IMG/VR virus record: IMGVR_UViG_3300026484_000333
Coordinates: 19,932 to 83,931 of that record
Source: a virus
Length of the DNA stretch: 64,000 nt
Reading direction: 5' to 3' (one strand)
Part shown: one piece after another, positions 1-64,000 of the stretch
Layout of the letters: each line of letters begins with the position of its first letter
Position numbering within the stretch: position 1 is the stretch's first letter
The notes under the pieces: model-generated
What the model was told of the DNA's origin: nothing
The model's database searches: none
The model's input: only the letters and a program-made list of their open reading frames with translations
Translations under genes and position numbers: made by a program

Positions 1-922
1 TATCAACAACTTTTACACCATCAACATATACATTTAATTTTCCTTCTGTATTATTAATAGTAATAACCAATGTAACAATACCCCTGCCTTCTACTATATC
101 CATAATATTACATAGTATCACATCATCAAAATATAAATTACCATTGTTTAAATCTGTAAAAATAGACATTGTTGTTTCATTTGTATAATAATCTGATGTA
201 TAATTATAAATAAACATTTTATTAATTTTACCTGAACAACGAGCTTTTACTAATTCAGAAAATTGAGCTGTTAAAACAATTGAAACATCACCATTTATCT
301 TATGAGAGGAAGAAGATATTGAATTACACACAATTCTACTATTTAAATAAGGAGCAGTTCTTCCGTATGCATTATAATTCCCTCCTCCACAACCTGTGTT
401 TCCTCCTCCTTCAAAAAATACTTTATCTTTCTTTTTAGCAAATCGATGTATATTTCCTCCAAACGAGATAATATAAGTAAAATCCACATCATACCCATAA
501 CTTCCTTGTATCCAAGCTTTATTGTTTTCAATGGTATTTTCTAAATAATTTGCCAAAACCCTCATAGGTTTTGCACTACCCTTTTTCACATCAATTGTAA
601 CAATATCTCCGTCTTGCCAAGCATTATCTCCTTGTCTAATTGTAAAGCTAATAATGCCATTATCATAAGCTTGGTCAATTTGTGCATCATCTTTTGCCCC
701 ACTAACACTGCCTGTTACTTTAAAAACATCGTTAGTACCATCGTATCTTAATTCCCAAGTTTCTGTTTGAACTGTATTTTGATTAAAAGTAATATTTTCA
801 ATATTTCCATCACCTTGTGCTAAATCATAACTTGTTTCCATACTAACAGGGTTACTTAAAAATTCTACTAAATTATCAATAGCCTCTTTTACTGTCTTCT
901 TGCACTCAACTCTATATGCCAT
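1..922 (-). CDS. Distal tail/minor tail protein, 3' end outside window
   Basis: The first 307 residues are visible and the gene runs off the left edge. The start is ATG (MAYRVECKK). Residues about 60-110 (ending VGDxxTIDV-like, here DGDIVTIDV) repeat a module found in the major tail protein at 8.8-10.1 kb and in the tail protein at 11.2-12.9 kb, so this is a tail protein of the same family. The last visible part (TLVITINNTEGKLNVYVDG) looks like a concanavalin/LamG-type strand pair that could bind glycans. It lies directly downstream of the tape measure gene, the usual place for distal tail and baseplate proteins. Exact function not known. Confidence 0.75.
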   Translation of the reverse strand, partial: MAYRVECKKTVKEAIDNLVEFLSNPVSMETSYDLAQGDGNIENITFNQNTVQTETWELRYDGTNDVFKVTGSVSGAKDDAQIDQAYDNGIISFTIRQGDNAWQDGDIVTIDVKKGSAKPMRVLANYLENTIENNKAWIQGSYGYDVDFTYIISFGGNIHRFAKKKDKVFFEGGGNTGCGGGNYNAYGRTAPYLNSRIVCNSISSSSHKINGDVSIVLTAQFSELVKARCSGKINKMFIYNYTSDYYTNETTMSIFTDLNNGNLYFDDVILCNIMDIVEGRGIVTLVITINNTEGKLNVYVDGVKVVD

Positions 923-956
923 TAATTAACCTTTTTTAATGAATTTTACTATAATT

Positions 957-964
957 TATATCGG
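957..964 (-). promoter_or_regulatory. Late-gene box CCGATATA
   Basis: Minus-strand CCGATATA about 35 nt before the start of the tail gene ending at 922. It is one of about 14 copies of YYGATATA placed the same way before virion genes. Confidence 0.6.
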
Positions 965-982
965 AAAGTAAGTCTCGCCTAC

Positions 983-3900
983 TTACCTTCCTACAACATT
1001 CTTAATTATTTCTCTACCACTTCTACTTGTTAAATAATCTTCAAAAGCTTTAGTATCTACACTGTTTAATATTACAATTTCTGGTGTAGGAGCGGTTACG
1101 TTCACTTGTGGTGTTGTGTTACCACTTGCTTTAATTGCTTTAACCTCTTCTTTGCTTAATACATACTCACCTTTTTGTAGAATAGCTGGAATTTCATCAT
1201 CTTTCAAACCACCCATTTGTTTATTGGCAGTCTTTCTATCAACATAACCTCCTGTATGATATTTTTGAGCTTTTATAACTGCTACTCTCATCATACCTGT
1301 AGCAATAGCCAACCCAGCCGCCACGAAGTTTATTGGAGGAGGCAAGGTTGCCATAGCTTGTTGTGCAGAAGTATAAGTGTCTATAATGGCTTGGGCAACT
1401 CTCATAGCTTTATAAACCCTAAACCATTTTTTCTGTTTTAACAGTCCTGCCCTCATCATATCATCTAAAGCACTTGCAAATTGTCCTATATAACCACTTA
1501 CAGCACTTAAAGAGGCATTAAGACTTGCTGTCTCCATTGCCTTTCTTTTTTCAACTTCAGCTTTAATAATTTCAGTCTTCAACTGTTCAATCTGTTTTAG
1601 ACCTTCAATTTCAGACATTCTTCCAGCCATAACTGCTTGTTGTATTTCAAGTTCTTTTGCTTGAATTAAAGCTTTTTTCTCATCATAATACTGTTTTATC
1701 AACTCAATCTGTTGTTGATATTGTTGATAAGCATTTATAGCTCCTGCAGTTCCGCTATCCAACTGTCCTGCTTTTATACCTTCTTGGACTTGTTGTTGTT
1801 TTTGTTTTAATTCCTTCTCTTTAACACCAATATATGCACTTATATTAGCAAAATAGGCATCTAATTTTGCTTTATCTTGTTCAGTGTTAAAATTAACAAT
1901 ACTTAATTTCTGTCTATTTTCATACATTTTATTTTGAATATCAAATAAAATATTATTTGCAGGATTGTTCATAGATTTTGTTTCTCTATTCATTTCAGCA
2001 ATTATTGCTAACATCTTCTGTTTCAATTTTACTTCTTTTATTTCCGCTTTTAAAGTACTTTTCTTTAATTCTTCTTCTTTTTGATACAGACCTTTTATTT
2101 CGTTTTCTAATTGTTTTTTTCTTTCTAATAATTGAGTTCTTTGTTCTTCATCTTTATAACCTGTCGTTCTTAAGGCTTTTATTTGCATAATCAAATTATA
2201 ATATTCTCTTTCTTTTGTAACTCTTTGATTATAATAAGTTTTATATAAACTATCTAATCTTTGTACTTCTTTTTGGGCTTCAAGCAAATCATCTTTAATA
2301 GGTAATCTGCCTGTTTGACTGATTTGTTTTAGTTCATTAAAAGACTGTCTTAATTTATCTGCAAGTTTTGTTATCTCGCTTTCAACAATCCCAAAATCTT
2401 TAAAATTAAAAATATCTTTTATCTGATAATCTACACTCTTAACAGCTATTGGTTGTTTATTTGTTTTTGGCAATAAAGAATTAGTGCTTTCTATTCTTGC
2501 TTTTAAAATACCCTCTAAATTAGCAAAATCTTTATCTAATCCGCTTAAATAAGCTTTTAATGACTGATAAACATTTTTATCCAAACTATCTTTCATTTTA
2601 TCTAAAAGCAATTTAAGCTTCAAAAATTCTGCTTCTAATTTTACAACATCTTTAGGATTAGTTGCATTTTTCATCATATTTTTAAATTTATCAAGTTCTC
2701 TATTTAAATCTTGAGGTAAAACATCTTTAGAAATTTTTGCTTGTTTAAAACTTATTTCCATTGATTTTACTAAACCGTCCATTGTATTTTTAAAGGCTTT
2801 GTCTATTTCTTGATTTAGATTTCTACTTAAATCAGAAACATCTAACCCTTGTTTTAGAAAATATTTTATCTTTTCTGCTATTTGTTGAAATCTTTGTACT
2901 TCTTCTTTTGAAACAATTTTTATTAAACCTTTTTTTGTTTTTTCTTTCATATTTTTTATACTAACACCAAATTTATTCTCAAAATCTTTTATATCTCTAT
3001 TAAGTTGTTCTAACGGATTGACATCAAATTCCATTAGATTTAGATTTTGTTTCATTTTTTCTATTTCTTGGTTAAGAGTTTTACTTTGAGTAACAGCTTT
3101 TGAGAAATCAGGCTGTAAATTTTCCCAAGTCACATTTCCCTTCACAGCTTGAGTAACCACAGGAGTTTTTTCCTGATAAGGCTCAAACACACTAATAGGT
3201 TTTTGTGTTTGATTTTTCGGTTTATAATTAGCAAATTGTTTTAATTTTTCTAATTGCTTTTCTAATAAGTCTATTTGTTTAGAAATTTCTTCTGAATTAG
3301 TTTTATTATATTCAATTTTTAATCTCTCAAGTTTGGCACTTAATAGCTGGTATTCTATATATTTTTGTGCTTTATCTATCTCTTCTTGTTTTTGTTTTAC
3401 AACTTGTTCTTGCTGACCTACAATTTTTTTATAAACTTCTAATTGTTGTTCTATTTTATTTAACTCATTAGTCAGAATCTTAACTCTTTCTTGGTCATTA
3501 TTTACCAATGCTTCTGCTAACTGTTTTTTAAATTGTTGTTTTTTGGCTATCAAACTATCATATTGTGAAACCAAACTATTTAATTTTTGTTGTTCAGCTA
3601 AAAGACCATTGCTTCTAGCAATTTCTTCATTTACATTTTTAACAGTCATAAATAATTTTACAAAAGCCCCAACAGCCAAAGTTGCCAATAAAACATAAGG
3701 ATTTCTCAAGGCAATCGCTCCTATTGCTGTTAAAGCACTCATTATTTTCTTTAATACTCCTACTAACCCTAAACCTGCCACACTTGCACTACTAAATATA
3801 CTTACTAAATTTTTTATACCCCTAAAAACAACCAAACCGCCTAAAGTAACCCCTATACCTTTTATTATAGTCCAAATATTACTTAAATCCTTTTGAATTT

Positions 3901-6900
3901 GTGGCATTGCATTATTAATTGCATTAATCCATTCAGTTGTTTTAGTAATCATTCTTTCTAATACAGGCAAGGCATTTTGCATTAAACCGCTAAAGGCTAA
4001 ACCTAAACTATTTTTTAATTGTTCCCATTTAGTTATATAGGTTTCAAGCATAACATTAGATTTCTCTAATTCACCATTAACACCATTATTTAACACTTTT
4101 AACTGTTCTAAAATAGCAGAGGCTTGGTTTCTCATAGCACTCAAGGTCTGCCTTGCCAACACCTCCATACCGCCAACCGCTTGTTGAAACTCTTGGTCAC
4201 TCATATTCTTCAGTCTTTTAACAAGCCAGACCATCATTCTTTCACTATCTTTTGCACTTTTACTTACTTGTTGTGCAAACAATTGCTGATTAACACCAAG
4301 ACTTTTAAAGAATTGCTGAACAGCCCCAGAATTATCTTGTAATATAATTCCTAATCTTCTTATGCTTGTACCTATTGTACTAGCCTCAAAACCTGCGTTT
4401 GAAAAAGCAATAGCCAACGCTTCAATAAAATGTCTTGTAATATTAGCACTTTTGGCAGTTGCTAGAGCGTAGTTTGAGAACACATTAATATCTTCTGTTG
4501 ATAACTTACTTGCATTTGCTACATAAGTCAATTCATCCGCTAATTGCTTGATACTAACTCCCGCCTGATTATAGTTATGAATATAAGTAATCAAGGCATT
4601 TGCAGTTGTTTCAAATTGGTCACCTGTTAATTTTGACATTTTAATTACATATTCAGTAACTTTAACTAATTTATCACTCTCAATTCCAGCCCTACCAAGA
4701 GCCATTGCTACTTCATTAATTGATTTAATATCTCCGCCATAAGCAATACCAAGTCTTACCAATCTTTCTTCTAAATGTTTTGCTTTACTTGCACTAATAT
4801 CAAAAACAGCACTCATTTTACCAACAGCTTCATTCATTTGAACAATAAAACCAAAACCTCTTTGAATAACATTTATAACTTGATAAATACTCATATATAA
4901 AGCACTATACCCAAGTGCCATTTTAGTGATATGTTTAATAAATTTAGTAAACGAAGTTTCCTGTAATTTGGCTTTTATTTTTGTTAAAGACAAATCAAGT
5001 TTATTTAACTGTTTTACTGACTCATCAGCACCTTTTTTAATATTTGCAAAAATATTGGTGTTAAAAGTCCCCGTTCTCATACTTATTTTTAACTGTTCTT
5101 GTGCCTTTGACAATTCTTCTAATTTTTTAGTATATTGTTCAATTAATTTTTGGGCTTCTTTAATATCTTTTTCATTTGCAAATTCTTTTCTACTACTAAT
5201 TTGTGTTTGTAAATTTTGAATAATTTTCATATACCTATTTTTAACTCTTTCAAGCTCTTTAATAAATCTGTTGGCATCTTTATACAAACCGTCAAACAAT
5301 TTTATTTCTTGTGGATTTGATTTTTTAACAGATTCCATAAATTTATCAAAAGCATTTTTATCTGAAAATAAAACTTCTCTTAAATTTTTAGAACTTAATA
5401 CGATAGCATTCAATCTTTTTTCAAAATCTTTTAAAGCTGTTACATCTCCCGTTTTTTTAATTTCATTACTTAAAATATTAAACTCATTCGTTAATTCCCT
5501 TATTGTATCTCTTGGAACTCCATAACCACTTAAAATTTTTAAAGTATCTTTTAAAGTCTTTAATTTCCTTTCAGTCTCTGATAAATTTTTGGTTTCTTTT
5601 TTTAGTTCTCTCATATCTTTTAACAACAAGCCTAAGTATGTAGTTTTACCTAAACTTTTGCTTTCTTCTGCTAATTTTTGAAAATCTTGTTCAAATTTTC
5701 TTAAAACAACTTCATTTACTCCAAGTTTTTTCAAATCATTTTTTAATCTTTCAAAAGCGTCACTTGCTTTAACCAAACCTAAACTATTATTAACTAACTG
5801 TTTTATTTCTTTATTCAATAAAGCTAATGGCTGACTGTTCCCTGTTTTAACTGCCAAATCGTATAACTGTTTGATTTCATTACCATATTGAGCTATTTTA
5901 TTACTATCAATAAAAGGCAACCTACTTGCTTTGTGTATATTCTCTAAAGCCTGTAAATAGAGAGTACTGTACTTTTGTGCATTTTTAAATGTAATCTGTG
6001 CTTCATTGCTAAACTTAACTAAATCTGCTTCTAATTTATCAAACACTCTTGCGTTTTTTAATTTTATACCCTCTTTAAACAATTCATCAATTTTCTGTTT
6101 TAGTTTATTTATCTCCTCTTCACTTTTTCCTAAAATTCTTAAATCAAACAAACTTGACATTAATTTTTTTCTTTTTTCTATTAAAAGACCAAAATCTTTA
6201 TATTCTTTTTCAAGTTCATTTAATTTTTCATTCAATTTATCAACAGGATAAGAAGCATTTTGCACTGCTTTTCTGAAACTATCTAAAGGTTTAATAAGCT
6301 CTTTTTCTAAATTACTATCTAATTTAAACTCTTTAATTTCTTTTAATTTTGTTTTATAAAAATTCAAAGCATTTATTCTATTTTCAATAGCCTTGTTAAA
6401 TAAAGCTAAATTACCGATTCGTTCATTTTTTTCTTTAATTGCAATAAGTTTTTTATACTCTTCTTCTAAACCTTTTATTAAAGTTTTACTTCTTGTATAA
6501 GCTTTTAAATTTTCTAAATTAGCTTGAACAAGAGCTTTAATTCCTTTTTCGGTTTGACCTATCGACTGTGTTAAAATATCATAGTCTTTTTTTAAAACTC
6601 CTACCTGTTTTGTAATATCTAACAAGGTTTTTCTGACAATATCAAAATCTTTTGGTGTAATTTTCTGTTCTTGTAATGCTTTTAATTTGTTTTTAAACTG
6701 TAAAATTTTATCATTAATATTTTGAATTTCTTTATTTAAAACACTGAATCTATTTATAAAATTAGGTTTTAATTCAAGGTTTTCAATAACTTTTTTTAAA
6801 TTTACAAGTTCACTATCAAGACTTTTAATTGTATCTTCAATCCCTTTAATACCAACTTGTTTAAACTCAATTAAAATTTCAGCTTTATTGTTTCTATAAG

Positions 6901-6904
6901 CCAT
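983..6904 (-). CDS. Tail tape measure protein
   Basis: 1973 residues, the largest gene here. Long coiled-coil heptads fill residues 1-620 and 1100-1750; in between is the phage tape-measure core (about 640-1000, with the typical ANALITYIHNY..., YVANASKLSTEDIN and KWEQLKNSLGLAF segments of the TP901-type family) and hydrophobic segments at about 1000-1090 that could insert in the membrane at DNA ejection. The C-terminus has a short AQAIIDTYTSAQQAMA stretch common in these proteins. It sets tail length; with the usual 0.15 nm per residue the tail would be near 300 nm. It is preceded by a late box and by a copy of the 54+26-bp repeat, and follows the tail chaperone candidates. Confidence 0.95.
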   Translation of the reverse strand: MAYRNNKAEILIEFKQVGIKGIEDTIKSLDSELVNLKKVIENLELKPNFINRFSVLNKEIQNINDKILQFKNKLKALQEQKITPKDFDIVRKTLLDITKQVGVLKKDYDILTQSIGQTEKGIKALVQANLENLKAYTRSKTLIKGLEEEYKKLIAIKEKNERIGNLALFNKAIENRINALNFYKTKLKEIKEFKLDSNLEKELIKPLDSFRKAVQNASYPVDKLNEKLNELEKEYKDFGLLIEKRKKLMSSLFDLRILGKSEEEINKLKQKIDELFKEGIKLKNARVFDKLEADLVKFSNEAQITFKNAQKYSTLYLQALENIHKASRLPFIDSNKIAQYGNEIKQLYDLAVKTGNSQPLALLNKEIKQLVNNSLGLVKASDAFERLKNDLKKLGVNEVVLRKFEQDFQKLAEESKSLGKTTYLGLLLKDMRELKKETKNLSETERKLKTLKDTLKILSGYGVPRDTIRELTNEFNILSNEIKKTGDVTALKDFEKRLNAIVLSSKNLREVLFSDKNAFDKFMESVKKSNPQEIKLFDGLYKDANRFIKELERVKNRYMKIIQNLQTQISSRKEFANEKDIKEAQKLIEQYTKKLEELSKAQEQLKISMRTGTFNTNIFANIKKGADESVKQLNKLDLSLTKIKAKLQETSFTKFIKHITKMALGYSALYMSIYQVINVIQRGFGFIVQMNEAVGKMSAVFDISASKAKHLEERLVRLGIAYGGDIKSINEVAMALGRAGIESDKLVKVTEYVIKMSKLTGDQFETTANALITYIHNYNQAGVSIKQLADELTYVANASKLSTEDINVFSNYALATAKSANITRHFIEALAIAFSNAGFEASTIGTSIRRLGIILQDNSGAVQQFFKSLGVNQQLFAQQVSKSAKDSERMMVWLVKRLKNMSDQEFQQAVGGMEVLARQTLSAMRNQASAILEQLKVLNNGVNGELEKSNVMLETYITKWEQLKNSLGLAFSGLMQNALPVLERMITKTTEWINAINNAMPQIQKDLSNIWTIIKGIGVTLGGLVVFRGIKNLVSIFSSASVAGLGLVGVLKKIMSALTAIGAIALRNPYVLLATLAVGAFVKLFMTVKNVNEEIARSNGLLAEQQKLNSLVSQYDSLIAKKQQFKKQLAEALVNNDQERVKILTNELNKIEQQLEVYKKIVGQQEQVVKQKQEEIDKAQKYIEYQLLSAKLERLKIEYNKTNSEEISKQIDLLEKQLEKLKQFANYKPKNQTQKPISVFEPYQEKTPVVTQAVKGNVTWENLQPDFSKAVTQSKTLNQEIEKMKQNLNLMEFDVNPLEQLNRDIKDFENKFGVSIKNMKEKTKKGLIKIVSKEEVQRFQQIAEKIKYFLKQGLDVSDLSRNLNQEIDKAFKNTMDGLVKSMEISFKQAKISKDVLPQDLNRELDKFKNMMKNATNPKDVVKLEAEFLKLKLLLDKMKDSLDKNVYQSLKAYLSGLDKDFANLEGILKARIESTNSLLPKTNKQPIAVKSVDYQIKDIFNFKDFGIVESEITKLADKLRQSFNELKQISQTGRLPIKDDLLEAQKEVQRLDSLYKTYYNQRVTKEREYYNLIMQIKALRTTGYKDEEQRTQLLERKKQLENEIKGLYQKEEELKKSTLKAEIKEVKLKQKMLAIIAEMNRETKSMNNPANNILFDIQNKMYENRQKLSIVNFNTEQDKAKLDAYFANISAYIGVKEKELKQKQQQVQEGIKAGQLDSGTAGAINAYQQYQQQIELIKQYYDEKKALIQAKELEIQQAVMAGRMSEIEGLKQIEQLKTEIIKAEVEKRKAMETASLNASLSAVSGYIGQFASALDDMMRAGLLKQKKWFRVYKAMRVAQAIIDTYTSAQQAMATLPPPINFVAAGLAIATGMMRVAVIKAQKYHTGGYVDRKTANKQMGGLKDDEIPAILQKGEYVLSKEEVKAIKASGNTTPQVNVTAPTPEIVILNSVDTKAFEDYLTSRSGREIIKNVVGR

Positions 6905-6939
6905 TATAAAATCCTTTGAAACTTATTATTACTAATAGA

Positions 6940-6947
6940 TATATCAG
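6940..6947 (-). promoter_or_regulatory. Late-gene box CTGATATA
   Basis: Minus-strand CTGATATA ending about 36 nt before the tape measure start codon; same placement as the other copies. Confidence 0.6.
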
Positions 6948-6981
6948 ATAAGATTAATATAGATAGAATAAAAAATTAAAT

Positions 6982-7126
6982 GAATTTTTGGTTGGATATA
7001 AATATAAACTTTAAGGCTCCGGACACTTTCGGACAGCTTTAAAACCCCCTAAAATTCGGGATTTTAAATTTTAAACGTAAAAAATCTTTTACAAAAATCG
7101 CCAAAACTCTTGTATAAAATCCTTTA
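6982..7126 (+). repeat. Two-block intergenic repeat, copy 1
   Basis: Block A (6982-7035, 54 nt, contains GGCTCCGGACACTTTCGGAC) and block B (7101-7126, contains CTCTTGTATAAAATCC), 65 nt apart. Blocks A and B recur nearly unchanged at 26055-26211 (same orientation) and 34102-34258 (inverted). This copy lacks the GTCCGAA half of the hairpin seen in the other two. It fills the gap between the gene ending at 7146 and the tape measure. In the direction of the tape measure, block A shows GTCCG twice, ten nt apart, a plausible regulator site. Confidence 0.85.
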
Positions 7127-7145
7127 TAAAAAGAGGAAAGAAGTA

Positions 7146-7643
7146 TTAAACTCCAACGAAAGAATGGTTGATGAAAACTATTAATTGGTCACTATCAGTT
7201 ACGTCAAAAGCAGAATCAAATAAAAAGTGATTTAAGGCTACTGTAGGAGAATTAGGGTCATCAACTAAAGCACCTTCAGAAATATTGTTTGCAACAACAT
7301 CACCAACCTCATAAGTTATTCTGTATGTTATAACATTCTCACCACCGTTTGTATTACCCTCGTCTGTATAATTTCTTTGAGGAAAACCTGAATCTACTTG
7401 TCTGGCACTAGGGTCTATATAGTTGTTAACATCTGTATCGTCTTTTGTAGGGTTGTCAGTACCCGTACCGAGTCTTAAATATAAAGTATCAAGATTACTT
7501 GTTTCATTCATTACTTTTTTAGCATAATGAATATCACCTGCATTTGTTACTATATTATGACCTTTAATAATCTTTTCTTTTCCTGTTTTTTTATTAACTA
7601 TTTTTACTAAAATATTATCTTTTACAATTCCCTTAATCAGCAT
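7146..7643 (-). CDS. Phage structural protein, unknown role
   Basis: 165 residues. It starts with a beta-rich stretch (VKIVNKKTGKEKIIKGHNIVTNAG) and contains LYLRLGTGT followed by a polar middle and a beta-rich end. The opening of the type 'N-xx-V-x-N-x-G ... LRLGTG' is common in tail-fibre and virion-decoration proteins, but I do not recognise a named family. It has its own late box and sits between the chaperone-like genes and the tape measure, so a virion or tail role is inferred. Confidence 0.7.
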   Translation of the reverse strand: MLIKGIVKDNILVKIVNKKTGKEKIIKGHNIVTNAGDIHYAKKVMNETSNLDTLYLRLGTGTDNPTKDDTDVNNYIDPSARQVDSGFPQRNYTDEGNTNGGENVITYRITYEVGDVVANNISEGALVDDPNSPTVALNHFLFDSAFDVTDSDQLIVFINHSFVGV

Positions 7644-7669
7644 AAAAACTCCTTATTATTCTTTATAAA

Positions 7670-7677
7670 TATATCAG
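7670..7677 (-). promoter_or_regulatory. Late-gene box CTGATATA
   Basis: CTGATATA on the minus strand, about 27 nt from its end to the start codon at 7643. Confidence 0.6.
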
Positions 7678-8339
7678 AAATTAATTTCTTTATTCTTTTG
7701 TAACTCTTTCATCTCTTCTTGTTGTATTTTATCATAAAGTTTTAAACTTGCTAAATAAAAAAATTTAGTTTGGTCATACAATCCTCCTTCATCAGGAAGA
7801 AAGCCTTTTTCAAAAGCATTATAGCACTCAATAGCCTCTGCAATTAAATTCTTATCAACATCATAAATAGGACAATAAGTATAAACTTTATCTCCTACAT
7901 AAACTTTAAAATCTTTTTTCTTATTTTTCTCTCCTCTGTATCCACAATTTCTAACCCTGTCAAGTCTTTTTGCTCTACAAACCTCACACTTCCAAGTTTC
8001 TGCTTTAAATTTGTTATCAAAATAAATTTCTATACTATCATATAAACGATTTAAAACTTCTAAAGTAACATCACTTTTTTCAAAAATTTCTTTTCCAACT
8101 TCTTTTATAGTTTCCGCTGATAAAAAAGAAAAAGGAAGTTCTACTCCTCTTTTATCTTCTATTTTAATTAAAGCAAACTTTAAAGCATAATAATATAACT
8201 TTAAAACCTCTCCATTTAACATATACTTTTCAAGAGAGTTTATTTCCCTATATGATAGAGTTCTTGCCATAATTTCAATAAAGGGTTGGGTAGAGGGAGT
8301 AATAAAATGAATTACTTTATGACTTCTTACTTCATTCAT
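7674..8339 (-). CDS. Putative tail assembly protein with zinc-binding cysteines
   Basis: 221 residues, mostly helical, with a Cys cluster CEVCRAKRLDRVRNCGYRG near residue 120 that may bind zinc. It overlaps the preceding gene by 8 nt (GATGAATGA junction), so the two are translationally coupled. Two overlapping genes between major tail protein and tape measure are typically tail assembly chaperones (gpG/gpGT type). No classical slippery heptamer is visible at the junction, so coupling rather than a frameshift is more likely. Confidence 0.7.
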   Translation of the reverse strand: MNEVRSHKVIHFITPSTQPFIEIMARTLSYREINSLEKYMLNGEVLKLYYYALKFALIKIEDKRGVELPFSFLSAETIKEVGKEIFEKSDVTLEVLNRLYDSIEIYFDNKFKAETWKCEVCRAKRLDRVRNCGYRGEKNKKKDFKVYVGDKVYTYCPIYDVDKNLIAEAIECYNAFEKGFLPDEGGLYDQTKFFYLASLKLYDKIQQEEMKELQKNKEINF

Positions 8340-8742
8340 CGCTTTCTATATCACCCAAATACATTTTTGCATTTTCTGGGTCTTTAGAAACTCCAACAAT
8401 TACATTTGCAATTTCCGCAATATAAGATACAGGCAAATAATTTAAAGTCTCATCAGAAATACCTATTTCATCTCTTATAATAGGAATTTCCCTATTTCTT
8501 TCGTCTAATAGGTTTCTCCAATCAACAATTCCTCTTTTACAAACCTCCCAATTGTACGACCCTGTTGAAACACTTACACTTTCATCTTTGTTAAGTCTAA
8601 CCATTTTATCTTCAATTTCAATAAGTTCTTTTGGGGTTAAAGGTCTGATTTCAACTGTAAAAGGGTCTTTTTCGTCCCTTTGTAGAATAGGAATGTATCT
8701 ATAAGTGATATCTTTTTTTGTTCTATCAATTTTAATTGCCAT
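8332..8742 (-). CDS. Putative tail assembly chaperone
   Basis: 136 residues, with the pattern of phage tail chaperones: an N-terminal beta region (FTVEIRPLTPKELIEIEDK) followed by helices and an acidic C-terminus (LGDIESDE). Proteins with 'RPLTxxEL..IEDK' openings occur at this position in many siphoviruses. It lies between the major tail protein and the tape measure and is coupled to the next gene. Confidence 0.7.
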   Translation of the reverse strand: MAIKIDRTKKDITYRYIPILQRDEKDPFTVEIRPLTPKELIEIEDKMVRLNKDESVSVSTGSYNWEVCKRGIVDWRNLLDERNREIPIIRDEIGISDETLNYLPVSYIAEIANVIVGVSKDPENAKMYLGDIESDE

Positions 8743-8790
8743 TTTTGATTCCTTTCATTGATTTATTTTTAATTAATAAAGCACACAAAA

Positions 8791-10116
8791 TTATTTGTGT
8801 GCTAGATAAAATGCTTCACCTAAAACAGGATGTTCATATGCTTCAAACTCAAGTTTGTTAGCAAGAACACCATCATCATCTTCAACACTAACACTTGTAT
8901 ATTTGATGTATGGTAACCAAATTGCAAATTTATGTTTTTGTGTTTCATCATCAGTTTCAGTTCTCATTTCAAGGAAAAACTCTGCTGTTTGATTGTTTTT
9001 AAATTTGTTAAGTTCATCCCAATTTTCAAAAGTAACAGTCATTGTTCCTTTGATTGTTTTTTTAGTAATAATTTTTTTCATAATACCAGAAGAAGTAATT
9101 GCTTCTCTGTCAGATACCTGATTTTCAATAGTTATTTCGACATCTTTTCCTTCGTAAGTTTTATTATCAACTGTTAAAATCGCATTTTTACCTACATAAG
9201 GAATTGTTGTTAAATATTGATTTGAAAGTAAAGGCTCATTTTCATTAGTTTCAAAAGAACTTGCTCCTAAATCAATTGACAATGTTGCAATATCAGCAAC
9301 AGGGAAACTAAACTTAACTGAATTAGGAACTGCACCTTTTAGTGTTAGACTTCTACTATCAGTATCATCACAACCATACATTAGTTTAACTGCTAATGAC
9401 TGTTCCTCACCACAAGGTTTAGCAAGTTTGTAAAGGACTGCGTCCCCCTCTTCACCATCTTGAACTTCATAAATTTTATATGCAACGTGTGAAACAACAT
9501 CAATTGTGAATTTATCTCCTACTGCAAAATCAGTTGTACCACTCTCAATTTTAAACTTAATTATTCCATTGTCATAATCTGTACTTGTTGTGGCGTCTTC
9601 TTTTGTACCACTAACACTACCTGTTACACTCCAAACTTCTGCACCAGCAGTGTCAGCATTTGTACATTCAATTGTCCAAGTTTCCGTTACTATAGTGTCC
9701 TCATTGTAACCAAAATTAGTTAAATTACCATCACCTGTATTACCACTATCAGCAGTAATTGTGCTTTCAACTTGTGGAGCTGAATCTGCTCTAATAACTG
9801 CTCCTGTTCCTACTCCAGCCTCTTCTCTTATGCCAAGTGCTACTTCAAGAACAACATTACCTGCAAGGTCATTACTACCGTTTCCAAGTGGTATTAACTC
9901 AAAAGCAAGAGTACCGCTACCAAACTCTTTACCCGGTAATGCAGGGGCTGTAATGTAGGAATTTCTTACAACTTTTCTTTCAATAACATCAATCTCTGGT
10001 TTTAACGCACTATCAGAGGTAACTTCAACTACATCATTGTCTGTAAAATTTCCTCCCTTGTTAAATTCCGCTTCCTTAATAACCGCATATAGCGTAGAAA
10101 GTGTTTTATATGCCAT
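8791..10116 (-). CDS. Major tail (tube) protein with inserted module
   Basis: 441 residues. The N-terminus (residues 1-110) and C-terminus (about 240-441, with IENQVSDREAITSSGIMKKI and LEFEAYEHPVL) have the make-up of phage tail tube proteins. Residues about 130-235 carry an extra module (ETWTIE..., WSVTGSVSGTKEDA, YDNGIIKFKI, VGDKFTIDV, YEVQDGEEGDAVLYK) also present in the tail proteins at 11153-12874 and 1-922. The module is probably displayed on the tail surface. High-quality late box upstream and rich codon usage fit an abundant virion protein. Confidence 0.85.
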   Translation of the reverse strand: MAYKTLSTLYAVIKEAEFNKGGNFTDNDVVEVTSDSALKPEIDVIERKVVRNSYITAPALPGKEFGSGTLAFELIPLGNGSNDLAGNVVLEVALGIREEAGVGTGAVIRADSAPQVESTITADSGNTGDGNLTNFGYNEDTIVTETWTIECTNADTAGAEVWSVTGSVSGTKEDATTSTDYDNGIIKFKIESGTTDFAVGDKFTIDVVSHVAYKIYEVQDGEEGDAVLYKLAKPCGEEQSLAVKLMYGCDDTDSRSLTLKGAVPNSVKFSFPVADIATLSIDLGASSFETNENEPLLSNQYLTTIPYVGKNAILTVDNKTYEGKDVEITIENQVSDREAITSSGIMKKIITKKTIKGTMTVTFENWDELNKFKNNQTAEFFLEMRTETDDETQKHKFAIWLPYIKYTSVSVEDDDGVLANKLEFEAYEHPVLGEAFYLAHK

Positions 10117-10150
10117 TCTAATATCCTTTCAACAATATTCTTACAAAGAT

Positions 10151-10158
10151 TATATCGG
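10151..10158 (-). promoter_or_regulatory. Late-gene box CCGATATA
   Basis: CCGATATA on the minus strand directly after the stop of the previous gene and 34 nt before the major tail protein start. Confidence 0.65.
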
Positions 10159-10163
10159 ATTAT

Positions 10164-11153
10164 CTATTCTTCCGCTTCTATCACACCTTCTCCTGCAAAT
10201 TTAATAGGACTTTGTGTTAAAGGATTTAATACTCTGTATTTGACATTTAATTTATCTAAATTATTTTCATTAATTATTTTTGCGTCTATAATTTCTATTT
10301 CTGGTAACTCTAAACCAAAGCTAAATTGAACATTTTTATTATTAATTTCAAAAAACGAAACCTCTTTATATAATAATGAAATTTCCCCAACAGATAAAAT
10401 ACGATTAAAAAATCTTGTTTGGTCAAATAAAGTCTTTTGATAATTTCTATTGCCTGTAGGAGGGAGAAAAGTAAAGTTTCTTTTTAAACACAATCTATAA
10501 GAAATTTTTACACCGTTTTCAAATTCAATAGTCAATTTATTTTTATATAATTCTTTAACACCAAAAGGATATAAAAATTTTACATTAAATAATTTGGTTT
10601 CATTTGGGGCTATTTCTTGTCCTATTTCTAAATCTATTATTTTAATACCATAAGTATTTAAAAATATAATATCTTTAATTTTTAAATTTTCTTTATAACC
10701 ATTTGTAAAGCCTAATTCTAATATTTTATTCTCATCATCAGTTAAATCAACATAAACCCAAAAATTATCATTATATGGATTTTTTGCCCAGATTAAATTA
10801 TTTTTGATTGATATGTCTTTAATATCATATTTATTATAGCTTTGTTTAGTATTATAAACATAAAATGAAGATTTAATATCTGTATAATATGCTTTTGGTT
10901 TGGATTTTTTTGGAAAAATAATATCCCCTGAAAAACTAATATCATTAAAATAAATACAAAAGTTTTTATTAACAAAAGCACTATTACAATAATTCTTACT
11001 GCTTACTATACCTTTAATAGCTTGTTTAATAACAACAACAGAATTATCTGTAATTGATTCTTCTTCTGTATAATATATTCTTAAAAGTATAGGGGTAAAA
11101 CTTTTATCTCCTATATTTGTTTGTTCTTGTATATATTTATAAATCGTAGCCAT
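10164..11153 (-). CDS. Tail protein of unknown function
   Basis: 329 residues, beta-rich throughout (many alternating hydrophobic/polar strands), no recognised motif. Its start codon overlaps the stop of the 573-aa tail gene by one base, so both come from one mRNA. Location between tail completion genes and the major tail protein suggests a virion role. Name and fold not recognised. Confidence 0.7.
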   Translation of the reverse strand: MATIYKYIQEQTNIGDKSFTPILLRIYYTEEESITDNSVVVIKQAIKGIVSSKNYCNSAFVNKNFCIYFNDISFSGDIIFPKKSKPKAYYTDIKSSFYVYNTKQSYNKYDIKDISIKNNLIWAKNPYNDNFWVYVDLTDDENKILELGFTNGYKENLKIKDIIFLNTYGIKIIDLEIGQEIAPNETKLFNVKFLYPFGVKELYKNKLTIEFENGVKISYRLCLKRNFTFLPPTGNRNYQKTLFDQTRFFNRILSVGEISLLYKEVSFFEINNKNVQFSFGLELPEIEIIDAKIINENNLDKLNVKYRVLNPLTQSPIKFAGEGVIEAEE

Positions 11154-12874
11154 TAAACAATCCTTGTAAAGTTACCTATTTTAAATATCTTATCTGCTAA
11201 ATCATTTTCTGGTAAATATCCCCATAATACTTTTAGACCGTTTAAATAAATTTCTACATAATTATTTTCTTTATCATAATTTAAAGCATAAAATATCCAT
11301 TCTAATAAATTATATTGATTGTCTGTAATAGTTTTACCGTCTAAATACTCATAATTACCGTCTTTTAACATATAAAAATAAATTTTCCCATTTGGATGAA
11401 TTCCTAAACCTATTCCATTATTTGCTTCATAATCACTAATAAGCAATCTTTCATAATCTTCTAAATAAAACCAACCACTAACTGCAAAACTTGAATTTGG
11501 TGTAGGAACATTAGTTTTAACTCCTGAAAAATCTTCTAAAACAACTGCTTTATGTAAATAGCCATCTGTATAATAACCTTGATACTCTGAATTAGTCCAT
11601 TCCCCTAAATAAACTTCCTCTTCATCGTTTAAATTTTCTTCAAATCTAAATAACCCTATACAACTACCATCACCAAAAATATCTTTTACTTTTTCAGTTC
11701 CATCTTGTTTATAATGCCCTACTAAAACATTTGAACTAATACCGTAATACAACGAAGCTACGTAATCATTATCAAGAGCTTTTTGGATTAAATCAAAACA
11801 TTTAATATCAGTTACAAATTCACCATAAGCAATTTTATCTACTACTTCAAAATCTTTTATACCTGTTTTACTGTTTAAAGTATTTATTTCTTTTAATTTG
11901 TTTTCTAGAGTAAATTGGAATTTATCAACAAAAAACTTTTCCCCTTCAATAGAAAAACAACCCCATTGAGGATAAACTTCAGTTAAAAATACTTCTCTAA
12001 AAGGCTCTCTCAAAAAATTATCTTTATGAAAAATATAATTTGGAGATTTCAATTCAAAAGCAATTTCAGGAGATTTTTCAACACTAAAAGCCATTGTCAT
12101 TTTAGAAACAATTGCTCTGTCTAATTCAATGGCACAAGTATCTTCCCCACAATAATAGCCCATTAATAAATCAACTCTTGGTAATTCACTGCATTTCAGC
12201 GAAGGTTTATATAAAAAGGCACTTCCTAACTCCCCTCCTTGTACCTCATAAATCTGACAAGCCACATTAGAAGTTATATTTATTGTAAAATAATCGCCAA
12301 CATTATATTCATACTCGTCTGAAATCAAAACTTTTATAATTTCATTAAAATATTCTTTTCCTGTTATGGCATTATGTTTCCAACCGCTTTCACTGCCGTA
12401 AACAGACCATTTTTTATCCCCTAAATATTCAAACGTCCAAAGTTCAGTTTTTATATTAAAAGCGACATAATCTAATAATTGAACTTTTTTATTAATGCCT
12501 TCTATTGTATCACTCTCTACTTTATATTCAATTCTCGGATATTTACTTGCATTTAAAATTGCTCCGCTACCAACTTGTGGTAATTCCATTTTCCCAAAAG
12601 CACTATAAAAAAGTTCATTATTTATATTTTTAAAAACTTTGCTATAAACAAAGGGCAATAAAGATGTTTTAATAACAGCAGTCCCGCTTATTTTACCAAG
12701 CACCCTTTTTTTATCAAAAAAATAAGTTTTACTTTTATTTCTGTCTATTTTTTCAAAGTCTATATTTAGTAAACTACCACTTTTGAACTCAATTAAATCA
12801 TTAGGAACAAAATAATCATTATCAATGCTTCCACTTTTTTTAACCGCTATTATTTTAACATTTTCTTTTTTCAA
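11153..12874 (-). CDS. Tail protein with major-tail-like module and LamG-type domain
   Basis: 573 residues. Residues about 1-320 parallel the major tail protein at 8791-10116, including the shared module (ELWTFEYLGDKKWSVYGSES, VGDYFTINITSNVACQIYEVQ, GELGSAFLYK). Residues about 400-573 form a concanavalin/LamG-like domain (GLFRFEENLND, FAVSGWFYLEDYE, LEWIFYALNYDKENNYVEIYLNG), the usual glycan-binding laminin-G pattern in phage proteins. It may be a minor tube protein with a surface adhesin. Confidence 0.75.
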   Translation of the reverse strand: MKKENVKIIAVKKSGSIDNDYFVPNDLIEFKSGSLLNIDFEKIDRNKSKTYFFDKKRVLGKISGTAVIKTSLLPFVYSKVFKNINNELFYSAFGKMELPQVGSGAILNASKYPRIEYKVESDTIEGINKKVQLLDYVAFNIKTELWTFEYLGDKKWSVYGSESGWKHNAITGKEYFNEIIKVLISDEYEYNVGDYFTINITSNVACQIYEVQGGELGSAFLYKPSLKCSELPRVDLLMGYYCGEDTCAIELDRAIVSKMTMAFSVEKSPEIAFELKSPNYIFHKDNFLREPFREVFLTEVYPQWGCFSIEGEKFFVDKFQFTLENKLKEINTLNSKTGIKDFEVVDKIAYGEFVTDIKCFDLIQKALDNDYVASLYYGISSNVLVGHYKQDGTEKVKDIFGDGSCIGLFRFEENLNDEEEVYLGEWTNSEYQGYYTDGYLHKAVVLEDFSGVKTNVPTPNSSFAVSGWFYLEDYERLLISDYEANNGIGLGIHPNGKIYFYMLKDGNYEYLDGKTITDNQYNLLEWIFYALNYDKENNYVEIYLNGLKVLWGYLPENDLADKIFKIGNFTRIV

Positions 12875-12876
12875 AA

Positions 12877-13284
12877 TTAAATCCTTTTTATATACCTAAC
12901 TTCAATGTCTATTTTAGCAATAGCGTGAGGATGGACAACACCTCCTTCTCTTTTCATACTACTAACAGTCATATCAACAACACCCATAGGTTGCCATCTT
13001 ATATCTTCTACAACCTCATACACAGCCTCAATCAAATCACTTAAAATATCCTCATACTGATTTCTTGCCTGTTTATTAAAAACATAAACACTTATATTTC
13101 CAACATAATAAGCTTTTCTATTTGTTAAATTATCCCTCTCTTTTTCTTCACTCTCATACATAACACTAACAGCAGGAAACCTATCAATTTGAGTCCACAA
13201 AGGAACAATATTTTTATAAATTTTTACAAAAATATTCTTATCTCTTAAACCATCTATTAATTTTTCTACAATTTCTTTTCTCAT
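12877..13284 (-). CDS. Tail terminator / tail completion protein
   Basis: 135 residues. A short alpha/beta protein of the size and order (connector, neck, terminator, major tail) of tail terminator proteins; contains FPAVSVMY and an amphipathic helix ILSDLIEAVYEVVEDIRWQP as in that group. It would stop tail tube growth and bind the head. Start ATG overlaps the stop of a 28-residue gene as ATGA, so translation is coupled. Confidence 0.65.
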   Translation of the reverse strand: MRKEIVEKLIDGLRDKNIFVKIYKNIVPLWTQIDRFPAVSVMYESEEKERDNLTNRKAYYVGNISVYVFNKQARNQYEDILSDLIEAVYEVVEDIRWQPMGVVDMTVSSMKREGGVVHPHAIAKIDIEVRYIKRI

Positions 13285-13367
13285 ACCGACAATCCTTTTG
13301 CTAATTCAACTAATAAGAGTAACATAATAATTACATAATAAATTCCAATACTATTTTGTACAGTCAT
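13281..13367 (-). CDS. 28-residue membrane peptide, coupled on both sides
   Basis: A very short gene: MTVQNSIGIYYVIIMLLLLV then ELAKGLSV. It overlaps the upstream gene stop by ATGA (13364-13367) and the downstream start by ATGA (13281-13284), so both ends show the four-base overlap typical of coupled genes. About 15 residues form one hydrophobic helix. The double overlap argues that it is translated; function unknown (a small membrane protein among virion genes could aid lysis or be a leftover spacer gene). Confidence 0.6.
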   Translation of the reverse strand: MTVQNSIGIYYVIIMLLLLVELAKGLSV

Positions 13368-13849
13368 ACTGCTTCCTTTGTTTCTTTTAGTAATAATTCA
13401 AATAAATCATTTACTGATATAATACCATCTCTGCCTTTGTCAAACAAAACATCATACATCCAATCTTTCCAAGCAGGTGTTTTTCCATCTGCTCTTTTTG
13501 GTTTTGCCATATCTGTATATTTAGCATAAGGAACGCCTATTTCTGCCCAGCTATGAATTACAAAACCCTGACCTTTCTTATAAGCATTTACTTTTGTCTT
13601 AATATGTTCTAACTGTTGTCCACTGACTTTATAAGTAAAACGCCTATGAGACGGTCTTCTTCTATGTAAATATTTAACAGGAATAGGTGTTCCCAATGCT
13701 TTTTTAATAGCTTTTTCCCAAGATTTTAAATCACTATCAAGTTTTTTAGCTAAAAACTCTAATCTATGTATTCCTAAAAGAGGAAGTTCTTTTTTAAAAT
13801 TTTTCCAGGATTCCCCTATAGGTTTTTTGATTTTAACCACTGCTATCAT
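13364..13849 (-). CDS. Neck/tail completion protein (HK97 gp10-like position)
   Basis: 161 residues, basic, with YLHRRRPSHRRF in the middle and HSWAEIGVPYAKYTDMAKPKRADG, which resembles the 'V.Ya.y...G' segment of HK97-gp10-like and virion morphogenesis (gpS) proteins. Placed between the connector gene and tail terminator. Coupled to the next gene by an ATGA overlap and to the connector gene by a four-base overlap at 13846. Confidence 0.65.
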   Translation of the reverse strand: MIAVVKIKKPIGESWKNFKKELPLLGIHRLEFLAKKLDSDLKSWEKAIKKALGTPIPVKYLHRRRPSHRRFTYKVSGQQLEHIKTKVNAYKKGQGFVIHSWAEIGVPYAKYTDMAKPKRADGKTPAWKDWMYDVLFDKGRDGIISVNDLFELLLKETKEAV

Positions 13850-14403
13850 AATCTAAACATCCTAAAAGAACTTAATAAATTTTCTACCATAGGAGGAACA
13901 TCGTCAATCACTTTTACTTGCTCTTTAATACCTGTTGACATAGAAACAATACTATCCGTGTCTTTTGTAATATCATTATAAACTTTTTTACCTAACATAT
14001 ATAAACCTGAAACCAAACCTTCGGGAATTAAATCAATATCATTATAACCTACTTTATATTCAATTCTCATAATTTGATTATCAGTAATTGTAAATAAAGG
14101 AGGTAAATAAATACGATTATTTTCCCCAACTTCAAATTCAAGCAGAGTATTGTTATCTATACTCTCACCGTCAATTTTTACATCAACTAAATCAGAAACA
14201 ATACCTTTTTTAGTATAAATCGAATTGCCATAAATTTTATTAATTCTTTCAACCAAATCTCTCTCAAAAATGGCGACGTTATAATAATCATAAATATAAC
14301 TTTCACTGATTTTCAAGACATCTTTTAAAAGGTCATCAATCAAATCATCTTGAATATCTAAAATCTTTTTAAACTCTACTAATAAATCATCTATAAGAGC
14401 CAT
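13846..14403 (-). CDS. Head-tail connector protein
   Basis: 185 residues, helical N-terminus (LLVEFKKILDIQDDLIDDLLKDVLKISESYIYDYYNV) in the manner of phage gp6-like connector proteins, which bind below the portal. The long C-terminal part has beta strands and ends MVENLLSSFRMFRL. Position directly after the capsid region supports the call. Confidence 0.65.
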   Translation of the reverse strand: MALIDDLLVEFKKILDIQDDLIDDLLKDVLKISESYIYDYYNVAIFERDLVERINKIYGNSIYTKKGIVSDLVDVKIDGESIDNNTLLEFEVGENNRIYLPPLFTITDNQIMRIEYKVGYNDIDLIPEGLVSGLYMLGKKVYNDITKDTDSIVSMSTGIKEQVKVIDDVPPMVENLLSSFRMFRL

Positions 14404-14443
14404 AACTTATCCTTTTATAAAACTTACAATTTTAAACCAAAAA

Positions 14444-14782
14444 TCAACTATTTTCTTTTTTAGACTCTGTTTTTCTTCTCTTTGTTTGGTTTTTAATATG
14501 TAATTCGCTTGTGGTTTCTCTTTTGACTTCTGTCCTTCTCCTCGTTTTACTTTTGGTATGTAATTCGCTTGTGGTTTCCCTCTCTTTACGAAGTAACTCC
14601 TTTTTAGGGTTTTTAGCAGTATCCTTAATTTTTTCTATTAAAACAAATTCTTTTGGAAAAGTGTTTATAAGATAATCGCCGAACTCTTTATCTACAACAT
14701 ATAATCCATCATATCTATCAGGGCTAAATAAAATTCCTCTTACCATAATTCCATTTCCAACAACTTTAATTTTATATTTCAT
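14444..14782 (-). CDS. Small structural protein with basic repeated tail
   Basis: 112 residues. Residues 1-55 form a compact beta domain (VVGNGIMVRGILFSPDRYDGLYVV). Residues about 58-108 consist of two copies of a basic repeat, RETTSELHTKSKTRRRTE and RETTSELHIKNQTKRRKTE, which are also near-identical at the DNA level. Positively charged repeats could touch DNA or carbohydrate. It has its own late box. I do not recognise the family. Confidence 0.6.
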   Translation of the reverse strand: MKYKIKVVGNGIMVRGILFSPDRYDGLYVVDKEFGDYLINTFPKEFVLIEKIKDTAKNPKKELLRKERETTSELHTKSKTRRRTEVKRETTSELHIKNQTKRRKTESKKENS

Positions 14783-14812
14783 ATCAAAACTCCTATAATA
14801 AGTATTTTAATA

Positions 14813-14820
14813 TATATCAG
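14813..14820 (-). promoter_or_regulatory. Late-gene box CTGATATA
   Basis: CTGATATA on the minus strand, 30 nt before the start at 14782. Confidence 0.6.
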
Positions 14821-15006
14821 TTTTACATCTTATTTATTAATAGCTTTATCTATACAAATCTGTAATGAAAAATAAAAATTAAAATAACGAATTAATAGAA
14901 ATTTTCAAAATAAAAAGTTAATAATTTATATATTAAAGTATAGTTTTTTATCAAATTCCAAGCAAGAATACTCCATCCAAATTACAAAGTAATTAGGCAG
15001 AGAGGT
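14821..15006. other. Gene-free AT-rich gap
   Basis: No reading frame with a ribosome site and no clear hairpin. Very AT-rich up to 14,950, then more mixed sequence next to the stop of the following gene. Confidence 0.5.
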
Positions 15007-15297
15007 TCACATTAATTCATTTATAAATTTTTCAAATTCTTTTTCTTTTTCAGAAGAATTGTTATTTGTGATTTTAAATGAATCTATTATGTCATTTTCA
15101 TAAGTCAACAAACTACCTCTATATATAATAACCCCATTTACTTGATGTCTATTAAAATCCGGAAATGATTTTATCTTATCACCAATATCTTCTATTCTAA
15201 TATTTCTAAACGCGTCAGCCATCATATTACTAATTTCTAAACCAAATATTTCTTCTTCTTTTAACATTTCTAAAGTAGGATTTCTTAATAAATCCAT
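15007..15297 (-). CDS. Hypothetical 96-aa protein (possible moron)
   Basis: 96 residues, MDLLRNPTLEMLKEEEIFGL..., acidic and mostly helical, no recognised family. AAGGA stands six nt before the ATG. It is the second of two small genes that lie behind the terminator of the major capsid gene, so they need their own promoter or read-through; this is the arrangement of a moron insertion. Function not known. Confidence 0.5.
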   Translation of the reverse strand: MDLLRNPTLEMLKEEEIFGLEISNMMADAFRNIRIEDIGDKIKSFPDFNRHQVNGVIIYRGSLLTYENDIIDSFKITNNNSSEKEKEFEKFINELM

Positions 15298-15500
15298 ATC
15301 GTATCCTTCCTCATTATAGTATCATCCATATGCTTTACAGAATCTATATAGTTTTTGATTATCATATCTTCGTCAAATAGCACTTCTATAATGTGAAAAT
15401 AAAATATTAATATTAGCATCATATTATTAGTTTCATTCAAAGATTCTTTATAAAACTTTGGACAGTCTCGAAGAATAATATAAAGAGAAAAATCACTCAT
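15285..15500 (-). CDS. Hypothetical ORF, doubtful start
   Basis: Up to 71 residues, overlapping the next gene by 13 nt. The only in-frame upstream ATG lies inside the capsid-gene terminator hairpin and has no ribosome site; internal methionines (residues 27-28) are alternatives. It contains a hydrophobic stretch NNMMLILIFYFHIIEVLF. It may be a 5'-truncated remnant. Confidence 0.3.
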   Translation of the reverse strand: MSDFSLYIILRDCPKFYKESLNETNNMMLILIFYFHIIEVLFDEDMIIKNYIDSVKHMDDTIMRKDTIWIY

Positions 15501-15516
15501 TAGAGTGAGTGATTTT
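15488..15516 (-). terminator. Rho-independent terminator of the capsid gene
   Basis: Perfect 11-bp stem, AAAATCACTCA / TGAGTGATTTT, six-nt loop, followed on the minus strand by a T run. It begins immediately after the major capsid stop codon, as expected for the most highly expressed late gene. Confidence 0.8.
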
Positions 15517-16729
15517 AGTTAGAAGCTACATTAACAATTGCAGATACAGGAGTTGAGTTCACACAAAGTTTTTTGAAGTCAATATCTCTATATCCAACAT
15601 ATAGAGTTGTTGAACTTACAGCTTTTCTTTCAGTTTCGATTCCAATGTTTCCTCTGTCTGCAACACCAAAGTATGCTTTGTTAACAAGAAGAACTGCTGT
15701 TTTATCTCCGTTTGTTTCGTCAACATCACCATTAGCGTCAAGATTGTCAGGGATGTATTCAGTTACAATAATAGGCATACCAAATAGTTTTCCGATTTCA
15801 CCTACCATAATAGTTGCTTTAGCACCATATTTGTCAACAGTTAAAACTTCAGGTAATTCAAGCATTTGATATGCTACATTTACAGGAGCTACAATAGCAA
15901 GGTCACTTAAATTAATACCATAAACGCCAAGTAGTCTTCTTGCTTGTGCAATTAGTGAAGCAGTTACTGCATTTCCACCTGCGTCAACTTTGTTACCAGC
16001 ACCTTTTGCATATTTTAAAAGACCGTCAAATGCTTTTTTAACATCGTTAACGTCAGCAATAGCTGTGTCACCCATTACAAGTGCATCCTCTGTTGCTCTT
16101 GCAAGTGATTTTACAAGTTCTTGTCTTACAAGCTGTGTAATCGCCGTTACCATTTCTTGGTCAGCTTGGTCAGTTACTGCAAGTAGTGTTTTAAATCTTG
16201 AAGTTGCAAAACTTACTTTTGCACCATTAATTGCACTTTCAATTGCGTCATCACCCGGAGCAATTAAATATGCTTTTGCTTTGTCCGTTTTTGCTGGAAT
16301 AGAAAATGTGCTTCTATTTTCAGGCATTCTAAATCTTTGGAATAATCCCTCAACTTTAAGGTCAAGTTCTAGTTCTTCCATTACCCTGTTAGAAAACTCT
16401 TCTGCCAACCAACTTGCAATGTCTGCTGGTTTAATTGCTTTTTCAACAACAGGAGCGATTTCTTTAAATTCTGCAAAACTATCGGCAGGTCTTCCAAGAA
16501 GTTTTGACTTAATATGCAAATCAACTGCTTTTTCTCTTGCTTTTGCTACTTCTTTGTCATCAACAGATTTTTCTTCAAATTGTGTTTTTCTTTCAGTCCA
16601 TTTGTCTTCAAATTCTTTTTTAAGTTCTTCTACTTTTTTTTCTGATTCAGTTTTTGTACTGTCAAGCTCTTTTTTAAGCTCTTCTACTTGTTTTTGTAGA
16701 GTTGAAATTACTTCAATTCCCATAACCAT
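15515..16729 (-). CDS. Major capsid protein, HK97 fold
   Basis: 404 residues. Residues 1-60 are a charged coiled coil (QVEELKKELDSTK...), the delta/scaffold domain removed by the prohead protease in HK97-like phages. The remainder follows the HK97 capsid pattern (A-domain and P-domain; e.g. RFRMPENRSTFSIPAKT, AIVAPVNVAYQMLELPEV, GMPIIVTEYIPDN). Genes for protease and portal follow upstream in the usual order. A CCGATATA box precedes it and a strong terminator follows. Confidence 0.92.
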   Translation of the reverse strand: MVMGIEVISTLQKQVEELKKELDSTKTESEKKVEELKKEFEDKWTERKTQFEEKSVDDKEVAKAREKAVDLHIKSKLLGRPADSFAEFKEIAPVVEKAIKPADIASWLAEEFSNRVMEELELDLKVEGLFQRFRMPENRSTFSIPAKTDKAKAYLIAPGDDAIESAINGAKVSFATSRFKTLLAVTDQADQEMVTAITQLVRQELVKSLARATEDALVMGDTAIADVNDVKKAFDGLLKYAKGAGNKVDAGGNAVTASLIAQARRLLGVYGINLSDLAIVAPVNVAYQMLELPEVLTVDKYGAKATIMVGEIGKLFGMPIIVTEYIPDNLDANGDVDETNGDKTAVLLVNKAYFGVADRGNIGIETERKAVSSTTLYVGYRDIDFKKLCVNSTPVSAIVNVASN

Positions 16730-16755
16730 TTCCTTTCAATGTTATTTTACAAAAG

Positions 16756-16935
16756 TTATATCGGAAAGTTGTAGTTTGTTTTATCATTAGCAAACTTTTT
16801 ATTATATTCTAATATTTGTTTATTTAGAAAATCGTTAATTTTTTTTAAATCATCACGTTCTTTGACACAAAGTTTATAGCGGTTTAAAAGCTCCTCAAAC
16901 TCATCTTGAGGAATTTCTATCATTTTCTTTTCCAT
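16756..16935 (-). CDS. Small coiled-coil protein, 59 aa
   Basis: MEKKMIEIPQDEFEELLNRY... ending NYNFPI. It is charged and helical, probably coiled coil. Start ATG lies inside the 3' end of the outer-spanin gene in another frame (34-nt overlap). The stop codon is part of the CCGATATAA box that serves the capsid gene. Function unknown; it belongs to the lysis cluster by position. Confidence 0.6.
   Translation of the reverse strand: MEKKMIEIPQDEFEELLNRYKLCVKERDDLKKINDFLNKQILEYNKKFANDKTNYNFPI
16757..16764 (-). promoter_or_regulatory. Late-gene box CCGATATA before capsid gene
   Basis: CCGATATA, 27 nt before the capsid start. A TAAA lies 16 nt upstream of CGATAT, the arrangement of a flagellar sigma28 promoter; the other copies lack this -35 part. 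Confidence 0.65.
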
Positions 16936-17107
16936 TTTTTACCTTTATATGTAATGTAAGAGGTTTTGTTTTTGTTATATTATAATCATAAGTTTGCAAT
17001 TTAGGACAATTTGTTTTTAGATAAACATATTTTATTTTTTCTTTACAAGCACAACCATTAAGGAATAGTGATATTAATATCACGCTCAATAGTAATATTT
17101 TTTTCAT
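16901..17107 (-). CDS. Outer-membrane spanin lipoprotein (Rz1-like)
   Basis: 68 residues with a lipoprotein signal: hydrophobic ILLLSVILISLFLNGC, lipobox cysteine at residue 19. The mature part is about 49 residues. Its first 50 nt overlap the 3' end of the inner spanin gene in a different frame, the classical Rz/Rz1 layout. It would be fixed in the outer membrane and join the inner spanin to fuse the two membranes in the last step of lysis. Confidence 0.8.
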   Translation of the reverse strand: MKKILLLSVILISLFLNGCACKEKIKYVYLKTNCPKLQTYDYNITKTKPLTLHIKVKNGKENDRNSSR

Positions 17108-17381
17108 CTTTGTTTCCTTTTATTTGCTTTACTACATTAATCTTTTCTTTGAGAATTTTATTTTCAAAATTAATATTTTTTAATGTGTCCTTAATTTGTA
17201 AAAATGTTTGTTTTAGGTTATTATTTTCAAGTTCTAAATCTTTAATTTTCATTTCTTGCTTAATCACAGTATTTTCAAGCTCTTTTTTATATAAATAAGA
17301 TTTAAAAGAAAAAACACCTAAAACAACAAATAAAACTGCCAATACTACATTTAACATTTTATCTCTAAAAAAATTAAACAT
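17058..17381 (-). CDS. Inner-membrane spanin (Rz-like)
   Basis: 107 residues from MFNFFRDKM: one N-terminal membrane helix (LNVVLAVLFVVLGVFSF) and then a long periplasmic coiled coil (ELENTVIKQEMKIKDLELENNNLKQ...). I chose this ATG because AAAGGAAG stands at a good distance; upstream methionines exist. It overlaps the holin gene by 8 nt and the Rz1-like gene by 50 nt. Confidence 0.8.
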   Translation of the reverse strand: MFNFFRDKMLNVVLAVLFVVLGVFSFKSYLYKKELENTVIKQEMKIKDLELENNNLKQTFLQIKDTLKNINFENKILKEKINVVKQIKGNKDEKNITIERDINITIP

Positions 17382-17595
17382 ATTCATCTTCCTTTTTTTT
17401 AATTTTTTCATAAGTTCTACCTGCTATCCAAGCTATAGGAATACCAACTGCAAGAGTTGACCAAAGTTCTATAAATTCTTTTTTAATATCTAATATGTGT
17501 AAACCGCTTAAAATTGTAATCAATGAAGTAAAAAATAAAACATACCACGCCATTGAAGGACGTGATATCCTTCTAAATATAGTAACCCTACTCAT
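17374..17595 (-). CDS. Putative holin
   Basis: 73 residues from MSRVTIFRRISRPSMAW, with two membrane helices (WYVLFFTSLITILSGLHI and WSTLAVGIPIAWIAGRTY) and a charged C-terminus (YEKIKKKEDEYV). It opens like holins of the gene-transfer-agent/3TM type (basic start with an SRP motif). Directly followed by the spanin pair. The start overlaps the protease stop. The endolysin gene is far away at 63 kb. Confidence 0.65.
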   Translation of the reverse strand: MSRVTIFRRISRPSMAWYVLFFTSLITILSGLHILDIKKEFIELWSTLAVGIPIAWIAGRTYEKIKKKEDEYV

Positions 17596-19114
17596 CTTCT
17601 TCTTTTTGTAAATGTTCTGTAAGTTTTTCATTTATGATTTTTTCAAGTTCACCATAAACATTTAAAAGATAATCAAGTCCTTCAACATCATTTGCTTTTT
17701 CTTTTAATTGCTCTAACAAATCAGGCTGGTTTTCTTCCGTTTTTTGTTCAGTTACATTTTCTTCTTTATTTTCTTCTTTTCCTGCTTGGTTGCTATCATT
17801 ATCTAATTCTTTTTTATTGTCTGGCTCTTGTTCTTTTTTTACTCCGTTATCATCTCTATCTTGGAAGTAATCTTTCATAAATGCCAAAAGTTTTGCAACC
17901 TCGCTTCTGCCTATAACAAAATCATAAACATTACCATCGTCTTTTACATATCTTCTAATTCTATAACCTAAAGGCGGATTAGGATAAGCAGTTAATACAC
18001 TTTCGCTTGTAACATTAACAATAAGTTCGCCATTATCTCCGCCTTGGACTTGGTCACCTTCTTTTAAACCTTGACTTGATTCAATAATTTGATTTACCTT
18101 ATCTTTTCCAAGATTAGTTGTCCCACCCCTACTAGCTTTTGTTTCTATAGCAGTCAATTCCTTAATTTCTGAATAAATTTTTTCAACTTGTGCTTCAAAT
18201 TCTTTTGCCATTTCTTCTAAATCAGCTGGAATTTCACTTATCATTTCTTGTTTTAACATTTCTCTATAATGTTTTAATAAATGCCTACTTGCATCTCTTT
18301 TTTCCACAGCACTAATATTAGGATTATTCCTTGCTCCTCTTAAAGCCTGATAAGCACTTATAACACCGTTTTTATTAACAACTAAATCTTCGCCTTGTAG
18401 TTCGTGATGGGGGAATTTCCAAGTACTTCTCTTTTCAACATCGCCTACAACTAAATAGCATTCTTTGATATAATTTTCTTTCCCTAAATCTGCCAACTTT
18501 TGCCCGAGAGCTGTTTTATCAACATCTCCCCACGCTTTATCACTAATTACATTGTTTTTAATTGCTTTTTCTATACCCATTTCTACATATCCTTTCGTAA
18601 TTAAATTTTGTCTTGTTGATAATAAGCACACACCATTTTCACAAGGACTATTTTCTAAAACCGTAAATAAACTTTCCTGATTATCTGGTATTGAAACAAT
18701 ACTAACCTCATAAAGTTCAATTTTAGTCCAATACCAAACACCATTCATTTCTTTATAATCTATGCCTTTAAAGCCGATAGAAAATGCTTTTAAAATACCT
18801 TCTTTTACTGCAAAATAAACTTTTGGATTTAATGCCTCATAAACTACAGCCTCAATTTCAAGACCTTTTGAAGTTAGATTAATGTTTGTGACTTTACCTA
18901 CAATTTCATCTTGCCTGTGTTGATAAAGTAAAACAGGATTTTTCATAAAATTAGTTAAATCATAGCTTTCAGGCAAAACGCTCTCATCACTTCTATCAAC
19001 AACCAAATTTCCGTTATCATCAAGATAACGGTTTGCAAAACCTTTGATAGTTATTTGTCCATCACCTGCTTCTGTTGTAAAATTTTTTATAACCAAATTT
19101 AAAGTTTTATCCAT
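17588..19114 (-). CDS. Prohead (maturation) protease with C-terminal scaffold
   Basis: 508 residues. Residues 1-165 are an HK97-type serine protease: His in LLYQHRQDEIVGK, Ser in LKAFSIGFKG, and ELYEVSIVSIPDNQES. Residues about 180-300 hold a second domain (STWKFPHHELQGEDLVVNKNG, LRGARNNP) that is often fused to phage proteases. The C-terminal 150 residues are very acidic and coiled-coil, suggesting a built-in scaffold. It would cut the capsid delta domain. Confidence 0.88.
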   Translation of the reverse strand: MDKTLNLVIKNFTTEAGDGQITIKGFANRYLDDNGNLVVDRSDESVLPESYDLTNFMKNPVLLYQHRQDEIVGKVTNINLTSKGLEIEAVVYEALNPKVYFAVKEGILKAFSIGFKGIDYKEMNGVWYWTKIELYEVSIVSIPDNQESLFTVLENSPCENGVCLLSTRQNLITKGYVEMGIEKAIKNNVISDKAWGDVDKTALGQKLADLGKENYIKECYLVVGDVEKRSTWKFPHHELQGEDLVVNKNGVISAYQALRGARNNPNISAVEKRDASRHLLKHYREMLKQEMISEIPADLEEMAKEFEAQVEKIYSEIKELTAIETKASRGGTTNLGKDKVNQIIESSQGLKEGDQVQGGDNGELIVNVTSESVLTAYPNPPLGYRIRRYVKDDGNVYDFVIGRSEVAKLLAFMKDYFQDRDDNGVKKEQEPDNKKELDNDSNQAGKEENKEENVTEQKTEENQPDLLEQLKEKANDVEGLDYLLNVYGELEKIINEKLTEHLQKEEDE

Positions 19115-19141
19115 TACTTCTCCTTAAACTTTCTTTAAAAT

Positions 19142-19149
19142 TATATCGG
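19142..19149 (-). promoter_or_regulatory. Late-gene box CCGATATA
   Basis: CCGATATA on the minus strand right after the portal stop codon and 27 nt before the protease start. Confidence 0.65.
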
Positions 19150-20508
19150 CTAAACTTTTAAGTCGGGACTGCCCCCTAATGGGTCTGTACTTCCCATACT
19201 GCTTGGTTTATTGTTACTTTGGTTTTCAGAATTATTAGTATTATTTTCTGAATTATTTTGGCTCATTGCAACTAAATCTTGAAAGAATTGTGCTTCACTA
19301 CCTGTTAAGAAGGCAGGTACAATATTCTTATCTGCACCTTCAAAATCCATTTCCGGTAAATCAACCAAATCCCTTGCTTCATTTAATGTAGCAAGTCCTG
19401 TTGCAAACAATGTTCTTGCACTGTCAGCTTTTACATCTAAAGCAGTATCAAGTTCAGTAATTCTTCCAAAGTCAAATTCAAAATGATATTTTCCATAACC
19501 AAATTGTTTTCCTAAAAATAAATTAATTTGGTCTTGTATTCTATAAAGATAAGGTCTAACTGCGGTATTAAACACAACTTTCATTAATTCCTGTGGTTTT
19601 CCAGCACTGTTTGCCTCACCGCCTAAAACAAGTGCGTTTAGTTTGAAAACTCTTAAAACTCTTTTTTCACTTATATTCATACTATCTAAAAGCATTGCGT
19701 CTTTAGGACTTGCTTGAACGGTTTTATAATCCATTTTGGCGGGTAAGACTGCTATACCTCTCCTCTCACTACCGCCTTTTCCATATAAAGCGTTAAATTG
19801 TTCTCTCAATTCTTCAATTTGTTGTGGAGTTAAGGCATATTCGGCTTTTAAAATACCAGCTAAAATTACACTGCCCTCATAAAACTCTTGTAGGCTATCA
19901 ATTGCATTTTTTTCCAACTTTAATGTATCAAGCAAAGGTGCTACGCTTGGTAGTCCATAATAAGCATTGTTTAGAGTTGGATTTATAATCCAAATAAGTT
20001 CGTTTTCTTTATAAGCAATCTTATCATTATAAATATAGCCTTTTATAAATTTAGTAGCGTCTGGAACAACTTTAACATTATGAGGTTGAGTTAAAAACCA
20101 AGTTTCATAACTTCCTTTTACATTTTCAAAGGTTAAAGGGGCTACACCTGAAAGCAACAAACCTTGAATTGCAAGTTCAATTGTTGTTCCCCAAGACCAA
20201 AATGGATTAGGTCTATATTCCCATTCTCTTAATTTTTTGTCTTTAACAGGAAGTTTTTTACCTGATTTATCTAATTGATATAAGCGTGGAACTGCTTGTC
20301 CTCCTGCTTTAGCAATATAATCAACTGCACTAAAAACAAGTTCAGTTGTATGGAATGTATTTTCCATAGCACTTGTAGCTAATACACCGTTTCCATCTTT
20401 ATAATCTTCAATGATTTTTTTGTTTGCTTTTGTAGCTTTAGTGTCCATATAAATTAACGTTTCTTTATTTTGTTGAGGCTGTTTTTTAAAAAAATCAAAA
20501 AAACCCAT
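19150..20508 (-). CDS. Portal protein, HK97 family
   Basis: 452 residues with the pattern of phage portal proteins: YIAKAGGQAVPRLYQ near the start, PNPFWSWGTTIELAIQGLLLSGVAPL, KNAIDSLQEFYEGSVILAGIL and the stem/wing part ending in RVFKLNALVLGG and RIQDQINLFLG. The C-terminal 35 residues are Asn/Ser-rich and low in complexity. It forms the ring at the DNA entry vertex and binds terminase. Confidence 0.9.
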   Translation of the reverse strand: MGFFDFFKKQPQQNKETLIYMDTKATKANKKIIEDYKDGNGVLATSAMENTFHTTELVFSAVDYIAKAGGQAVPRLYQLDKSGKKLPVKDKKLREWEYRPNPFWSWGTTIELAIQGLLLSGVAPLTFENVKGSYETWFLTQPHNVKVVPDATKFIKGYIYNDKIAYKENELIWIINPTLNNAYYGLPSVAPLLDTLKLEKNAIDSLQEFYEGSVILAGILKAEYALTPQQIEELREQFNALYGKGGSERRGIAVLPAKMDYKTVQASPKDAMLLDSMNISEKRVLRVFKLNALVLGGEANSAGKPQELMKVVFNTAVRPYLYRIQDQINLFLGKQFGYGKYHFEFDFGRITELDTALDVKADSARTLFATGLATLNEARDLVDLPEMDFEGADKNIVPAFLTGSEAQFFQDLVAMSQNNSENNTNNSENQSNNKPSSMGSTDPLGGSPDLKV

Positions 20509-20538
20509 TTGTTTTCCTTTTTAATTTATTATATAACA

Positions 20539-20546
20539 TATATCAG
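20539..20546 (-). promoter_or_regulatory. Late-gene box CTGATATA
   Basis: CTGATATA on the minus strand, 30 nt before the portal start. Confidence 0.6.
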
Positions 20547-20580
20547 CTTAAAGGAAAACAATAAAAACAAAGGAGAGAAA

Positions 20581-20723
20581 AATGAATAGATTGATTGAAT
20601 TATGAGCTGGAAGCTCAATTGAAGTTTATACAGAAATAAACTTCAATTGAACGCCCATCTCAGGCGTTCTATATTTAACACCCACATCAGGTGTTATAAA
20701 TTGAACGCCCACATCAGGCGTTC
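20581..20723 (-). ncRNA. Tandem hairpin element (candidate structured RNA)
   Basis: Between the tail gene at 20742 and the portal gene lie five hairpins in a row. Three are spaced exactly 27 nt apart (20649-20669, 20676-20696, 20703-20723), each with a 7-bp stem and 7-nt loop; stems read GAACGCC/GGCGTTC, TAACACC/GGTGTTA and GAACGCC/GGCGTTC, so bases change in pairs. Next come a 10-bp stem around 20620-20647 and a short GAGCT/AGCTC stem near 20604. A late box (20730-20737) faces this stretch, so a late minus-strand transcript would start here. The 27-nt period also allows a 9-residue repeat (TPDVGV) in one minus frame, so a small peptide is an alternative. Confidence 0.55.
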
Positions 20724-20729
20724 TACTGT

Positions 20730-20737
20730 TATATCGG
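20730..20737 (-). promoter_or_regulatory. Late-gene box CCGATATA facing the hairpin element
   Basis: The only copy with no protein gene right behind it: the next start codon in its direction is the portal gene, 220 nt on. It directly precedes the tandem hairpins. Confidence 0.6.
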
Positions 20738-20741
20738 AAAA

Positions 20742-21791
20742 TCACACAAGTCTTGTTGAAATATAAACGCCTTTGTATGTTCTTTCACTTAAAGTTGCAT
20801 TAGTAGTAAATAAAGGAAAATGTTTAATACTTACAGTTTCTTTGAAAAATTCACTGAAATAAACTTTTCCATCTGATGTTTCTTGTCTAAATCTAAATTT
20901 TAGTTGATTTACTCTTCCCCATTGTGGATTTGAACTTGAAAAGTCAAGTGATATTTTATTGCTTGTGAATTTACCAATAGGATAATAGGTACTTCTTCTT
21001 GATTTTGACCTTCCTCCGGTATTTCCGTGATTATTAAAGTTGGTAACTTTATCATAGCCCCACATCTCAAGAACTAAATCTTCTGGGAAAGCTTGTCCAA
21101 AAACAAAACCGCCTACTGAAATTGTATTAAAAAATTTCTTGTTTAATTGCATAGTGTCAGTTCCGTTAAACTGCCTATATGTTACCGTCCAATCCGTTGG
21201 GTCATCATTATTCATAACTGCACTTTCTAAATACATACTCTGCTTTGTATTATCCCATAAAGTAGTAGGTATCATAGCATTTCTTGCTTTTACTCTTGTA
21301 CTACCTTCATATCTATCTAATCTTATATTATACATTCCACCGAATTTAATCGGCTCTTTATAAATAATTTTAATTGTTCCTGATGGATAGCCGTTAGGGA
21401 AACTAATATGCTGGGTGTAACCCGCAGGATTTGCAAATTGTATTCCAAATTCCCAATCATCAAACAACGTTTCATTGATATAGATTCTTACTAAATCTTT
21501 ATTTGGAAAAATTAATTGTCTTAACCATAATAAGTTATGGGGTGAAATATTATCTGTATGTGAATACATAATTATTTTTTCTTCTCTTATATTATTGCCT
21601 CCAAACGGAATTAAATATCCATTTGTAATTGCATCGTTTACATTGCTTGAAGCCACTGAATTATCCGCCACAACATAATAACCATAATCACCTGAATCCA
21701 CAATAACCAGCTGATTTAATTCATAATTTTTTAACATAATTGTGTCAGTTGTTTTTAACACAGGTATTTTATAATGTGTGTAAACTGCCAT
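20742..21791 (-). CDS. Tail fibre/host-range protein, paralogue A
   Basis: 349 residues. Residues 1-75 (MAVYTHYKIPVLK... YYVVADNSVASSNVNDAITNGYLIPFG) match the start of the fibre protein at 32467-34029, probably a shared virion-attachment domain. Residues about 95-349 match the C-terminal 260 residues of the neighbouring 623-aa protein (e.g. LVRIYINETLFDDWEFG versus LFRVWVNDAEYTDWDFG, and the endings HFPLFTTNA versus TFPIFTTDA). Receptor-binding role inferred from this mix-and-match build. Confidence 0.75.
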   Translation of the reverse strand: MAVYTHYKIPVLKTTDTIMLKNYELNQLVIVDSGDYGYYVVADNSVASSNVNDAITNGYLIPFGGNNIREEKIIMYSHTDNISPHNLLWLRQLIFPNKDLVRIYINETLFDDWEFGIQFANPAGYTQHISFPNGYPSGTIKIIYKEPIKFGGMYNIRLDRYEGSTRVKARNAMIPTTLWDNTKQSMYLESAVMNNDDPTDWTVTYRQFNGTDTMQLNKKFFNTISVGGFVFGQAFPEDLVLEMWGYDKVTNFNNHGNTGGRSKSRRSTYYPIGKFTSNKISLDFSSSNPQWGRVNQLKFRFRQETSDGKVYFSEFFKETVSIKHFPLFTTNATLSERTYKGVYISTRLV

Positions 21792-21800
21792 TTTTACTCC

Positions 21801-23672
21801 TTATATAAGTTTCATTAATTTGTAGTTTCCTACAAATTTGTTTTCATTATCTTCTGCATCTGTAGTAAATATCGGAAAAGTCCTTATGCTAATAACCGTT
21901 GACAACCATTGACTAAAAAATACATTTCCTTCATCATCTTTTCTGCCTAGCCTAACATAATATAAACCACAATCATATAAACCTGAAATTTTATTTTTTG
22001 TCATTTTTCCAATCGGAACTAAACGTCCTTGTGCTTCTTTATTTTTTGGAATATGCTTACTATTTGGAGATTTAACATCAGACGCTCTCCATAGCTCAAT
22101 CCAATAATTATCAGGTAATACTTCTTCTTTTGGAAATTCAGCTATATAACCAAAATTAGCACTTGCTTTTTCTACGTCTATTGTTATATTTGAATTATCC
22201 ACACGCTTATAGTGGCACATATAACGTCCGAAATCCATATAATTATTTAATAAATCAACAGAATCCAAATAGAATCTATTGCCCTGACTATCGGTGATAA
22301 ATTTGGTAATTAATTTTGACCTTACCATTACATCAGTACTGCCTTCTTTTCTATATAAAACAATTTTATAATCACCTAAAGCAATCGGCTCAACATATTC
22401 AATTTTGATAACATCATCGTCATTTAAACTTGTATTAAATTTCAAATGTGTTGTATAATCGCTGTTTAAACTTTGGACTTGGTCGCCAAAATCCCAATCT
22501 GTATATTCAGCATCATTTACCCAAACTCTAAACAAATTCTTATCTTTATAAACATAGCGTTTTAAGAACAACAAACTTTTACCTGAAATATTACTGCCTT
22601 TTCTATAAATAAAAACACGATTTAAACTGTCGGCAGTAGCATTAAAACTAAAAAGCTCTCCCGTACTAATATCAACACCTATAACATAAGAATTTTCTGG
22701 TTTTTGTTTAGGTGTTTTTCCATAACTATAAAAAATAGGATTATCTTTTTTAAAATCAAATTTATCTTTAGTTACAGACATATAAGCTTCAATTGAGGCA
22801 AAATCATCACCTAATGCTACATCAAATTGTGCTGTATCTCCATAAGCACCGACTGCCAATTGCTTATCACTAAAGTTACCGCCTTTTCCAGCCAAATAGG
22901 TTTGATAAAAACTTGAAGGATACATTGTTAGAAAGACTTGGTCTTTATATGGGTCAGTTGAAGTAGAGGCAGTAAAACTTGCCCCAGCATAATTATCAGA
23001 ATTATTTGTATTTGTTACATTTACTTCAACAATTCCATATACATTTTTACTAATTTGAATTTTTTGAACATCGTTTGCAGTTTGGTCGCTTGGGGTTAAA
23101 GTTTTACCTATTCCTGTATCTGCATCTTCTTTTTGCCAATAGTTCTTTCCATCAATTATATCACACAAATCTTTTGGCGTATATCTTCTAACTTCATTAA
23201 CATCACAAGGGTGGGTTTTTTCTTCATCAGATATTTTATGAATATTAACTCCCAAATAAAACCAATTTGGATTGCCTTCTTCATCGCTTCTTGCTTCATA
23301 CAAACCAGCTTTTTTTCTATTAAATAAAACCCAAGTTCCTGTTGCTTTTTGAACTAACCATTGTTCTCCAAGATGGTCGGCTGGGTCTGGTAAATCAGCA
23401 TAAGTTTCAACTTCGCCTTCCCAACCGTCAAAATTAGAACTGCCTCCTCCTAAATTAACCTCAACCCAATCAACAAGATTATCCTGTAATTGCCAAAATT
23501 TTTGGTCTTCTTGGTTATAAACAACCATTCCCGCTTTTCTTCTCAAATCAGGAATGTTATCACGCTCTTCAGTTGTGGCTACAACACGAAACCCGCCTTC
23601 TAAATGGATATCCTTAATTAAAGGAAAATCCCCATTAGGATAAAATAAACCCGTTATTTTTATACCAGCCAT
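21801..23672 (-). CDS. Tail fibre/host-range protein, paralogue B
   Basis: 623 residues. The N-terminus (GGFRVVATTEERDNI, RRKAGMVVYNQEDQKFWQL) is a stretch common at the start of phage tail-fibre and virion-surface proteins; a Gly/Ser linker follows at about residue 75. The middle is beta-rich and the C-terminal 260 residues are paralogous to the gene at 20742-21791. The start overlaps a 22-residue upstream gene by one base. Confidence 0.75.
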   Translation of the reverse strand: MAGIKITGLFYPNGDFPLIKDIHLEGGFRVVATTEERDNIPDLRRKAGMVVYNQEDQKFWQLQDNLVDWVEVNLGGGSSNFDGWEGEVETYADLPDPADHLGEQWLVQKATGTWVLFNRKKAGLYEARSDEEGNPNWFYLGVNIHKISDEEKTHPCDVNEVRRYTPKDLCDIIDGKNYWQKEDADTGIGKTLTPSDQTANDVQKIQISKNVYGIVEVNVTNTNNSDNYAGASFTASTSTDPYKDQVFLTMYPSSFYQTYLAGKGGNFSDKQLAVGAYGDTAQFDVALGDDFASIEAYMSVTKDKFDFKKDNPIFYSYGKTPKQKPENSYVIGVDISTGELFSFNATADSLNRVFIYRKGSNISGKSLLFLKRYVYKDKNLFRVWVNDAEYTDWDFGDQVQSLNSDYTTHLKFNTSLNDDDVIKIEYVEPIALGDYKIVLYRKEGSTDVMVRSKLITKFITDSQGNRFYLDSVDLLNNYMDFGRYMCHYKRVDNSNITIDVEKASANFGYIAEFPKEEVLPDNYWIELWRASDVKSPNSKHIPKNKEAQGRLVPIGKMTKNKISGLYDCGLYYVRLGRKDDEGNVFFSQWLSTVISIRTFPIFTTDAEDNENKFVGNYKLMKLI

Positions 23673-23743
23673 TATGCTACTCCTTCTAATTCCGCACGTT
23701 CTCTCACATTTCTTCTCTGTGCTAATACTCTTTTATTATTCAT
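23672..23743 (-). CDS. 23-residue basic peptide before the fibre gene
   Basis: A short frame (MNNKRVLAQRRNVRERAELE then GVA) with AAAGGG seven nt before its ATG; its stop overlaps the fibre start by one base (TAATG). It may serve as a leader that couples translation of the long fibre gene. Coding status uncertain. Confidence 0.4.
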   Translation of the reverse strand: MNNKRVLAQRRNVRERAELEGVA

Positions 23744-23753
23744 CACAAACCCT

Positions 23754-24572
23754 TTAAGATAACTCTACACAAGCACTGCCTGTTTGCTTGTAAGTAGTTC
23801 TTAATAATTTATAAGTTATAGTTGCACCATAAGAGTTAGTAACATCAATATCCCCGGCATAAGAAATATCCCAACCAAAACCATTATCACAATCAACTGC
23901 TTGATTTACTTCTCCCCATTCAGTAGGATAAACAATATAATAATACAAACCTTCTCCGTTAGGGTTATCAAAACTATAATGTTCAGCATATCCACTTTTC
24001 AAAGCACTATTTTCAAGATTTTTAACTTCATTTTCCGTTAACGTATCATTCACTGAAGTTCCCCAATAAACTCTTGCCCTCCAATAAACACGAAAATCAC
24101 GGCTAAATGTTTGACCTTTTGTGTTAACTCCGCTAATTCGCCAAGTATAATAGCTGTTAATTCCGTTTGAAGTTTTATCACTGCCTATGTCCAAGTCTTC
24201 TTGTCCGTCATTAGCCAAGTTCTGTCCTAAAACTTGATTGGCATTCACATCTTTAATGCTAATTGAATTTTCCTGTATGTTTTCAGGACGGCTTGTAGTC
24301 CATTTGAGTGTTCTAACTCCTCCGCTTATAACTTGACCTACTTCTAACTGTGTTGCCTGTCCGTCAATATAAAAACTTGTAAAAGCAGGATATTGATAAG
24401 GAAACAAAATCATTTTCAAAACATCACAAGGTTGCATTCCGTTGATGTCAGTTCCAGCTTCCAAACCTCCGTGCGTTTCAGGAACTGCATCTTCAGTTTG
24501 CATAACACAACCGCCAGACCCTCCACCAGCTCCTATGTCAGGATAAATCACAGAAAACTTATTATTTGCCAT
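23754..24572 (-). CDS. Virion surface/tail protein, unknown role
   Basis: 272 residues with a Gly-rich start (GAGGGSGGC) followed by beta-sandwich-like repeats (FTSFYIDGQATQLEVGQVISGGVRTLKWTTS resembles the Ig-like opening of phage structural proteins). Has its own late box. Between the terminase and fibre genes, so a head or tail surface protein is likely. Confidence 0.7.
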   Translation of the reverse strand: MANNKFSVIYPDIGAGGGSGGCVMQTEDAVPETHGGLEAGTDINGMQPCDVLKMILFPYQYPAFTSFYIDGQATQLEVGQVISGGVRTLKWTTSRPENIQENSISIKDVNANQVLGQNLANDGQEDLDIGSDKTSNGINSYYTWRISGVNTKGQTFSRDFRVYWRARVYWGTSVNDTLTENEVKNLENSALKSGYAEHYSFDNPNGEGLYYYIVYPTEWGEVNQAVDCDNGFGWDISYAGDIDVTNSYGATITYKLLRTTYKQTGSACVELS

Positions 24573-24598
24573 TTTCTTCCTTTATAAGCATTTATACA

Positions 24599-24606
24599 TA
24601 TATCAG
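24599..24606 (-). promoter_or_regulatory. Late-gene box CTGATATA
   Basis: CTGATATA on the minus strand, 26 nt before the start at 24572. Confidence 0.6.
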
Positions 24607-24610
24607 TTAT

Positions 24611-25969
24611 TTATACAACTTGGATTTGTAAATTTTGTAGCTTCCACCAACCGCTTGTCAAATAACGCAAGGCACCAACCGCCAAGTCAAAATGCCCGTC
24701 TTTGTTTCTTTCTATTGTTTTTCCGTTTCCATTTTCTTTCCAATGAGCCAATTTTAATTCTTCAATCAACTGCATACAATTTTCTGATATGAACAATTTT
24801 CCTTTTTGAAATGCCGTATTAATATCACGTATGCTTTCTACTAATTGAATCGGTGCTGGTTGTGTATAATAATTATGGCTATATGCCATATCAGCCATCG
24901 TCAAACTTGCACTCGGGTCACAAAACCTTACAATTTGCATATCAGGATTTTCACAATATCTTTGTTCTATTTCCTTAAAATGTTTTAAATGCCATTCAAT
25001 AGGCATTTGTCCAGCCATATATTCATCTAAAACATAAATATTGCCCGTCATCGGCTCAATCCAAGCTATAACAAAGCTTGTATTATCTCTAAAACCGATA
25101 TCAATTCCTACTGCAAACGTATCTTTTGTTGTCATTTTGTTTTTTAAATCATTAACTCTAAACACATTTTTTTCTAAATCAAAAGCATAAAATACTTGTA
25201 AATCCTCGCTAAATCCGCTCTGGAATTCACATAGATATTCCTGTTCAAAACTTCTTTTATCAAGTTTGGCTTTAATTGCCTCAATCATTTCTTTTGTTAT
25301 CATAGGATTATCATAAACCGTAACTTTTTTACAAAAATAATCATCACGTTCTCCGCACCTTTTCCATAATTTATAAAAATCATTGTCAAAAGTTCTTGGC
25401 GTTCCTATAAAATAAGTTTTGGAAAACATAAATCCGTTTTCATCAGTTCCATAATCGTTTTGTGCAGGTGAAATATAAGTTTCCCAAATTTCAAGAACAT
25501 TATTTATACTTGCAGTTTCATCAAAAATAACCAAACTAAATTTATCACCAAGTGCATTTTCATAATTTTTCTCTGTAACCACACGAAATTTGGCACCATT
25601 TTCTAATGTAAATGTCAAGCCTTTCATATCTTTTGATTTAAAAGGCAACTGTAATTTATTTACATCTTTTTCAACATTACTAAAAATAGCTTGAGCATTT
25701 GCAAAAGTCGGCGTTACTAATAATATACTTGCATTCGGAATTAAAAGTTCTGACAATGCGATTTTTGACATAATTGTAGATTTACCAGCCCTTCTTGACA
25801 TTAAGAAAACACCAACATTAAAATCCGCTTTTTGAATTCTGTCAATTATTTCTTGTTGATATTTTGTAGGTGTAAACTCTAACAATCTTAAAACTTTATT
25901 ATAATCAATTTTTCTTTTTACTTTTTTATAAATTTCAATTTCTTGATTTACAGGTTTAAATTCAGACAT
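24611..25969 (-). CDS. terL: Terminase large subunit
   Basis: 452 residues. ATPase part: Walker A in MSRRAGKSTIMSK (about residue 57), Walker B plus catalytic Glu in FSLVIFDETASI, and the coupling motif YFIGTPRT. Nuclease part: GIDIGFRDNTSFVIAWIE, VLDEYMA, FCDPSASLTMADMA and HFDLAVGALRYL supply the acidic residues of the RNase H-like fold. It packages DNA and cuts it at the end. A late box and repeat copy 2 lie upstream. Confidence 0.95.
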   Translation of the reverse strand: MSEFKPVNQEIEIYKKVKRKIDYNKVLRLLEFTPTKYQQEIIDRIQKADFNVGVFLMSRRAGKSTIMSKIALSELLIPNASILLVTPTFANAQAIFSNVEKDVNKLQLPFKSKDMKGLTFTLENGAKFRVVTEKNYENALGDKFSLVIFDETASINNVLEIWETYISPAQNDYGTDENGFMFSKTYFIGTPRTFDNDFYKLWKRCGERDDYFCKKVTVYDNPMITKEMIEAIKAKLDKRSFEQEYLCEFQSGFSEDLQVFYAFDLEKNVFRVNDLKNKMTTKDTFAVGIDIGFRDNTSFVIAWIEPMTGNIYVLDEYMAGQMPIEWHLKHFKEIEQRYCENPDMQIVRFCDPSASLTMADMAYSHNYYTQPAPIQLVESIRDINTAFQKGKLFISENCMQLIEELKLAHWKENGNGKTIERNKDGHFDLAVGALRYLTSGWWKLQNLQIQVV

Positions 25970-26004
25970 TAAATTATCCTTTTTAATGAATTGTAATTTT
26001 AAGT

Positions 26005-26012
26005 TATATCAG
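26005..26012 (-). promoter_or_regulatory. Late-gene box CTGATATA
   Basis: CTGATATA on the minus strand, 35 nt before the terminase start. Confidence 0.6.
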
Positions 26013-26054
26013 ATTTGATAGAGGTATAAAAAGAAAGTATAAAAGAATTATAAG

Positions 26055-26211
26055 GAATTTTTGGTTGGATATAAATATAAACTTTAAGGCTCCGGACACT
26101 TTCGGACAATTTACAAAAGTCCGAATTTTCGGTAGTTTTGTCGATTTTAATATAAAGAATTTTTTATAAAATAACTAAAATTTTGTCAAAACTCTTGTAT
26201 AAAATCCTTTA
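26055..26211 (+). repeat. Two-block intergenic repeat, copy 2
   Basis: Block A 26055-26108 and block B 26186-26211, 77 nt apart. Just behind block A, TTCGGAC (26101-26107) and GTCCGAA (26119-26125) form a 7-bp hairpin. It lies between the divergent terminase gene and the plus-strand accessory operon. Confidence 0.85.
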
Positions 26212-26216
26212 CGCTA

Positions 26217-26245
26217 TTGACAAAATGTAAAAAATCCTTTATAAT
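26217..26245 (+). promoter_or_regulatory. Consensus sigma70 promoter
   Basis: TTGACA (26217-26222), 17 nt, TATAAT (26240-26245): a perfect consensus match. Drives the plus-strand genes from 26277. Confidence 0.9.
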
Positions 26246-26276
26246 TTCAATATAAATAAAAACAAAGGAGAATAAA

Positions 26277-26924
26277 ATGGCATATTTTGATGGGATTAAA
26301 GTAGGTGATAAAGTTTGGCATTTTGAATATGGATGGGGAACAGTTGTAGAGTTGTTAAAAGCTTCTGATTTAGATGGAAAAAATTTTAATCCTTTAAATG
26401 ATTTTGATTTAATAGAAATTAAATTTGATAATGTTTATTTTGGGTGTGGGTATTTTGATTTGAATGGAGTGGCTTTTTACTCCAATGGTAATCAAACATT
26501 ATTTTGGGGTGAAGTTAAATTTGAAATCCCAAAAAAGCCTAAAATTGAATTAAGAAAAGAAGAATATCTTATAGATGTTGTATACAATAAAATTCATTAT
26601 GATAAAGATTTTAAAATGTTTGATAATTTTAACCATTCTTTAACAAGGAATGATAAAGAAACAGCTGAAAAAGCTTTTAGAACTATTAAAAGATTTACAA
26701 GACTTTTGGCTCTTCGTGACCAAGAATGCCCTAATAGTAAAGGCTATGAATTTAAGCCTAATAAAGAAAATTATTATATTTTTTACAATGAATTAGAGAA
26801 TAAGTATGAATATGATTATGAATGTATTTATAATCATTTAGATGTTTACTTTAATACAGGAGGAGATGCCCAAAAAATTTGTAATATTTTGAATTCAGGA
26901 AAATTTAATTTAGAAGGAAAATAA
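26277..26924 (+). CDS. KOW/SH3-like accessory protein, paralogue of 51.3-kb gene
   Basis: 215 residues. Residues 1-80 (FDGIKVGDKVWHFEYGWGTVV ... NQTLFW) match the start of the protein at 51252-51935 (ENVKLNDRVWDCRYGYGIVI ... NQTLFY), a small beta domain of KOW/SH3 type. The rest is polar and has no recognised motif. AAAGGAG six nt before the ATG, consensus promoter upstream: likely an early gene. Function unknown. Confidence 0.75.
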   Translation: MAYFDGIKVGDKVWHFEYGWGTVVELLKASDLDGKNFNPLNDFDLIEIKFDNVYFGCGYFDLNGVAFYSNGNQTLFWGEVKFEIPKKPKIELRKEEYLIDVVYNKIHYDKDFKMFDNFNHSLTRNDKETAEKAFRTIKRFTRLLALRDQECPNSKGYEFKPNKENYYIFYNELENKYEYDYECIYNHLDVYFNTGGDAQKICNILNSGKFNLEGK

Positions 26925-26925
26925 A

Positions 26926-27129
26926 ATGGATAAAGAACTCATTTTAGAAAAAATAAAAGATGTGGAAAAGGAATATGAAGATATTAGAAAATTAGTAAAT
27001 TGGGATTTTAATGGATTAACAACAAGTGAATTGAAAGAAATTAAAGAAGCATTCAGCAATACAATAATTGAATTTGAATACCTTAAAGACGTGCTAATTG
27101 AGCAATTAGAATTAGAGTTGGAAGATTAA
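26926..27129 (+). CDS. Small acidic helical protein
   Basis: 67 residues, strongly charged and helical (ILEKIKDVEKEYEDIRKL...), one base after the previous stop, in the same operon. No family recognised; small acidic early proteins often act as host inhibitors, but nothing here proves that. Confidence 0.65.
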   Translation: MDKELILEKIKDVEKEYEDIRKLVNWDFNGLTTSELKEIKEAFSNTIIEFEYLKDVLIEQLELELED

Positions 27130-27140
27130 AAGGAGAAAAA

Positions 27141-27818
27141 ATGACAAGAGAAGAAGCTTTAATGGAAATTTTAAAAAGAAGAGGCGAGGGAGATAAAATA
27201 CATTATTCAGTTGCATATGATGTTATAAATGAAATTTTTGATGATTTAGAAAGCAGAACTTGTAAAAATTGCAAATATAATTTTTGTGGTTGTTCTATTC
27301 AAGATATGATATTGGAGTTTAAAGATAAATACGGAATTGAGCCATTAAATTTTGATGATTTTGGGTGTAATAGATTTGAAAAGAAAAAGAAAGAAATTAA
27401 GAAAAATGAATTTATGATTGTTGAGTTTTTATCTGAAGATACATTTAAAGTATTGTTTGTGTTTGATAAAGAAAAAGCGAAAAAAGAATATAATAAAACA
27501 TTCACTTTAGGTGAATCCTATGAAATAGGCAATGAAGTAACTCTTTCTGGTATAAGAAAAAAATATAATTGGAAAGATGTTCCATACAATGAAAAGCATA
27601 AATTATGGGACGGACAGCCTGTATTTGTTCGTGGAAACGATACTCCATTTTTAAGAGTTGTCAGATTTTACAGTGCAGTAAATAATAGTTTCTTTTATGA
27701 TAATATAGGAAAAAGGAATGTTACTCCTAATTTGATTGATGATGAGTACAGTTGGGAGCCGTATCCGCACTTAAATGACGAATGGGTTATTAAAGCATAT
27801 AGACAACTTAAATTTTAA
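27141..27818 (+). CDS. Zinc-ribbon protein, CKNCKYN family
   Basis: 225 residues. Cys pattern CKNCKYNFCGC (about residue 40) and FGCNRFEKK (about 78) suggests one zinc site; the next gene carries the same CKNCKYN start and a matching C-terminal Cys. The C-terminal half (GNDTPFLRVVRFYSAVNNSFF) is beta-rich. Good ribosome site AAAGGAG. Unknown function. Confidence 0.7.
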   Translation: MTREEALMEILKRRGEGDKIHYSVAYDVINEIFDDLESRTCKNCKYNFCGCSIQDMILEFKDKYGIEPLNFDDFGCNRFEKKKKEIKKNEFMIVEFLSEDTFKVLFVFDKEKAKKEYNKTFTLGESYEIGNEVTLSGIRKKYNWKDVPYNEKHKLWDGQPVFVRGNDTPFLRVVRFYSAVNNSFFYDNIGKRNVTPNLIDDEYSWEPYPHLNDEWVIKAYRQLKF

Positions 27819-27830
27819 AAAGGAATAAAA

Positions 27831-28052
27831 ATGAAAGATTTAGATAGTTTATGCAATGAAAATTTTGATTACATAGTTAGTTGTAAAAATTGTAAATATA
27901 ATGAGGAATACAAAGCTGGTAAAACTATAAGAATTTGTAAAAAACTTACAAAACATATCCCAAAATACTTCGGAAATGAGGTATTTAAAATAATTGATGA
28001 AGATTGGTTTTGTCCATATTTTGAAAAAAAGGAACAAAATGTTAAAAATTAA
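27831..28052 (+). CDS. Small zinc-ribbon protein
   Basis: 73 residues with CKNCKYNEEYKAGKTIRICKK and a later WFCPYFEKK, four cysteines in all. Related in its metal site to the preceding gene. Operon member; no known partner. Confidence 0.65.
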   Translation: MKDLDSLCNENFDYIVSCKNCKYNEEYKAGKTIRICKKLTKHIPKYFGNEVFKIIDEDWFCPYFEKKEQNVKN

Positions 28053-28176
28053 AAAACGTGATTATAATATTTTAAAAATTTATCGTAGGGAAATAAACTG
28101 CCGACCAAAAGTTGTTAAAAATAAAAAGAAATATACAAGAAAAATAAAACACAAAAATCAATCTTTTATGACTTGA
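28039..28176 (+). CDS. Basic 45-residue peptide
   Basis: MLKIKKRDYNILKIYRREIN and onward, very rich in Lys/Arg. AAAGGA precedes the ATG at 28039. It overlaps the preceding gene by 14 nt and runs into the convergent small-terminase gene by 19 nt. Could bind nucleic acid; unproven. Confidence 0.5.
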   Translation: MLKIKKRDYNILKIYRREINCRPKVVKNKKKYTRKIKHKNQSFMT

Positions 28177-28679
28177 TTTAGAATGTTTACAAAAACATTT
28201 CCTGTTGTTCCTAATTTTTTTCTTTCTTCTTCTTTCATAACATCATCAAGCATTTTGGCAACATCTAAAATATCCTTGTCAGTAGCGTTGGCAAAATCAC
28301 CGCCCTGTTTTTCAATTTGTTCAATTTTATCTTCTAATGTCCGCATAACAACCGAAACTACAACATTTTTGGCGTTTTCTTTTATTTCCTTCATAATTGC
28401 ATTGTAGAAATCTTTAACATAAGGTTTTGATAAAGTTCTGCTAATATATTGATAAGGAAGACCAAGTTCTTTTGCTATTCTTTTATTGCTATATCCACGA
28501 ACTTTCATTTCAACTACATATCTTTCGATTGTAGATAAAGGTTTGTCAAAATCAACATTTGTAAATTCAAGCAGTTCTGTTTTTATTTCTCCTTTAACAT
28601 TAGCATCAGGCAAGTTGGAAACTTCATCTTGGCTAACAACAGGAACTGCTTCAATTTCCTTTATTTTTTCAGACATCAA
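28158..28679 (-). CDS. Putative terminase small subunit
   Basis: 173 residues. A helix-turn-helix (YVVEMKVRGYSNKRIAKELGLPYQYISRTL) at about residues 50-85, then coiled coil and a C-terminal end. This build and size fit small terminase subunits that recognise the packaging site, and the large subunit lies in the same region, though 2.2 kb away and separated by plus-strand genes. A general DNA-binding regulator is the alternative. Confidence 0.6.
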   Translation of the reverse strand: MMSEKIKEIEAVPVVSQDEVSNLPDANVKGEIKTELLEFTNVDFDKPLSTIERYVVEMKVRGYSNKRIAKELGLPYQYISRTLSKPYVKDFYNAIMKEIKENAKNVVVSVVMRTLEDKIEQIEKQGGDFANATDKDILDVAKMLDDVMKEEERKKLGTTGNVFVNILNQVIKD

Positions 28680-28899
28680 TTTTCCTTTTCTCTAATGATT
28701 CAGTAAATTTTAACACCAAATCATTTTTTTCATCTTCATTTATTTCTGCTATTTTATTTTCACATTGCTCACATCTGCTTTTGTTTTCTAATTCATCTAA
28801 ATCATCAACATAAAAAACATTAGAACAAGTACAAATAACTTCATATTTACTAAAATCTTCTAAATAATTGTAGTCCAACATTGGATTTATTTTTTTCAT
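28669..28899 (-). CDS. Small zinc-ribbon protein
   Basis: 76 residues with ICTCSNVF and RCEQCENK, a four-Cys zinc ribbon, and an acidic end. Overlaps the small-terminase start by 11 nt and is driven by the promoter at 28935-28962. Confidence 0.65.
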   Translation of the reverse strand: MKKINPMLDYNYLEDFSKYEVICTCSNVFYVDDLDELENKSRCEQCENKIAEINEDEKNDLVLKFTESLEKRKIDV

Positions 28900-28934
28900 T
28901 TTATTTTCCTTGTTGTATAAAATTTAATCAATTT

Positions 28935-28962
28935 ATTATATCAAATTTAATCAATTTGTCAA
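28935..28962 (-). promoter_or_regulatory. Sigma70 promoter
   Basis: Minus strand TTGACA, 16 nt, TATAAT. Reads into the zinc-ribbon and small-terminase genes. Confidence 0.8.
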
Positions 28963-28965
28963 AAT

Positions 28966-29280
28966 TTATAATTTTGTTTTTACTTTTTTTACAAGTTCAA
29001 CCTCAATTAAATATAAGAAATTTGCTCCTTTGTGTGCCATAATTCCTCCAATAGCACTTGCCCCGTAAATACTGACATTAAGCATATCGTAAGCAAGAAT
29101 AAAACCTATCAAACCTAAAAAACCAGCATATAACAAATCTAATAAATATAACATTATTCTTGTTTTGATAGGTTTGTTTTTTAAGTCGCGTTGAGTAAAA
29201 TTAACTGAAGTTGCCCAAATTATAAAAACTGCCAAAAGCACAAAAGCTTTTAAAGTTATTTCATCCCACTTACTTTTCAT
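28966..29280 (-). CDS. Membrane protein, possible second holin
   Basis: 104 residues with three hydrophobic segments (AFVLLAVFIIWATSV, LYLLDLLYAGFLGLIGFILAY, IYGASAIGGIMAHKG) and a basic end. The AIGGIMAHKG segment resembles phage holins of the LydA/HP1 group. A late box stands upstream. It is not beside the spanins or the endolysin, so antiholin or unrelated membrane protein are alternatives. Confidence 0.55.
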   Translation of the reverse strand: MKSKWDEITLKAFVLLAVFIIWATSVNFTQRDLKNKPIKTRIMLYLLDLLYAGFLGLIGFILAYDMLNVSIYGASAIGGIMAHKGANFLYLIEVELVKKVKTKL

Positions 29281-29308
29281 TTTTTACCTTTTTATATAAT
29301 ATTACTTA

Positions 29309-29316
29309 TATATCGA
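29309..29316 (-). promoter_or_regulatory. Late-gene box TCGATATA
   Basis: TCGATATA on the minus strand, 28 nt before the start at 29280. Confidence 0.55.
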
Positions 29317-29343
29317 AAAATCAAGACTTATAAATTATTGTTC

Positions 29344-29372
29344 TTGACATAATATAAGGAATATCTTATAAT
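29344..29372 (+). promoter_or_regulatory. Consensus sigma70 promoter
   Basis: TTGACA, 17 nt, TATAAT, 31 nt before the start at 29404. Confidence 0.9.
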
Positions 29373-29403
29373 TTTAATATGAACAAAATTAAAAGGGGAA
29401 AAA

Positions 29404-29907
29404 ATGAAAAAACATATAATTGAAAATTTTAAAAAATATAAAGAAACTAACGATATTAGATATTTATTGGAGTGCAAAAAATTAATTTCTGAAGATGGTT
29501 TTATTGTTAAGGTTGAAAATAATGAGGGTTACTGTTCTGGTAGGCTTAAATCATTAAACAATAATAATGCTTTTTATTTTACTCATAGCCAAGAGGAATA
29601 TGTATTAATTCGACTTATAGAAGAATATTTTGAAATTTTTAATCCATTAAAAAATATTGTTTTATTAATCAGAGATAAAGATGCTTTAGAAGAAGCCATA
29701 CAAATTTTTCCTGTTTATTTAAAAGAAGAAGATTTTTCTTATTATATTAATGGGAAGTATCATTTTCCTTTATTAATTTGGGATATAACTTCTAACCATC
29801 TTTATCACCAAGGTTTACCAGATATCTCTTTTGATTGGGATGAATATATCCCTTTAATTAAAAGAGCAATTACTTGGGGAGACTTCAAAAAACAAAATCA
29901 AAGCTGA
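29404..29907 (+). CDS. Hypothetical 167-aa early protein
   Basis: 167 residues, no recognised motif. Helical start (IIENFKKYKETNDIRYLLECKKLIS) and aromatic-rich end (LIWDITSNHLYHQGLPDISFDWDEY). It stands alone with its own consensus promoter and a perfect hairpin terminator, as a moron-like single gene among oppositely directed genes. Confidence 0.7.
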   Translation: MKKHIIENFKKYKETNDIRYLLECKKLISEDGFIVKVENNEGYCSGRLKSLNNNNAFYFTHSQEEYVLIRLIEEYFEIFNPLKNIVLLIRDKDALEEAIQIFPVYLKEEDFSYYINGKYHFPLLIWDITSNHLYHQGLPDISFDWDEYIPLIKRAITWGDFKKQNQS

Positions 29908-29918
29908 TTTTGTTTTTT
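29887..29918. terminator. Bidirectional terminator
   Basis: Perfect 14-bp stem AAAAAACAAAATCA / TGATTTTGTTTTTT with a four-nt loop (AAGC); T runs on both strands. It includes the stops of two convergent genes, so it can end transcription from both sides. Confidence 0.9.
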
Positions 29919-30269
29919 AATTGCTTTTGGTAATTTATATTTAAAGAAATGATATATTTTTACAGCATAATAAAAAAGATAGCTTGTAAATTTTCCAACT
30001 TTTAAATCAAGTAAGCAATTTAGAAAGCATTTGTCCGCTTTATCATAAAGCTCTAAATCACATAAATAATCGTGTAAAATGGCACAAGGCAAATAATCAG
30101 GTCGATATTTTGTATAATTAAACAAATAAGCTATATAAGGCACAGAAGCCCCGTCGCTTACAAAACCTTCAGGAATTATAATATCTTTATATTTAACTTT
30201 CTTTTTAAGTTTTACCTTATTATTTTTAAGTGGTTGAAATATAAAGTCACTGTATTTTAATCTGCCCAA
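29898..30269 (-). CDS. DUF1353 family protein
   Basis: 123 residues with the DUF1353 pattern: YKDIIIPEGFVSDGASVPYIAYLF followed by AILHDYLCDLELYDKADKCFLNCL. The conserved S-D-G-A-S-V-P and HDYL residues are present. These proteins are frequent near phage lysis or tail genes; their activity is not known. Confidence 0.8.
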   Translation of the reverse strand: MGRLKYSDFIFQPLKNNKVKLKKKVKYKDIIIPEGFVSDGASVPYIAYLFNYTKYRPDYLPCAILHDYLCDLELYDKADKCFLNCLLDLKVGKFTSYLFYYAVKIYHFFKYKLPKAIKKQNQL

Positions 30270-30889
30270 GTTTCCCCCTTTAACATTCTACATATAGTAG
30301 AATGTTGTGTATTAAATATTCTGGCTAATTTACAACAAGAATATCCTAAATTATGCAAATCTCTAATAGCGTTGTTTCTTTCTTCATTTAACACATTAAT
30401 TCTTGTGTTTCTTGCTTGTAATTTATAAGTTGCCAACCTGCAATTGTTTGGCTCATAATTACCGTTAACATTTATTCTATCAATACTTAACTTTTTTGCA
30501 ATTTGTAATTTTTCATCTTCCGATAAATTTTCTTTAATATTGTTTTTTACATAATTATCAAGTTCTTTTAAAAACCATTTTTTAAATAATAAATAATTAT
30601 TTTTCCATTCATCACAAATTTTAATACCCCTTCCTCCATAATTTTTATAAGCTTTACTTTTTGTATTGTAACACCTCTTTAAAATATCTTTATATCTACT
30701 ATAAATAAAATGATATTTGGAGCTACTAACACTATCCCCTTCAACAGAACTATTACTCTTTATACAACCACAAGAATATCTTTTCTCACCATAATCTTTT
30801 CTAACTTGAATTACTTTTCCACAAAAAGGACATTTAAAATCACTATAAATTTTACCTTTTTTTCTAATATCATTTCCAACATATATCAT
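30257..30889 (-). CDS. HNH/AP2-type homing-like protein with C-terminal HTH
   Basis: 210 residues. CPFCGKVIQVRKD and CGCIK form an N-terminal zinc ribbon. The middle has YKDILKRCYN, YGGRGIKICDEW, LSIDRINVNGNYEPNNCRLAT, the hallmark of phage HNH/AP2 proteins (DRI..NG.Y...NCR). The C-terminus (RNNAIRDLHNLGYSCCKLARIFNTQHSTICRML) is a helix-turn-helix. Free-standing genes of this type are usually homing endonucleases or their relics. It overlaps the DUF1353 gene by 13 nt. Confidence 0.8.
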   Translation of the reverse strand: MIYVGNDIRKKGKIYSDFKCPFCGKVIQVRKDYGEKRYSCGCIKSNSSVEGDSVSSSKYHFIYSRYKDILKRCYNTKSKAYKNYGGRGIKICDEWKNNYLLFKKWFLKELDNYVKNNIKENLSEDEKLQIAKKLSIDRINVNGNYEPNNCRLATYKLQARNTRINVLNEERNNAIRDLHNLGYSCCKLARIFNTQHSTICRMLKGETWAD

Positions 30890-30958
30890 AACACAATCCT
30901 TATTAATTAAATCTATGATTTTTTAAAAGTTGTAACCATATATCACTATATCTTAACA

Positions 30959-31477
30959 TTATTCCTCCCAATTTATAGCGTCAAGTTCTTCTAAACTTAC
31001 CGCTTTTTTTGCTTTTTTTCTTAATGCTATTTTTTTATTCCATAATGTTGAATAATTAACACCAAGTTCTGTTAGCATTTTTTTAATTTCATCAACTTCT
31101 ACTTCGTGGTCTTCATCATAAAAATCACCGACAATTGTTACTTTTAAACCTAAATCAAGTGCCAATTCATATCCGGCTTTTAATTTTTGAATATCATCAA
31201 AATCTGCGTCCATTGTAATTCCATTTGAACAAGTAAAACCATTTTTTATAAAATAATTAAAAGCAGATTTTATTTCTTCAATTTTCAATTCTTTTGCTTT
31301 TTCTAAAATTAGTTCTTCATCAGGAATAATATTTCCATTTTCATCAAGTTTATAAAAAGGAAATCTTGCTTCTGGCAGTTTATTTGTTAAAACAAAACCT
31401 TCCCTATCTTTATAATCTTCTTCGTTTTCAACTTCAACAGGTATTAATCTTCTTTCTTCATTTATAAAAAATAACAT
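30959..31477 (-). CDS. Tail fibre-associated protein, DUF4376-like
   Basis: 172 residues. The C-terminal 110 residues (AFNYFIKNGFTCSNGITMDADFDDIQKLKAGYELA ... LNKKIALRKKAKKA) have the DUF4376 pattern found at the end of tail fibre or fibre-assembly proteins. The gene overlaps the LamG-type gene by one base, so it is part of the fibre cassette. Confidence 0.7.
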   Translation of the reverse strand: MLFFINEERRLIPVEVENEEDYKDREGFVLTNKLPEARFPFYKLDENGNIIPDEELILEKAKELKIEEIKSAFNYFIKNGFTCSNGITMDADFDDIQKLKAGYELALDLGLKVTIVGDFYDEDHEVEVDEIKKMLTELGVNYSTLWNKKIALRKKAKKAVSLEELDAINWEE

Positions 31478-32454
31478 TATTTTCCTCCTTCGGCTTGATA
31501 AATTAAATTAGCTTCGCTTTCTGTCAAGTTTCTTGTAAAAATTCTCAAATTATCAACTGCTCCTGCTTTTCTATAACCACTGCTTCTGCCCCAACCAAAA
31601 ACGCATAGATAATTAGTAAAATACATATTATATTTTGCAATTTTACTGCAATTTTGTTTTAAAGTTTGTTTTTTTCCATTAATAAAAATATCACCATATT
31701 CAAATTTTCTAAAATTTACTGAAACGTGAATCCATTTATTTTTATATTTATTAATATCAACTCCAAAATTATCGCCATTGGCGGAATTGAATCCAAGTTT
31801 TCCACTGCTACAAACATATAAATCGCAATTATAAAAGCCAATAGGCATTTGATAATTTACTCCATTCCATTTAAACCAAAAGCTGATATTTAATTCTTTT
31901 GTATCTTTATTAAAAGGTAATTTATTAATTTTAAGCTGTCCTCCGTTAGAATAAACAGCTAATTTTTCTTTGCCTTCTACATATGTTATGCTTCCGCTTT
32001 TTGTAGCTTCATATTTTCCGCTTACATCAACCAAGCTACTATTAAATTTAAACAAGGCAATTCCGCTTTTATCATCAAAAAAATCAACTTTATCAGCTGG
32101 GGGAATATTCATAATTACCGTGCCTTTATCACCAATCCAAACATTATCATCTTTATCATTTTTTAAACATTCAAATTTTTCTAAAGTTTTAATATTTAAC
32201 CAAACAAAACCTTTAAATAAAGGATTGGTTGTTACCTGCGGATTATTTAAGCCGATAACATTTGCTATATTTTTAGGAAATTTGTCAGCAATTTTTAATT
32301 TGCCTTGATTTATTAAATCACGAATTTTTTGATTTTCTACATTTTCTTTTAAAAAGCACTTATAAATAAAATTTTGTTTATCAACATTTAAAACTACAAT
32401 TAAATCATCTTTTTTACCTGAAACTTTACTATCTAAATTTTCTACTAACATCAA
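31477..32454 (-). CDS. Tail protein with LamG/concanavalin domain
   Basis: 325 residues. From about residue 140: GIALFKFNSSLVDVSGKYEATKSGS, LNISFWFKWNG, KNKWIHVSVNFRKFEYGDIFINGKKQ, GAVDNLRIFTRNLTESEANLIYQ, the typical concanavalin-like lectin fold. It likely binds surface glycan. Co-transcribed with the fibre gene. Confidence 0.8.
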   Translation of the reverse strand: MMLVENLDSKVSGKKDDLIVVLNVDKQNFIYKCFLKENVENQKIRDLINQGKLKIADKFPKNIANVIGLNNPQVTTNPLFKGFVWLNIKTLEKFECLKNDKDDNVWIGDKGTVIMNIPPADKVDFFDDKSGIALFKFNSSLVDVSGKYEATKSGSITYVEGKEKLAVYSNGGQLKINKLPFNKDTKELNISFWFKWNGVNYQMPIGFYNCDLYVCSSGKLGFNSANGDNFGVDINKYKNKWIHVSVNFRKFEYGDIFINGKKQTLKQNCSKIAKYNMYFTNYLCVFGWGRSSGYRKAGAVDNLRIFTRNLTESEANLIYQAEGGK

Positions 32455-32466
32455 AACTCCTTATTT

Positions 32467-34029
32467 TTAATTAATTTGGTATCCCCAAAGTTCGTCTTTA
32501 TAAACATTGCCGTTTCCGTCCGTCCAATAAACAACAAAACTTGAATTATCGCTTTCTTTCACCCCGCCTATAACAAATGCAGGTTTATCTAATGGCTCTA
32601 GCAATGCAGTAGCATTATCATCATTTGCTATAAAATTGATAAACAGCATATTTCTTTTTGTATCATTGCCATCACCATCATTATTAATTAATTTTAATCC
32701 ATTAGGCAAGTTGTAAAATTTAATGCTGTCCTCGTCGCAATCAACTTCCATTCTTGTTGCGTCAGCTATGCTTGTATATTTGGAACTTGTAGCTCTGATA
32801 TGTAGATGTTTTTTGCCGTTTGAATCGTTATACCAATCAATTCTGGCTTGTGCTGGATAAGCACTACCCAAACCAAAATTATAACCCACCCAATTATCTG
32901 CACTTGTTGTGTTTTTGTAAGCTTGATATGTTCCCATATCACCAGCCACAATATCATAAACATTAATATTTGAGCTTGTAACATCAACGCCTAAACCAAG
33001 CGTTCCTGTAGTCCAATTATATTTTAAGCTTTTTCCTAATGTGGAACTTCCGTTATAGTTATCATCTTGGCTTACAACAACATCATAATTTACATAATCA
33101 TTAGTTTTAACAACTAACGTTTTCCATTCGTTTGAATTGCCTTTTCTTCTAACAATAATTTCTTCTGCGGAATTATCATAAATTAACTGCCCACCTTTTG
33201 GGTATTCATTGATATCGTTTTTCCAATCTTCAATTTTTTGGTGAACAACATCTTGTGAATTTGCAGGTAAATAAATCCAGCTATCGCTCCATAAAACAAA
33301 ACCTGAATATTTAATTTCTTTATTTGCTATTAATGAGGTTTTACCTTTAAACCAACCAAAATGCCCGTTTGAATTATAAATAGCAAGATTTTGATTTTCA
33401 TAATCAATCCAATAATATCCATCTTCGGGCGTTCCTTGTCCTGTAGCCGGGTATCCTGTAACATAATTAATGCGGTTTTCTATAGAACGATTAATATCCC
33501 AACCAAAACTACCACGAGCTTTAATCGCATTTGAGCGTCCACAATATAAAGTATAATTGTTTGTATTACCATCAATAGCTATACCAGCTCCAATAACGCC
33601 ATATTGATTAACAACAAATTGTACTGATGATGTATAAGCTTGTATAACTTTTTCGCTATGTGTAAAAATTCTCAACGGCGTAACACCCTTGTTATCTACA
33701 GTTGTATCAATATTTAATGCTGAATTTGTGCCTTGTGGGTTATGTTGTAAATAAGGGCTTGTTGTTGCTTTATCACCATTAATTTTGTATAAAAACTTTC
33801 CATTTTCACCTTCAATCGTTGTTCCATATTTTAATTTTAAAAGCTGTCCGTTATCAATCGCATCCGTTACGCTTACCCCGACAACATCAGCAGGATTAGC
33901 TACCAAGACATAATGCTCAAATTCATCTTGGTCAACCTCAACTTTTATAATGTCACCTTTTTTAAATTTATCAAGTTCTTCAGATTGAATATCAACCACA
34001 GCTATTTCTGTGTGAGTAAAAATTGCCAT
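32467..34029 (-). CDS. Tail fibre protein
   Basis: 520 residues. The first 75 residues match those of the protein at 20742-21791 (MAIFTHTEIAVVDIQ..., HYVLVANPADVVGVSVTDAIDNGQLLKL). The rest is a long beta-rich, Gly/Asn/Tyr-rich rod without recognised catalytic motif. A late box precedes it. Probably a second fibre using the same attachment domain. Confidence 0.75.
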   Translation of the reverse strand: MAIFTHTEIAVVDIQSEELDKFKKGDIIKVEVDQDEFEHYVLVANPADVVGVSVTDAIDNGQLLKLKYGTTIEGENGKFLYKINGDKATTSPYLQHNPQGTNSALNIDTTVDNKGVTPLRIFTHSEKVIQAYTSSVQFVVNQYGVIGAGIAIDGNTNNYTLYCGRSNAIKARGSFGWDINRSIENRINYVTGYPATGQGTPEDGYYWIDYENQNLAIYNSNGHFGWFKGKTSLIANKEIKYSGFVLWSDSWIYLPANSQDVVHQKIEDWKNDINEYPKGGQLIYDNSAEEIIVRRKGNSNEWKTLVVKTNDYVNYDVVVSQDDNYNGSSTLGKSLKYNWTTGTLGLGVDVTSSNINVYDIVAGDMGTYQAYKNTTSADNWVGYNFGLGSAYPAQARIDWYNDSNGKKHLHIRATSSKYTSIADATRMEVDCDEDSIKFYNLPNGLKLINNDGDGNDTKRNMLFINFIANDDNATALLEPLDKPAFVIGGVKESDNSSFVVYWTDGNGNVYKDELWGYQIN

Positions 34030-34060
34030 TTTTATTTTCTCCTTCTTATAGCTTTACTTA

Positions 34061-34068
34061 TATATCAG
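34061..34068 (-). promoter_or_regulatory. Late-gene box CTGATATA
   Basis: CTGATATA on the minus strand, 31 nt before the fibre gene start at 34029. Confidence 0.6.
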
Positions 34069-34101
34069 CTTTATAAATTGATTAAAAAATTTACAATTTT
34101 G

Positions 34102-34258
34102 TAAAGGATTTTATACAAGAGTTTTGGCAAAATTTCACACATTTTATAAAAAATCTTTTATACAAAAATTGCTCAAATGCCCATAAATTCGGACTTTTGT
34201 AAATTGTCTGAAAGTGTCCGGAGCCTTAAAGTTTATATTTATATCCAACAAAAATTTC
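34102..34258 (-). repeat. Two-block intergenic repeat, copy 3 (inverted)
   Basis: Block B 34102-34127 and block A 34205-34258 in reverse orientation, 77 nt apart as in copy 2. The hairpin TTCGGAC (34188-34194) / GTCTGAA (34206-34212) is kept, with a C to T change that still allows a G-U pair. With copy 2 it brackets 26.2-34.1 kb as an inverted pair. Confidence 0.85.
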
Positions 34259-34277
34259 ATTTTTTTTATTCTATAAA

Positions 34278-34285
34278 CTGATATA
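34278..34285 (+). promoter_or_regulatory. YYGATATA box on the plus strand
   Basis: The one plus-strand copy (CTGATATA), 122 nt before the primase-like gene, so this operon may also be served late. The closer consensus promoter is at 34354. Confidence 0.45.
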
Positions 34286-34353
34286 TAAATAAAGTTATAA
34301 AAATAAACAAATTCATAATTTATGTTTTATGTTTTATAATTTATATTTTAATC

Positions 34354-34382
34354 TTGACAATAGATGGATTTTTAGGTAGAAT
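34354..34382 (+). promoter_or_regulatory. Sigma70 promoter
   Basis: TTGACA, 17 nt, TAGAAT (one mismatch), 25 nt before the start at 34408. Confidence 0.8.
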
Positions 34383-34407
34383 TAAATAAAAAAAGAAAGG
34401 AGCATAA

Positions 34408-36276
34408 ATGAATAGAATGAATAAATTGATTGAATTAATCGAAAAAGAAAAAAAAGAAAGAAAAAAAATTGAAAAAATTTTGATAAAAAGAAAAGATAAA
34501 AAAGTTGCAATCAAGCCAAACTCATTTAATGAATTAGCTCAATTGCTTAAAAATTATACAATAATTTTATATCAAATGTCAAGAGTTTTATCAAATTTTT
34601 CTAACAAAAATTCAGGAATTCTTAACAATTTGTTATTTTTGTTAGAAAAATTTAACAATTCGTCAAGTTTTTATAGAAATTATAAACATTTTGTTATGGC
34701 AATAATCGAAGGAAAAATCGAGCCACAATTTGTTGCCCAAAATTTCGCTCAATTTTATATTGCCCTTACTTCAACGCATTTTGAAACCAAAGGTTTGAGC
34801 TTTGTTGCAAATCCTTATCAAGCTACGCAAATTGATAAAGCAAGACCGAATACAAAATATGGAAAATTCAGCTATATTAGAAAACAGGGATATGAGCAGA
34901 ATTTAGGTCTGACTTTTGACAGTGAAAGCTATGATGTTGTTGAATATTTTAAAATGATAACAAATGACAAATGTGCGTTTTTTACACCAAACAACAAATA
35001 TTCTAAAAATTCATTAAGATTTGATGTTGATGATAAAACTTTGAATATGGATGAAATGGAAATTTTGATTAGAACTGCGATGGACAAATTGAACATAAAC
35101 GGTGAAGTCGAAATCGTCGAAACAACGAAAGGTTGGCAGTTTGCTGTTTATGTTCCGTTGTTTTTCGTTAAAACTTTTTATGATAAAAATGATTATGTTG
35201 TTGAGCAGATTTTCGTTAGTGATAGAAAAACAACAAAAGCATTTAAGGCATATCAAAAATTCAACGAAAAATTTGTTGAGATTTTAGAAAATTTGGCGGT
35301 TGAGCTTTTTAATGTCAAATTAGAAATTGACAAATTTGCAGTAGAACAAGAAAAAGTTAGAATTTGGAGAAATGCAAAAGCCCACAATCATCGCTATTTT
35401 TCGGTGGTTGAAAACGAAAAATCAACGATTTTAGAAATGATTGATTTGCCAAAATTAGAACAAAAAGAAAATTTTGTCAATCATTTTGAAGCCAAAAAAG
35501 CAAATGAAATTGAACTCCGCAACAAAATGCCGAATGTTTATAAGTTCTTTAAAAAACACAACTTTTCAATGCCGAAAATCAAATGCGGATTGATTGGCAA
35601 AATGAGCGAAAATACCGAAAGTTTTTATCTTACAAAAGCAATTGTTCACAAATTTATAATTGATTATAATCATTTAGAAAATTTTGATGTTTTGTTGTTG
35701 GATTTGGCAGAAATGATAGAACTTGATTTTAGGAATATTTATCAAGAAGAAAAATCAATTGAAAATATAAATGTTGTGATTGATTATTATTTAGAAAATT
35801 TTGATGTTTATTTAACCGCCCAGAAAACCGCAAGAAGCCGAATGTTTGTTAAAAGTGCGAAAGCACTTGATAACATAAGAAAAAATAGAAATAATTTAGA
35901 TGAAATGAAACAAAAAATTGAAAAAAGCAAAAATGAACTTGAAAAATTTAAAAATAACGATGAAAATAAATTGTCAATTAGGAAAATGTCCGAAGAATTG
36001 AAGAAAATTGCTTTTGATTTGCCAAAATCAACGCTTTATGAATATATCAAAAAAGAAAATGTTGATATTTTAGTTGAAATGATTGAAATGTTGTATAGAT
36101 ATGTTATAATTTTAATGAACGGCAGTGAAAAAGAACAGCAAAAAGCAATTCAATTGTTCGAAATTATCGAACAGTTACAAGGTGCGGTCAATTATGTTAT
36201 AGCTATGATGAAGTTTGATTTGGTTGAAAATGAAAAATTACGAAAATTTTTTTATGTTGAAAAACGGAAGGAATAA
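34408..36276 (+). CDS. Putative AEP/PrimPol-like replication protein
   Basis: 622 residues. Features that fit an archaeo-eukaryotic primase core: SLRFDVDD (motif I, h-h-D-h-D, near residue 206), TTKGWQFAVYVP about 35 residues on (motif II place, but Gln instead of the usual His), and LEIDKFAVEQEKVRIWRNAKAHNHRYF (motif III place, as D...R..R...N.H). The C-terminal 250 residues are helical and coiled coil (MKQKIEKSKNELEKF). It heads a coupled operon that ends at a candidate origin, as plasmid replication genes do. The family match is by motif only; no second helicase domain is visible. Confidence in coding is very high, in function moderate. Confidence 0.5.
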   Translation: MNRMNKLIELIEKEKKERKKIEKILIKRKDKKVAIKPNSFNELAQLLKNYTIILYQMSRVLSNFSNKNSGILNNLLFLLEKFNNSSSFYRNYKHFVMAIIEGKIEPQFVAQNFAQFYIALTSTHFETKGLSFVANPYQATQIDKARPNTKYGKFSYIRKQGYEQNLGLTFDSESYDVVEYFKMITNDKCAFFTPNNKYSKNSLRFDVDDKTLNMDEMEILIRTAMDKLNINGEVEIVETTKGWQFAVYVPLFFVKTFYDKNDYVVEQIFVSDRKTTKAFKAYQKFNEKFVEILENLAVELFNVKLEIDKFAVEQEKVRIWRNAKAHNHRYFSVVENEKSTILEMIDLPKLEQKENFVNHFEAKKANEIELRNKMPNVYKFFKKHNFSMPKIKCGLIGKMSENTESFYLTKAIVHKFIIDYNHLENFDVLLLDLAEMIELDFRNIYQEEKSIENINVVIDYYLENFDVYLTAQKTARSRMFVKSAKALDNIRKNRNNLDEMKQKIEKSKNELEKFKNNDENKLSIRKMSEELKKIAFDLPKSTLYEYIKKENVDILVEMIEMLYRYVIILMNGSEKEQQKAIQLFEIIEQLQGAVNYVIAMMKFDLVENEKLRKFFYVEKRKE

Positions 36277-36278
36277 AA

Positions 36279-36536
36279 ATGAAAAAGCTAAATTATAACA
36301 AAGCAAGAAAATTTTATAATGAAGCAAAATTGTTTGTAAAAGAAAATGGTTATCCTACAAATGTTCCAAAAGCATTTTGGGAACTTTATGTTATGGTTGG
36401 ACATTTTTCTGTTAAATTTAAAAGAACGCCAAATGAAGACGAATATGAATTAATGATTAGTTTATTTCCTGAAGAAGAACAAAAGGAAATTAGGAAATTT
36501 TCGCTTTTAGTCCAAGAAACATTAGATGGAGAATAA
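36279..36536 (+). CDS. Hypothetical 85-aa protein
   Basis: Basic N-terminus, acidic C-terminus, helical (KARKFYNEAKLFVKENGYPTN). Two bases after the primase-like gene, in the same operon. Family not recognised. Confidence 0.65.
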   Translation: MKKLNYNKARKFYNEAKLFVKENGYPTNVPKAFWELYVMVGHFSVKFKRTPNEDEYELMISLFPEEEQKEIRKFSLLVQETLDGE

Positions 36537-36538
36537 AA

Positions 36539-36784
36539 ATGCAAGTTACAAAATCAAATCTTTATAATTTAATAGCAAATGATTTTATGTTATCAAAGCT
36601 TTGGGAAGAAAATTTGGCTTGGTATCAATATTATAAAAGCAAAAATGAAGAAAATGGAATGAGCTATACAAAATATATGGCTTATTTGGATTTGCACCAA
36701 AAATGCGTTGAACTGAAAAAAGAAAAATTAGACAAACAAGAAGAAAAAATAATAAAAGATTTTGTTAATTTTTATTTTAGTTGA
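36539..36784 (+). CDS. Hypothetical 81-aa protein
   Basis: Helical, rich in Lys/Glu, Tyr and Trp (LWEENLAWYQYYKSKNEENG). Two bases after the previous gene. Family not recognised. Confidence 0.65.
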   Translation: MQVTKSNLYNLIANDFMLSKLWEENLAWYQYYKSKNEENGMSYTKYMAYLDLHQKCVELKKEKLDKQEEKIIKDFVNFYFS

Positions 36785-36795
36785 AAAGGAAAAAT

Positions 36796-37281
36796 ATGAA
36801 ATTAATAAAAGCTGATTGGTCGTTTGGGCTTGAAAATATAAAAGAAAAATTAGAAAAGCAGAAAATTCATCTTACCGAAAAGCAATATGACGTTATAACG
36901 CCCGTTGCCTTGCCCTCAAAAAATTATGATGAATTAAGAAATGCTTATATGAAATCGGTGCAAAAATTAAGAAGATATTATCATATTCCTGCATTTAGCA
37001 ATGTTAAAATGGTATATTTTAACAATATGAGTTGGTTTGTTTATTCTAAAGCTTATTTAGAAGAATGGTTGGCGTTTATTTTGCGTGAGGCAAATATTAA
37101 ACTGCCCGATTATATTTTTGAGCCTCATAAATTATCCGATAAAGTTATCGACAAGGAACTTAAGTTTTTTATTAAACCAAAAGAAAAAGCTCAATTTGAT
37201 TTGGTCAAAGTTTTCTATGAAAATAAAGCAATCGGTTATAATGCAATTAATGAAATTTTAAATTTTAAGGAAATTAGATGA
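36796..37281 (+). CDS. Hypothetical 161-aa protein
   Basis: Starts at ATG 36796 because AAAAGGA stands just before it. Contains YMKSVQKLRRYYHIPAFSNV and aromatic-rich NNMSWFVYSKAYLEEWLAF. No recognised domain; overlaps the next start by ATGA. Confidence 0.65.
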   Translation: MKLIKADWSFGLENIKEKLEKQKIHLTEKQYDVITPVALPSKNYDELRNAYMKSVQKLRRYYHIPAFSNVKMVYFNNMSWFVYSKAYLEEWLAFILREANIKLPDYIFEPHKLSDKVIDKELKFFIKPKEKAQFDLVKVFYENKAIGYNAINEILNFKEIR

Positions 37282-37532
37282 TGTTAAAAAGAAAAATAAA
37301 TTTTGACAGGCTGAAATTTATTTTAGATAATTTGAATAAAAATGTTGAGGTTGTCGGTTATGTTTATTCTCCTTCTTATAAAATTGAAGTTAAAATTGGA
37401 GTAATTTGCTATGAAATTTTGCTAAAAACATTAAAATTTTTAAATAAAAATAAAGAATTTTACGAAATTGTTGGTTTTTTACATAAAAAACAAATAAAAA
37501 TCGTCGAATTTTATGAAAATGACAAAATTTAA
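37278..37532 (+). CDS. Hypothetical 84-aa protein
   Basis: Basic and beta-rich (VEVVGYVYSPSYKIEVKIGV). Coupled by ATGA to the gene before. Family not recognised. Confidence 0.6.
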   Translation: MMLKRKINFDRLKFILDNLNKNVEVVGYVYSPSYKIEVKIGVICYEILLKTLKFLNKNKEFYEIVGFLHKKQIKIVEFYENDKI

Positions 37533-37541
37533 AGGAAAAAA

Positions 37542-38081
37542 ATGCAAAAAAACGAAAAAAATTTGCTAATTTTGCCGATTTTTGAGCTATTTCCTTCAAA
37601 AAATATTGAAAGTTGGTTTGGAACGTTAACTTTTCAACGTTTAGCGAACTTATTTTATTATATAAAGCAAAAAGAACTTGGGGATTTAGCTGAAGATTTA
37701 AACGAAATTAGCAAGGAATTGGCATTTGCAAGTTATCTCAAAACTTATAAAACTTTGGATTATTTTTATGTTTTAATTAAAAATGATAAATTTGTTGGCG
37801 TGATTAGCTTTGATATTTCACAAGAAAATATATATTTTAAGCAAGGCAAATATTTGATATTCGCCCAAACAGGATTAGTTACAAACGAAATTTCGGATTT
37901 TTGGTTTTTGATGCGGAATTTACGTAATTTGACGGATAAAATTATAGAAAAAGAACAACCTAATTTTGCAATTGCTTATTTAAAAAATGTAAGTCATAAT
38001 AAACGATTTTTAAATTATGTAGAAAAAGAACATAATTTAAAAGTAAATTTGGTTTATAATTTAACTTATGGAGCATTTTAA
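37542..38081 (+). CDS. Hypothetical protein, possible GNAT-like fold
   Basis: 179 residues with the layout of an acetyltransferase-like fold: FYVLIKNDKFVGVISFDISQENIYF and, at the end, NFAIAYLKNVSHNKRFLNYVEKEHN. The acetyl-CoA loop motif is not clear, so this is only suggestive. Stop overlaps the next start by one base. Confidence 0.5.
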   Translation: MQKNEKNLLILPIFELFPSKNIESWFGTLTFQRLANLFYYIKQKELGDLAEDLNEISKELAFASYLKTYKTLDYFYVLIKNDKFVGVISFDISQENIYFKQGKYLIFAQTGLVTNEISDFWFLMRNLRNLTDKIIEKEQPNFAIAYLKNVSHNKRFLNYVEKEHNLKVNLVYNLTYGAF

Positions 38082-38359
38082 TGAAAACAAATTTGATTTT
38101 ATCCGATAAAAAGCTCGGCAAGGAAAACGACCAAAAAATTGTTGATTTGATTCGAGAAGTTTATCCTTATTTATCATTAGACGCAGTAGCAAAACTTACA
38201 GGATTATCAAAAACAAAAGTTAAAGAAATTTTAAAAGCGAATAATATAAACAAGGAAAACGACCCGAGCTGGTATAATAATGTTCCGATTGTTATTTGGC
38301 TACCAAGCGAATTTTATGATAAAGTTGATGTAGAAAATTTGAAATTTATTGAAAAATAG
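38081..38359 (+). CDS. Small helix-turn-helix protein
   Basis: 92 residues with an HTH at about 30-55 (LSLDAVAKLTGLSKTKVKEILKANN). Likely a DNA-binding regulator of the operon or its origin. A separate promoter follows it. Confidence 0.6.
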   Translation: MKTNLILSDKKLGKENDQKIVDLIREVYPYLSLDAVAKLTGLSKTKVKEILKANNINKENDPSWYNNVPIVIWLPSEFYDKVDVENLKFIEK

Positions 38360-38360
38360 C

Positions 38361-38390
38361 TTGACATATGCAATGATAAAATGTTATAAT
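38361..38390 (+). promoter_or_regulatory. Sigma70 promoter inside the operon
   Basis: TTGACA, 18 nt, TATAAT, 32 nt before the start at 38422; begins one base after the HTH gene stop, so the HTH protein may act on it. Confidence 0.8.
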
Positions 38391-38421
38391 TTATTGATGA
38401 AAAATTTAAAAGGAGCGACAA

Positions 38422-38871
38422 ATGAACGAAATTAGCTTATCTGCTTATTTAAAGCAAATGCTTGAGCCGGAAATTGCAATTGCAATTTGTAACCACAAAT
38501 TTGGTAAAGATTTTAAGGAAGATTTAAAAAAAGAAAAATTATTGCAATATTTGCTTGATAGGTTGCTTGTAAATGAAGATTTATCAGCAAATATGTATGA
38601 TTTTGTTGAGGTTGTTGGTTATATTATGCAACAGGAATTCAAAAATTATGGGCAATTTTATATTGAAGTTGACGAACTTGATAATGTTTTTTATGTTTTG
38701 GTCGGTAAAATGGCACAAGCAGGAATACCAAAAGCTTATGTTAAACAATTTTTGGTTGATTGCTTCAAATCGTTTTATGGTTTGATTAATAAAAAAATTC
38801 CTGATTTGGTATTTGAATACCAAAATAAAAAAGAACAATTGCCAAATCAACTTTCAGGATTTGACAAATGA
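38422..38871 (+). CDS. Hypothetical 149-aa protein
   Basis: Helical protein (ISLSAYLKQMLEPEIAIAICNHKFG...), no recognised motif. First gene behind the internal promoter; overlaps the next start by ATGA. Confidence 0.65.
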   Translation: MNEISLSAYLKQMLEPEIAIAICNHKFGKDFKEDLKKEKLLQYLLDRLLVNEDLSANMYDFVEVVGYIMQQEFKNYGQFYIEVDELDNVFYVLVGKMAQAGIPKAYVKQFLVDCFKSFYGLINKKIPDLVFEYQNKKEQLPNQLSGFDK

Positions 38872-39173
38872 TTGAAAGAAAATTAAGTTGCCATCAAGTT
38901 CAGAAAGTTATGGATTTGTTTTATTTTAAAAAAGCAACCATAACTAAAATTGCCCAATATTATAAAGTTGGTTATAAAACGATTCAATATATTGTACAAG
39001 GCAAAACTTATCGTGATTGTTGGCGTTATGATAGATACAGCTGGGAAAATGAAAACGATTTCAAACTTGCTTATCAGCATAGAAAACGTGAAAACATCAA
39101 AAATTTTGGAAACGGTAGGAAATCGCAAAAAATTGAATTCCTGTTAGAAGAACTAAAAAAAGGAAATGTTTGA
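38868..39173 (+). CDS. HTH protein, recombinase/resolvase-type HTH
   Basis: 101 residues. HTH at about 20-50 (ATITKIAQYYKVGYKTIQYIVQGKTYRD), similar to the HTH at the end of the HNH protein at 30.3 kb; basic C-terminus. Probably binds DNA. No catalytic domain. Confidence 0.6.
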   Translation: MIERKLSCHQVQKVMDLFYFKKATITKIAQYYKVGYKTIQYIVQGKTYRDCWRYDRYSWENENDFKLAYQHRKRENIKNFGNGRKSQKIEFLLEELKKGNV

Positions 39174-39409
39174 AAACAATTTGGCTTGTCAAATGCCTAA
39201 AATGCAATGATGAAGTTGAAAATGGAAAATGCAAATGCGGAAATGTTGGCGTTAGAAAAAAAGGAAACCAAATTTTGGCTTTGTTTTGTGATGATTTGCG
39301 AACTTGTAATTTGAAAAAAATTATAAAATACAAAAATTTGATAATAAAGGAAAAAAGCTGGTTTCCTTTTAGCTTTGCCAAAATTGAAAAAGTTGAAATG
39401 GAGGTATGA
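39170..39409 (+). CDS. Zinc-ribbon protein, TTG start
   Basis: 79 residues with CLKCNDEVENGKCKCGNVGV, a zinc ribbon in the first 25 residues. The TTG start overlaps the previous stop (TTGA) and has AAAGGA at the right distance; no ATG fits. Confidence 0.6.
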   Translation: MKTIWLVKCLKCNDEVENGKCKCGNVGVRKKGNQILALFCDDLRTCNLKKIIKYKNLIIKEKSWFPFSFAKIEKVEMEV

Positions 39410-39484
39410 ATGGATTTTTATTTTAGCTTTATTTTAGTTGGTTTTATTTATTTGTTTTCACTTTTAATTTTAAAGGAACTTTGA
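39410..39484 (+). CDS. 24-residue membrane peptide
   Basis: MDFYFSFILVGFIYLFSLLI then LKEL. GGAGG stands six nt before the ATG. One membrane helix. Next gene starts at the following base. Confidence 0.45.
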   Translation: MDFYFSFILVGFIYLFSLLILKEL

Positions 39485-39565
39485 ATGCTTGAGGAAATAA
39501 TTTTTCTGGTTAGTTTTTTTATGTTTTTAATTATTGTAGTTGTTGAACTTAAGAATAAAAAATAA
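39485..39565 (+). CDS. 26-residue membrane peptide
   Basis: MLEEIIFLVSFFMFLIIVVV then ELKNKK: one membrane helix, AAAGGA 10 nt upstream. Two single-helix peptides side by side resemble small membrane effector or toxin-like pairs; function not known. Confidence 0.45.
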   Translation: MLEEIIFLVSFFMFLIIVVVELKNKK

Positions 39566-39577
39566 AGGAGTTTTTAA

Positions 39578-39832
39578 ATGAAAATAAAAATACAAAGTTT
39601 TTTAAGTGCGGTGGCGTTTGTTAGCTTTACGATTGCGAGTTTGTATATTAGCACGGTTTTAGGTTATATTGCATTTCTTTTTGGCGGATTTTTTGTAGAT
39701 GGTATGGAAGTTTTTATGAAAGCAAATTGGGCGTTGTTTAGCAAGGAGCTTGTTTTGGCAATTGCTTCATTAATTGTAGGTGGAATTGCTGTTTTTTTGG
39801 CTTTTTGGATGGAGGATTGGAATGAAAGCTAA
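39578..39832 (+). CDS. Two-helix membrane protein
   Basis: 84 residues, membrane helices at about 8-35 (FLSAVAFVSFTIASLYISTVLG) and 58-80 (ELVLAIASLIVGGIAVFLAFW). Strong AAAGGAG site. Function unknown. Confidence 0.65.
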   Translation: MKIKIQSFLSAVAFVSFTIASLYISTVLGYIAFLFGGFFVDGMEVFMKANWALFSKELVLAIASLIVGGIAVFLAFWMEDWNES

Positions 39833-40007
39833 TTTGTACCTTGAAAAATACAAATTTGATGAAATAAGTTCAATTATTTATGATGATAAAAACAAAATCA
39901 TTCAATTTTGGTATAATGGCAGGAAAGTTGTTGGAAAGCTCCAAACAATTTTACAGGATAAAAATGAAATAATAATCGAGAAAGGAAATTATGATGGTTT
40001 GGCTTAA
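39822..40007 (+). CDS. Hypothetical 61-aa protein
   Basis: Starts at ATG 39822, with GGAGGATTGG just upstream, inside the end of the preceding gene. Beta-rich (IIYDDKNKIIQFWYNGRKVVGK). Family not recognised. Confidence 0.6.
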   Translation: MKANLYLEKYKFDEISSIIYDDKNKIIQFWYNGRKVVGKLQTILQDKNEIIIEKGNYDGLA

Positions 40008-40236
40008 AATTGAAAATGTAGGTTTTTTAAAAGTTAGCGATATTAGTTATGTTGGCGAAGTTGATTTAGTTGAAATTGATGATTTGACTAACAAAAATTT
40101 ATATGGATTTGAATTGGTAGTCGGCGGTGAGCTTTTACCTTTGGTTTATGATAGCAGAGAAAAAGCAATTAAGGTAAATGATGCAATTAAAAAGCAACTT
40201 TTGATGAGTGCTAAAATTATAAAATTGGAGGTGTAA
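39991..40236 (+). CDS. Hypothetical 81-aa protein
   Basis: Beta-rich (MVWLKIENVGFLKVSDISYVG). Overlaps the previous gene by 17 nt and has GAAAGGA upstream. Similar overall make-up to the genes at 39822 and 40238. Family not recognised. Confidence 0.6.
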   Translation: MMVWLKIENVGFLKVSDISYVGEVDLVEIDDLTNKNLYGFELVVGGELLPLVYDSREKAIKVNDAIKKQLLMSAKIIKLEV

Positions 40237-40237
40237 A

Positions 40238-40537
40238 ATGAACGAATGTAGAATTTATAGCTTTATGGATTTGTTTGTAGAAATGGTGGATAATGTTGAA
40301 AATGATGAAATTAAAAGCAAAGGAATCCAAAAAATTTTGCTTGAGGTTACGGGGCAGGTACTTGAAATTGAAGAAGAAATAAGCGAAGGTTGTAAGCAAT
40401 TGAAAATAAATGATAACTTGGTTTATGAAAAAGGAATGTATTTTATTCCTGTTAAAAATGTTGGTGTTGTAGTTGTAAATGAAGAAGATTTGAGTAAAAT
40501 TGCAGAGCTTTTAAATAAGGAGGAAAGCGATGGTTAA
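40238..40537 (+). CDS. Hypothetical 99-aa acidic protein
   Basis: Acidic; helical first half, beta-rich second half ending in EEDLSKIAELLNKEESDG. GGAGG six nt before the ATG. Family not recognised. Confidence 0.6.
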   Translation: MNECRIYSFMDLFVEMVDNVENDEIKSKGIQKILLEVTGQVLEIEEEISEGCKQLKINDNLVYEKGMYFIPVKNVGVVVVNEEDLSKIAELLNKEESDG

Positions 40538-40889
40538 GTTTATAAAGCGATACGTTTGCCAAGGCAAAGTTCAAAATGATTATGAAAACAAAGTTGATTT
40601 TTTTCAGGTGATTGTTGAAAAGGAAAACGGCGGTTTGGAATGGAATGATATTGTTGTTAAAGGTTTCTTGGTTTTTCTAAAGGGCGGTAGATATGACCGC
40701 TTGATTCGCGGGATGTATAAAATAAAAGAAGAAAAATGGAAAGAACTTGAAAGCAAGTTGTTTGACAAAGTTGAAGCCATTGATTGCGAGAAAGAAACCG
40801 AACTTGAAGTTTATGAACTTGCTTTGGCTGGTGTTAGTTTGCCAGAAGTGCAAAAATTTTTAGAAGAAAATGCGGAGAAGGTCAAATGA
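40530..40889 (+). CDS. Hypothetical 119-aa protein
   Basis: Overlaps the neighbours by 8 and 4 nt. Helical C-terminus (ELALAGVSLPEVQKFLEENAEK). The DNA is visibly richer in GC and TTG leucine codons than the phage late genes. Family not recognised. Confidence 0.6.
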   Translation: MVKFIKRYVCQGKVQNDYENKVDFFQVIVEKENGGLEWNDIVVKGFLVFLKGGRYDRLIRGMYKIKEEKWKELESKLFDKVEAIDCEKETELEVYELALAGVSLPEVQKFLEENAEKVK

Positions 40890-41203
40890 AACTTTTGCTC
40901 CGCTTGTTGATAGCTGGTTTGATGGTTTCGCAGTTGTTTGGCTGGGAATTGCTGTGCTTGGTCGGAAAGGAAAATGACAAATGGTTGAATGTTGAAAAGC
41001 AGGTAAGTTTACGTTGTAGTAGTGGGAAATTGAAAGCAAGTGCGGTTGGGGTTAGGAAAGTTGGCGATATGTTTGTTTATAAAATGCCAAATGGCGAGGC
41101 GTTGTATTGCGAAGAAGATTGGGTGTGGAGTTTTAGAAAGCTTGTTGTAGTAGGCGGGAAAAATTTTAAAAGCAGAAGTTGTAAGGTTTACTATAAAAGG
41201 TAA
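40886..41203 (+). CDS. Exported cysteine-containing protein
   Basis: 105 residues with a clear signal peptide (MKLLLRLLIAGLMVSQLFG) and four later cysteines (LLCLVG, LRCSSG, LYCEED, RSCKVYY) that could form two disulfides in the periplasm. Last gene of the operon. Exported single-domain proteins at the end of phage early operons may act in superinfection exclusion; that is a guess. Confidence 0.6.
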   Translation: MKLLLRLLIAGLMVSQLFGWELLCLVGKENDKWLNVEKQVSLRCSSGKLKASAVGVRKVGDMFVYKMPNGEALYCEEDWVWSFRKLVVVGGKNFKSRSCKVYYKR

Positions 41204-41371
41204 GGCAGTTGGTTGCCTGTTGGTTTGGTTTTTGCAGGTTTAGGGTCAGGTACTTTTTAGTAAATAGCTAAAATCTTGTTAGTTATATGCCAAGCTATTT
41301 GTGAGTAATTGTTAGGTGTTTTAGAGTCAGCAACTTTTTGAGTGCTTTTCGCTCAACCAACCTCCCCCGTT

Positions 41372-41397
41372 GTTATTCACAACTACCTGTGAATAAC
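41372..41397. promoter_or_regulatory. Inverted pair of DnaA-like boxes
   Basis: GTTATTCACA (41372-41381) and TGTGAATAAC (41388-41397) form a perfect inverted repeat with a six-nt centre. TTATTCACA is close to DnaA box cores reported for Campylobacterota. Confidence 0.6.
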
Positions 41398-41469
41398 TTG
41401 TTTTGGTGTCAAACACTTATTTTTTACTTAACATAATGCATATTCTCGGGAAAATTTAAATGGGAAAAA

Positions 41470-41478
41470 TGTGAATAA
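41470..41478 (-). promoter_or_regulatory. Third DnaA-like box
   Basis: TGTGAATAA, that is TTATTCACA on the minus strand, 80 nt from the inverted pair. Confidence 0.5.
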
Positions 41479-41694
41479 CTCGGCGAATAGTTGTTCAGTT
41501 TTAAGTGAATATTAAGGATTCTTTACAAAACAGTGAAAATTTAGTGCCAGACACCATAAAGGATTTTTAACGCTAGGTAGTTTATAGAATAAGCGTCTGA
41601 CACTATTTTATCGGGATTTGGAGGAAGTTATTTATCTGGCTATAAAAAAAGGGCGAAAAATGGTGCGTTTTATGGGTCACATTGTAGACTTAAA

Positions 41695-41793
41695 ATTTTT
41701 TAGTAATTATTTTATAATCACTTGGCAATTTTTTAGTAATTATTTTATAATCACTTGGCAATTTTTTAGTAATTATTTTGTAATTACTTGGCA
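41695..41793 (+). repeat. Three tandem 33-bp repeats
   Basis: Units 41695-41727 and 41728-41760 are identical; 41761-41793 differs at two or three bases; a shortened fourth copy follows. Each contains TAGTAATTATTTTATAATCA then CTTGGCA. An open frame (11-residue repeat) exists but has no ribosome site. Confidence 0.9.
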
Positions 41794-41894
41794 ATCATTT
41801 TTATAATCATTTGGCGGTTATCTGTTATTCATTTTATAATTATCTACCTGTTATTTATTTATAAAATAGTGCCAGACACTTATTTTTATTTAAT

Positions 41895-41922
41895 AGCAAA
41901 AAGGATAATTATCCTTTTTGCT
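41895..41922. terminator. Perfect palindrome, likely terminator
   Basis: 14-bp arms, AGCAAAAAGGATAA / TTATCCTTTTTGCT, covering the stop codon of the last gene of the minus-strand operon. It can act on both strands; T runs lie inside the stem. Confidence 0.65.
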
Positions 41923-42247
41923 CCTCGAAAATCTTACTCCATAATTCTTCTTCTGTTTCCACTGTTTCTATATTTCCTTTCTTTATTTCTTGCTCTATTG
42001 CTTTTCTTCTTCCATCTTTAAAAAAACAAAAATCTTCCAAAAAAATTCTCAAATACTTGGACGTTGTAATGGAAAAATTATAAGCATCTTTTAAGAGATA
42101 AATTTTTCTTTTCTTTGTTATAACTCCATTTTTTTCTTCTTTAATATAAGTCTTCCCTGCAATAAGTGTATTATAACTCTGAAAAATAACTCCAAAATCA
42201 TTACCAATTAAAAACTGATTTTTTTGAATCTGTCTTACTTTTAGCAT
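41909..42247 (-). CDS. Hypothetical protein of the GGAGGUACAA operon (1)
   Basis: 112 residues from MLKVRQIQ; this ATG is chosen because GGAGGTACAT stands before it. Beta-rich first half (FLIGNDFGVIFQSYNTLIAGKTYIKEEKNG), helical end. No recognised family. Confidence 0.65.
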   Translation of the reverse strand: MLKVRQIQKNQFLIGNDFGVIFQSYNTLIAGKTYIKEEKNGVITKKRKIYLLKDAYNFSITTSKYLRIFLEDFCFFKDGRRKAIEQEIKKGNIETVETEEELWSKIFEEQKG

Positions 42248-42260
42248 TATGTACCTCCTC

Positions 42261-42818
42261 TTAATGTTTTTTAATCCACAAACTGAATCCAGTTTCAAAG
42301 GGATGAATATAATTAATTTTAAATAAAAAATCGTCTTTTATATTTTTAGTAATTTCCCCAGGGATATCTTGTTTATCATAATAACCGTTGGCATAATCTC
42401 CTATTTTTTCCCATCCGACGTTATTTAGCCATTCCTCTGGTACCCACTCAGGTACCGCTATATTTACCTGATTTACAAATAAATCTAAAAAATCGGAGAT
42501 TAATTCCTTATTTTTATTTAATTTTTCAAAATAATAAAAATCTCCCTTATTATTAATAAAAATTTCATCAATATGTTTAATTATGGGTAATTCCTCACCA
42601 CTTTCACACTTAACAGAAAAATCGAAGTCGATTATATGATTATCACTATAAGCATAATTATAAACTTCATTTTTTTCTAAAATTTCACTTAATTCGTAAT
42701 TTTCTTCATAATTAATCAGAAAAAACACTTCACCATCTAAACAACCTATATCAATGTCGCCATTTTCAAGTGCTTTTTTTATTTTTTCATTTTTTAAAAT
42801 TTTTTCAAGTTCTTTCAT
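42261..42818 (-). CDS. Hypothetical protein of the GGAGGUACAA operon (2)
   Basis: 185 residues, acidic, aromatic-rich (VPEWVPEEWLNNVGWEKIGDY). GGAGGTACACAATG start region. No recognised family; the acidic charge is shared by the operon's proteins and may point to DNA mimicry, unproven. Confidence 0.65.
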   Translation of the reverse strand: MKELEKILKNEKIKKALENGDIDIGCLDGEVFFLINYEENYELSEILEKNEVYNYAYSDNHIIDFDFSVKCESGEELPIIKHIDEIFINNKGDFYYFEKLNKNKELISDFLDLFVNQVNIAVPEWVPEEWLNNVGWEKIGDYANGYYDKQDIPGEITKNIKDDFLFKINYIHPFETGFSLWIKKH

Positions 42819-42829
42819 TGTGTACCTCC

Positions 42830-43246
42830 TTAATTTATTCTATAAATATAATGAGTTTTGCCATTAATAGTAATTTCTCTCTCATCACCATCGTACGAAG
42901 CAATAACGTTTCCTGCCCCGTCGTTTCTCAAAACATCATCTACCCACTGCTCCACATCTACATAACAACGTAAATTTTCAGGTATGTTCGGCTCATAGCA
43001 TTCTTCATAAATATTGTATAATTCATTTTTTGCATATTCTTCTACATCATCGTAATCATCAAAAATTAAAAATTCATAACAATCACAATCAGCAAAAATG
43101 TAATTATCTTCTTTTTTGAATTCACAATCCTTTATATCCTGAGGAAATACCTCAAGTGTTTCCGATAAAACTTTTAAATCGTGTTTATTTTTAATATTAA
43201 AATAATTTAACACTTCTTTAAAAGTTAATTCACTGTCGTATAGCAT
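42830..43246 (-). CDS. Hypothetical acidic protein of the GGAGGUACAA operon (3)
   Basis: 138 residues, very acidic (YDDVEEYAKNELYNIYEECYE, DCDCYEFLIFDDYDD). GGAGGTACAAAATG start region. The acid content is that of antirestriction or other DNA-mimic proteins, but no family is recognised. Confidence 0.65.
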   Translation of the reverse strand: MLYDSELTFKEVLNYFNIKNKHDLKVLSETLEVFPQDIKDCEFKKEDNYIFADCDCYEFLIFDDYDDVEEYAKNELYNIYEECYEPNIPENLRCYVDVEQWVDDVLRNDGAGNVIASYDGDEREITINGKTHYIYRIN

Positions 43247-43260
43247 TTTGTACCTCCTTT

Positions 43261-43601
43261 TTAAATTTCATAAAAAATACAAATTTTTTGTTTGTTAAAT
43301 CTGTTAATTTTTTCTTTAAATCTTTTTAAAAAAGTTACCATATCTTCAAAAATTTCAAAATCTAAATTATAAAATTTTGTATTATATTTATACTTTAAAT
43401 AAGTTTCTATATCGTCCCTTAATCCAGTTAAAAAGACATTATTAAGGGTATATTCAACGTTGTTTATAATAATACCCTCTTTATTCGTTTTGAAATTGTT
43501 TTCTTCTTCATAAACGGAAAAAAACTCTTTTTCCGTTATTTCTTTTTCGTTTAATTTTACTTCAATTACTTTTTTTCAAAAACTTTTGTTTCTATTAACA
43601 T
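43261..43601 (-). CDS. Gene split by a -1 frame at A-AAA-AAG
   Basis: GGAGGTGCAAAATG precedes an ATG that gives MLIETKVFEKK then TAA. A -1 shift at A-AAA-AAG, in the right phase and directly before the TAA, continues for 102 codons (VIEVKLNEKEITEKEFF... ending KQKICIFYEI) to 43261. The total would be 113 residues. The other frames have stops. It is either a programmed frameshift gene, a gene rescued by slippage on A7, a fresh pseudogene, or a homopolymer sequencing error. Product unknown. Confidence 0.5.
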
Positions 43602-43613
43602 TTTGCACCTCCT

Positions 43614-44519
43614 TTAATCTTCTAAATCTTCTATAATAGCATCAAAAAAAACATCTTCATCAAATTCTAATAAAATTTTGATGAAATTGTCAAATTTATC
43701 ATAATTTACAATTAAATGATAAATAAATTCGTCTTCAGCCCAATTGAATAAATTTTCAAATAGTTCTTTTTTTGTTTGTTTTTTATTGCAATTTTCACAA
43801 TCTTTATAATAATCTTCATAAATTTCAATTAATTCCTCTTTTTTTATTTTTTTAAGAAGTACATCAATCAATTTGTCTTCCCTGTATTTAATCATATCTG
43901 TTATAATCCAGCTTAAAGTCTCATAATCTAAATTGTCGTAATATTTAATTTCCTTTAAATATTCCCTTATGTCGTCTATCAATTCATAATAATTCCTACC
44001 ATCGTGGTGAATTATTATTACCTCAATTTTTTTGTATTTTTCACAATCAAAAACTTCCACCTCAATATCGCCATCAGCCGCTTTATCTAAAAAATCTTCA
44101 AAAGTGCCAATATATTGCATATCATAACTGAATCTTCCCCGCCAAGTCCCGGCACTACCTTCCACAAGCCATAAATTCCCATTATTAATTTCTTCTTTTA
44201 GTTCATCTAAAAAGCATTTCCAATCTTCCCTTGCAAAGTCTCCAGCCGTCCCCCAATCCCAATTCTCATAATCTTCTATAATTTCCTCTTTTTTGTTTTT
44301 TAATTCTTCCAATTTTTCTTTTAACTCTTTTATCTCTCTTTTAATCTTATTGTATGTAATGCTCCCTGTTATTATGTCTTTTAACATTTCATTTTTTTCT
44401 TTTATTTCATCCTTAAGTGTTTCAACCCCTTCATTAAAATTTTGTTCAGCTAAATATTTAGCATTATTTTCTACTACTTCAACCCAGTTAAATTCCATAA
44501 CTTTTTTACATTCTTTCAT
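43614..44519 (-). CDS. Hypothetical 301-aa acidic protein of the operon (5)
   Basis: 301 residues. A coiled coil at about 30-85 (NEMLKDIITGSITYNKIKREIKELKEKLEELKNKK), then WDWGTAGDFAREDWKCFLDELKEEI and AGTWRGRFSYDMQYIGTFEDFLDKAADGDIEV, and an acidic C-terminus. GGAGGTACAAAAATG start region. Not recognised. Confidence 0.65.
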   Translation of the reverse strand: MKECKKVMEFNWVEVVENNAKYLAEQNFNEGVETLKDEIKEKNEMLKDIITGSITYNKIKREIKELKEKLEELKNKKEEIIEDYENWDWGTAGDFAREDWKCFLDELKEEINNGNLWLVEGSAGTWRGRFSYDMQYIGTFEDFLDKAADGDIEVEVFDCEKYKKIEVIIIHHDGRNYYELIDDIREYLKEIKYYDNLDYETLSWIITDMIKYREDKLIDVLLKKIKKEELIEIYEDYYKDCENCNKKQTKKELFENLFNWAEDEFIYHLIVNYDKFDNFIKILLEFDEDVFFDAIIEDLED

Positions 44520-44538
44520 TTTTGTACCTCCTTTTTAA

Positions 44539-44823
44539 TTATAAAGATAGGTAGAAGTATTTTAATTCTCCCTCGTCTATTCTGTAACTTACTTTTGCTT
44601 TTTTTAAGAGTTCTTTATTAAGACCTCTTAAAGCACTTTCTAACTTTATATAAGTCTCATAATTACTTGTTCCCCCCTCATTAAATACTCCATATAAGTA
44701 TTCGTTTAATCCCTCTTTTGCATTTTCTCCCCAAAACCAACCACACAAACCGACGGGTATTTTACCCCAATCGGGGAAAATTTTTTTGAATTTTTTTAGC
44801 CTTACTGTTTTTTCCAATTTCAT
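44539..44823 (-). CDS. Hypothetical protein of the operon (6)
   Basis: 94 residues, basic start (LEKTVRLKKFKKIFPDWGKIP), then GLCGWFWGENAKEGLNEYLYGVF. GGAGGCATAAATG start region. Its first residues resemble those of the next gene upstream (MKLEVTLRAGRVERV). Not recognised. Confidence 0.65.
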   Translation of the reverse strand: MKLEKTVRLKKFKKIFPDWGKIPVGLCGWFWGENAKEGLNEYLYGVFNEGGTSNYETYIKLESALRGLNKELLKKAKVSYRIDEGELKYFYLSL

Positions 44824-44842
44824 TTATGCCTCCTTTTTAAAA

Positions 44843-45184
44843 TTATTCAATTTCTAAAATAATTTTTTCTTCTCTTTTTAATTCTTTCATTTTTTCCCTA
44901 ACCTCTTCAATTAAATCAAAAAGATTTTCCTTAAAACTTTCAAAAGGACGATTTATAATATCGTCTGTTTCATTATTGTTATAATATGTTGTGTAATTGC
45001 TTAAAAACAATTTAACACTTTCTTTATTAAGAGAAATATAATAATCTTCATCACCATCATTTATTATTTTAAAACCTTTTTCCTCCACATATTTATCTAT
45101 AATATGTGTAAAGAATTTCATCTCTTCATTGTTGTTCATTACCCTTTCTACTCTACCCGCTCTTAATGTTACTTCTAGTTTCAT
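44843..45184 (-). CDS. Hypothetical protein, first gene of the operon (7)
   Basis: 113 residues, charged (THIIDKYVEEKGFKIINDGD). AAGGAGGTACAAATG start region, consensus promoter 38 nt upstream. Not recognised. Confidence 0.65.
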   Translation of the reverse strand: MKLEVTLRAGRVERVMNNNEEMKFFTHIIDKYVEEKGFKIINDGDEDYYISLNKESVKLFLSNYTTYYNNNETDDIINRPFESFKENLFDLIEEVREKMKELKREEKIILEIE

Positions 45185-45221
45185 TTGTACCTCCTTGTTT
45201 TTTATTGTTTTCTTAACACGT

Positions 45222-45250
45222 ATTATAAAGGATTTTTAACAAAATGTCAA
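45222..45250 (-). promoter_or_regulatory. Consensus sigma70 promoter of the seven-gene operon
   Basis: Minus strand TTGACA, 17 nt, TATAAT. Leader to the first start codon is about 30 nt. Confidence 0.9.
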
Positions 45251-45529
45251 GGATTTTTTATAAAAATTTTCAAAAATTTTTTAATTTTTATTCTTGTATA
45301 TACATTATATATAATAAAAAATTTTTTTTATTGTTTTAATTTTTTAGCTCAATATTATAAGAAATAAGTGTCCAGCACTAAAAATTTTCTTATATTTTAC
45401 TTTATAAAAAATTTAAAAATTTTTCAAAATTTTCCTATATTATACTATTACCGCTTTTTCAGCAAATTTGGCAAGTTTAATTTCTATTACTATTACCACT
45501 TTTTTAGTAGCTTTCAGAAAGTTTAAAAG

Positions 45530-45619
45530 GGAGGCACAAAGGCAAAAGCCTGAAATCTCGGAGGCACAAATGAAATTCTATAAGTAAGGAGGCACAATTT
45601 CCTTTTTGGCTTTTGCCAT
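45530..45619 (-). ncRNA. Candidate antisense-SD regulatory RNA
   Basis: The predicted minus-strand transcript begins at about 45619 and contains UUGUGCCUCC three times (45588-45597, 45560-45569, 45530-45539). This 10-mer can pair along its full length, counting G-U pairs, with GGAGGUACAA, the ribosome site used by the seven genes at 41.9-45.2 kb. A 10-bp stem, GGCAAAAGCC (45617-45608) with GGCTTTTGCC (45550-45541), would put two of the motifs in one loop and the third just outside. It could act as a separate RNA or as the leader of the operon mRNA. 3' end not found. Confidence 0.5.
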
Positions 45620-45623
45620 TCAA

Positions 45624-45652
45624 ATTATAAAAAATTTTTAACTATTTGTCAA
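45624..45652 (-). promoter_or_regulatory. Consensus sigma70 promoter of the candidate RNA
   Basis: Minus strand TTGACA, 17 nt, TATAAT. The predicted start lies at or next to an ATG (leaderless frame MAKAKKEIVPPYL), with no protein gene behind it for 430 nt. Confidence 0.85.
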
Positions 45653-45693
45653 GAGATTTTTTACATTTTTGTAAAAAATTTTTATAAAAAACA

Positions 45694-45996
45694 TTATTTT
45701 GGCTGTTTTTCTTTTTTCTTATTAAAACGTTCTACAATATGACCCATTCTACGCTTAATTATAACACTGATGACTGCTCCTAATGTTCCACCCAAAATAA
45801 ACATACAAATAACAAAATAATCTTTGGCAATTATTCCTTCACTAATTCCCAAACCCATACTTGTAATCCAAAGCACTTGAATTATAAAAGCAAATATACC
45901 TGTTTTAAAAACCGACTTTTCAACCACAACATATACACTGTATGTTCTCATAATTTGAAACAAAAAATTAAAAAAGAAAACTAAAAAGGCAGTCAT
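45694..45996 (-). CDS. Small membrane protein (UPF0316/DUF5698-like)
   Basis: 100 residues, three membrane helices and a basic tail. The pattern IMRTYSVYVVVEKSVFKTGIFAFIIQVLWITSM ... LGGTLGAVISVIIKRR resembles the membrane part of UPF0316/DUF5698 proteins, which phages often carry in short form. Overlaps the ligase stop by four bases. Confidence 0.6.
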   Translation of the reverse strand: MTAFLVFFFNFLFQIMRTYSVYVVVEKSVFKTGIFAFIIQVLWITSMGLGISEGIIAKDYFVICMFILGGTLGAVISVIIKRRMGHIVERFNKKKEKQPK

Positions 45997-47357
45997 TTTT
46001 CTATCTTTGTAATTACAAGTTCTTTTAAATAATCTGCCCTGTCTTTGTCAATTCTAAACTCTTTAAATCTCGGAAAATCCATAACTAATTGTTTTTCTTT
46101 ATTTGTATTTGTTATATAATATAAATCAGTATAATAAATTTCTACAAGTTTTCCTATTAGTTTGTCTCCATCAAGCTCTCTAATTTCATCAGTTAATCCA
46201 CTTCCTACTTTAATTTTAAATTTTTCATCTTCTGTTTGACAAATAAATCCGCCTATTTTGCCTTTATATTTTCCTTCGCCTTCAAACCAATTTACAATTT
46301 TTAAAGTGCAACTCTCAAGCCCTTTGTATTTAATCCATTTTTTACTTCTTTTTTTCTCATAAATTCCATTCAAATCTTTAAGCATAATTCCCTCACCATT
46401 TTTATCTTTGACTTCATCAAAAAAGTTTTTAACCTGTATTAAATTGTCACAGACAAATTGCTCAACCAATCTGATAAAATTTCTGTTGTTTAAAATTTTA
46501 ACCCCCCTTAAATTTTGACCCCCCTTATTTTCAAAATCTAAACCCCCCAAGATTTTTAAGAGCCTAACCCTCCTGTCTTTTAAAGTTGGACAATAGGATT
46601 TGAGGTTGTTCCACTCTCTAATTGTAAGATAATCAAAACAATAAAAATTAAGTTCTTGTTTTTCTTGCTCTGTTGCAGTTTCTTTTATAACTTTATTAAC
46701 AAGCCCAGATGTTTCCTGCCTTGTGTTTGCAAGTAGCTCTCCATCATAATAGCCGTCAGGTTTATTTTTTAATTCATCAAAAATATGCGGTAGATTTAAA
46801 ACACTGCCATTGTAAGTAACTGCATTTATTTCATTTTCATTTTTATAAATAAGACATCTTACACCGTCTAATTTTTCTTCTACTGCAACAGGAAATTTAA
46901 TCTCATTAATGTCGATTTTATTTATATCATAAGCCTTCATAATTGTTGTATCAGGTATAAACTCATAACCGAGTGCTTCATTTATTAGTTTGACTTTAAC
47001 TCCGATTTTTAACTTTTTAGTTAAAACGTCTTGATAATATTTACCTTCTAACCCACATTTAGATAAAAAACTAATTACCTTTTGTTCAGCCTCATTGTTT
47101 CTTGCTTTAAGATTTGCAAGATAACCAACAAGCTCGATAAATTTATTGGGTGGGATTATTAGCCCCCCATAATTAAATTGCATTTCCGGTAATTTTTTAA
47201 TATGTGTATTTAAGAAAGGATTTATAAGAATTTTTAACAAATCAAGAAAATATGGAACATCTTTATACTCCTGAATTATTTTTATTTTTTCTTTTTTAGA
47301 AGTTGTTAAAATTAATTTATCAAAACCTGAAATCCATTTAAAATTATCTTTTTTCAT
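45993..47357 (-). CDS. ATP-dependent DNA ligase
   Basis: 454 residues. Adenylation motif I EEKLDGVRCL with the active Lys near residue 162, motif III GYYDGELLA, motif IV GEGIMLKDLNG, motif V KKWIKYKG, and an OB domain to the end. N-terminal 150 residues are the helical DNA-binding part. It seals nicks for phage replication and recombination. Confidence 0.93.
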   Translation of the reverse strand: MKKDNFKWISGFDKLILTTSKKEKIKIIQEYKDVPYFLDLLKILINPFLNTHIKKLPEMQFNYGGLIIPPNKFIELVGYLANLKARNNEAEQKVISFLSKCGLEGKYYQDVLTKKLKIGVKVKLINEALGYEFIPDTTIMKAYDINKIDINEIKFPVAVEEKLDGVRCLIYKNENEINAVTYNGSVLNLPHIFDELKNKPDGYYDGELLANTRQETSGLVNKVIKETATEQEKQELNFYCFDYLTIREWNNLKSYCPTLKDRRVRLLKILGGLDFENKGGQNLRGVKILNNRNFIRLVEQFVCDNLIQVKNFFDEVKDKNGEGIMLKDLNGIYEKKRSKKWIKYKGLESCTLKIVNWFEGEGKYKGKIGGFICQTEDEKFKIKVGSGLTDEIRELDGDKLIGKLVEIYYTDLYYITNTNKEKQLVMDFPRFKEFRIDKDRADYLKELVITKIEK

Positions 47358-47561
47358 CTAATTCTCCTTTTCATTGTCTTTGTAAGTTGTTTCTTTCCAA
47401 CGCCACAAGCTTGTAATTAAATCGTATTCCCCAAAATCCTTATCTACAACAATTAAATTCTGGGTAATTATTTCTATCTGATAACCTTGACTAACCCATT
47501 GTCTGATTTTCTTTTGGGTATTAACCACCGTCTCAACCATACAAATAAATTCTTTTTTCAT
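47358..47561 (-). CDS. Hypothetical 67-aa protein
   Basis: Starts at MKKEFICMVE, behind GGAGAATTAAAA. Contains KKIRQWVSQGYQIEIITQNLIVVDKDFGEYDLI, a small alpha/beta domain. One base before the ligase start. Not recognised. Confidence 0.6.
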   Translation of the reverse strand: MKKEFICMVETVVNTQKKIRQWVSQGYQIEIITQNLIVVDKDFGEYDLITSLWRWKETTYKDNEKEN

Positions 47562-47563
47562 TT

Positions 47564-47830
47564 TTAATTCTCCTTGCAATAATCTTTTAAAAAGTCCAAA
47601 AGTTCATATAACCCTATTTCATTAACAAACTCTTCCCAGCTTAACTCAAACTCTCCCAATTCCCTGCAATCTTCATCATAATGCCCCCTGAATTCAATAG
47701 GACGACATTCTCCATAACTTACTACTATATAACCTCCTTTTGAAGAAATAAATTCCTCAAAAGTTTCCTCAAAATAATCATCAAAAATTTTATTATAAGC
47801 CTCATCATAGTCTTTAGCATTAATCCACAT
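47564..47830 (-). CDS. Hypothetical 88-aa acidic protein
   Basis: From MWINAKDYDEAYNKIFDDYF; ATG chosen over an upstream GTG since AAGGAG stands 8 nt before it. Acidic, ends LLDFLKDYCKEN. Not recognised. Confidence 0.6.
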   Translation of the reverse strand: MWINAKDYDEAYNKIFDDYFEETFEEFISSKGGYIVVSYGECRPIEFRGHYDEDCRELGEFELSWEEFVNEIGLYELLDFLKDYCKEN

Positions 47831-48158
47831 TTTCACTGCTCCTTATTTCAAGATAATCTTCAAATTTTTTGAATTTTTTATACAACTCTTTTTCAATATA
47901 TTCTTGATGTAACTTTTTAATGTTTTTCAAAATAAATTTAACAAAATTGTAAAATTTATCTGCTTTATCCTCTTTTTCCCAATTATACAAATAGACACTA
48001 AAATTGCCTCTATTAAGATAAAAAAATGTAACTACAATTGTAGGATTCTTTTTACTATCCCAGCTTATATTAACCCATATCTCTCCAATTAAATCTGCCT
48101 TCATAATTTGTTTATTTATTTTATTTACTAATTTAATCATTTTTTCTCTACTAATCAT
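47820..48158 (-). CDS. Hypothetical 112-aa protein
   Basis: Alpha/beta with a beta middle (EIWVNISWDSKKNPTIVVTFFYLN) and helical C-terminus. GGAGG site before ATG; overlaps both neighbours. Not recognised. Confidence 0.6.
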   Translation of the reverse strand: MISREKMIKLVNKINKQIMKADLIGEIWVNISWDSKKNPTIVVTFFYLNRGNFSVYLYNWEKEDKADKFYNFVKFILKNIKKLHQEYIEKELYKKFKKFEDYLEIRSSENVD

Positions 48159-48406
48159 CTTATTACCTCCTCATCGGGAATTAAAGCTTTGACTTTACCA
48201 TTTAAAATCCACCAAATTTTTTTCCATAAAGGTAGTTTGATGATATACCATTCTTTATCATCCATTGAGTATTCAGGAATTCTGTTTTTATTTGTAGTCC
48301 ATTGGAAACCCATCAGTTTAAAAACAATAGGTTTTGTTTTGCCTCTGGGGTTTCTAAAAGCATAACCTTTTTCTAAAAGATATTTTTGTGCTTTTCTTAT
48401 TGTCAT
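48155..48406 (-). CDS. Hypothetical 83-aa protein
   Basis: Basic, Trp-rich (FQWTTNKNRIPEYSMDDKEWYIIKLPLWKKIWWIL). The opening MTIRKAQKYLLEKGYAFRNPRG may bind nucleic acid. Not recognised. Confidence 0.6.
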   Translation of the reverse strand: MTIRKAQKYLLEKGYAFRNPRGKTKPIVFKLMGFQWTTNKNRIPEYSMDDKEWYIIKLPLWKKIWWILNGKVKALIPDEEVIR

Positions 48407-48417
48407 TTTTTCCTCCT

Positions 48418-48732
48418 TTATTTACAATCATAATATGAAATGCCACATCTAATTGAATAACCCTCTTCACCAATTTCCTTATAAGTAAAAAGTCTGCCAA
48501 AATTTACAACATTTTTCTCTTCTTTTAGTAAATAACAAATCTGGCGGGTCAATTCTTTTAAAACATTTTCATAATTTATTTCCTCAAAAGCCCAAAACCA
48601 TCCGTGTTCTTGGGCTAACTCTATAAAATCTTGTATTAGACAACCAAATTCTTTTTTAACTTTTTTTCTTATTTTTTTGTTCAATACATCTTTTTTAACC
48701 CATTTTTTAACTTTTTCTTTTTTTAAATACAT
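48418..48732 (-). CDS. Hypothetical 104-aa protein
   Basis: From MYLKKEKVKKW behind AAAGGAGAG. Very basic start, C-terminus with two Cys (RCGISYYDCK). Not recognised. Confidence 0.6.
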   Translation of the reverse strand: MYLKKEKVKKWVKKDVLNKKIRKKVKKEFGCLIQDFIELAQEHGWFWAFEEINYENVLKELTRQICYLLKEEKNVVNFGRLFTYKEIGEEGYSIRCGISYYDCK

Positions 48733-48786
48733 TTTTCTCTCCTTTGTTTTAAAATTTTCCACCATAATAATCAATAACTAAATTAA

Positions 48787-49038
48787 TCATTCGTAACACC
48801 CTTCTTTAATATCATCTAGTTTACTTTCCATTCGAGAATAAACCTCTGGGTAAACCAATTTGTTAATTTCATTTGTTAATAAATTTATAAGGACAGACTT
48901 TTCTAAATAATCTAGCCCTTTGTTTTCTTCTTTGGTATTTCCCATTTCACGTATTACTTTATGCCTTGCTTTTTTTAACCTATTCAATTTGTTAAGTTGT
49001 CCGCCATTTAAATATGCATAAAAGTTTTTTCTTTCCAT
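48787..49038 (-). CDS. Hypothetical 83-aa protein
   Basis: From MERKNFYAYLNGGQLNKLNRL behind AAAGGAG. Helical, basic first half (RLKKARHKVIREMG). First gene behind the promoter at 49072. Not recognised. Confidence 0.6.
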   Translation of the reverse strand: MERKNFYAYLNGGQLNKLNRLKKARHKVIREMGNTKEENKGLDYLEKSVLINLLTNEINKLVYPEVYSRMESKLDDIKEGCYE

Positions 49039-49071
49039 TTTTTTTTCTCCTTTGTTTTTATTTGTATTCAA

Positions 49072-49100
49072 ATTATAAAAAATTTTTTATAAAATGTCAA
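49072..49100 (-). promoter_or_regulatory. Consensus sigma70 promoter
   Basis: Minus strand TTGACA, 17 nt, TATAAT, placed just after the primase stop; serves 49.0-45.7 kb. Confidence 0.9.
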
Positions 49101-49111
49101 GAAAAAATAAA

Positions 49112-49999
49112 TTATTTATAAAGAATTTGAAGAAAATCATTAAAATCTTTCTGCCCACTATTATAGAACTCTCTTATAAGAGGGTTTTTGGAGCTAATTG
49201 CAAGTTTTAAATTAAACCATTTTTTCAAATCAGATTGATAGAATTTTTTAATTGCTTCTTGTCCTCTTTTGTCATTATCAAGCATAATATAAATTGTATC
49301 TATGCCTTTTTTCAAAAGATAACTGATTTTATAAGAATTAAAATTAACTGCCAGACCGAAGTTTGCAATAGCTTGAATGTTTAATTGATAGAGGCTTAAA
49401 GCATCCATAATACCTTCAACAAGATAAATTTCATTTTGATTTAAGTCAATTTTAGGGTAAATTAAACTTTTTAAATCCAAACCTTTTGCATAAAGATATT
49501 TTGGCTCTAAATTTTTATCATAAGCTCTTGTGTTATAACCTATACAAATATTTTCATTATTATAAAAAGGAAAAATAACCCTGTCTTTATATAGACCTCT
49601 TCTACAAATATAAAGGTCATATTTTTTAATTGTTTGGAAATTTAACCCTCGCCATCTTTCTGGTAATTCTTCGTCTCTTGGAGGTAGAATAAAATTTTTT
49701 GTAATTGTTTGTTCTTGGTTTGTTAATTGTTGTAAAAGATTGTTGTATTTAGTTTGCTGTTGGATTTCATAAAGTTCTTCGTCAGAGAAATTAATATTAT
49801 CTAACCAAAAGTTTTTATTAACCTTATAACCGCAACCAAAACACTCACCAAAACCCGTTTCAAAATTAATCCACATACTTTCGTGTTTATCGTCGTGTTC
49901 TGGATTTAAGCAATTAACAAGAAAAAAACTATCCCCTGTTTGTTTATAATTAACGCCCAATTGTTTAAGTTTATCAATTATTAATAATCTTAAATTCAT
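49112..49999 (-). CDS. DNA primase (CHC2 zinc finger + Toprim)
   Basis: 295 residues. Zinc finger: CLNPEHDDKHESMWINFETG then FGECFGCGYK (C, H, C, C ligands). Toprim: IYLVEGIMDALSLYQ (motif with Glu) and DTIYIMLDNDKRGQEAIKKF (DxD). It makes RNA primers with the DnaB-type helicase at 60.2 kb. Shorter than bacterial DnaG since it lacks a helicase-binding domain. Confidence 0.9.
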   Translation of the reverse strand: MNLRLLIIDKLKQLGVNYKQTGDSFFLVNCLNPEHDDKHESMWINFETGFGECFGCGYKVNKNFWLDNINFSDEELYEIQQQTKYNNLLQQLTNQEQTITKNFILPPRDEELPERWRGLNFQTIKKYDLYICRRGLYKDRVIFPFYNNENICIGYNTRAYDKNLEPKYLYAKGLDLKSLIYPKIDLNQNEIYLVEGIMDALSLYQLNIQAIANFGLAVNFNSYKISYLLKKGIDTIYIMLDNDKRGQEAIKKFYQSDLKKWFNLKLAISSKNPLIREFYNSGQKDFNDFLQILYK

Positions 50000-50477
50000 T
50001 GTTAAATCTTTCGATTATTTCTGGCGTATTTTCTTTTCTTAATTGAATATCAAATATTTCCAAATTAATTGTTTGGGTATCCAAAAAGACCTTATAATAA
50101 TTAAATTTTTTTTGAATGTCTTTATCTTTTAAGAGGAAATGTACTTTTTTATAAGTATCTTTTAGCATAGGCTTGACATTATATATAGTATCAAACCAAA
50201 AATAATAAAGAATATATTTAATAATATGCTGTCCTATTTTTTTAAATTTTGATTGTTTATTACCTGTAGCCTCATAAATAAAAACCAAATTCCCCTTTGC
50301 CAAATGTAATAACATATCATCTGGCACATTTAATAAAAATTTTTTATACGCTTTTTGCTCTAATAAAGAAGATTGTAGTCTACAAAAAGAAATATTAGAA
50401 ATTGGATTTATAAAAATATGTCTATGCTGAAAAGCCTCTAACCCTGCTGTTAAATTAACATACTCTTTTACTATCAT
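49974..50477 (-). CDS. Hypothetical 167-aa protein
   Basis: From MIVKEYVNLTAG. Alpha/beta, aromatic-rich (QHIIKYILYYFWFDTIYNVKPML). It overlaps the primase start by 26 nt and the GGDEF gene end by 23 nt, so it is produced together with both. Not recognised. Confidence 0.6.
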   Translation of the reverse strand: MIVKEYVNLTAGLEAFQHRHIFINPISNISFCRLQSSLLEQKAYKKFLLNVPDDMLLHLAKGNLVFIYEATGNKQSKFKKIGQHIIKYILYYFWFDTIYNVKPMLKDTYKKVHFLLKDKDIQKKFNYYKVFLDTQTINLEIFDIQLRKENTPEIIERFNNEFKIINN

Positions 50478-50961
50478 TTCTTTTACCCTTCTTTTCAATT
50501 ATAATTTTATCTAATTGTTTTATACTTTCGTGAAAGGATAAATTATTTCCAAAATAGCCTTCTGCAAAAGTAATATTTTTAATTGAACTTAAATTTAATT
50601 TATCATAAGGCTGGTAAATAACCACAAATTCATCTCCTCCTATTCTAAAAATCCTACCACTAACATTTTGTTCTTTCATTAAATTTTTAATTTGCTTAAC
50701 AACATTAATTATAAATTCATCTCCTGCTTCATAACCTTGTTCTCTATTTAACAAATGTAAATTATCCAAATCAATCAAAATTAAATTATAAAACCATTTA
50801 TTTTTAATCTTAATTTGCTCTTTATATTCTGTTTTTAAAAGTTCGTCAAGATAATGTCTGTTATAAACCTGTGTTAAATAGTCTTTTTTAAGGCTTTCAA
50901 TTTCCTTTTTTAAATCAGAAATTATTTCCTCTAAAAGCTCTACTTTCTCTTCGCAAGTCAT
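50455..50961 (-). CDS. GGDEF-domain protein (putative diguanylate cyclase)
   Basis: 168 residues. A short N-terminal coiled coil (EEIISDLKKEIESLKKD), then a full GGDEF domain: DYLTQVYNRHYLDE (linker), LILIDLDNLHLLNREQGYEAGDEF (metal Asp; Asn and Asp of the guanine site), RIFRIGGDEFVVIY (GGDEF intact) and HESIKQLDKIIIEKKGKRND (C-terminal K...R). The RxxD inhibitory site is absent (NVSG in its place), so product inhibition would be missing. No sensor or EAL/PilZ domain here. The family converts two GTP to c-di-GMP; some members make other dinucleotides. It sits inside a replication operon. Confidence 0.85.
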   Translation of the reverse strand: MTCEEKVELLEEIISDLKKEIESLKKDYLTQVYNRHYLDELLKTEYKEQIKIKNKWFYNLILIDLDNLHLLNREQGYEAGDEFIINVVKQIKNLMKEQNVSGRIFRIGGDEFVVIYQPYDKLNLSSIKNITFAEGYFGNNLSFHESIKQLDKIIIEKKGKRNDSKRVC

Positions 50962-50962
50962 T

Positions 50963-51259
50963 TTAATCCCCTATTAATTGTAAATGTAGATTGTTTTTCG
51001 CCAAAAGCCCTTTTCTTTTTGCCTTAAAAGTAAAAAATCCTTCAATTTTATTAAACAAGAGATTATATAAACCATTTATATTTGAATTTATCCCAGCTTT
51101 TTCAATATATTTATCAATTGTATAAAAAATATCTTCTGCTTTATTTTCAATTCCTTCTTCTGTATTTCCTTTTACTTTTAAATATACCTCAAAAACTTCG
51201 GTATCTTTATTAATAAAAGAAACAGGAATTTTAAATTCCCTGTAAATTGTTTTAATCAT
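50963..51259 (-). CDS. Hypothetical 98-aa protein
   Basis: Beta-rich first half (REFKIPVSFINKDTEVFEVYLKVKGN), helix, basic end. One base from the GGDEF gene start. Not recognised. Confidence 0.6.
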   Translation of the reverse strand: MIKTIYREFKIPVSFINKDTEVFEVYLKVKGNTEEGIENKAEDIFYTIDKYIEKAGINSNINGLYNLLFNKIEGFFTFKAKRKGLLAKNNLHLQLIGD

Positions 51260-51935
51260 TTTTATATCCTTTATCTAAATTTATTTTGCAGTTTTTATAG
51301 TCAGCTTTTACCCATTTAGTTTTTGCTTCAGGGGAAGTATCTTTTTGAAATTTACCATCTACTATTTTACCTTTTCTACTGTCGATTTCCTTCCAAGTCT
51401 CATATAGAGTACATTTAGGGTCATAACCAAGTTTCATTAACATTCCTATACAAAACACCATAATATCATTAATACCATCAACAATTTTTTCTTCACTAAT
51501 TCCAACGTAATCATCAAATTTTTTCTTTTCTTTTTCTGGTAAATTTAGCATAAAAAAATCCTCAACCCATTTTTTTAGAGCAGGGCGTCTTTCTTTTGTA
51601 ATTTTATAACCAACAATCTCAAACATTTCTTCAATTATATTTGTAAATTCGTTTGTCATATTAAATTCCTGCTGGTTTAACAATCTTTCTTTTTGCCATT
51701 TTTCAATTTTATTTATTACATTGTTTGGAATATCATCAATATAAAATAATGTTTGATTACAAGCATAATCATAATGTCTTGTAATTCCAGCAAAATTAAA
51801 ATCTTCTATATGCCTTGTATCATCAAATTCTACACTAAAAAATTCGTATTCTTTTTCAATATCAATAACAATCCCATAACCATATCTACAATCCCAAACT
51901 CTATCATTTAACTTCACATTTTCAAAATAATTCAT
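51252..51935 (-). CDS. KOW/SH3-like domain fused to MazG-like pyrophosphohydrolase
   Basis: 227 residues. Residues 1-65 are the small beta domain shared with the protein at 26.3 kb (VKLNDRVWDCRYGYGIV ... NQTLFY). Residues about 95-220 are an all-alpha NTP pyrophosphatase of the MazG-like group: EMFEIVGY, EKIVDGINDIMVFCIGMLMKLGYDP, ETWKEIDSRKGKIVDGKFQKD, WVKADYKNCKI. It may hydrolyse dNTPs or modified nucleotides, in keeping with nearby nucleotide genes. Confidence 0.75.
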   Translation of the reverse strand: MNYFENVKLNDRVWDCRYGYGIVIDIEKEYEFFSVEFDDTRHIEDFNFAGITRHYDYACNQTLFYIDDIPNNVINKIEKWQKERLLNQQEFNMTNEFTNIIEEMFEIVGYKITKERRPALKKWVEDFFMLNLPEKEKKKFDDYVGISEEKIVDGINDIMVFCIGMLMKLGYDPKCTLYETWKEIDSRKGKIVDGKFQKDTSPEAKTKWVKADYKNCKINLDKGYKND

Positions 51936-52183
51936 TTTAATTCTCCTTTTTGCTTTAGATATATTTTAATTTTTTGATGTTTTTCTTTAATTTGTTTGTC
52001 TTCTTGTTCGGTATAGCACTTTTTAGCTCCGCCTTTAAATGCAATACAAAAACCAATTCCCAAATCTTTATATTTAATACTGCCGTTTTCGTTCCAACCA
52101 AAAGGAATTGAAAAAGGATGTAAATCCTCAATAAAACTAATTTCATCCAAATAAATTAAATCTTTTCCTATTTGTATTGTCAT
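51932..52183 (-). CDS. Hypothetical 83-aa protein
   Basis: Beta strands then a Lys-rich helix; contains KDLGIGFCIAFKGGAKKCYTEQED. Overlaps the next start by ATGA. Not recognised. Confidence 0.6.
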   Translation of the reverse strand: MTIQIGKDLIYLDEISFIEDLHPFSIPFGWNENGSIKYKDLGIGFCIAFKGGAKKCYTEQEDKQIKEKHQKIKIYLKQKGELK

Positions 52184-52185
52184 TT

Positions 52186-52401
52186 TTATTTCCTTTCTAT
52201 CGCTTTTATTATTTTATCAGCCAACTCATCAGAAAATTGTTCACTAATTTCCCAATTCATCATTTTTCTATAACAATCTTCACAAGGGTCTGAATTAAAA
52301 TCTTCTTGTGTATAATCATAATTTTCATCAGCAAATCTACAATTAGTACAATAAATATAACTTAACTCCTCAAATATAATTTTACTTATTATTTTCTTCA
52401 T
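52186..52401 (-). CDS. Small zinc-ribbon protein
   Basis: 71 residues with YCTNCRFADENYDY and DPCEDCYRKM: four Cys in CxxC pairs. Helical end. Probably nucleic-acid binding; unproven. Confidence 0.65.
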   Translation of the reverse strand: MKKIISKIIFEELSYIYCTNCRFADENYDYTQEDFNSDPCEDCYRKMMNWEISEQFSDELADKIIKAIERK

Positions 52402-52412
52402 TTTCCTCTCCT

Positions 52413-52679
52413 TTATGCTCTAAAATCTAATTTTAAATCAAAATCTTTTAATTTTAGCTCTTTTTCCCATAATTTACCGTTTAATCTTTTATTTTCTGCT
52501 TTTTCTTGTTCATAAAGTTCTTTATAATAATTAATTTTATTTTCAAGCTCATTAACATACTCTTGTAATACACGTAAGTGAAAAAACCTGATAGATAATT
52601 TATCATTATCAGTAACTTCAAGTTTCCATCTTTTAATTGCATCAATAGTAGGTTGAACAATTTGTTTTTTGTTTTTCAT
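52413..52679 (-). CDS. Coiled-coil protein, 88 aa
   Basis: Long coiled coil (LRVLQEYVNELENKINYYKELYEQEKAENKRLNGKLW). First gene behind the promoter at 52710. Not recognised. Confidence 0.65.
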   Translation of the reverse strand: MKNKKQIVQPTIDAIKRWKLEVTDNDKLSIRFFHLRVLQEYVNELENKINYYKELYEQEKAENKRLNGKLWEKELKLKDFDLKLDFRA

Positions 52680-52709
52680 TTTTCTCTCCTTTATTTTTAT
52701 TGTATAGAA

Positions 52710-52738
52710 ATTATAAAAAATTTTTTATGATTTGTCAA
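52710..52738 (-). promoter_or_regulatory. Consensus sigma70 promoter
   Basis: Minus strand TTGACA, 17 nt, TATAAT, overlapping the polA stop region; serves 52.7-49.1 kb. Confidence 0.9.
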
Positions 52739-55701
52739 GCTCTTTTAGATGTTTTTCAATTTCTTTTTCATCAATATTATTTGGTAAGGTTATATTTTCT
52801 TTGTAATTATAACCCAAATCAAGCTCTGCTTCTAATTTTACAATAGGCTCTTCATATAAACCATTATTATAATTTCCTATCATACATTTAATTAAATTAT
52901 CATTTACAAATTTAATTATTTTCGGGTTTAATTTTATATATAATAATATGCTATCGTGGATTGTATTAACAATTTTCACTTCATCAATTAATCCAGCTTC
53001 TTCAATTTTCTTTTGAAAACAAACTATCGCATAAAGCGTTAAAATATTCCCACTTTGAATGTTAAAGTTAGTCGCTACCCTTTGTGCTTTTTCTTTTATT
53101 TGACTGCTCCAGCTTTTAATATCCGGTATTAACAGTCTTAATCCTGAATACCTTGAAACTAAATAACCTTGTTTTTCTGTTTGTTTAATGATACTATCTT
53201 GATATTCTTTTGTAACTTTATATAAAGTCCAATAAGCCTCATATATTTCTTTTCCTACTAAATGCTCACTTGCACCATAACTCATACCAAAAGTATAAGG
53301 CTTTCCTTTTTGTCTAATTTCAGGATATTTTTTCTTAATAGAGTTTATTACATTAATTCTATATGTTTCTCTATCAATTTCCTTTTTATTTTTATAATTA
53401 TCTGGTAACAGACTTTCACTAAAATAATCAACTTCTTCATTTTCTAATTCAACCTCATAAAATTTTGTATCAATTTTAAGTTTTTCTATTTTTTCTTTAA
53501 TATCAAGCATTTCATCAGAAAAATAGTAAAAGGCGTTCTGACAATGACCATCCACACCTTTTAAAAATACATCTAATTTGGCGGGGTCTTTACTTGCGTT
53601 TGCTATTAATCTATCTTCGCTTACCGTTACGCAGGACGCCACTCCTGCTCCACCCTTTCGGGTGGTGTCGGACTATATCATCTCCCACAGCATTACCTGT
53701 TTGGGAGGCGGGTGTTTCGACAGGTCAGTCGCTTACCTGCCTACTCTACTCGGTGGCTTTTTAAACCCCTTTCGATAGTCTCTGCACCTTCCTATTCTGT
53801 TAAAGAATAGGCTTGGCTCAGGATTGCCCTCAGCATTACCTGTTAGGGTTTCCCTGAATTAACCCGCTTTTCTATCAGAGTTTCCTCTGATAGCCCCCCA
53901 TTCTGTTAAGGGCAGAATAATCACTTGCACCAAGTAAAAACCCATCAGGTGCTATAAATAATTTTTTAATTTCTTTTCCATACTTACTACCACTTGGTAT
54001 TGTTTGCATATTAATAACCCCGCTACTACTTAATCTACCACTAATTGTTCCGCTTTGATTAAAGTTGGCAAAAATTCTATAATCATTTGGTGTAACTTCA
54101 ACACACCCCTCAATCATATTTTTTAAATAAGCGGTTTTTATTTTTTCACTTGCTTGATATTCACTTATTAAGTTTAATACTTCTAATTTTTCCTCATCTG
54201 TAATTGTTTTTTTCCATTCTTCTAAAACATCATTACCTGTTGAAGGCTCTCCAGCTTTTGTAGTTTCAATAACAGGCAAATCCATAATTTCAAAAAATAG
54301 TATTTTCTTTTGTTGACTACTGCTTGGATTGAACGGTTTTAAAAATTCCTCCCAATTTTCCTTTTTATTTTTATGTGTTTTATTATATTTTTCTTTTGCC
54401 TGTAATGCTATAACTTTTTCAGTAGCTTTGATATAAACATTTTCTCTTAATTTTGCCAAATCTCTTTCAACTATTTCCTCCATTTCTTTATAGAATTCTT
54501 TAGTTCGCTCTAAATCAATTCTCATACCATTCATTTTCATTTTATTTAAAGCAAAGCCAATATCTCTAAACTTCTTATAAGTTTCTATAAAACCTTCTTG
54601 CTTTAACTCTTTCCATAAATCTTTAAAAATTTTGTAGTTTGCCACAACGTCAATATTGTTATATGTGGCAACTTTTTCAAAATCATACTCAATCAGTTTG
54701 CTTTGGTCAATTTCTTTATCCCAATCTCCAAAATATTTAAAAGCCAACTGTTTTAAACTCAAACTTTTTCTTTCAGTGGAATTATAAAGCAAATAAGCCA
54801 TTAATAAAGTATCATCTATTTTAAATTGATTTATTAAAGGCTCTTGATTTATTTGAAAGCTAAAATCTCTCATAATTTCGTGGACTAAAAAAGTTAAGTC
54901 AAAGCCTAAAAAATTATGCCCTATAATTACGCCTTCATAATTTTCAAAAAACTCTTTTAAGTACTGTTTAATCAATTGATAATTTTCTTCATTATGATAT
55001 TGAGGATGTATAGCTATACAAGCGGGGTTTTTATCATCTTTTGTAAAACTAATTGTAAGAAGTCGGTTTTTATACCACTCAAGCCCTGTTGTTTCAATAT
55101 CACACACTACAGCTTTTGCTTTTAATAATTCTTCTAAATATTGTTTTATTTCATCCGGTTGTTTTAAAAAAGAATGATTAATTTCAATATTTTCAAATTT
55201 ATCTTTATATTCACCCTTTTCAAAGGCTTTATAAGCCTCAAAACTTAATTGCAGTTCTCTTGCTCTGTTAGGATATTTTTCAACAATAATAGGATTTAAA
55301 AAAGGTACAACATTTATTTGGGATAGGTCAAAAATTTCTTTATTTTTTCCACTCCCAAATGTAAATTCAGCACCTTTAATAACTCTACCAAAATTATTAC
55401 TAAAGTTTTTATCTTTTGCAATTTCCTGATAAGTATCTGAATGCCCTATTAACCATACATCTATGCCCATAATTTGTGAATACTCAAAAACCTCTTCTAT
55501 AACTTCTTTTAAAACTGCTTTTTTAATTCTGCCTTTTTTAGGTACAGGTATTGATACAAAAGCAAAATCTTTTACATCCAAATTAAAAGGTTGTAAAAGC
55601 TGTTTATGTAAAAAACCATAATTTTCTTTAAAGCAGATATTATCTGGTAACCAGATAATTGCTTTTGGGTTTGCATTGTTGTAAGTAAATAAATAGTTCA
55701 T
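52725..55701 (-). CDS. polA: Family A DNA polymerase, two exons joined by a group I intron
   Basis: Exon 1 is 55701-53909, exon 2 is 53619-52725; joined they give 895 residues. The 3'-5' exonuclease part has VVCDIETTGLEWY (Exo I, about residue 200), IIGHNFLGFDLTFL (Exo II) and YNNIDVVANY (Exo III). Polymerase motif A is DYSALEDR and spans the splice point (Leu598 is CT + C). Motif B is RQKGKPYTFGMSYG, with Phe at the place of E. coli Phe762. Motif C is NTIHDSILLY: the usual HDE is HDS. The first 190 residues have no known domain. Without splicing, exon 1 would end after 11 wrong residues and motifs B and C would be lost. It copies the phage genome. Confidence 0.95.
53620..53908 (-). other. 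Group I self-splicing intron, 289 nt, no ORF
   Basis: Conserved core in order on the minus strand: P (AATTCAGGGAAACC, 53860-53847), Q (AATCCTGAGCC, 53825-53815), R (GTGCAGAGACTATCG, 53787-53773), S (GATATAGTCC, 53679-53670). P1 pairs exon end GCCCU with intron GGGGC, leaving a U-G pair at the splice site; the last intron base is G. P2 is a 9-bp stem with GAAA loop (53893-53872). The intron is much richer in GC than its surroundings and carries no endonuclease gene. Splice points follow from P1, the final G and the restored DYSALEDR. Confidence 0.92.
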
Positions 55702-55702
55702 T

Positions 55703-56152
55703 TTAATCTCCTTTTATATTAATTTCAATAATTATTTTATTATTATTTTCTTTATTTATGTTTATTGAGTAATTTTTATTTTCTTCATAATTTTTATAAG
55801 GTTTTAATAAACAATCCATAGAAATAAACAAATCGTTTAATTCATAAACACAACCATCATCTGCAGTAAATAAAATACTACTAAAATTGGCATCTTGTGG
55901 AGGTCTATTATCAAAACTAATACTTTTTATTTTAAGAGGGCTTTTTCTTTTATCAAAATAAAATTTGCAACCAGTCAATTTATTAAGTTCTTCCCATTTT
56001 GAAAATTCAATTATAAAAAAGTTTTCTGGTAAAGGCTTTTTTAAAAAAAGCCATCTATCTAAATTATAGACTTTTAAGTCTTTTAGATTAATTAGTAACC
56101 TCATTCTTTTTCTTTCTCGATAAAGAGGGTCATTTTCTGTAAAAATTCTCAT
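55703..56152 (-). CDS. Hypothetical 149-aa protein
   Basis: Basic, alpha/beta (LINLKDLKVYNLDRWLFLKKPLPENFFIIEFSKWEELNKL), no recognised motif. One base before polA in the same operon. Confidence 0.65.
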   Translation of the reverse strand: MRIFTENDPLYRERKRMRLLINLKDLKVYNLDRWLFLKKPLPENFFIIEFSKWEELNKLTGCKFYFDKRKSPLKIKSISFDNRPPQDANFSSILFTADDGCVYELNDLFISMDCLLKPYKNYEENKNYSININKENNNKIIIEINIKGD

Positions 56153-56184
56153 TTTTCTCTCCTTTGGTTTAATTTTACAGTAGT

Positions 56185-56213
56185 ATTATAAAGAATTTTT
56201 TATAAAAAAGCAA
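56185..56213 (-). promoter_or_regulatory. Probable sigma70 promoter
   Basis: Minus strand TTGCTT, 17 nt, TATAAT: perfect -10, weak -35. Placed before 55703-56152 and polA. Confidence 0.6.
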
Positions 56214-56220
56214 GAGAAAA

Positions 56221-57576
56221 TCAGAAAGATTTAAAAGAATTTATCCATTTTTGGTAAGAAATATATAAGATAATATCTTTGTGGGAGATTCTTAATTTTT
56301 GAGACCATTCTTTTTGTAGCCTACAGCGTCTTTCTCCTTTTTCTAAAAAACAAAATGTAAAAAACAAAGGCTCTTTTTTGTTTTTATGTTCTCTTCTTAA
56401 CCTACCTATTGTTTGTTCATAGGTTTCTTTTGTATGTGTTGCCAAATTGATAATAGTATCCATTCTATAAATACTAACACCTTTTTGTAAAATAGTACCA
56501 CCAATTAATACTCTTAATTTCTCGTTTTCAAAATCTTCCAAATATTTTTTCCTTTCTTTGCTTGTAGTAGCCTGATTAATGATTTCAGCTCTTATACCTT
56601 TTTTAGCCAACAGATTTTTTAAATTTTCCTGGTTTTCATTATAAGTAGAATATAAAAATACACTCCTACCTTTTTTTAACAAAAATTCAACAAAATTGAC
56701 AACATCATCAAGTAAAAGTTTTGAATTATAAAGTCTTTGCCAAGCTTTTTGAGCCTCATATTTTCCGCTATAAAAAATAGGTAAAGAATGTTGAATTATT
56801 ATATGTTTAACAGGTTTAATATCAGGATTACCTCCTACAACCAAATTACTAAAATGGTCATAAATAGCCTCTGTAAGTCCGTCTGAACGTGTCGGTGTAG
56901 CACTCAATCCTAATCTGTATTTAGCATTAAAAGAAAGCATTGTTTTTGTTAAAGCTCCCACTGAAACTAAATGGCACTCATCAACTATAATAAAACCTAC
57001 TTCTCTATTTAGTCTATTAACCACGTCTTTATTTAGATTTAAAAATTGAAGTGTAGAAATATAAATATCCCCATCTTTAAATTTATTTTTAGAGTTTAAT
57101 AAAACAACTTTAGCATTAGAATTTTGTGTAAATTCTTTATAGGTTTGTTCTAATAAAGATGTTTTATCAACTAAAAATAAAGTCCTAATACCTAATTGCT
57201 TTATCAAATAAATTGAACTATAAGTTTTACCAGACCCGGCAGGTGCTTGATAAACACAAGCATTTTCAGGCGTATTTTTAAATTTGTCTAAAATTTTTTT
57301 AGTATCAGTTTTTTGGTATTCCCGCAAATTAAAATTAATTAAATCAAAATTTGTTTTTATACCAAGATTTCTTTTATAAGTTAATTTAAAATTTTCTGTT
57401 TTTAAACTTCTAATTAATTTTTCATAATTCCTTGGCAAAATTATTCCGTCTTTAACAGGAATTATAGTAGAAACCTGCTCTTCTTTTCTTTTATCATAAT
57501 AAATGTAATTTTTTATTTTTACATTTTTTACAAACTCTTTTATTATTTTATAACCAGAGCCTACTATAATTTCCAT
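56221..57576 (-). CDS. SF2 DEAD/DEAH-type helicase (UvsW/UvrB-like)
   Basis: 451 residues. Walker A VYQAPAGSGKTYSSIYL (about residue 112), motif Ia TLFLVDKTSLLEQTY, motif II IIVDECHLV, motif III LGLSATPTRSDG, and C-terminal GGTILQKGVSIYRMDTIINLATH and QTIGRLRREHKNK. It probably remodels branched DNA or R-loops in replication and recombination. Confidence 0.9.
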   Translation of the reverse strand: MEIIVGSGYKIIKEFVKNVKIKNYIYYDKRKEEQVSTIIPVKDGIILPRNYEKLIRSLKTENFKLTYKRNLGIKTNFDLINFNLREYQKTDTKKILDKFKNTPENACVYQAPAGSGKTYSSIYLIKQLGIRTLFLVDKTSLLEQTYKEFTQNSNAKVVLLNSKNKFKDGDIYISTLQFLNLNKDVVNRLNREVGFIIVDECHLVSVGALTKTMLSFNAKYRLGLSATPTRSDGLTEAIYDHFSNLVVGGNPDIKPVKHIIIQHSLPIFYSGKYEAQKAWQRLYNSKLLLDDVVNFVEFLLKKGRSVFLYSTYNENQENLKNLLAKKGIRAEIINQATTSKERKKYLEDFENEKLRVLIGGTILQKGVSIYRMDTIINLATHTKETYEQTIGRLRREHKNKKEPLFFTFCFLEKGERRCRLQKEWSQKLRISHKDIILYISYQKWINSFKSF

Positions 57577-57578
57577 AA

Positions 57579-57857
57579 CTAAACCATTTCAAAAAATTTG
57601 CTTAATTTATTATATAAAACAGCTCCTATTCTATAATTACCGTTCCCCAAATTTTCAATATATTTCTCAAACCTTTTTAAAACATATAAAATTCTCTGTT
57701 TGCTATCTCCTGTTTCTTTGGCAATTTCTTTTAAAGAAAATTTACCTTTTTCTCTTTGACTTTTTGCACCTAATAATAAATATAACAAACCTCTTGCTGA
57801 AACAGTATTAAGTTCGTCTTTTGAAATTTCATCCAATCTTTGTAGTAATAATTTCAT
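57579..57857 (-). CDS. Winged-helix protein
   Basis: 92 residues. LSARGLLYLL-type start, then FSLKEIAKETGDSKQRILYVLKRFEKYIE (HTH) and NGNYRIGAVLYN (wing). Rrf2-like layout without cysteines. Possibly a transcription regulator of the replication genes. Confidence 0.65.
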   Translation of the reverse strand: MKLLLQRLDEISKDELNTVSARGLLYLLLGAKSQREKGKFSLKEIAKETGDSKQRILYVLKRFEKYIENLGNGNYRIGAVLYNKLSKFFEMV

Positions 57858-57886
57858 TTTTCTCTCCTTATAAAAAATTTTTTAAA

Positions 57887-58330
57887 TTATAACATATTTT
57901 TTAAATTAAATCCATATGTTCTTTCAAGTTCACTACTTGAAACACCACTTAAAATAAGTTTTTTATTAACTTTTAAGACCCTTGAATATAAACTTTTTAA
58001 AATTTGTCCGCTATATGCTTTATTATTTGCAAGTTCTGTGCCGATATTATAAACAACATTATACTCTTTTAGATTTAACTCATTAATATTGATTTCGTTG
58101 TTTATAATATTTGATTGTAGCTCTGAAAAGTCAAAACCTTGCACTTTACCATAAAAATTTTCTAATAAATATTTAACAACTTTTTCTATACCTTGATTTA
58201 AAACTAAAAGATTGTTTTTAAATTTTAATTTATTTTCTATTTTCACTAAATCAACTTCTGTTAGTTGAACTTTTGCCCAATTTTTCGGGAAACCATAATA
58301 AAAATAGACAAGTTCAGTTTTTCTATTCAT
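57887..58330 (-). CDS. Hypothetical 147-aa protein
   Basis: Starts at MNRKTELVYFYYGFPKNW; upstream ATG has no better site. Helical/beta mix with NEININELNLKEYNVVYNIGTELANN. Overlaps the kinase gene end by 8 nt. Not recognised. Confidence 0.65.
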   Translation of the reverse strand: MNRKTELVYFYYGFPKNWAKVQLTEVDLVKIENKLKFKNNLLVLNQGIEKVVKYLLENFYGKVQGFDFSELQSNIINNEININELNLKEYNVVYNIGTELANNKAYSGQILKSLYSRVLKVNKKLILSGVSSSELERTYGFNLKNML

Positions 58331-58898
58331 ACCTATGCCTTTCAATTATTTCTGAAATTATTTTAAGACATTCTATAGTAAAATCTTCCATTTTTTCGTT
58401 TTTAATTACATAATCAAAAATTAAATTTTCCCATTCTTTTTCACTAATATGTTTATCTTTACTTGGCAAATCTCTTTCTATTTTAATAGCATAATATTCG
58501 TAATCAGAATAATCATCTAATAAACTCTTATATTCATTTTTAAAACGCAAGTCAGGAATAAAAATAATATCATAATCATTTTTATCAATTTCTTTTTTTA
58601 GTGTTTTTACAAAAATATCTTCTCCAAAAACTTCTCTTAAATTCATACCTGTGTCTTGTAATAACTCACGCATTGTTTTATGCCCAACTGTTTTTAAATC
58701 TTTATTTTTCCATTCCTCTATCATATCAAAAGAAAAACCCCATTGTTTTGAAATAAATTTCTTTATGGGATAAGCAAAAGAAAGTTTTTTTACATTTAGC
58801 AAGGGATAATTTTTTAAAAGATAATTTATCATAATATTTGCACAAGTATCCTTACCTGCACCTTTTTTACCGCTAATACTAATAATTATTTTTGGCAT
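58323..58898 (-). CDS. Deoxynucleoside monophosphate kinase
   Basis: 191 residues. P-loop SGKKGAGKDTCAN at residues 8-20, then TMRELLQDTGMNLREVFGEDIFVK and DIIFIPDLRFKNEY, the pattern of phage dNMP kinases (T4 gp1-like). It converts dNMPs to dNDPs and works with ThyX directly upstream in the same operon. Confidence 0.85.
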   Translation of the reverse strand: MPKIIISISGKKGAGKDTCANIMINYLLKNYPLLNVKKLSFAYPIKKFISKQWGFSFDMIEEWKNKDLKTVGHKTMRELLQDTGMNLREVFGEDIFVKTLKKEIDKNDYDIIFIPDLRFKNEYKSLLDDYSDYEYYAIKIERDLPSKDKHISEKEWENLIFDYVIKNEKMEDFTIECLKIISEIIERHRYE

Positions 58899-59722
58899 TA
58901 CAACTCCTTAATTATGTTTTCATATAAATTAGGTTGAAAAGCTTTAATATTATTTAACATTGCTAAAGCAATTTTTTGTATTTCTTCTTGTGCATCTTTT
59001 TTTAGCCTTAAATTAAAGAAATTTACCAAATTATCTTTATCCATCTGCACCCAAAATGTTGTATAAGCTCCAACAGGTTGAACTGCCCTTGCCTGTTCAG
59101 GTTTTAATCCTATTTCCAATGCTTTTTCATAAACAGTAGTTATATAATTGTAAGTATCTTCAAATATTCTCTCAATATTTTGCTTATCCCCATAATCTAA
59201 AGAAGTATAATTTTCCATTTCAGGCATATAAAACTCAAAAGGTACCTTATTATTTTTTACAAACCTACGACTCATTTCTAAAAATGAAGCCCCTCTGTGA
59301 CGCATAAACTGCCTTGCAACAAAAATAGGACATTTAATTTTAAATGTAGCTACTTCACTTGCGTGGTCAAGCATTAATTGCGTTAAAATTTCTTCATTTC
59401 CTTCTGCAATTTGTTCAAACGTAGGTAAATTTTCGTGTCGCAAACTTTCTCTTATTCTATCTTCAAAATAAGCAGGAGTAATAAATTCAAATACGCTTTC
59501 GTGTTTTAATTTTTGTAGTCTTTTATATAATTTTGCAGGGTCTTTTGCTTGTTCATTACCATAACTTAAACTTGCTATTGTAGCAACCATTTCTTCTCTG
59601 CTTTCTTGATTAAAGTTACCAACCCAACCGCTCCACAACTCAACAAAACCGTTTTCCCATTTTGTACCAATATTATAAACAGGTTTTACAAAAGAAACCA
59701 TTTTAAAATATTTATTTTCCAT
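58898..59722 (-). CDS. thyX: Flavin-dependent thymidylate synthase ThyX
   Basis: 274 residues. The signature RHRxxSxxExSxR is present as RHRGASFLEMSRR at about residue 142; also ESVFEFITPAYF and QARAVQPVGAYTTFWVQMD. It makes dTMP from dUMP with FAD, NADPH and methylene-THF. Overlaps the kinase start by one base. Confidence 0.95.
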   Translation of the reverse strand: MENKYFKMVSFVKPVYNIGTKWENGFVELWSGWVGNFNQESREEMVATIASLSYGNEQAKDPAKLYKRLQKLKHESVFEFITPAYFEDRIRESLRHENLPTFEQIAEGNEEILTQLMLDHASEVATFKIKCPIFVARQFMRHRGASFLEMSRRFVKNNKVPFEFYMPEMENYTSLDYGDKQNIERIFEDTYNYITTVYEKALEIGLKPEQARAVQPVGAYTTFWVQMDKDNLVNFFNLRLKKDAQEEIQKIALAMLNNIKAFQPNLYENIIKEL

Positions 59723-59960
59723 TTGCTTTTCCTTTCAAAAATTTTAATAAATCTTTTTCGAGTTTTTCTTTTGTAGGCTCTTTTCTAACCTTTTTAATCA
59801 TTTTACTGCTTGTATGATGTCTTAAAATGGTTTTTTTCGGCAACTTAAATTCCTTAACTAATCCCTCTGGTATAATCAAATCGTAATAATAAACTTTTTT
59901 CTCCTCCGGCACATACAAAATTGTTCCTTTATAATTTTTATAAGTAGTTTCAATTATCAT
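59712..59960 (-). CDS. Hypothetical 82-aa basic protein
   Basis: Beta-rich start (IIETTYKNYKGTILYVPEEKKVYYYDL), Lys-rich end. Overlaps ThyX by 11 nt. Not recognised. Confidence 0.6.
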   Translation of the reverse strand: MIIETTYKNYKGTILYVPEEKKVYYYDLIIPEGLVKEFKLPKKTILRHHTSSKMIKKVRKEPTKEKLEKDLLKFLKGKANGK

Positions 59961-60204
59961 TGCTTTCTCCTTTTAAATTTTTATAAATTTCAACAAACTG
60001 CTCTTTTGCACTTAAAAAATCTTTGTGTTTACTAACTACCACACGTTTATCACCGTTAAATTTTGTTATAAAATACATACTACCATACTGTCCTATTTCA
60101 AATTCTTTCATATTTTTATCTCTTAAAGCTCTACTATACATAGTATTTATGTATTTTTCATTTTTCTTGTTCTTCTTTATTAGTTTTTTAATAAAACCAA
60201 ACAT
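59950..60204 (-). CDS. Hypothetical 84-aa basic protein
   Basis: Very basic first 25 residues (IKKLIKKNKKNEKYINTMYS). GGAGGAACAAATG start region. Not recognised. Confidence 0.6.
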   Translation of the reverse strand: MFGFIKKLIKKNKKNEKYINTMYSRALRDKNMKEFEIGQYGSMYFITKFNGDKRVVVSKHKDFLSAKEQFVEIYKNLKGESNDN

Positions 60205-60215
60205 TTGTTCCTCCT

Positions 60216-61436
60216 TTATAAAATTATTCCTGTGTCATCAAAACGCATAAAGTGGAAATTTGTTTCCGCTACATATACGTTTTTCTGTGCGTTTCTTGCT
60301 TTTATTGTAAAAATTCTTGCAACTTTATTATCAAAATCGTCTTTATTTTGATAAATAAACAACAACACAGTAGCACTAAATTCAAGCTCTCTACTGCCTC
60401 TTGTAGTAATAGAAATTTTGTTATCTTTTTCTTTGACTTCAGTTAAATTAACTTGTGTCGGAGCAATTATAACAATTCCAAGTTCCCTTGTCAATCTATG
60501 CAATTTCTTAACAAAACTACTCAAACTTTTCCATTCTTCTTTTGATGTAGGCATTTCTACTAAATTAAGGTAGTCAATGCCAAAAACTTTAAAACCTTCT
60601 TTTGCTCTAATTCTAATTTCTCTTTCTAATTCATAAATATCATAAGGCTGGTCGTTCATATAAAATTTATTTTCCCTATCAAAGAACTCTTTTTTCCATT
60701 GTTTAATTTTTTCAATATAATCGGGATTTCCGTAAACTTCTTTAAAATATTCTTGATTTTCACAACAATACATTCTTGCTATTGTTTCATCGTTACCAAG
60801 CTCTAAATTAAACAAACAAACATTCTCTCCTTGTTTATAAGAATGTAATAATTGTTGAAGAGTAAAAATAGATTTACCTCCTCCAGACAAACCTCCAATA
60901 ATAGAAAGCCCTCCAAGCATTAGATTTTTATCTTTCATTGACTTCATAAAAGGCTCAATTAATTTAATATTAATAGGGTTATAGTCTGCGTCTTTTACAT
61001 CTGTTGCTGATTTCGCAACAATTGAAAGTTCTTCTTCAATTCTTTTAATTAAATTAATAGCGGTCTTGTCTTTTTCTTTTAGTTTATAAACCAATGTTTC
61101 AATATGTTTATCAATAACATTTAGCTGATAACTTTCAATTAAAATTTCTAACAAACCATTTTTATTAACGTCATTAGTATCTATATCTTCAAAACTTTCT
61201 AACAAACTAATATAATTTAATTCGTCTTTTTCCTTAACTTTTAATTTTATATAATCTTTTAACAAATTAAAAGAGGGTAAAAAGCCTTTTTCTTTTTCAA
61301 AGTTATCAATAAAAAAATATATATCTTTTAATCGTGTTATAAACATATCTGGTTTTAATCTGCGAAAAAAAGATAAATCCTTTTTTTTCAAAACATAAGC
61401 TAATGCTGTTCGCTGTGTTGTATTGGTATTAATCAT
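60216..61436 (-). CDS. Replicative DNA helicase, DnaB-like
   Basis: 406 residues from MINTNTTQRTALAYV (GAAAGG upstream). N-terminal helical domain as in DnaB. RecA-type core: Walker A IIGGLSGGGKSIFTLQQLL, H1a-like FNLELGNDETIARMY, Walker B VFGIDYLNLV, and ITTRGSRELEFSATVLLFIYQ. It unwinds the fork and recruits the primase at 49.1 kb. Confidence 0.92.
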   Translation of the reverse strand: MINTNTTQRTALAYVLKKKDLSFFRRLKPDMFITRLKDIYFFIDNFEKEKGFLPSFNLLKDYIKLKVKEKDELNYISLLESFEDIDTNDVNKNGLLEILIESYQLNVIDKHIETLVYKLKEKDKTAINLIKRIEEELSIVAKSATDVKDADYNPINIKLIEPFMKSMKDKNLMLGGLSIIGGLSGGGKSIFTLQQLLHSYKQGENVCLFNLELGNDETIARMYCCENQEYFKEVYGNPDYIEKIKQWKKEFFDRENKFYMNDQPYDIYELEREIRIRAKEGFKVFGIDYLNLVEMPTSKEEWKSLSSFVKKLHRLTRELGIVIIAPTQVNLTEVKEKDNKISITTRGSRELEFSATVLLFIYQNKDDFDNKVARIFTIKARNAQKNVYVAETNFHFMRFDDTGIIL

Positions 61437-62109
61437 ATTGCAACCTTTCAACTTTAATACCATTTTCTTTTAAAAATTCTAAACCACTTATATCTCTATA
61501 CTCCTCTTTATAAACCACCCTTTTAATCCCTGCTTGTATAATATGTTTGGCACAATTATGACAAGGAGATAAAGTAACATATAAAGTTGTATCTTTTGTC
61601 GGTAAACCGTTTTTAGCACAAAATAAAATCGCATTTAATTCTGCGTGTATTACTATATCGTGATTAGTTTTAAGTTCTTTTTTAACCTCAAAATCACCAA
61701 CAAGTCTATAATTATCTGAATTATCATTTGCAAAATCAATAATTCCAACTTGTTTACCACATTTTGAACAGAATACTTTTTTCTCTTCTTTATTTTCTAT
61801 AAGTTCTGCACTGCAACATTTACTTACCAAAATCTCTTTTTCTTCTTCACAATCAAGTTTTTGTGGAACTTCTATATATCCAAGCCCCCCACAACAATAA
61901 CAATAGCAATTACCTGTAACGCCACTACCGTTACAACAATTGCAAACTTCTTTTATTTTTTTAAAATAACCTGTTGGCGTTCCGTTATAACCAACACTAA
62001 TTATTCTTCCTTCTTTAGCTATAACCGCACCCACTTTTGCTCTAATACACTTACTTTGTTCTGCCCAAACTTCTGCTGTTTTCATCATTGCAATATCATA
62101 TTTTTTCAT
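61429..62109 (-). CDS. dCMP deaminase with extra zinc insert
   Basis: 226 residues. Zinc and catalytic motifs IVIHAELNAILF (H-A-E) and TLSPCHNCAKHI (P-C..C). Between GYNGTPTGYF and HAE there is an insert of about 90 residues with CNCCNGSGVTGNCYCYCCGG (DnaJ-like CxxCxGxG) and KCCSAELI ... FCSKCGKQ, which adds two zinc sites. It makes dUMP for ThyX. Overlaps the helicase start by 8 nt. Confidence 0.9.
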   Translation of the reverse strand: MKKYDIAMMKTAEVWAEQSKCIRAKVGAVIAKEGRIISVGYNGTPTGYFKKIKEVCNCCNGSGVTGNCYCYCCGGLGYIEVPQKLDCEEEKEILVSKCCSAELIENKEEKKVFCSKCGKQVGIIDFANDNSDNYRLVGDFEVKKELKTNHDIVIHAELNAILFCAKNGLPTKDTTLYVTLSPCHNCAKHIIQAGIKRVVYKEEYRDISGLEFLKENGIKVERLQYD

Positions 62110-62110
62110 T

Positions 62111-63139
62111 TTAACTCCTTTCTAAACTTAATAAAACTTTTTCAATAGCTTTGCCAAAAGTTAAAGTAGAATATTGATTTTTAATGTTTAATAAATTGTT
62201 TATTCTTTTTGGTTGTAAAGCATAAGCTCTCTCTATTCTTGTTTTATCATATTGTAACCCAAAACCACAAACCACACAACCTGTTCTTTTTTCTATTTCA
62301 TAAGCTTTTGAGATTTTAACATTATACTTATTTATATAATCCCAAATATCTTTTTCTGTCCAAAAGTAAATAGGATAAACTTTGTAGTCGTGTTTGTAAC
62401 CATTCTTTAAAATACTTTGAAGTCTTAAACTACTTTCTTCTGTCATTAAACCTACAAAACTAACTTCCTTTGTTTTATTTTGATAAATTTTAAAAGGATT
62501 TTTCTTTAAAACATTACAACAATAATTAGTCAAAACTATTCTATCATTAATTTTTAAACCTAATTCTTTTCGTTTTTTAGTTATAACATCAAAATAATAC
62601 TGTTCTTTTTCTTTTAAAACTTTATACCAACTCTCTTTTTTTACCACTTCTTTTGGCGGATTAAAATAATGTTTTGCAACTTCTTCGTCTAAAAGCCATA
62701 ACCACTTATTTGAAAATTTATACTTATTTTCTCCAAAAAAACTCATATGATAAATACTTTTTAAATGTTTGTTTCCTCTAAATTGTCTCATTATTTCTTT
62801 TTGTAGTTGGCTTATTTCTTTACTAACAAGAGGGTAACCCTCTGTTTTTAAAATTTGACTAAAACTTTTTTTAGGTTTTAACCAAACTACATTTTCTGTT
62901 TCTTTTACAAATTTTATTATTTCCTTATGTTCATTTGTAGTATTAAAAAACACTGCTTTTACTTCAGGATATAAACTTCTAACTAAATGCAAAACTACTG
63001 TACTGTCTTTTCCACCACTAAAACTCACATTTACATTCCCATTATTTTCTTGATAAACCTCTCTTATAATTTGTTTAGATAATTTTATTTTTTCTTCTAA
63101 TGGTAAATTCTTTAATTGTTCTAATTCTTGATATGTCAT
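62111..63139 (-). CDS. PAPS reductase/ATP-pyrophosphatase family protein
   Basis: 342 residues. The PP-loop SFSGGKDSTVVLHLV lies at residues 39-53, then VKAVFFNTTNEHKEIIKFV and YPIYFWTEKDIWDYI, and Cys pair GCVVCGFGLQYD near residue 295. Phage proteins of this family are related to CysH and DndC; the substrate cannot be told from sequence, and a role in nucleic-acid modification or sulfur transfer is possible. Confidence 0.8.
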   Translation of the reverse strand: MTYQELEQLKNLPLEEKIKLSKQIIREVYQENNGNVNVSFSGGKDSTVVLHLVRSLYPEVKAVFFNTTNEHKEIIKFVKETENVVWLKPKKSFSQILKTEGYPLVSKEISQLQKEIMRQFRGNKHLKSIYHMSFFGENKYKFSNKWLWLLDEEVAKHYFNPPKEVVKKESWYKVLKEKEQYYFDVITKKRKELGLKINDRIVLTNYCCNVLKKNPFKIYQNKTKEVSFVGLMTEESSLRLQSILKNGYKHDYKVYPIYFWTEKDIWDYINKYNVKISKAYEIEKRTGCVVCGFGLQYDKTRIERAYALQPKRINNLLNIKNQYSTLTFGKAIEKVLLSLERS

Positions 63140-63174
63140 TTTTATTCCTTTAATTTAAACTTAACATAAATTGT

Positions 63175-63639
63175 TTAATCCCCATAATACATTAACTTAA
63201 TTAAATATTCAGCTCTATTTTTTGTTTGTTTATACCATAAACTTTTTTTCATTCTATTGGACGCCCCATGATAATAACCGTGTTTTAAACACCAAATAAA
63301 ATCTTTAAATTTATATAATTTAGGCAACCCTAAATTATAAGCCATATCTAACAAGACTATTTTTCTGCTTACTGAAAGTTTATTATACCAAGTATGTCTT
63401 TTTAATTTACTTTCAATTTTTCTTAATCTAAACTTTAATAAAAATAAAGCTTCTTCTTTTGAAATACCATCATTTAAATTTGTTCCATAACCTATACTAT
63501 AACCATTAGCATCATAATACAAATAACGAGAATAACCTTCATGTTTTTTTATTAATTCAACTGCCTTATCAAAAGCATTTAATTGTTTCCCTTGTAAAAG
63601 TGTCAATGATACTACTAATACGATAAATAAATTCTTCAT
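63175..63639 (-). CDS. Endolysin, GH24 lysozyme with signal peptide
   Basis: 154 residues. N-terminal signal (NLFIVLVVSLTLLQGKQLNA), so export by Sec is likely and a SAR-type control is possible. Catalytic pattern of T4-type lysozyme: Glu in KHEGYSRYLYYDANGYSIGYG, Asp eight residues later, with Ser where T4 has Thr26. AWDMAYNLG-like segment DMAYNLGLPKLYKF is present. It cuts peptidoglycan. Overlaps the neighbouring gene by 71 nt. Confidence 0.88.
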   Translation of the reverse strand: MKNLFIVLVVSLTLLQGKQLNAFDKAVELIKKHEGYSRYLYYDANGYSIGYGTNLNDGISKEEALFLLKFRLRKIESKLKRHTWYNKLSVSRKIVLLDMAYNLGLPKLYKFKDFIWCLKHGYYHGASNRMKKSLWYKQTKNRAEYLIKLMYYGD

Positions 63640-64000
63640 TTGTTTCTCCTTTATTAGGTAAAATTAATTCATTATTCCCACCAAATAATATATTTCTATT
63701 AATAGCTTTCCTACAATGTTTAAGTATTTTATTCTCAAGCAACATTGCTTGTCCCCACTCTATAAAAAATACTTCTTTAATAACTTTATATTTCAAGTTT
63801 TTATTTTTAATTTCTCTTCTAAATCTCTTTTCAATACCATATTTTGCAAGTGTAACACCTACTTTATATAAATTAAAATCATATAAATAAATTAAATATA
63901 ATATTGCTGGTTTATTAATGTATTTTTCTCTTAATTTTTCTTGTCCACATAAAGGGCAACCATAGCCAGACAAATGGTCGTGAGCAACTTGTTTAAAAAC
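63569..64000 (-). CDS. Homing-type protein, 5' end outside window
   Basis: At least 143 residues; reading stays open to the right edge, so the true start is outside. HDHLSGYGCPLCGQEK is the H..G.GCP.C zinc motif seen in DUF723-type and homing proteins. Then YLIYLYDFNLYKVGVT resembles the GIY-YIG/T5orf172 opening, with KYGIEKRFRREI and EWGQAMLLENKILK (Arg and Glu of the nuclease). Probably a mobile or relic nuclease. Confidence 0.65.
   Translation of the reverse strand, partial: VFKQVAHDHLSGYGCPLCGQEKLREKYINKPAILYLIYLYDFNLYKVGVTLAKYGIEKRFRREIKNKNLKYKVIKEVFFIEWGQAMLLENKILKHCRKAINRNILFGGNNELILPNKGETNEEFIYRISSIIDTFTRETIKCF

Follow-up and report, generated by a model that had tools for sequence, protein, structure and literature searches.

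The window analysed here, a 64,000-nucleotide stretch, is part of an 83,931-base (~84-kb) virus record which, to judge from the tape-measure-like, terminase and polymerase-like genes in its list of open reading frames, is that of a tailed phage. An integrase or resolvase was searched for in the phage and none was found, and searches with its terminase and ThyX returned matches to distant phages only. On the minus strand, a pair of genes for a ligase and a membrane protein is followed by a promoter (P1) with three repeated motifs behind it, and then by an operon of seven small genes. The small membrane-protein gene before P1 (45694-45996, minus strand) is frame-broken in one related phage (L225, see below) and degraded in another (L226). 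P1 (45652-45624, minus strand) is a perfect sigma-70-type promoter, TTGACA-N17-TATAAT, with a score of 12/12. The predicted RNA start at about 45617, 7 nt past the -10 box, is the first G of GGCAAAAGCC. The operon has a perfect promoter of its own, P2 (45250-45222, minus strand), which is kept in both relatives, so that a leader RNA from P1 would not be the sole transcript able to reach the operon. The 60-nt surroundings of P2 and P1 are 73% alike. Perfect promoters of the form TTGACA-16..18-TATAAT were found 12 times in the 84 kb and 0 times in the reversed control. P1 thus belongs to a group of strong promoters and is not unique. An A/T spacer like TTGACATTTTATAAAAAATTTTTTATAAT is common to several of them.

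For the folding tests we used a predicted leader or antisense RNA domain of 118 nt (45617-45500, minus strand). As candidate intrinsic terminators 3' of the leader, we found just AU-rich hairpins of low stability (-4.4 and -4.9 kcal/mol) that did not clearly beat shuffled sequences, and no clear leader 3' end or terminator was seen between the leader and P2. Two direct repeats with the consensus CTRAAAAANYNGTAATAG lie upstream of P2 on the minus strand (45452 and 45497). They recur in L225 (8844 and 8888) and L226 (about 8827 and 8870) and thus persist across the three phages, including the one that has lost the leader; they may be operator sites for the operon. Short palindromes of the type AGTG-N5-CACT, with near variants, are present on both operon flanks (45367-45379, 41868-41880, 41406 and 41554), and similar ones lie beside the operon in L225 (11374) and L226 (8934).

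The three motifs read UUGUGCCUCC in the RNA. The preliminary description had placed a consensus promoter and three such motifs, 28-30 nt apart, at this locus, and both proved exact: the DNA form, TTGTGCCTCC, is present in three identical minus-strand copies (motif 1, 45597-45588; motif 2, 45569-45560; motif 3, 45539-45530) spaced by 28 and 30 nt. The exact sequence does not occur elsewhere in the whole 83,931-base record. With one mismatch allowed, the window contains 8 matches, compared to 1.69 expected, and no shuffle reached 8. Motif 2 is extended by UUUCAU and could thereby form a 16-nt pairing with gene 1, from the Shine-Dalgarno (SD) sequence to codon 2.

All operon genes are encoded on the minus strand, and the extended ribosome sites reported for them were present before all seven ATGs (GGAGGYRYA at 7/7 starts, with GGAGGUACAA at three of them). 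Gene 1 (45184-44843; 113 aa, acidic) has the site GGAGGUACAA at 45194-45185, which recurs before gene 3 (44519-43614; 301 aa, acidic), the first operon gene in L225, and before gene 5 (43246-42830; 138 aa, pI 4.15, ArdA-like). The sites of the remaining genes are GGAGGCAUAA for gene 2 (44823-44539; 94 aa), GGAGGUGCAA for gene 4 (43601-43260), GGAGGUACAC for gene 6 (42818-42261; 185 aa, acidic) and GGAGGUACAU for gene 7 (42247-41909; 112 aa). Taken together, the combination of motifs, promoter and matching sites was confirmed at the sequence level as correct and well beyond chance. The seven starts also stood, but the gene at 43601 is not intact: it has 11 codons (ATG..GAA AAA AAG TAA), and the remaining ~100 aa are encoded in the -1 frame, open from A AAA AAG onwards. 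This is a classic -1 slippery heptamer, and the split may reflect programmed frameshifting or else an error in the homopolymer.

Four of the six intact operon proteins are acidic (pI 4.15-4.83). Gene 5 and two homologues scored 19.7, 21.9 and 26.5 bits against the ArdA family (Pfam PF07275), all under the cut-off of 27, which the best score misses by half a bit. The predicted fold of gene 5 (pLDDT 87) gave no match below E = 0.19 in a Foldseek search of the PDB, with no ArdA among the 50 matches listed; the fold search gave no support for an ArdA identity. A homologue with 36% identity is present amid small hypothetical genes in the Pelagibacter phage Lederberg EXVC029P. The ArdA assignment is a weak likeness and suggestive only. 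Since the PF07275 scores are below the cut-off and the fold is without a PDB match, an anti-defence role is a lead, not a result, and we regard the operon as an accessory one with possibly such a role.

We then compared the 10-nt motif with the 20 nt before each start. If G-U pairs are allowed, five of the seven operon sites pair at 10/10 positions and two at 9/10, in agreement with the earlier count. The duplex energies ranged from -15.2 to -16.2 kcal/mol for the seven operon genes and were -11.0 kcal/mol or weaker for the 83 other called genes. The GGAGG half of the sites is an ordinary SD sequence. Much of the pairing energy is therefore common to any anti-SD sequence, and the second half is the real test. 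The corresponding seed half UUGUG (G-U allowed) matches five operon sites at 5/5 positions and two at 4/5; of 25 further genes with GGAGG or GGAGA, only one (40238) showed a full match. Genes elsewhere had been described as mostly using different sites. This is correct, AAGGA or AGGAG being the usual ones, but GGAGG also precedes 7 of the 83 other called genes, without a matching second half except at 40238. The pattern GGAGRYRYA-N1-5-ATG occurs nine times in the 84 kb, namely at the seven operon starts, in the leader itself and at the gene at 40238.

With the whole leader as query, the operon genes reached a mean of -24.8, compared to -15.2 for other genes (Mann-Whitney p = 4e-5, a value that is too favourable, as the sites could have a common origin). 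A few unrelated genes scored like operon genes, making the separation less clean than with the motif alone. When the 118-nt leader was cofolded with each of the seven start regions, the mean was -19.7, compared to -9.1 +/- 2.2 for 100 shuffled leaders; for the three sites of L225, the mean of about -17.4 was barely beyond the best of 100 shuffles (-16.6). Partly matching sites outside the operon are present before the genes at 59950-60204 (minus strand; GGAGGAACAA, -10.8) and 40238 (plus strand; GGAGGUGUAA, -10.1). Judged by these sites, both are possible weak trans targets; that of the 40238 gene is not kept in L225.

In the predicted fold of the leader, GGCAAAAGCC (45617-45608) pairs with GGCUUUUGCC (45550-45541), 57 nt further on. 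The 5' arm is one A longer and the 3' arm one U longer in L225, a compensated change resulting in a stem of 12 bp. Motif 1 occupies a 9-nt loop and runs at its 3' end into the stem, motif 2 lies in a 12-nt loop, and motif 3 is single-stranded past the closing stem. The mean unpaired probabilities of motifs 1, 2 and 3 were 0.70, 0.95 and 0.85 in the window phage and 0.73, 0.56 and 0.93 in L225. The leader is modestly more stable than shuffled sequences (z -1.3 to -2.3), and the inner hairpins are weaker in L225. In a P1 transcript running into gene 1, the gene 1 site is predicted to pair with motif 2 with a probability of 0.999 (L225, 0.996) and to be unpaired with one of only 0.001 (L225, 0.002), these values, like all our folding values, being equilibrium predictions that ignore translation and co-transcriptional folding. 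None of 40 shuffled leaders led to such closure (mean unpaired 0.42 and 0.38). The same site is 0.80 unpaired in the P2 transcript, and the transcripts of L226 are naturally open (0.74-0.89).

The two related phages were found in IMG/VR via the neighbouring ligase, which is 87% (L225) and 82% (L226) identical to that of the window phage. L225 keeps P1 (with an 18-nt spacer), the leader, the three motifs and the matching sites. The leader (45617-45520) is 84% identical and the motifs 90-100%. Its operon consists of only three genes, homologues of genes 3, 5 and 7, with the sites GGAGGCACAA, GGAGGUGUAA and GGAGACACAC, respectively. All but one of the changes in these orthologous sites are pairing-neutral exchanges of C/U or A/G or fall on the already unpaired last position. 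The exception is the last gene, where a change from GGAGG to GGAGA is matched by a C-to-U change in motif 1 (UUGUGUCUCC); its pairing energy is -15.1 with the changed motif and -10.0 with the unchanged one.

In L226, P2, the two GTAATAG repeats and the ArdA-like gene are kept, and P1 and the leader are absent. Only one operon gene is clearly orthologous, and the sites (GGAGCGAAAA twice, GGAGGAAUAA and GGAGAAAAAA) pair with the motif at just -5.4 to -9.6. A replacement antisense motif for GGAGCGAAAA was sought in the L226 genome, and none was found. It had been held against the proposal in advance if a relative kept the operon and lost the motifs. L226 does so, but it counts as refuting only nominally, since the match is gone from its operon sites as well. 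The suggested search beside related operons thus recovered leader and matching sites in L225 and neither of them in L226. That both are kept jointly or absent jointly in three genomes, two of them with the element, is our main argument that motifs and matching sites belong together, the two compensations each being a single event. The argument is weakened by the low number of genomes and by the single clear orthologue in the L226 operon. The motifs, promoters and matching sites, together with their co-conservation and co-loss, can be read directly from these genomes.

Further searches did not extend this comparison. The motif-pair pattern gave many matches in viral contigs and genomes, mostly inside open reading frames, and among the matches listed, loci outside these phages had at most one matching ribosome site downstream. 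Patterns specific for the leader or the repeats detected only the L225 contig or gave no match. A single-sequence search with gene 3 returned no viral relative, and a protein search with the ArdA-like product only L225 and L226.

These results suggest that the operon is repressed by a minus-strand RNA which base-pairs with the ribosome sites there, a reading to which we assign a probability of roughly three in four. It agrees with the initial proposal of a multi-seed RNA or a 5' leader masking several sites, which gained support from the operon-specific pairing, the joint keeping and loss, the compensated changes and the predicted burial of the first site. We infer that P1 is transcribed, as we do the pairing itself, the repression and when in infection it acts. 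P1 would direct synthesis of a structured RNA from about 45617, the first ~95 nt of which would be closed by the GGCAAAAGCC/GGCUUUUGCC stem, with two UUGUGCCUCC seeds inside and the third single-stranded behind it. The seeds would pair with the downstream GGAGGYRYAA sites and thereby block 30S binding. On read-through from P1 into the operon, the leader would mask the gene 1 site in cis via the 16 nt of motif 2; by the folding predictions, this appears to be the best-supported step. As a separate or processed RNA, the leader would repress the P2 mRNA in trans, which we consider probable, since three seeds and seven matched sites suggest trans action as well. P2 mRNA alone, with its strong open site, would be the productive form. 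With P2 mRNA productive and P1 transcripts masked, we propose that the balance between P1 and P2 transcripts sets the output of the operon.

The masking could also occur in cis only, without a free small RNA: P1 transcripts would be born silent, with their 5' end folded onto the gene 1 site, and P1 would be non-productive or delayed and P2 productive. The near-complete predicted closure of this site by motif 2 in both the window phage and L225 fits such a leader, as does the interval up to P2 with no clear terminator. We nevertheless consider it rather unlikely as the whole explanation, because it accounts neither for the presence of three motifs nor for the matching strong sites of genes 2-7. 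It could be argued instead that there is no regulation at all, the sites being alike by descent or copied together with the genes, and the leader being an inverted duplicate of one of them. The sites are indeed uniform within one operon, and the leader shares a 23-nt inverted similarity (83%) with the gene 1 start. But motifs kept at 90-100% with compensated changes, sites that still largely match although gene content differs between the window phage and L225, and the joint absence of leader and matching sites in L226 make this improbable.

Any motif complementarity equals identity on the plus strand, where GGAGGCACAA occurs three times, once followed by ATG (MKFYK; MKCYK in L225). These copies could be a decoy (sponge), CsrB/RsmZ-like, for a protein binding the operon ribosome sites, or the leftover starts of former genes that the preliminary description had offered as its alternative. 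We regard this reading as quite improbable and disfavour the remnants in particular: the sole perfect promoter, starting exactly at the stem, is on the minus strand, and both are conserved, whereas the plus strand has promoter matches at chance level and an open reading frame of only 5 codons. Moreover, the exchanges among the sites are of C/U and A/G, the pattern predicted for positions that pair with G and U in an antisense RNA. A general anti-SD RNA, whose three CCUCC seeds would titrate host mRNAs or block them broadly during host takeover, is conceivable since any GGAGG site can pair with CCUCC, but the UUGUG half matches this operon in particular, and the leader was lost together with the matching operon sites. 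We consider this highly improbable.

An operon-linked RNA repressor, as we propose here, would mean that one ~100-nt RNA and a shared ribosome-site 'address' coordinate a whole operon at the level of translation, and that genes can be swapped in and out with regulation retained. More cases could be searched for by the same signature, extended anti-ribosome-site motifs in several copies next to an operon whose extended sites are uniform, and the design is open to direct reporter testing. Known phage antisense RNAs, to our knowledge, act on one or two sites. In the titles, abstracts and passages of the open-access literature that we covered, we found no comparable case.

In phages P1 and P7, the C4 antisense RNA (RF01695) is located upstream in its target operon and occludes ribosome sites by its stem-loops (PMC5320573, PMC12197685, PMC8198154). 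Our leader is placed likewise, ahead of its targets within one operon, and its sequence complements their ribosome sites. But C4 directs two distinct loops (a' and b') at the icd/ant region, compared to one seed in three copies and seven genes here, and it is excised by RNase P and functions in the immunity of a temperate phage, whereas this phage showed no integrase or resolvase. The RF01695 covariance model gave no match in the window at the gathering score and none up to E = 10 in 45180-45680; a search of the whole record also gave none, but neither did its controls, which makes this a weak result. The LhrC sRNA of Listeria monocytogenes has three redundant C-rich seeds, in loops and single-stranded regions, against SD regions (PMC4132741), and the three C-rich seeds of the leader are predicted to have the same arrangement. 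LhrC, however, is a bacterial multicopy sRNA that acts on unlinked mRNAs by UCCC seeds, while the phage RNA adjoins the operon, and extended ribosome sites throughout that operon match its 10-nt seed. An Rfam search of the window detected no match to LhrC or any other family.

The likeness to acr-aca operons, in which Aca proteins autorepress anti-CRISPR operons (PMC9765179), extends no further than the logic of giving an accessory operon of a phage, possibly one with an anti-defence role, a repressor element of its own. Aca repressors are proteins, whereas we propose an RNA, and the anti-defence role is suggested by a single weak match to ArdA. More tentatively, and with odds that we would put below even, one short RNA with three interchangeable seeds may control every gene of a modular accessory operon, which genes join via a 10-nt site, with silent P1 and productive P2 forming a switch, and so be an RNA-only counterpart of Aca. 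Overall, the leader is closest to C4 in its logic and to LhrC in its layout, and it is a member of neither family. What we propose as new is the single repeated seed serving a whole operon, whose genes turn over while the site stays.
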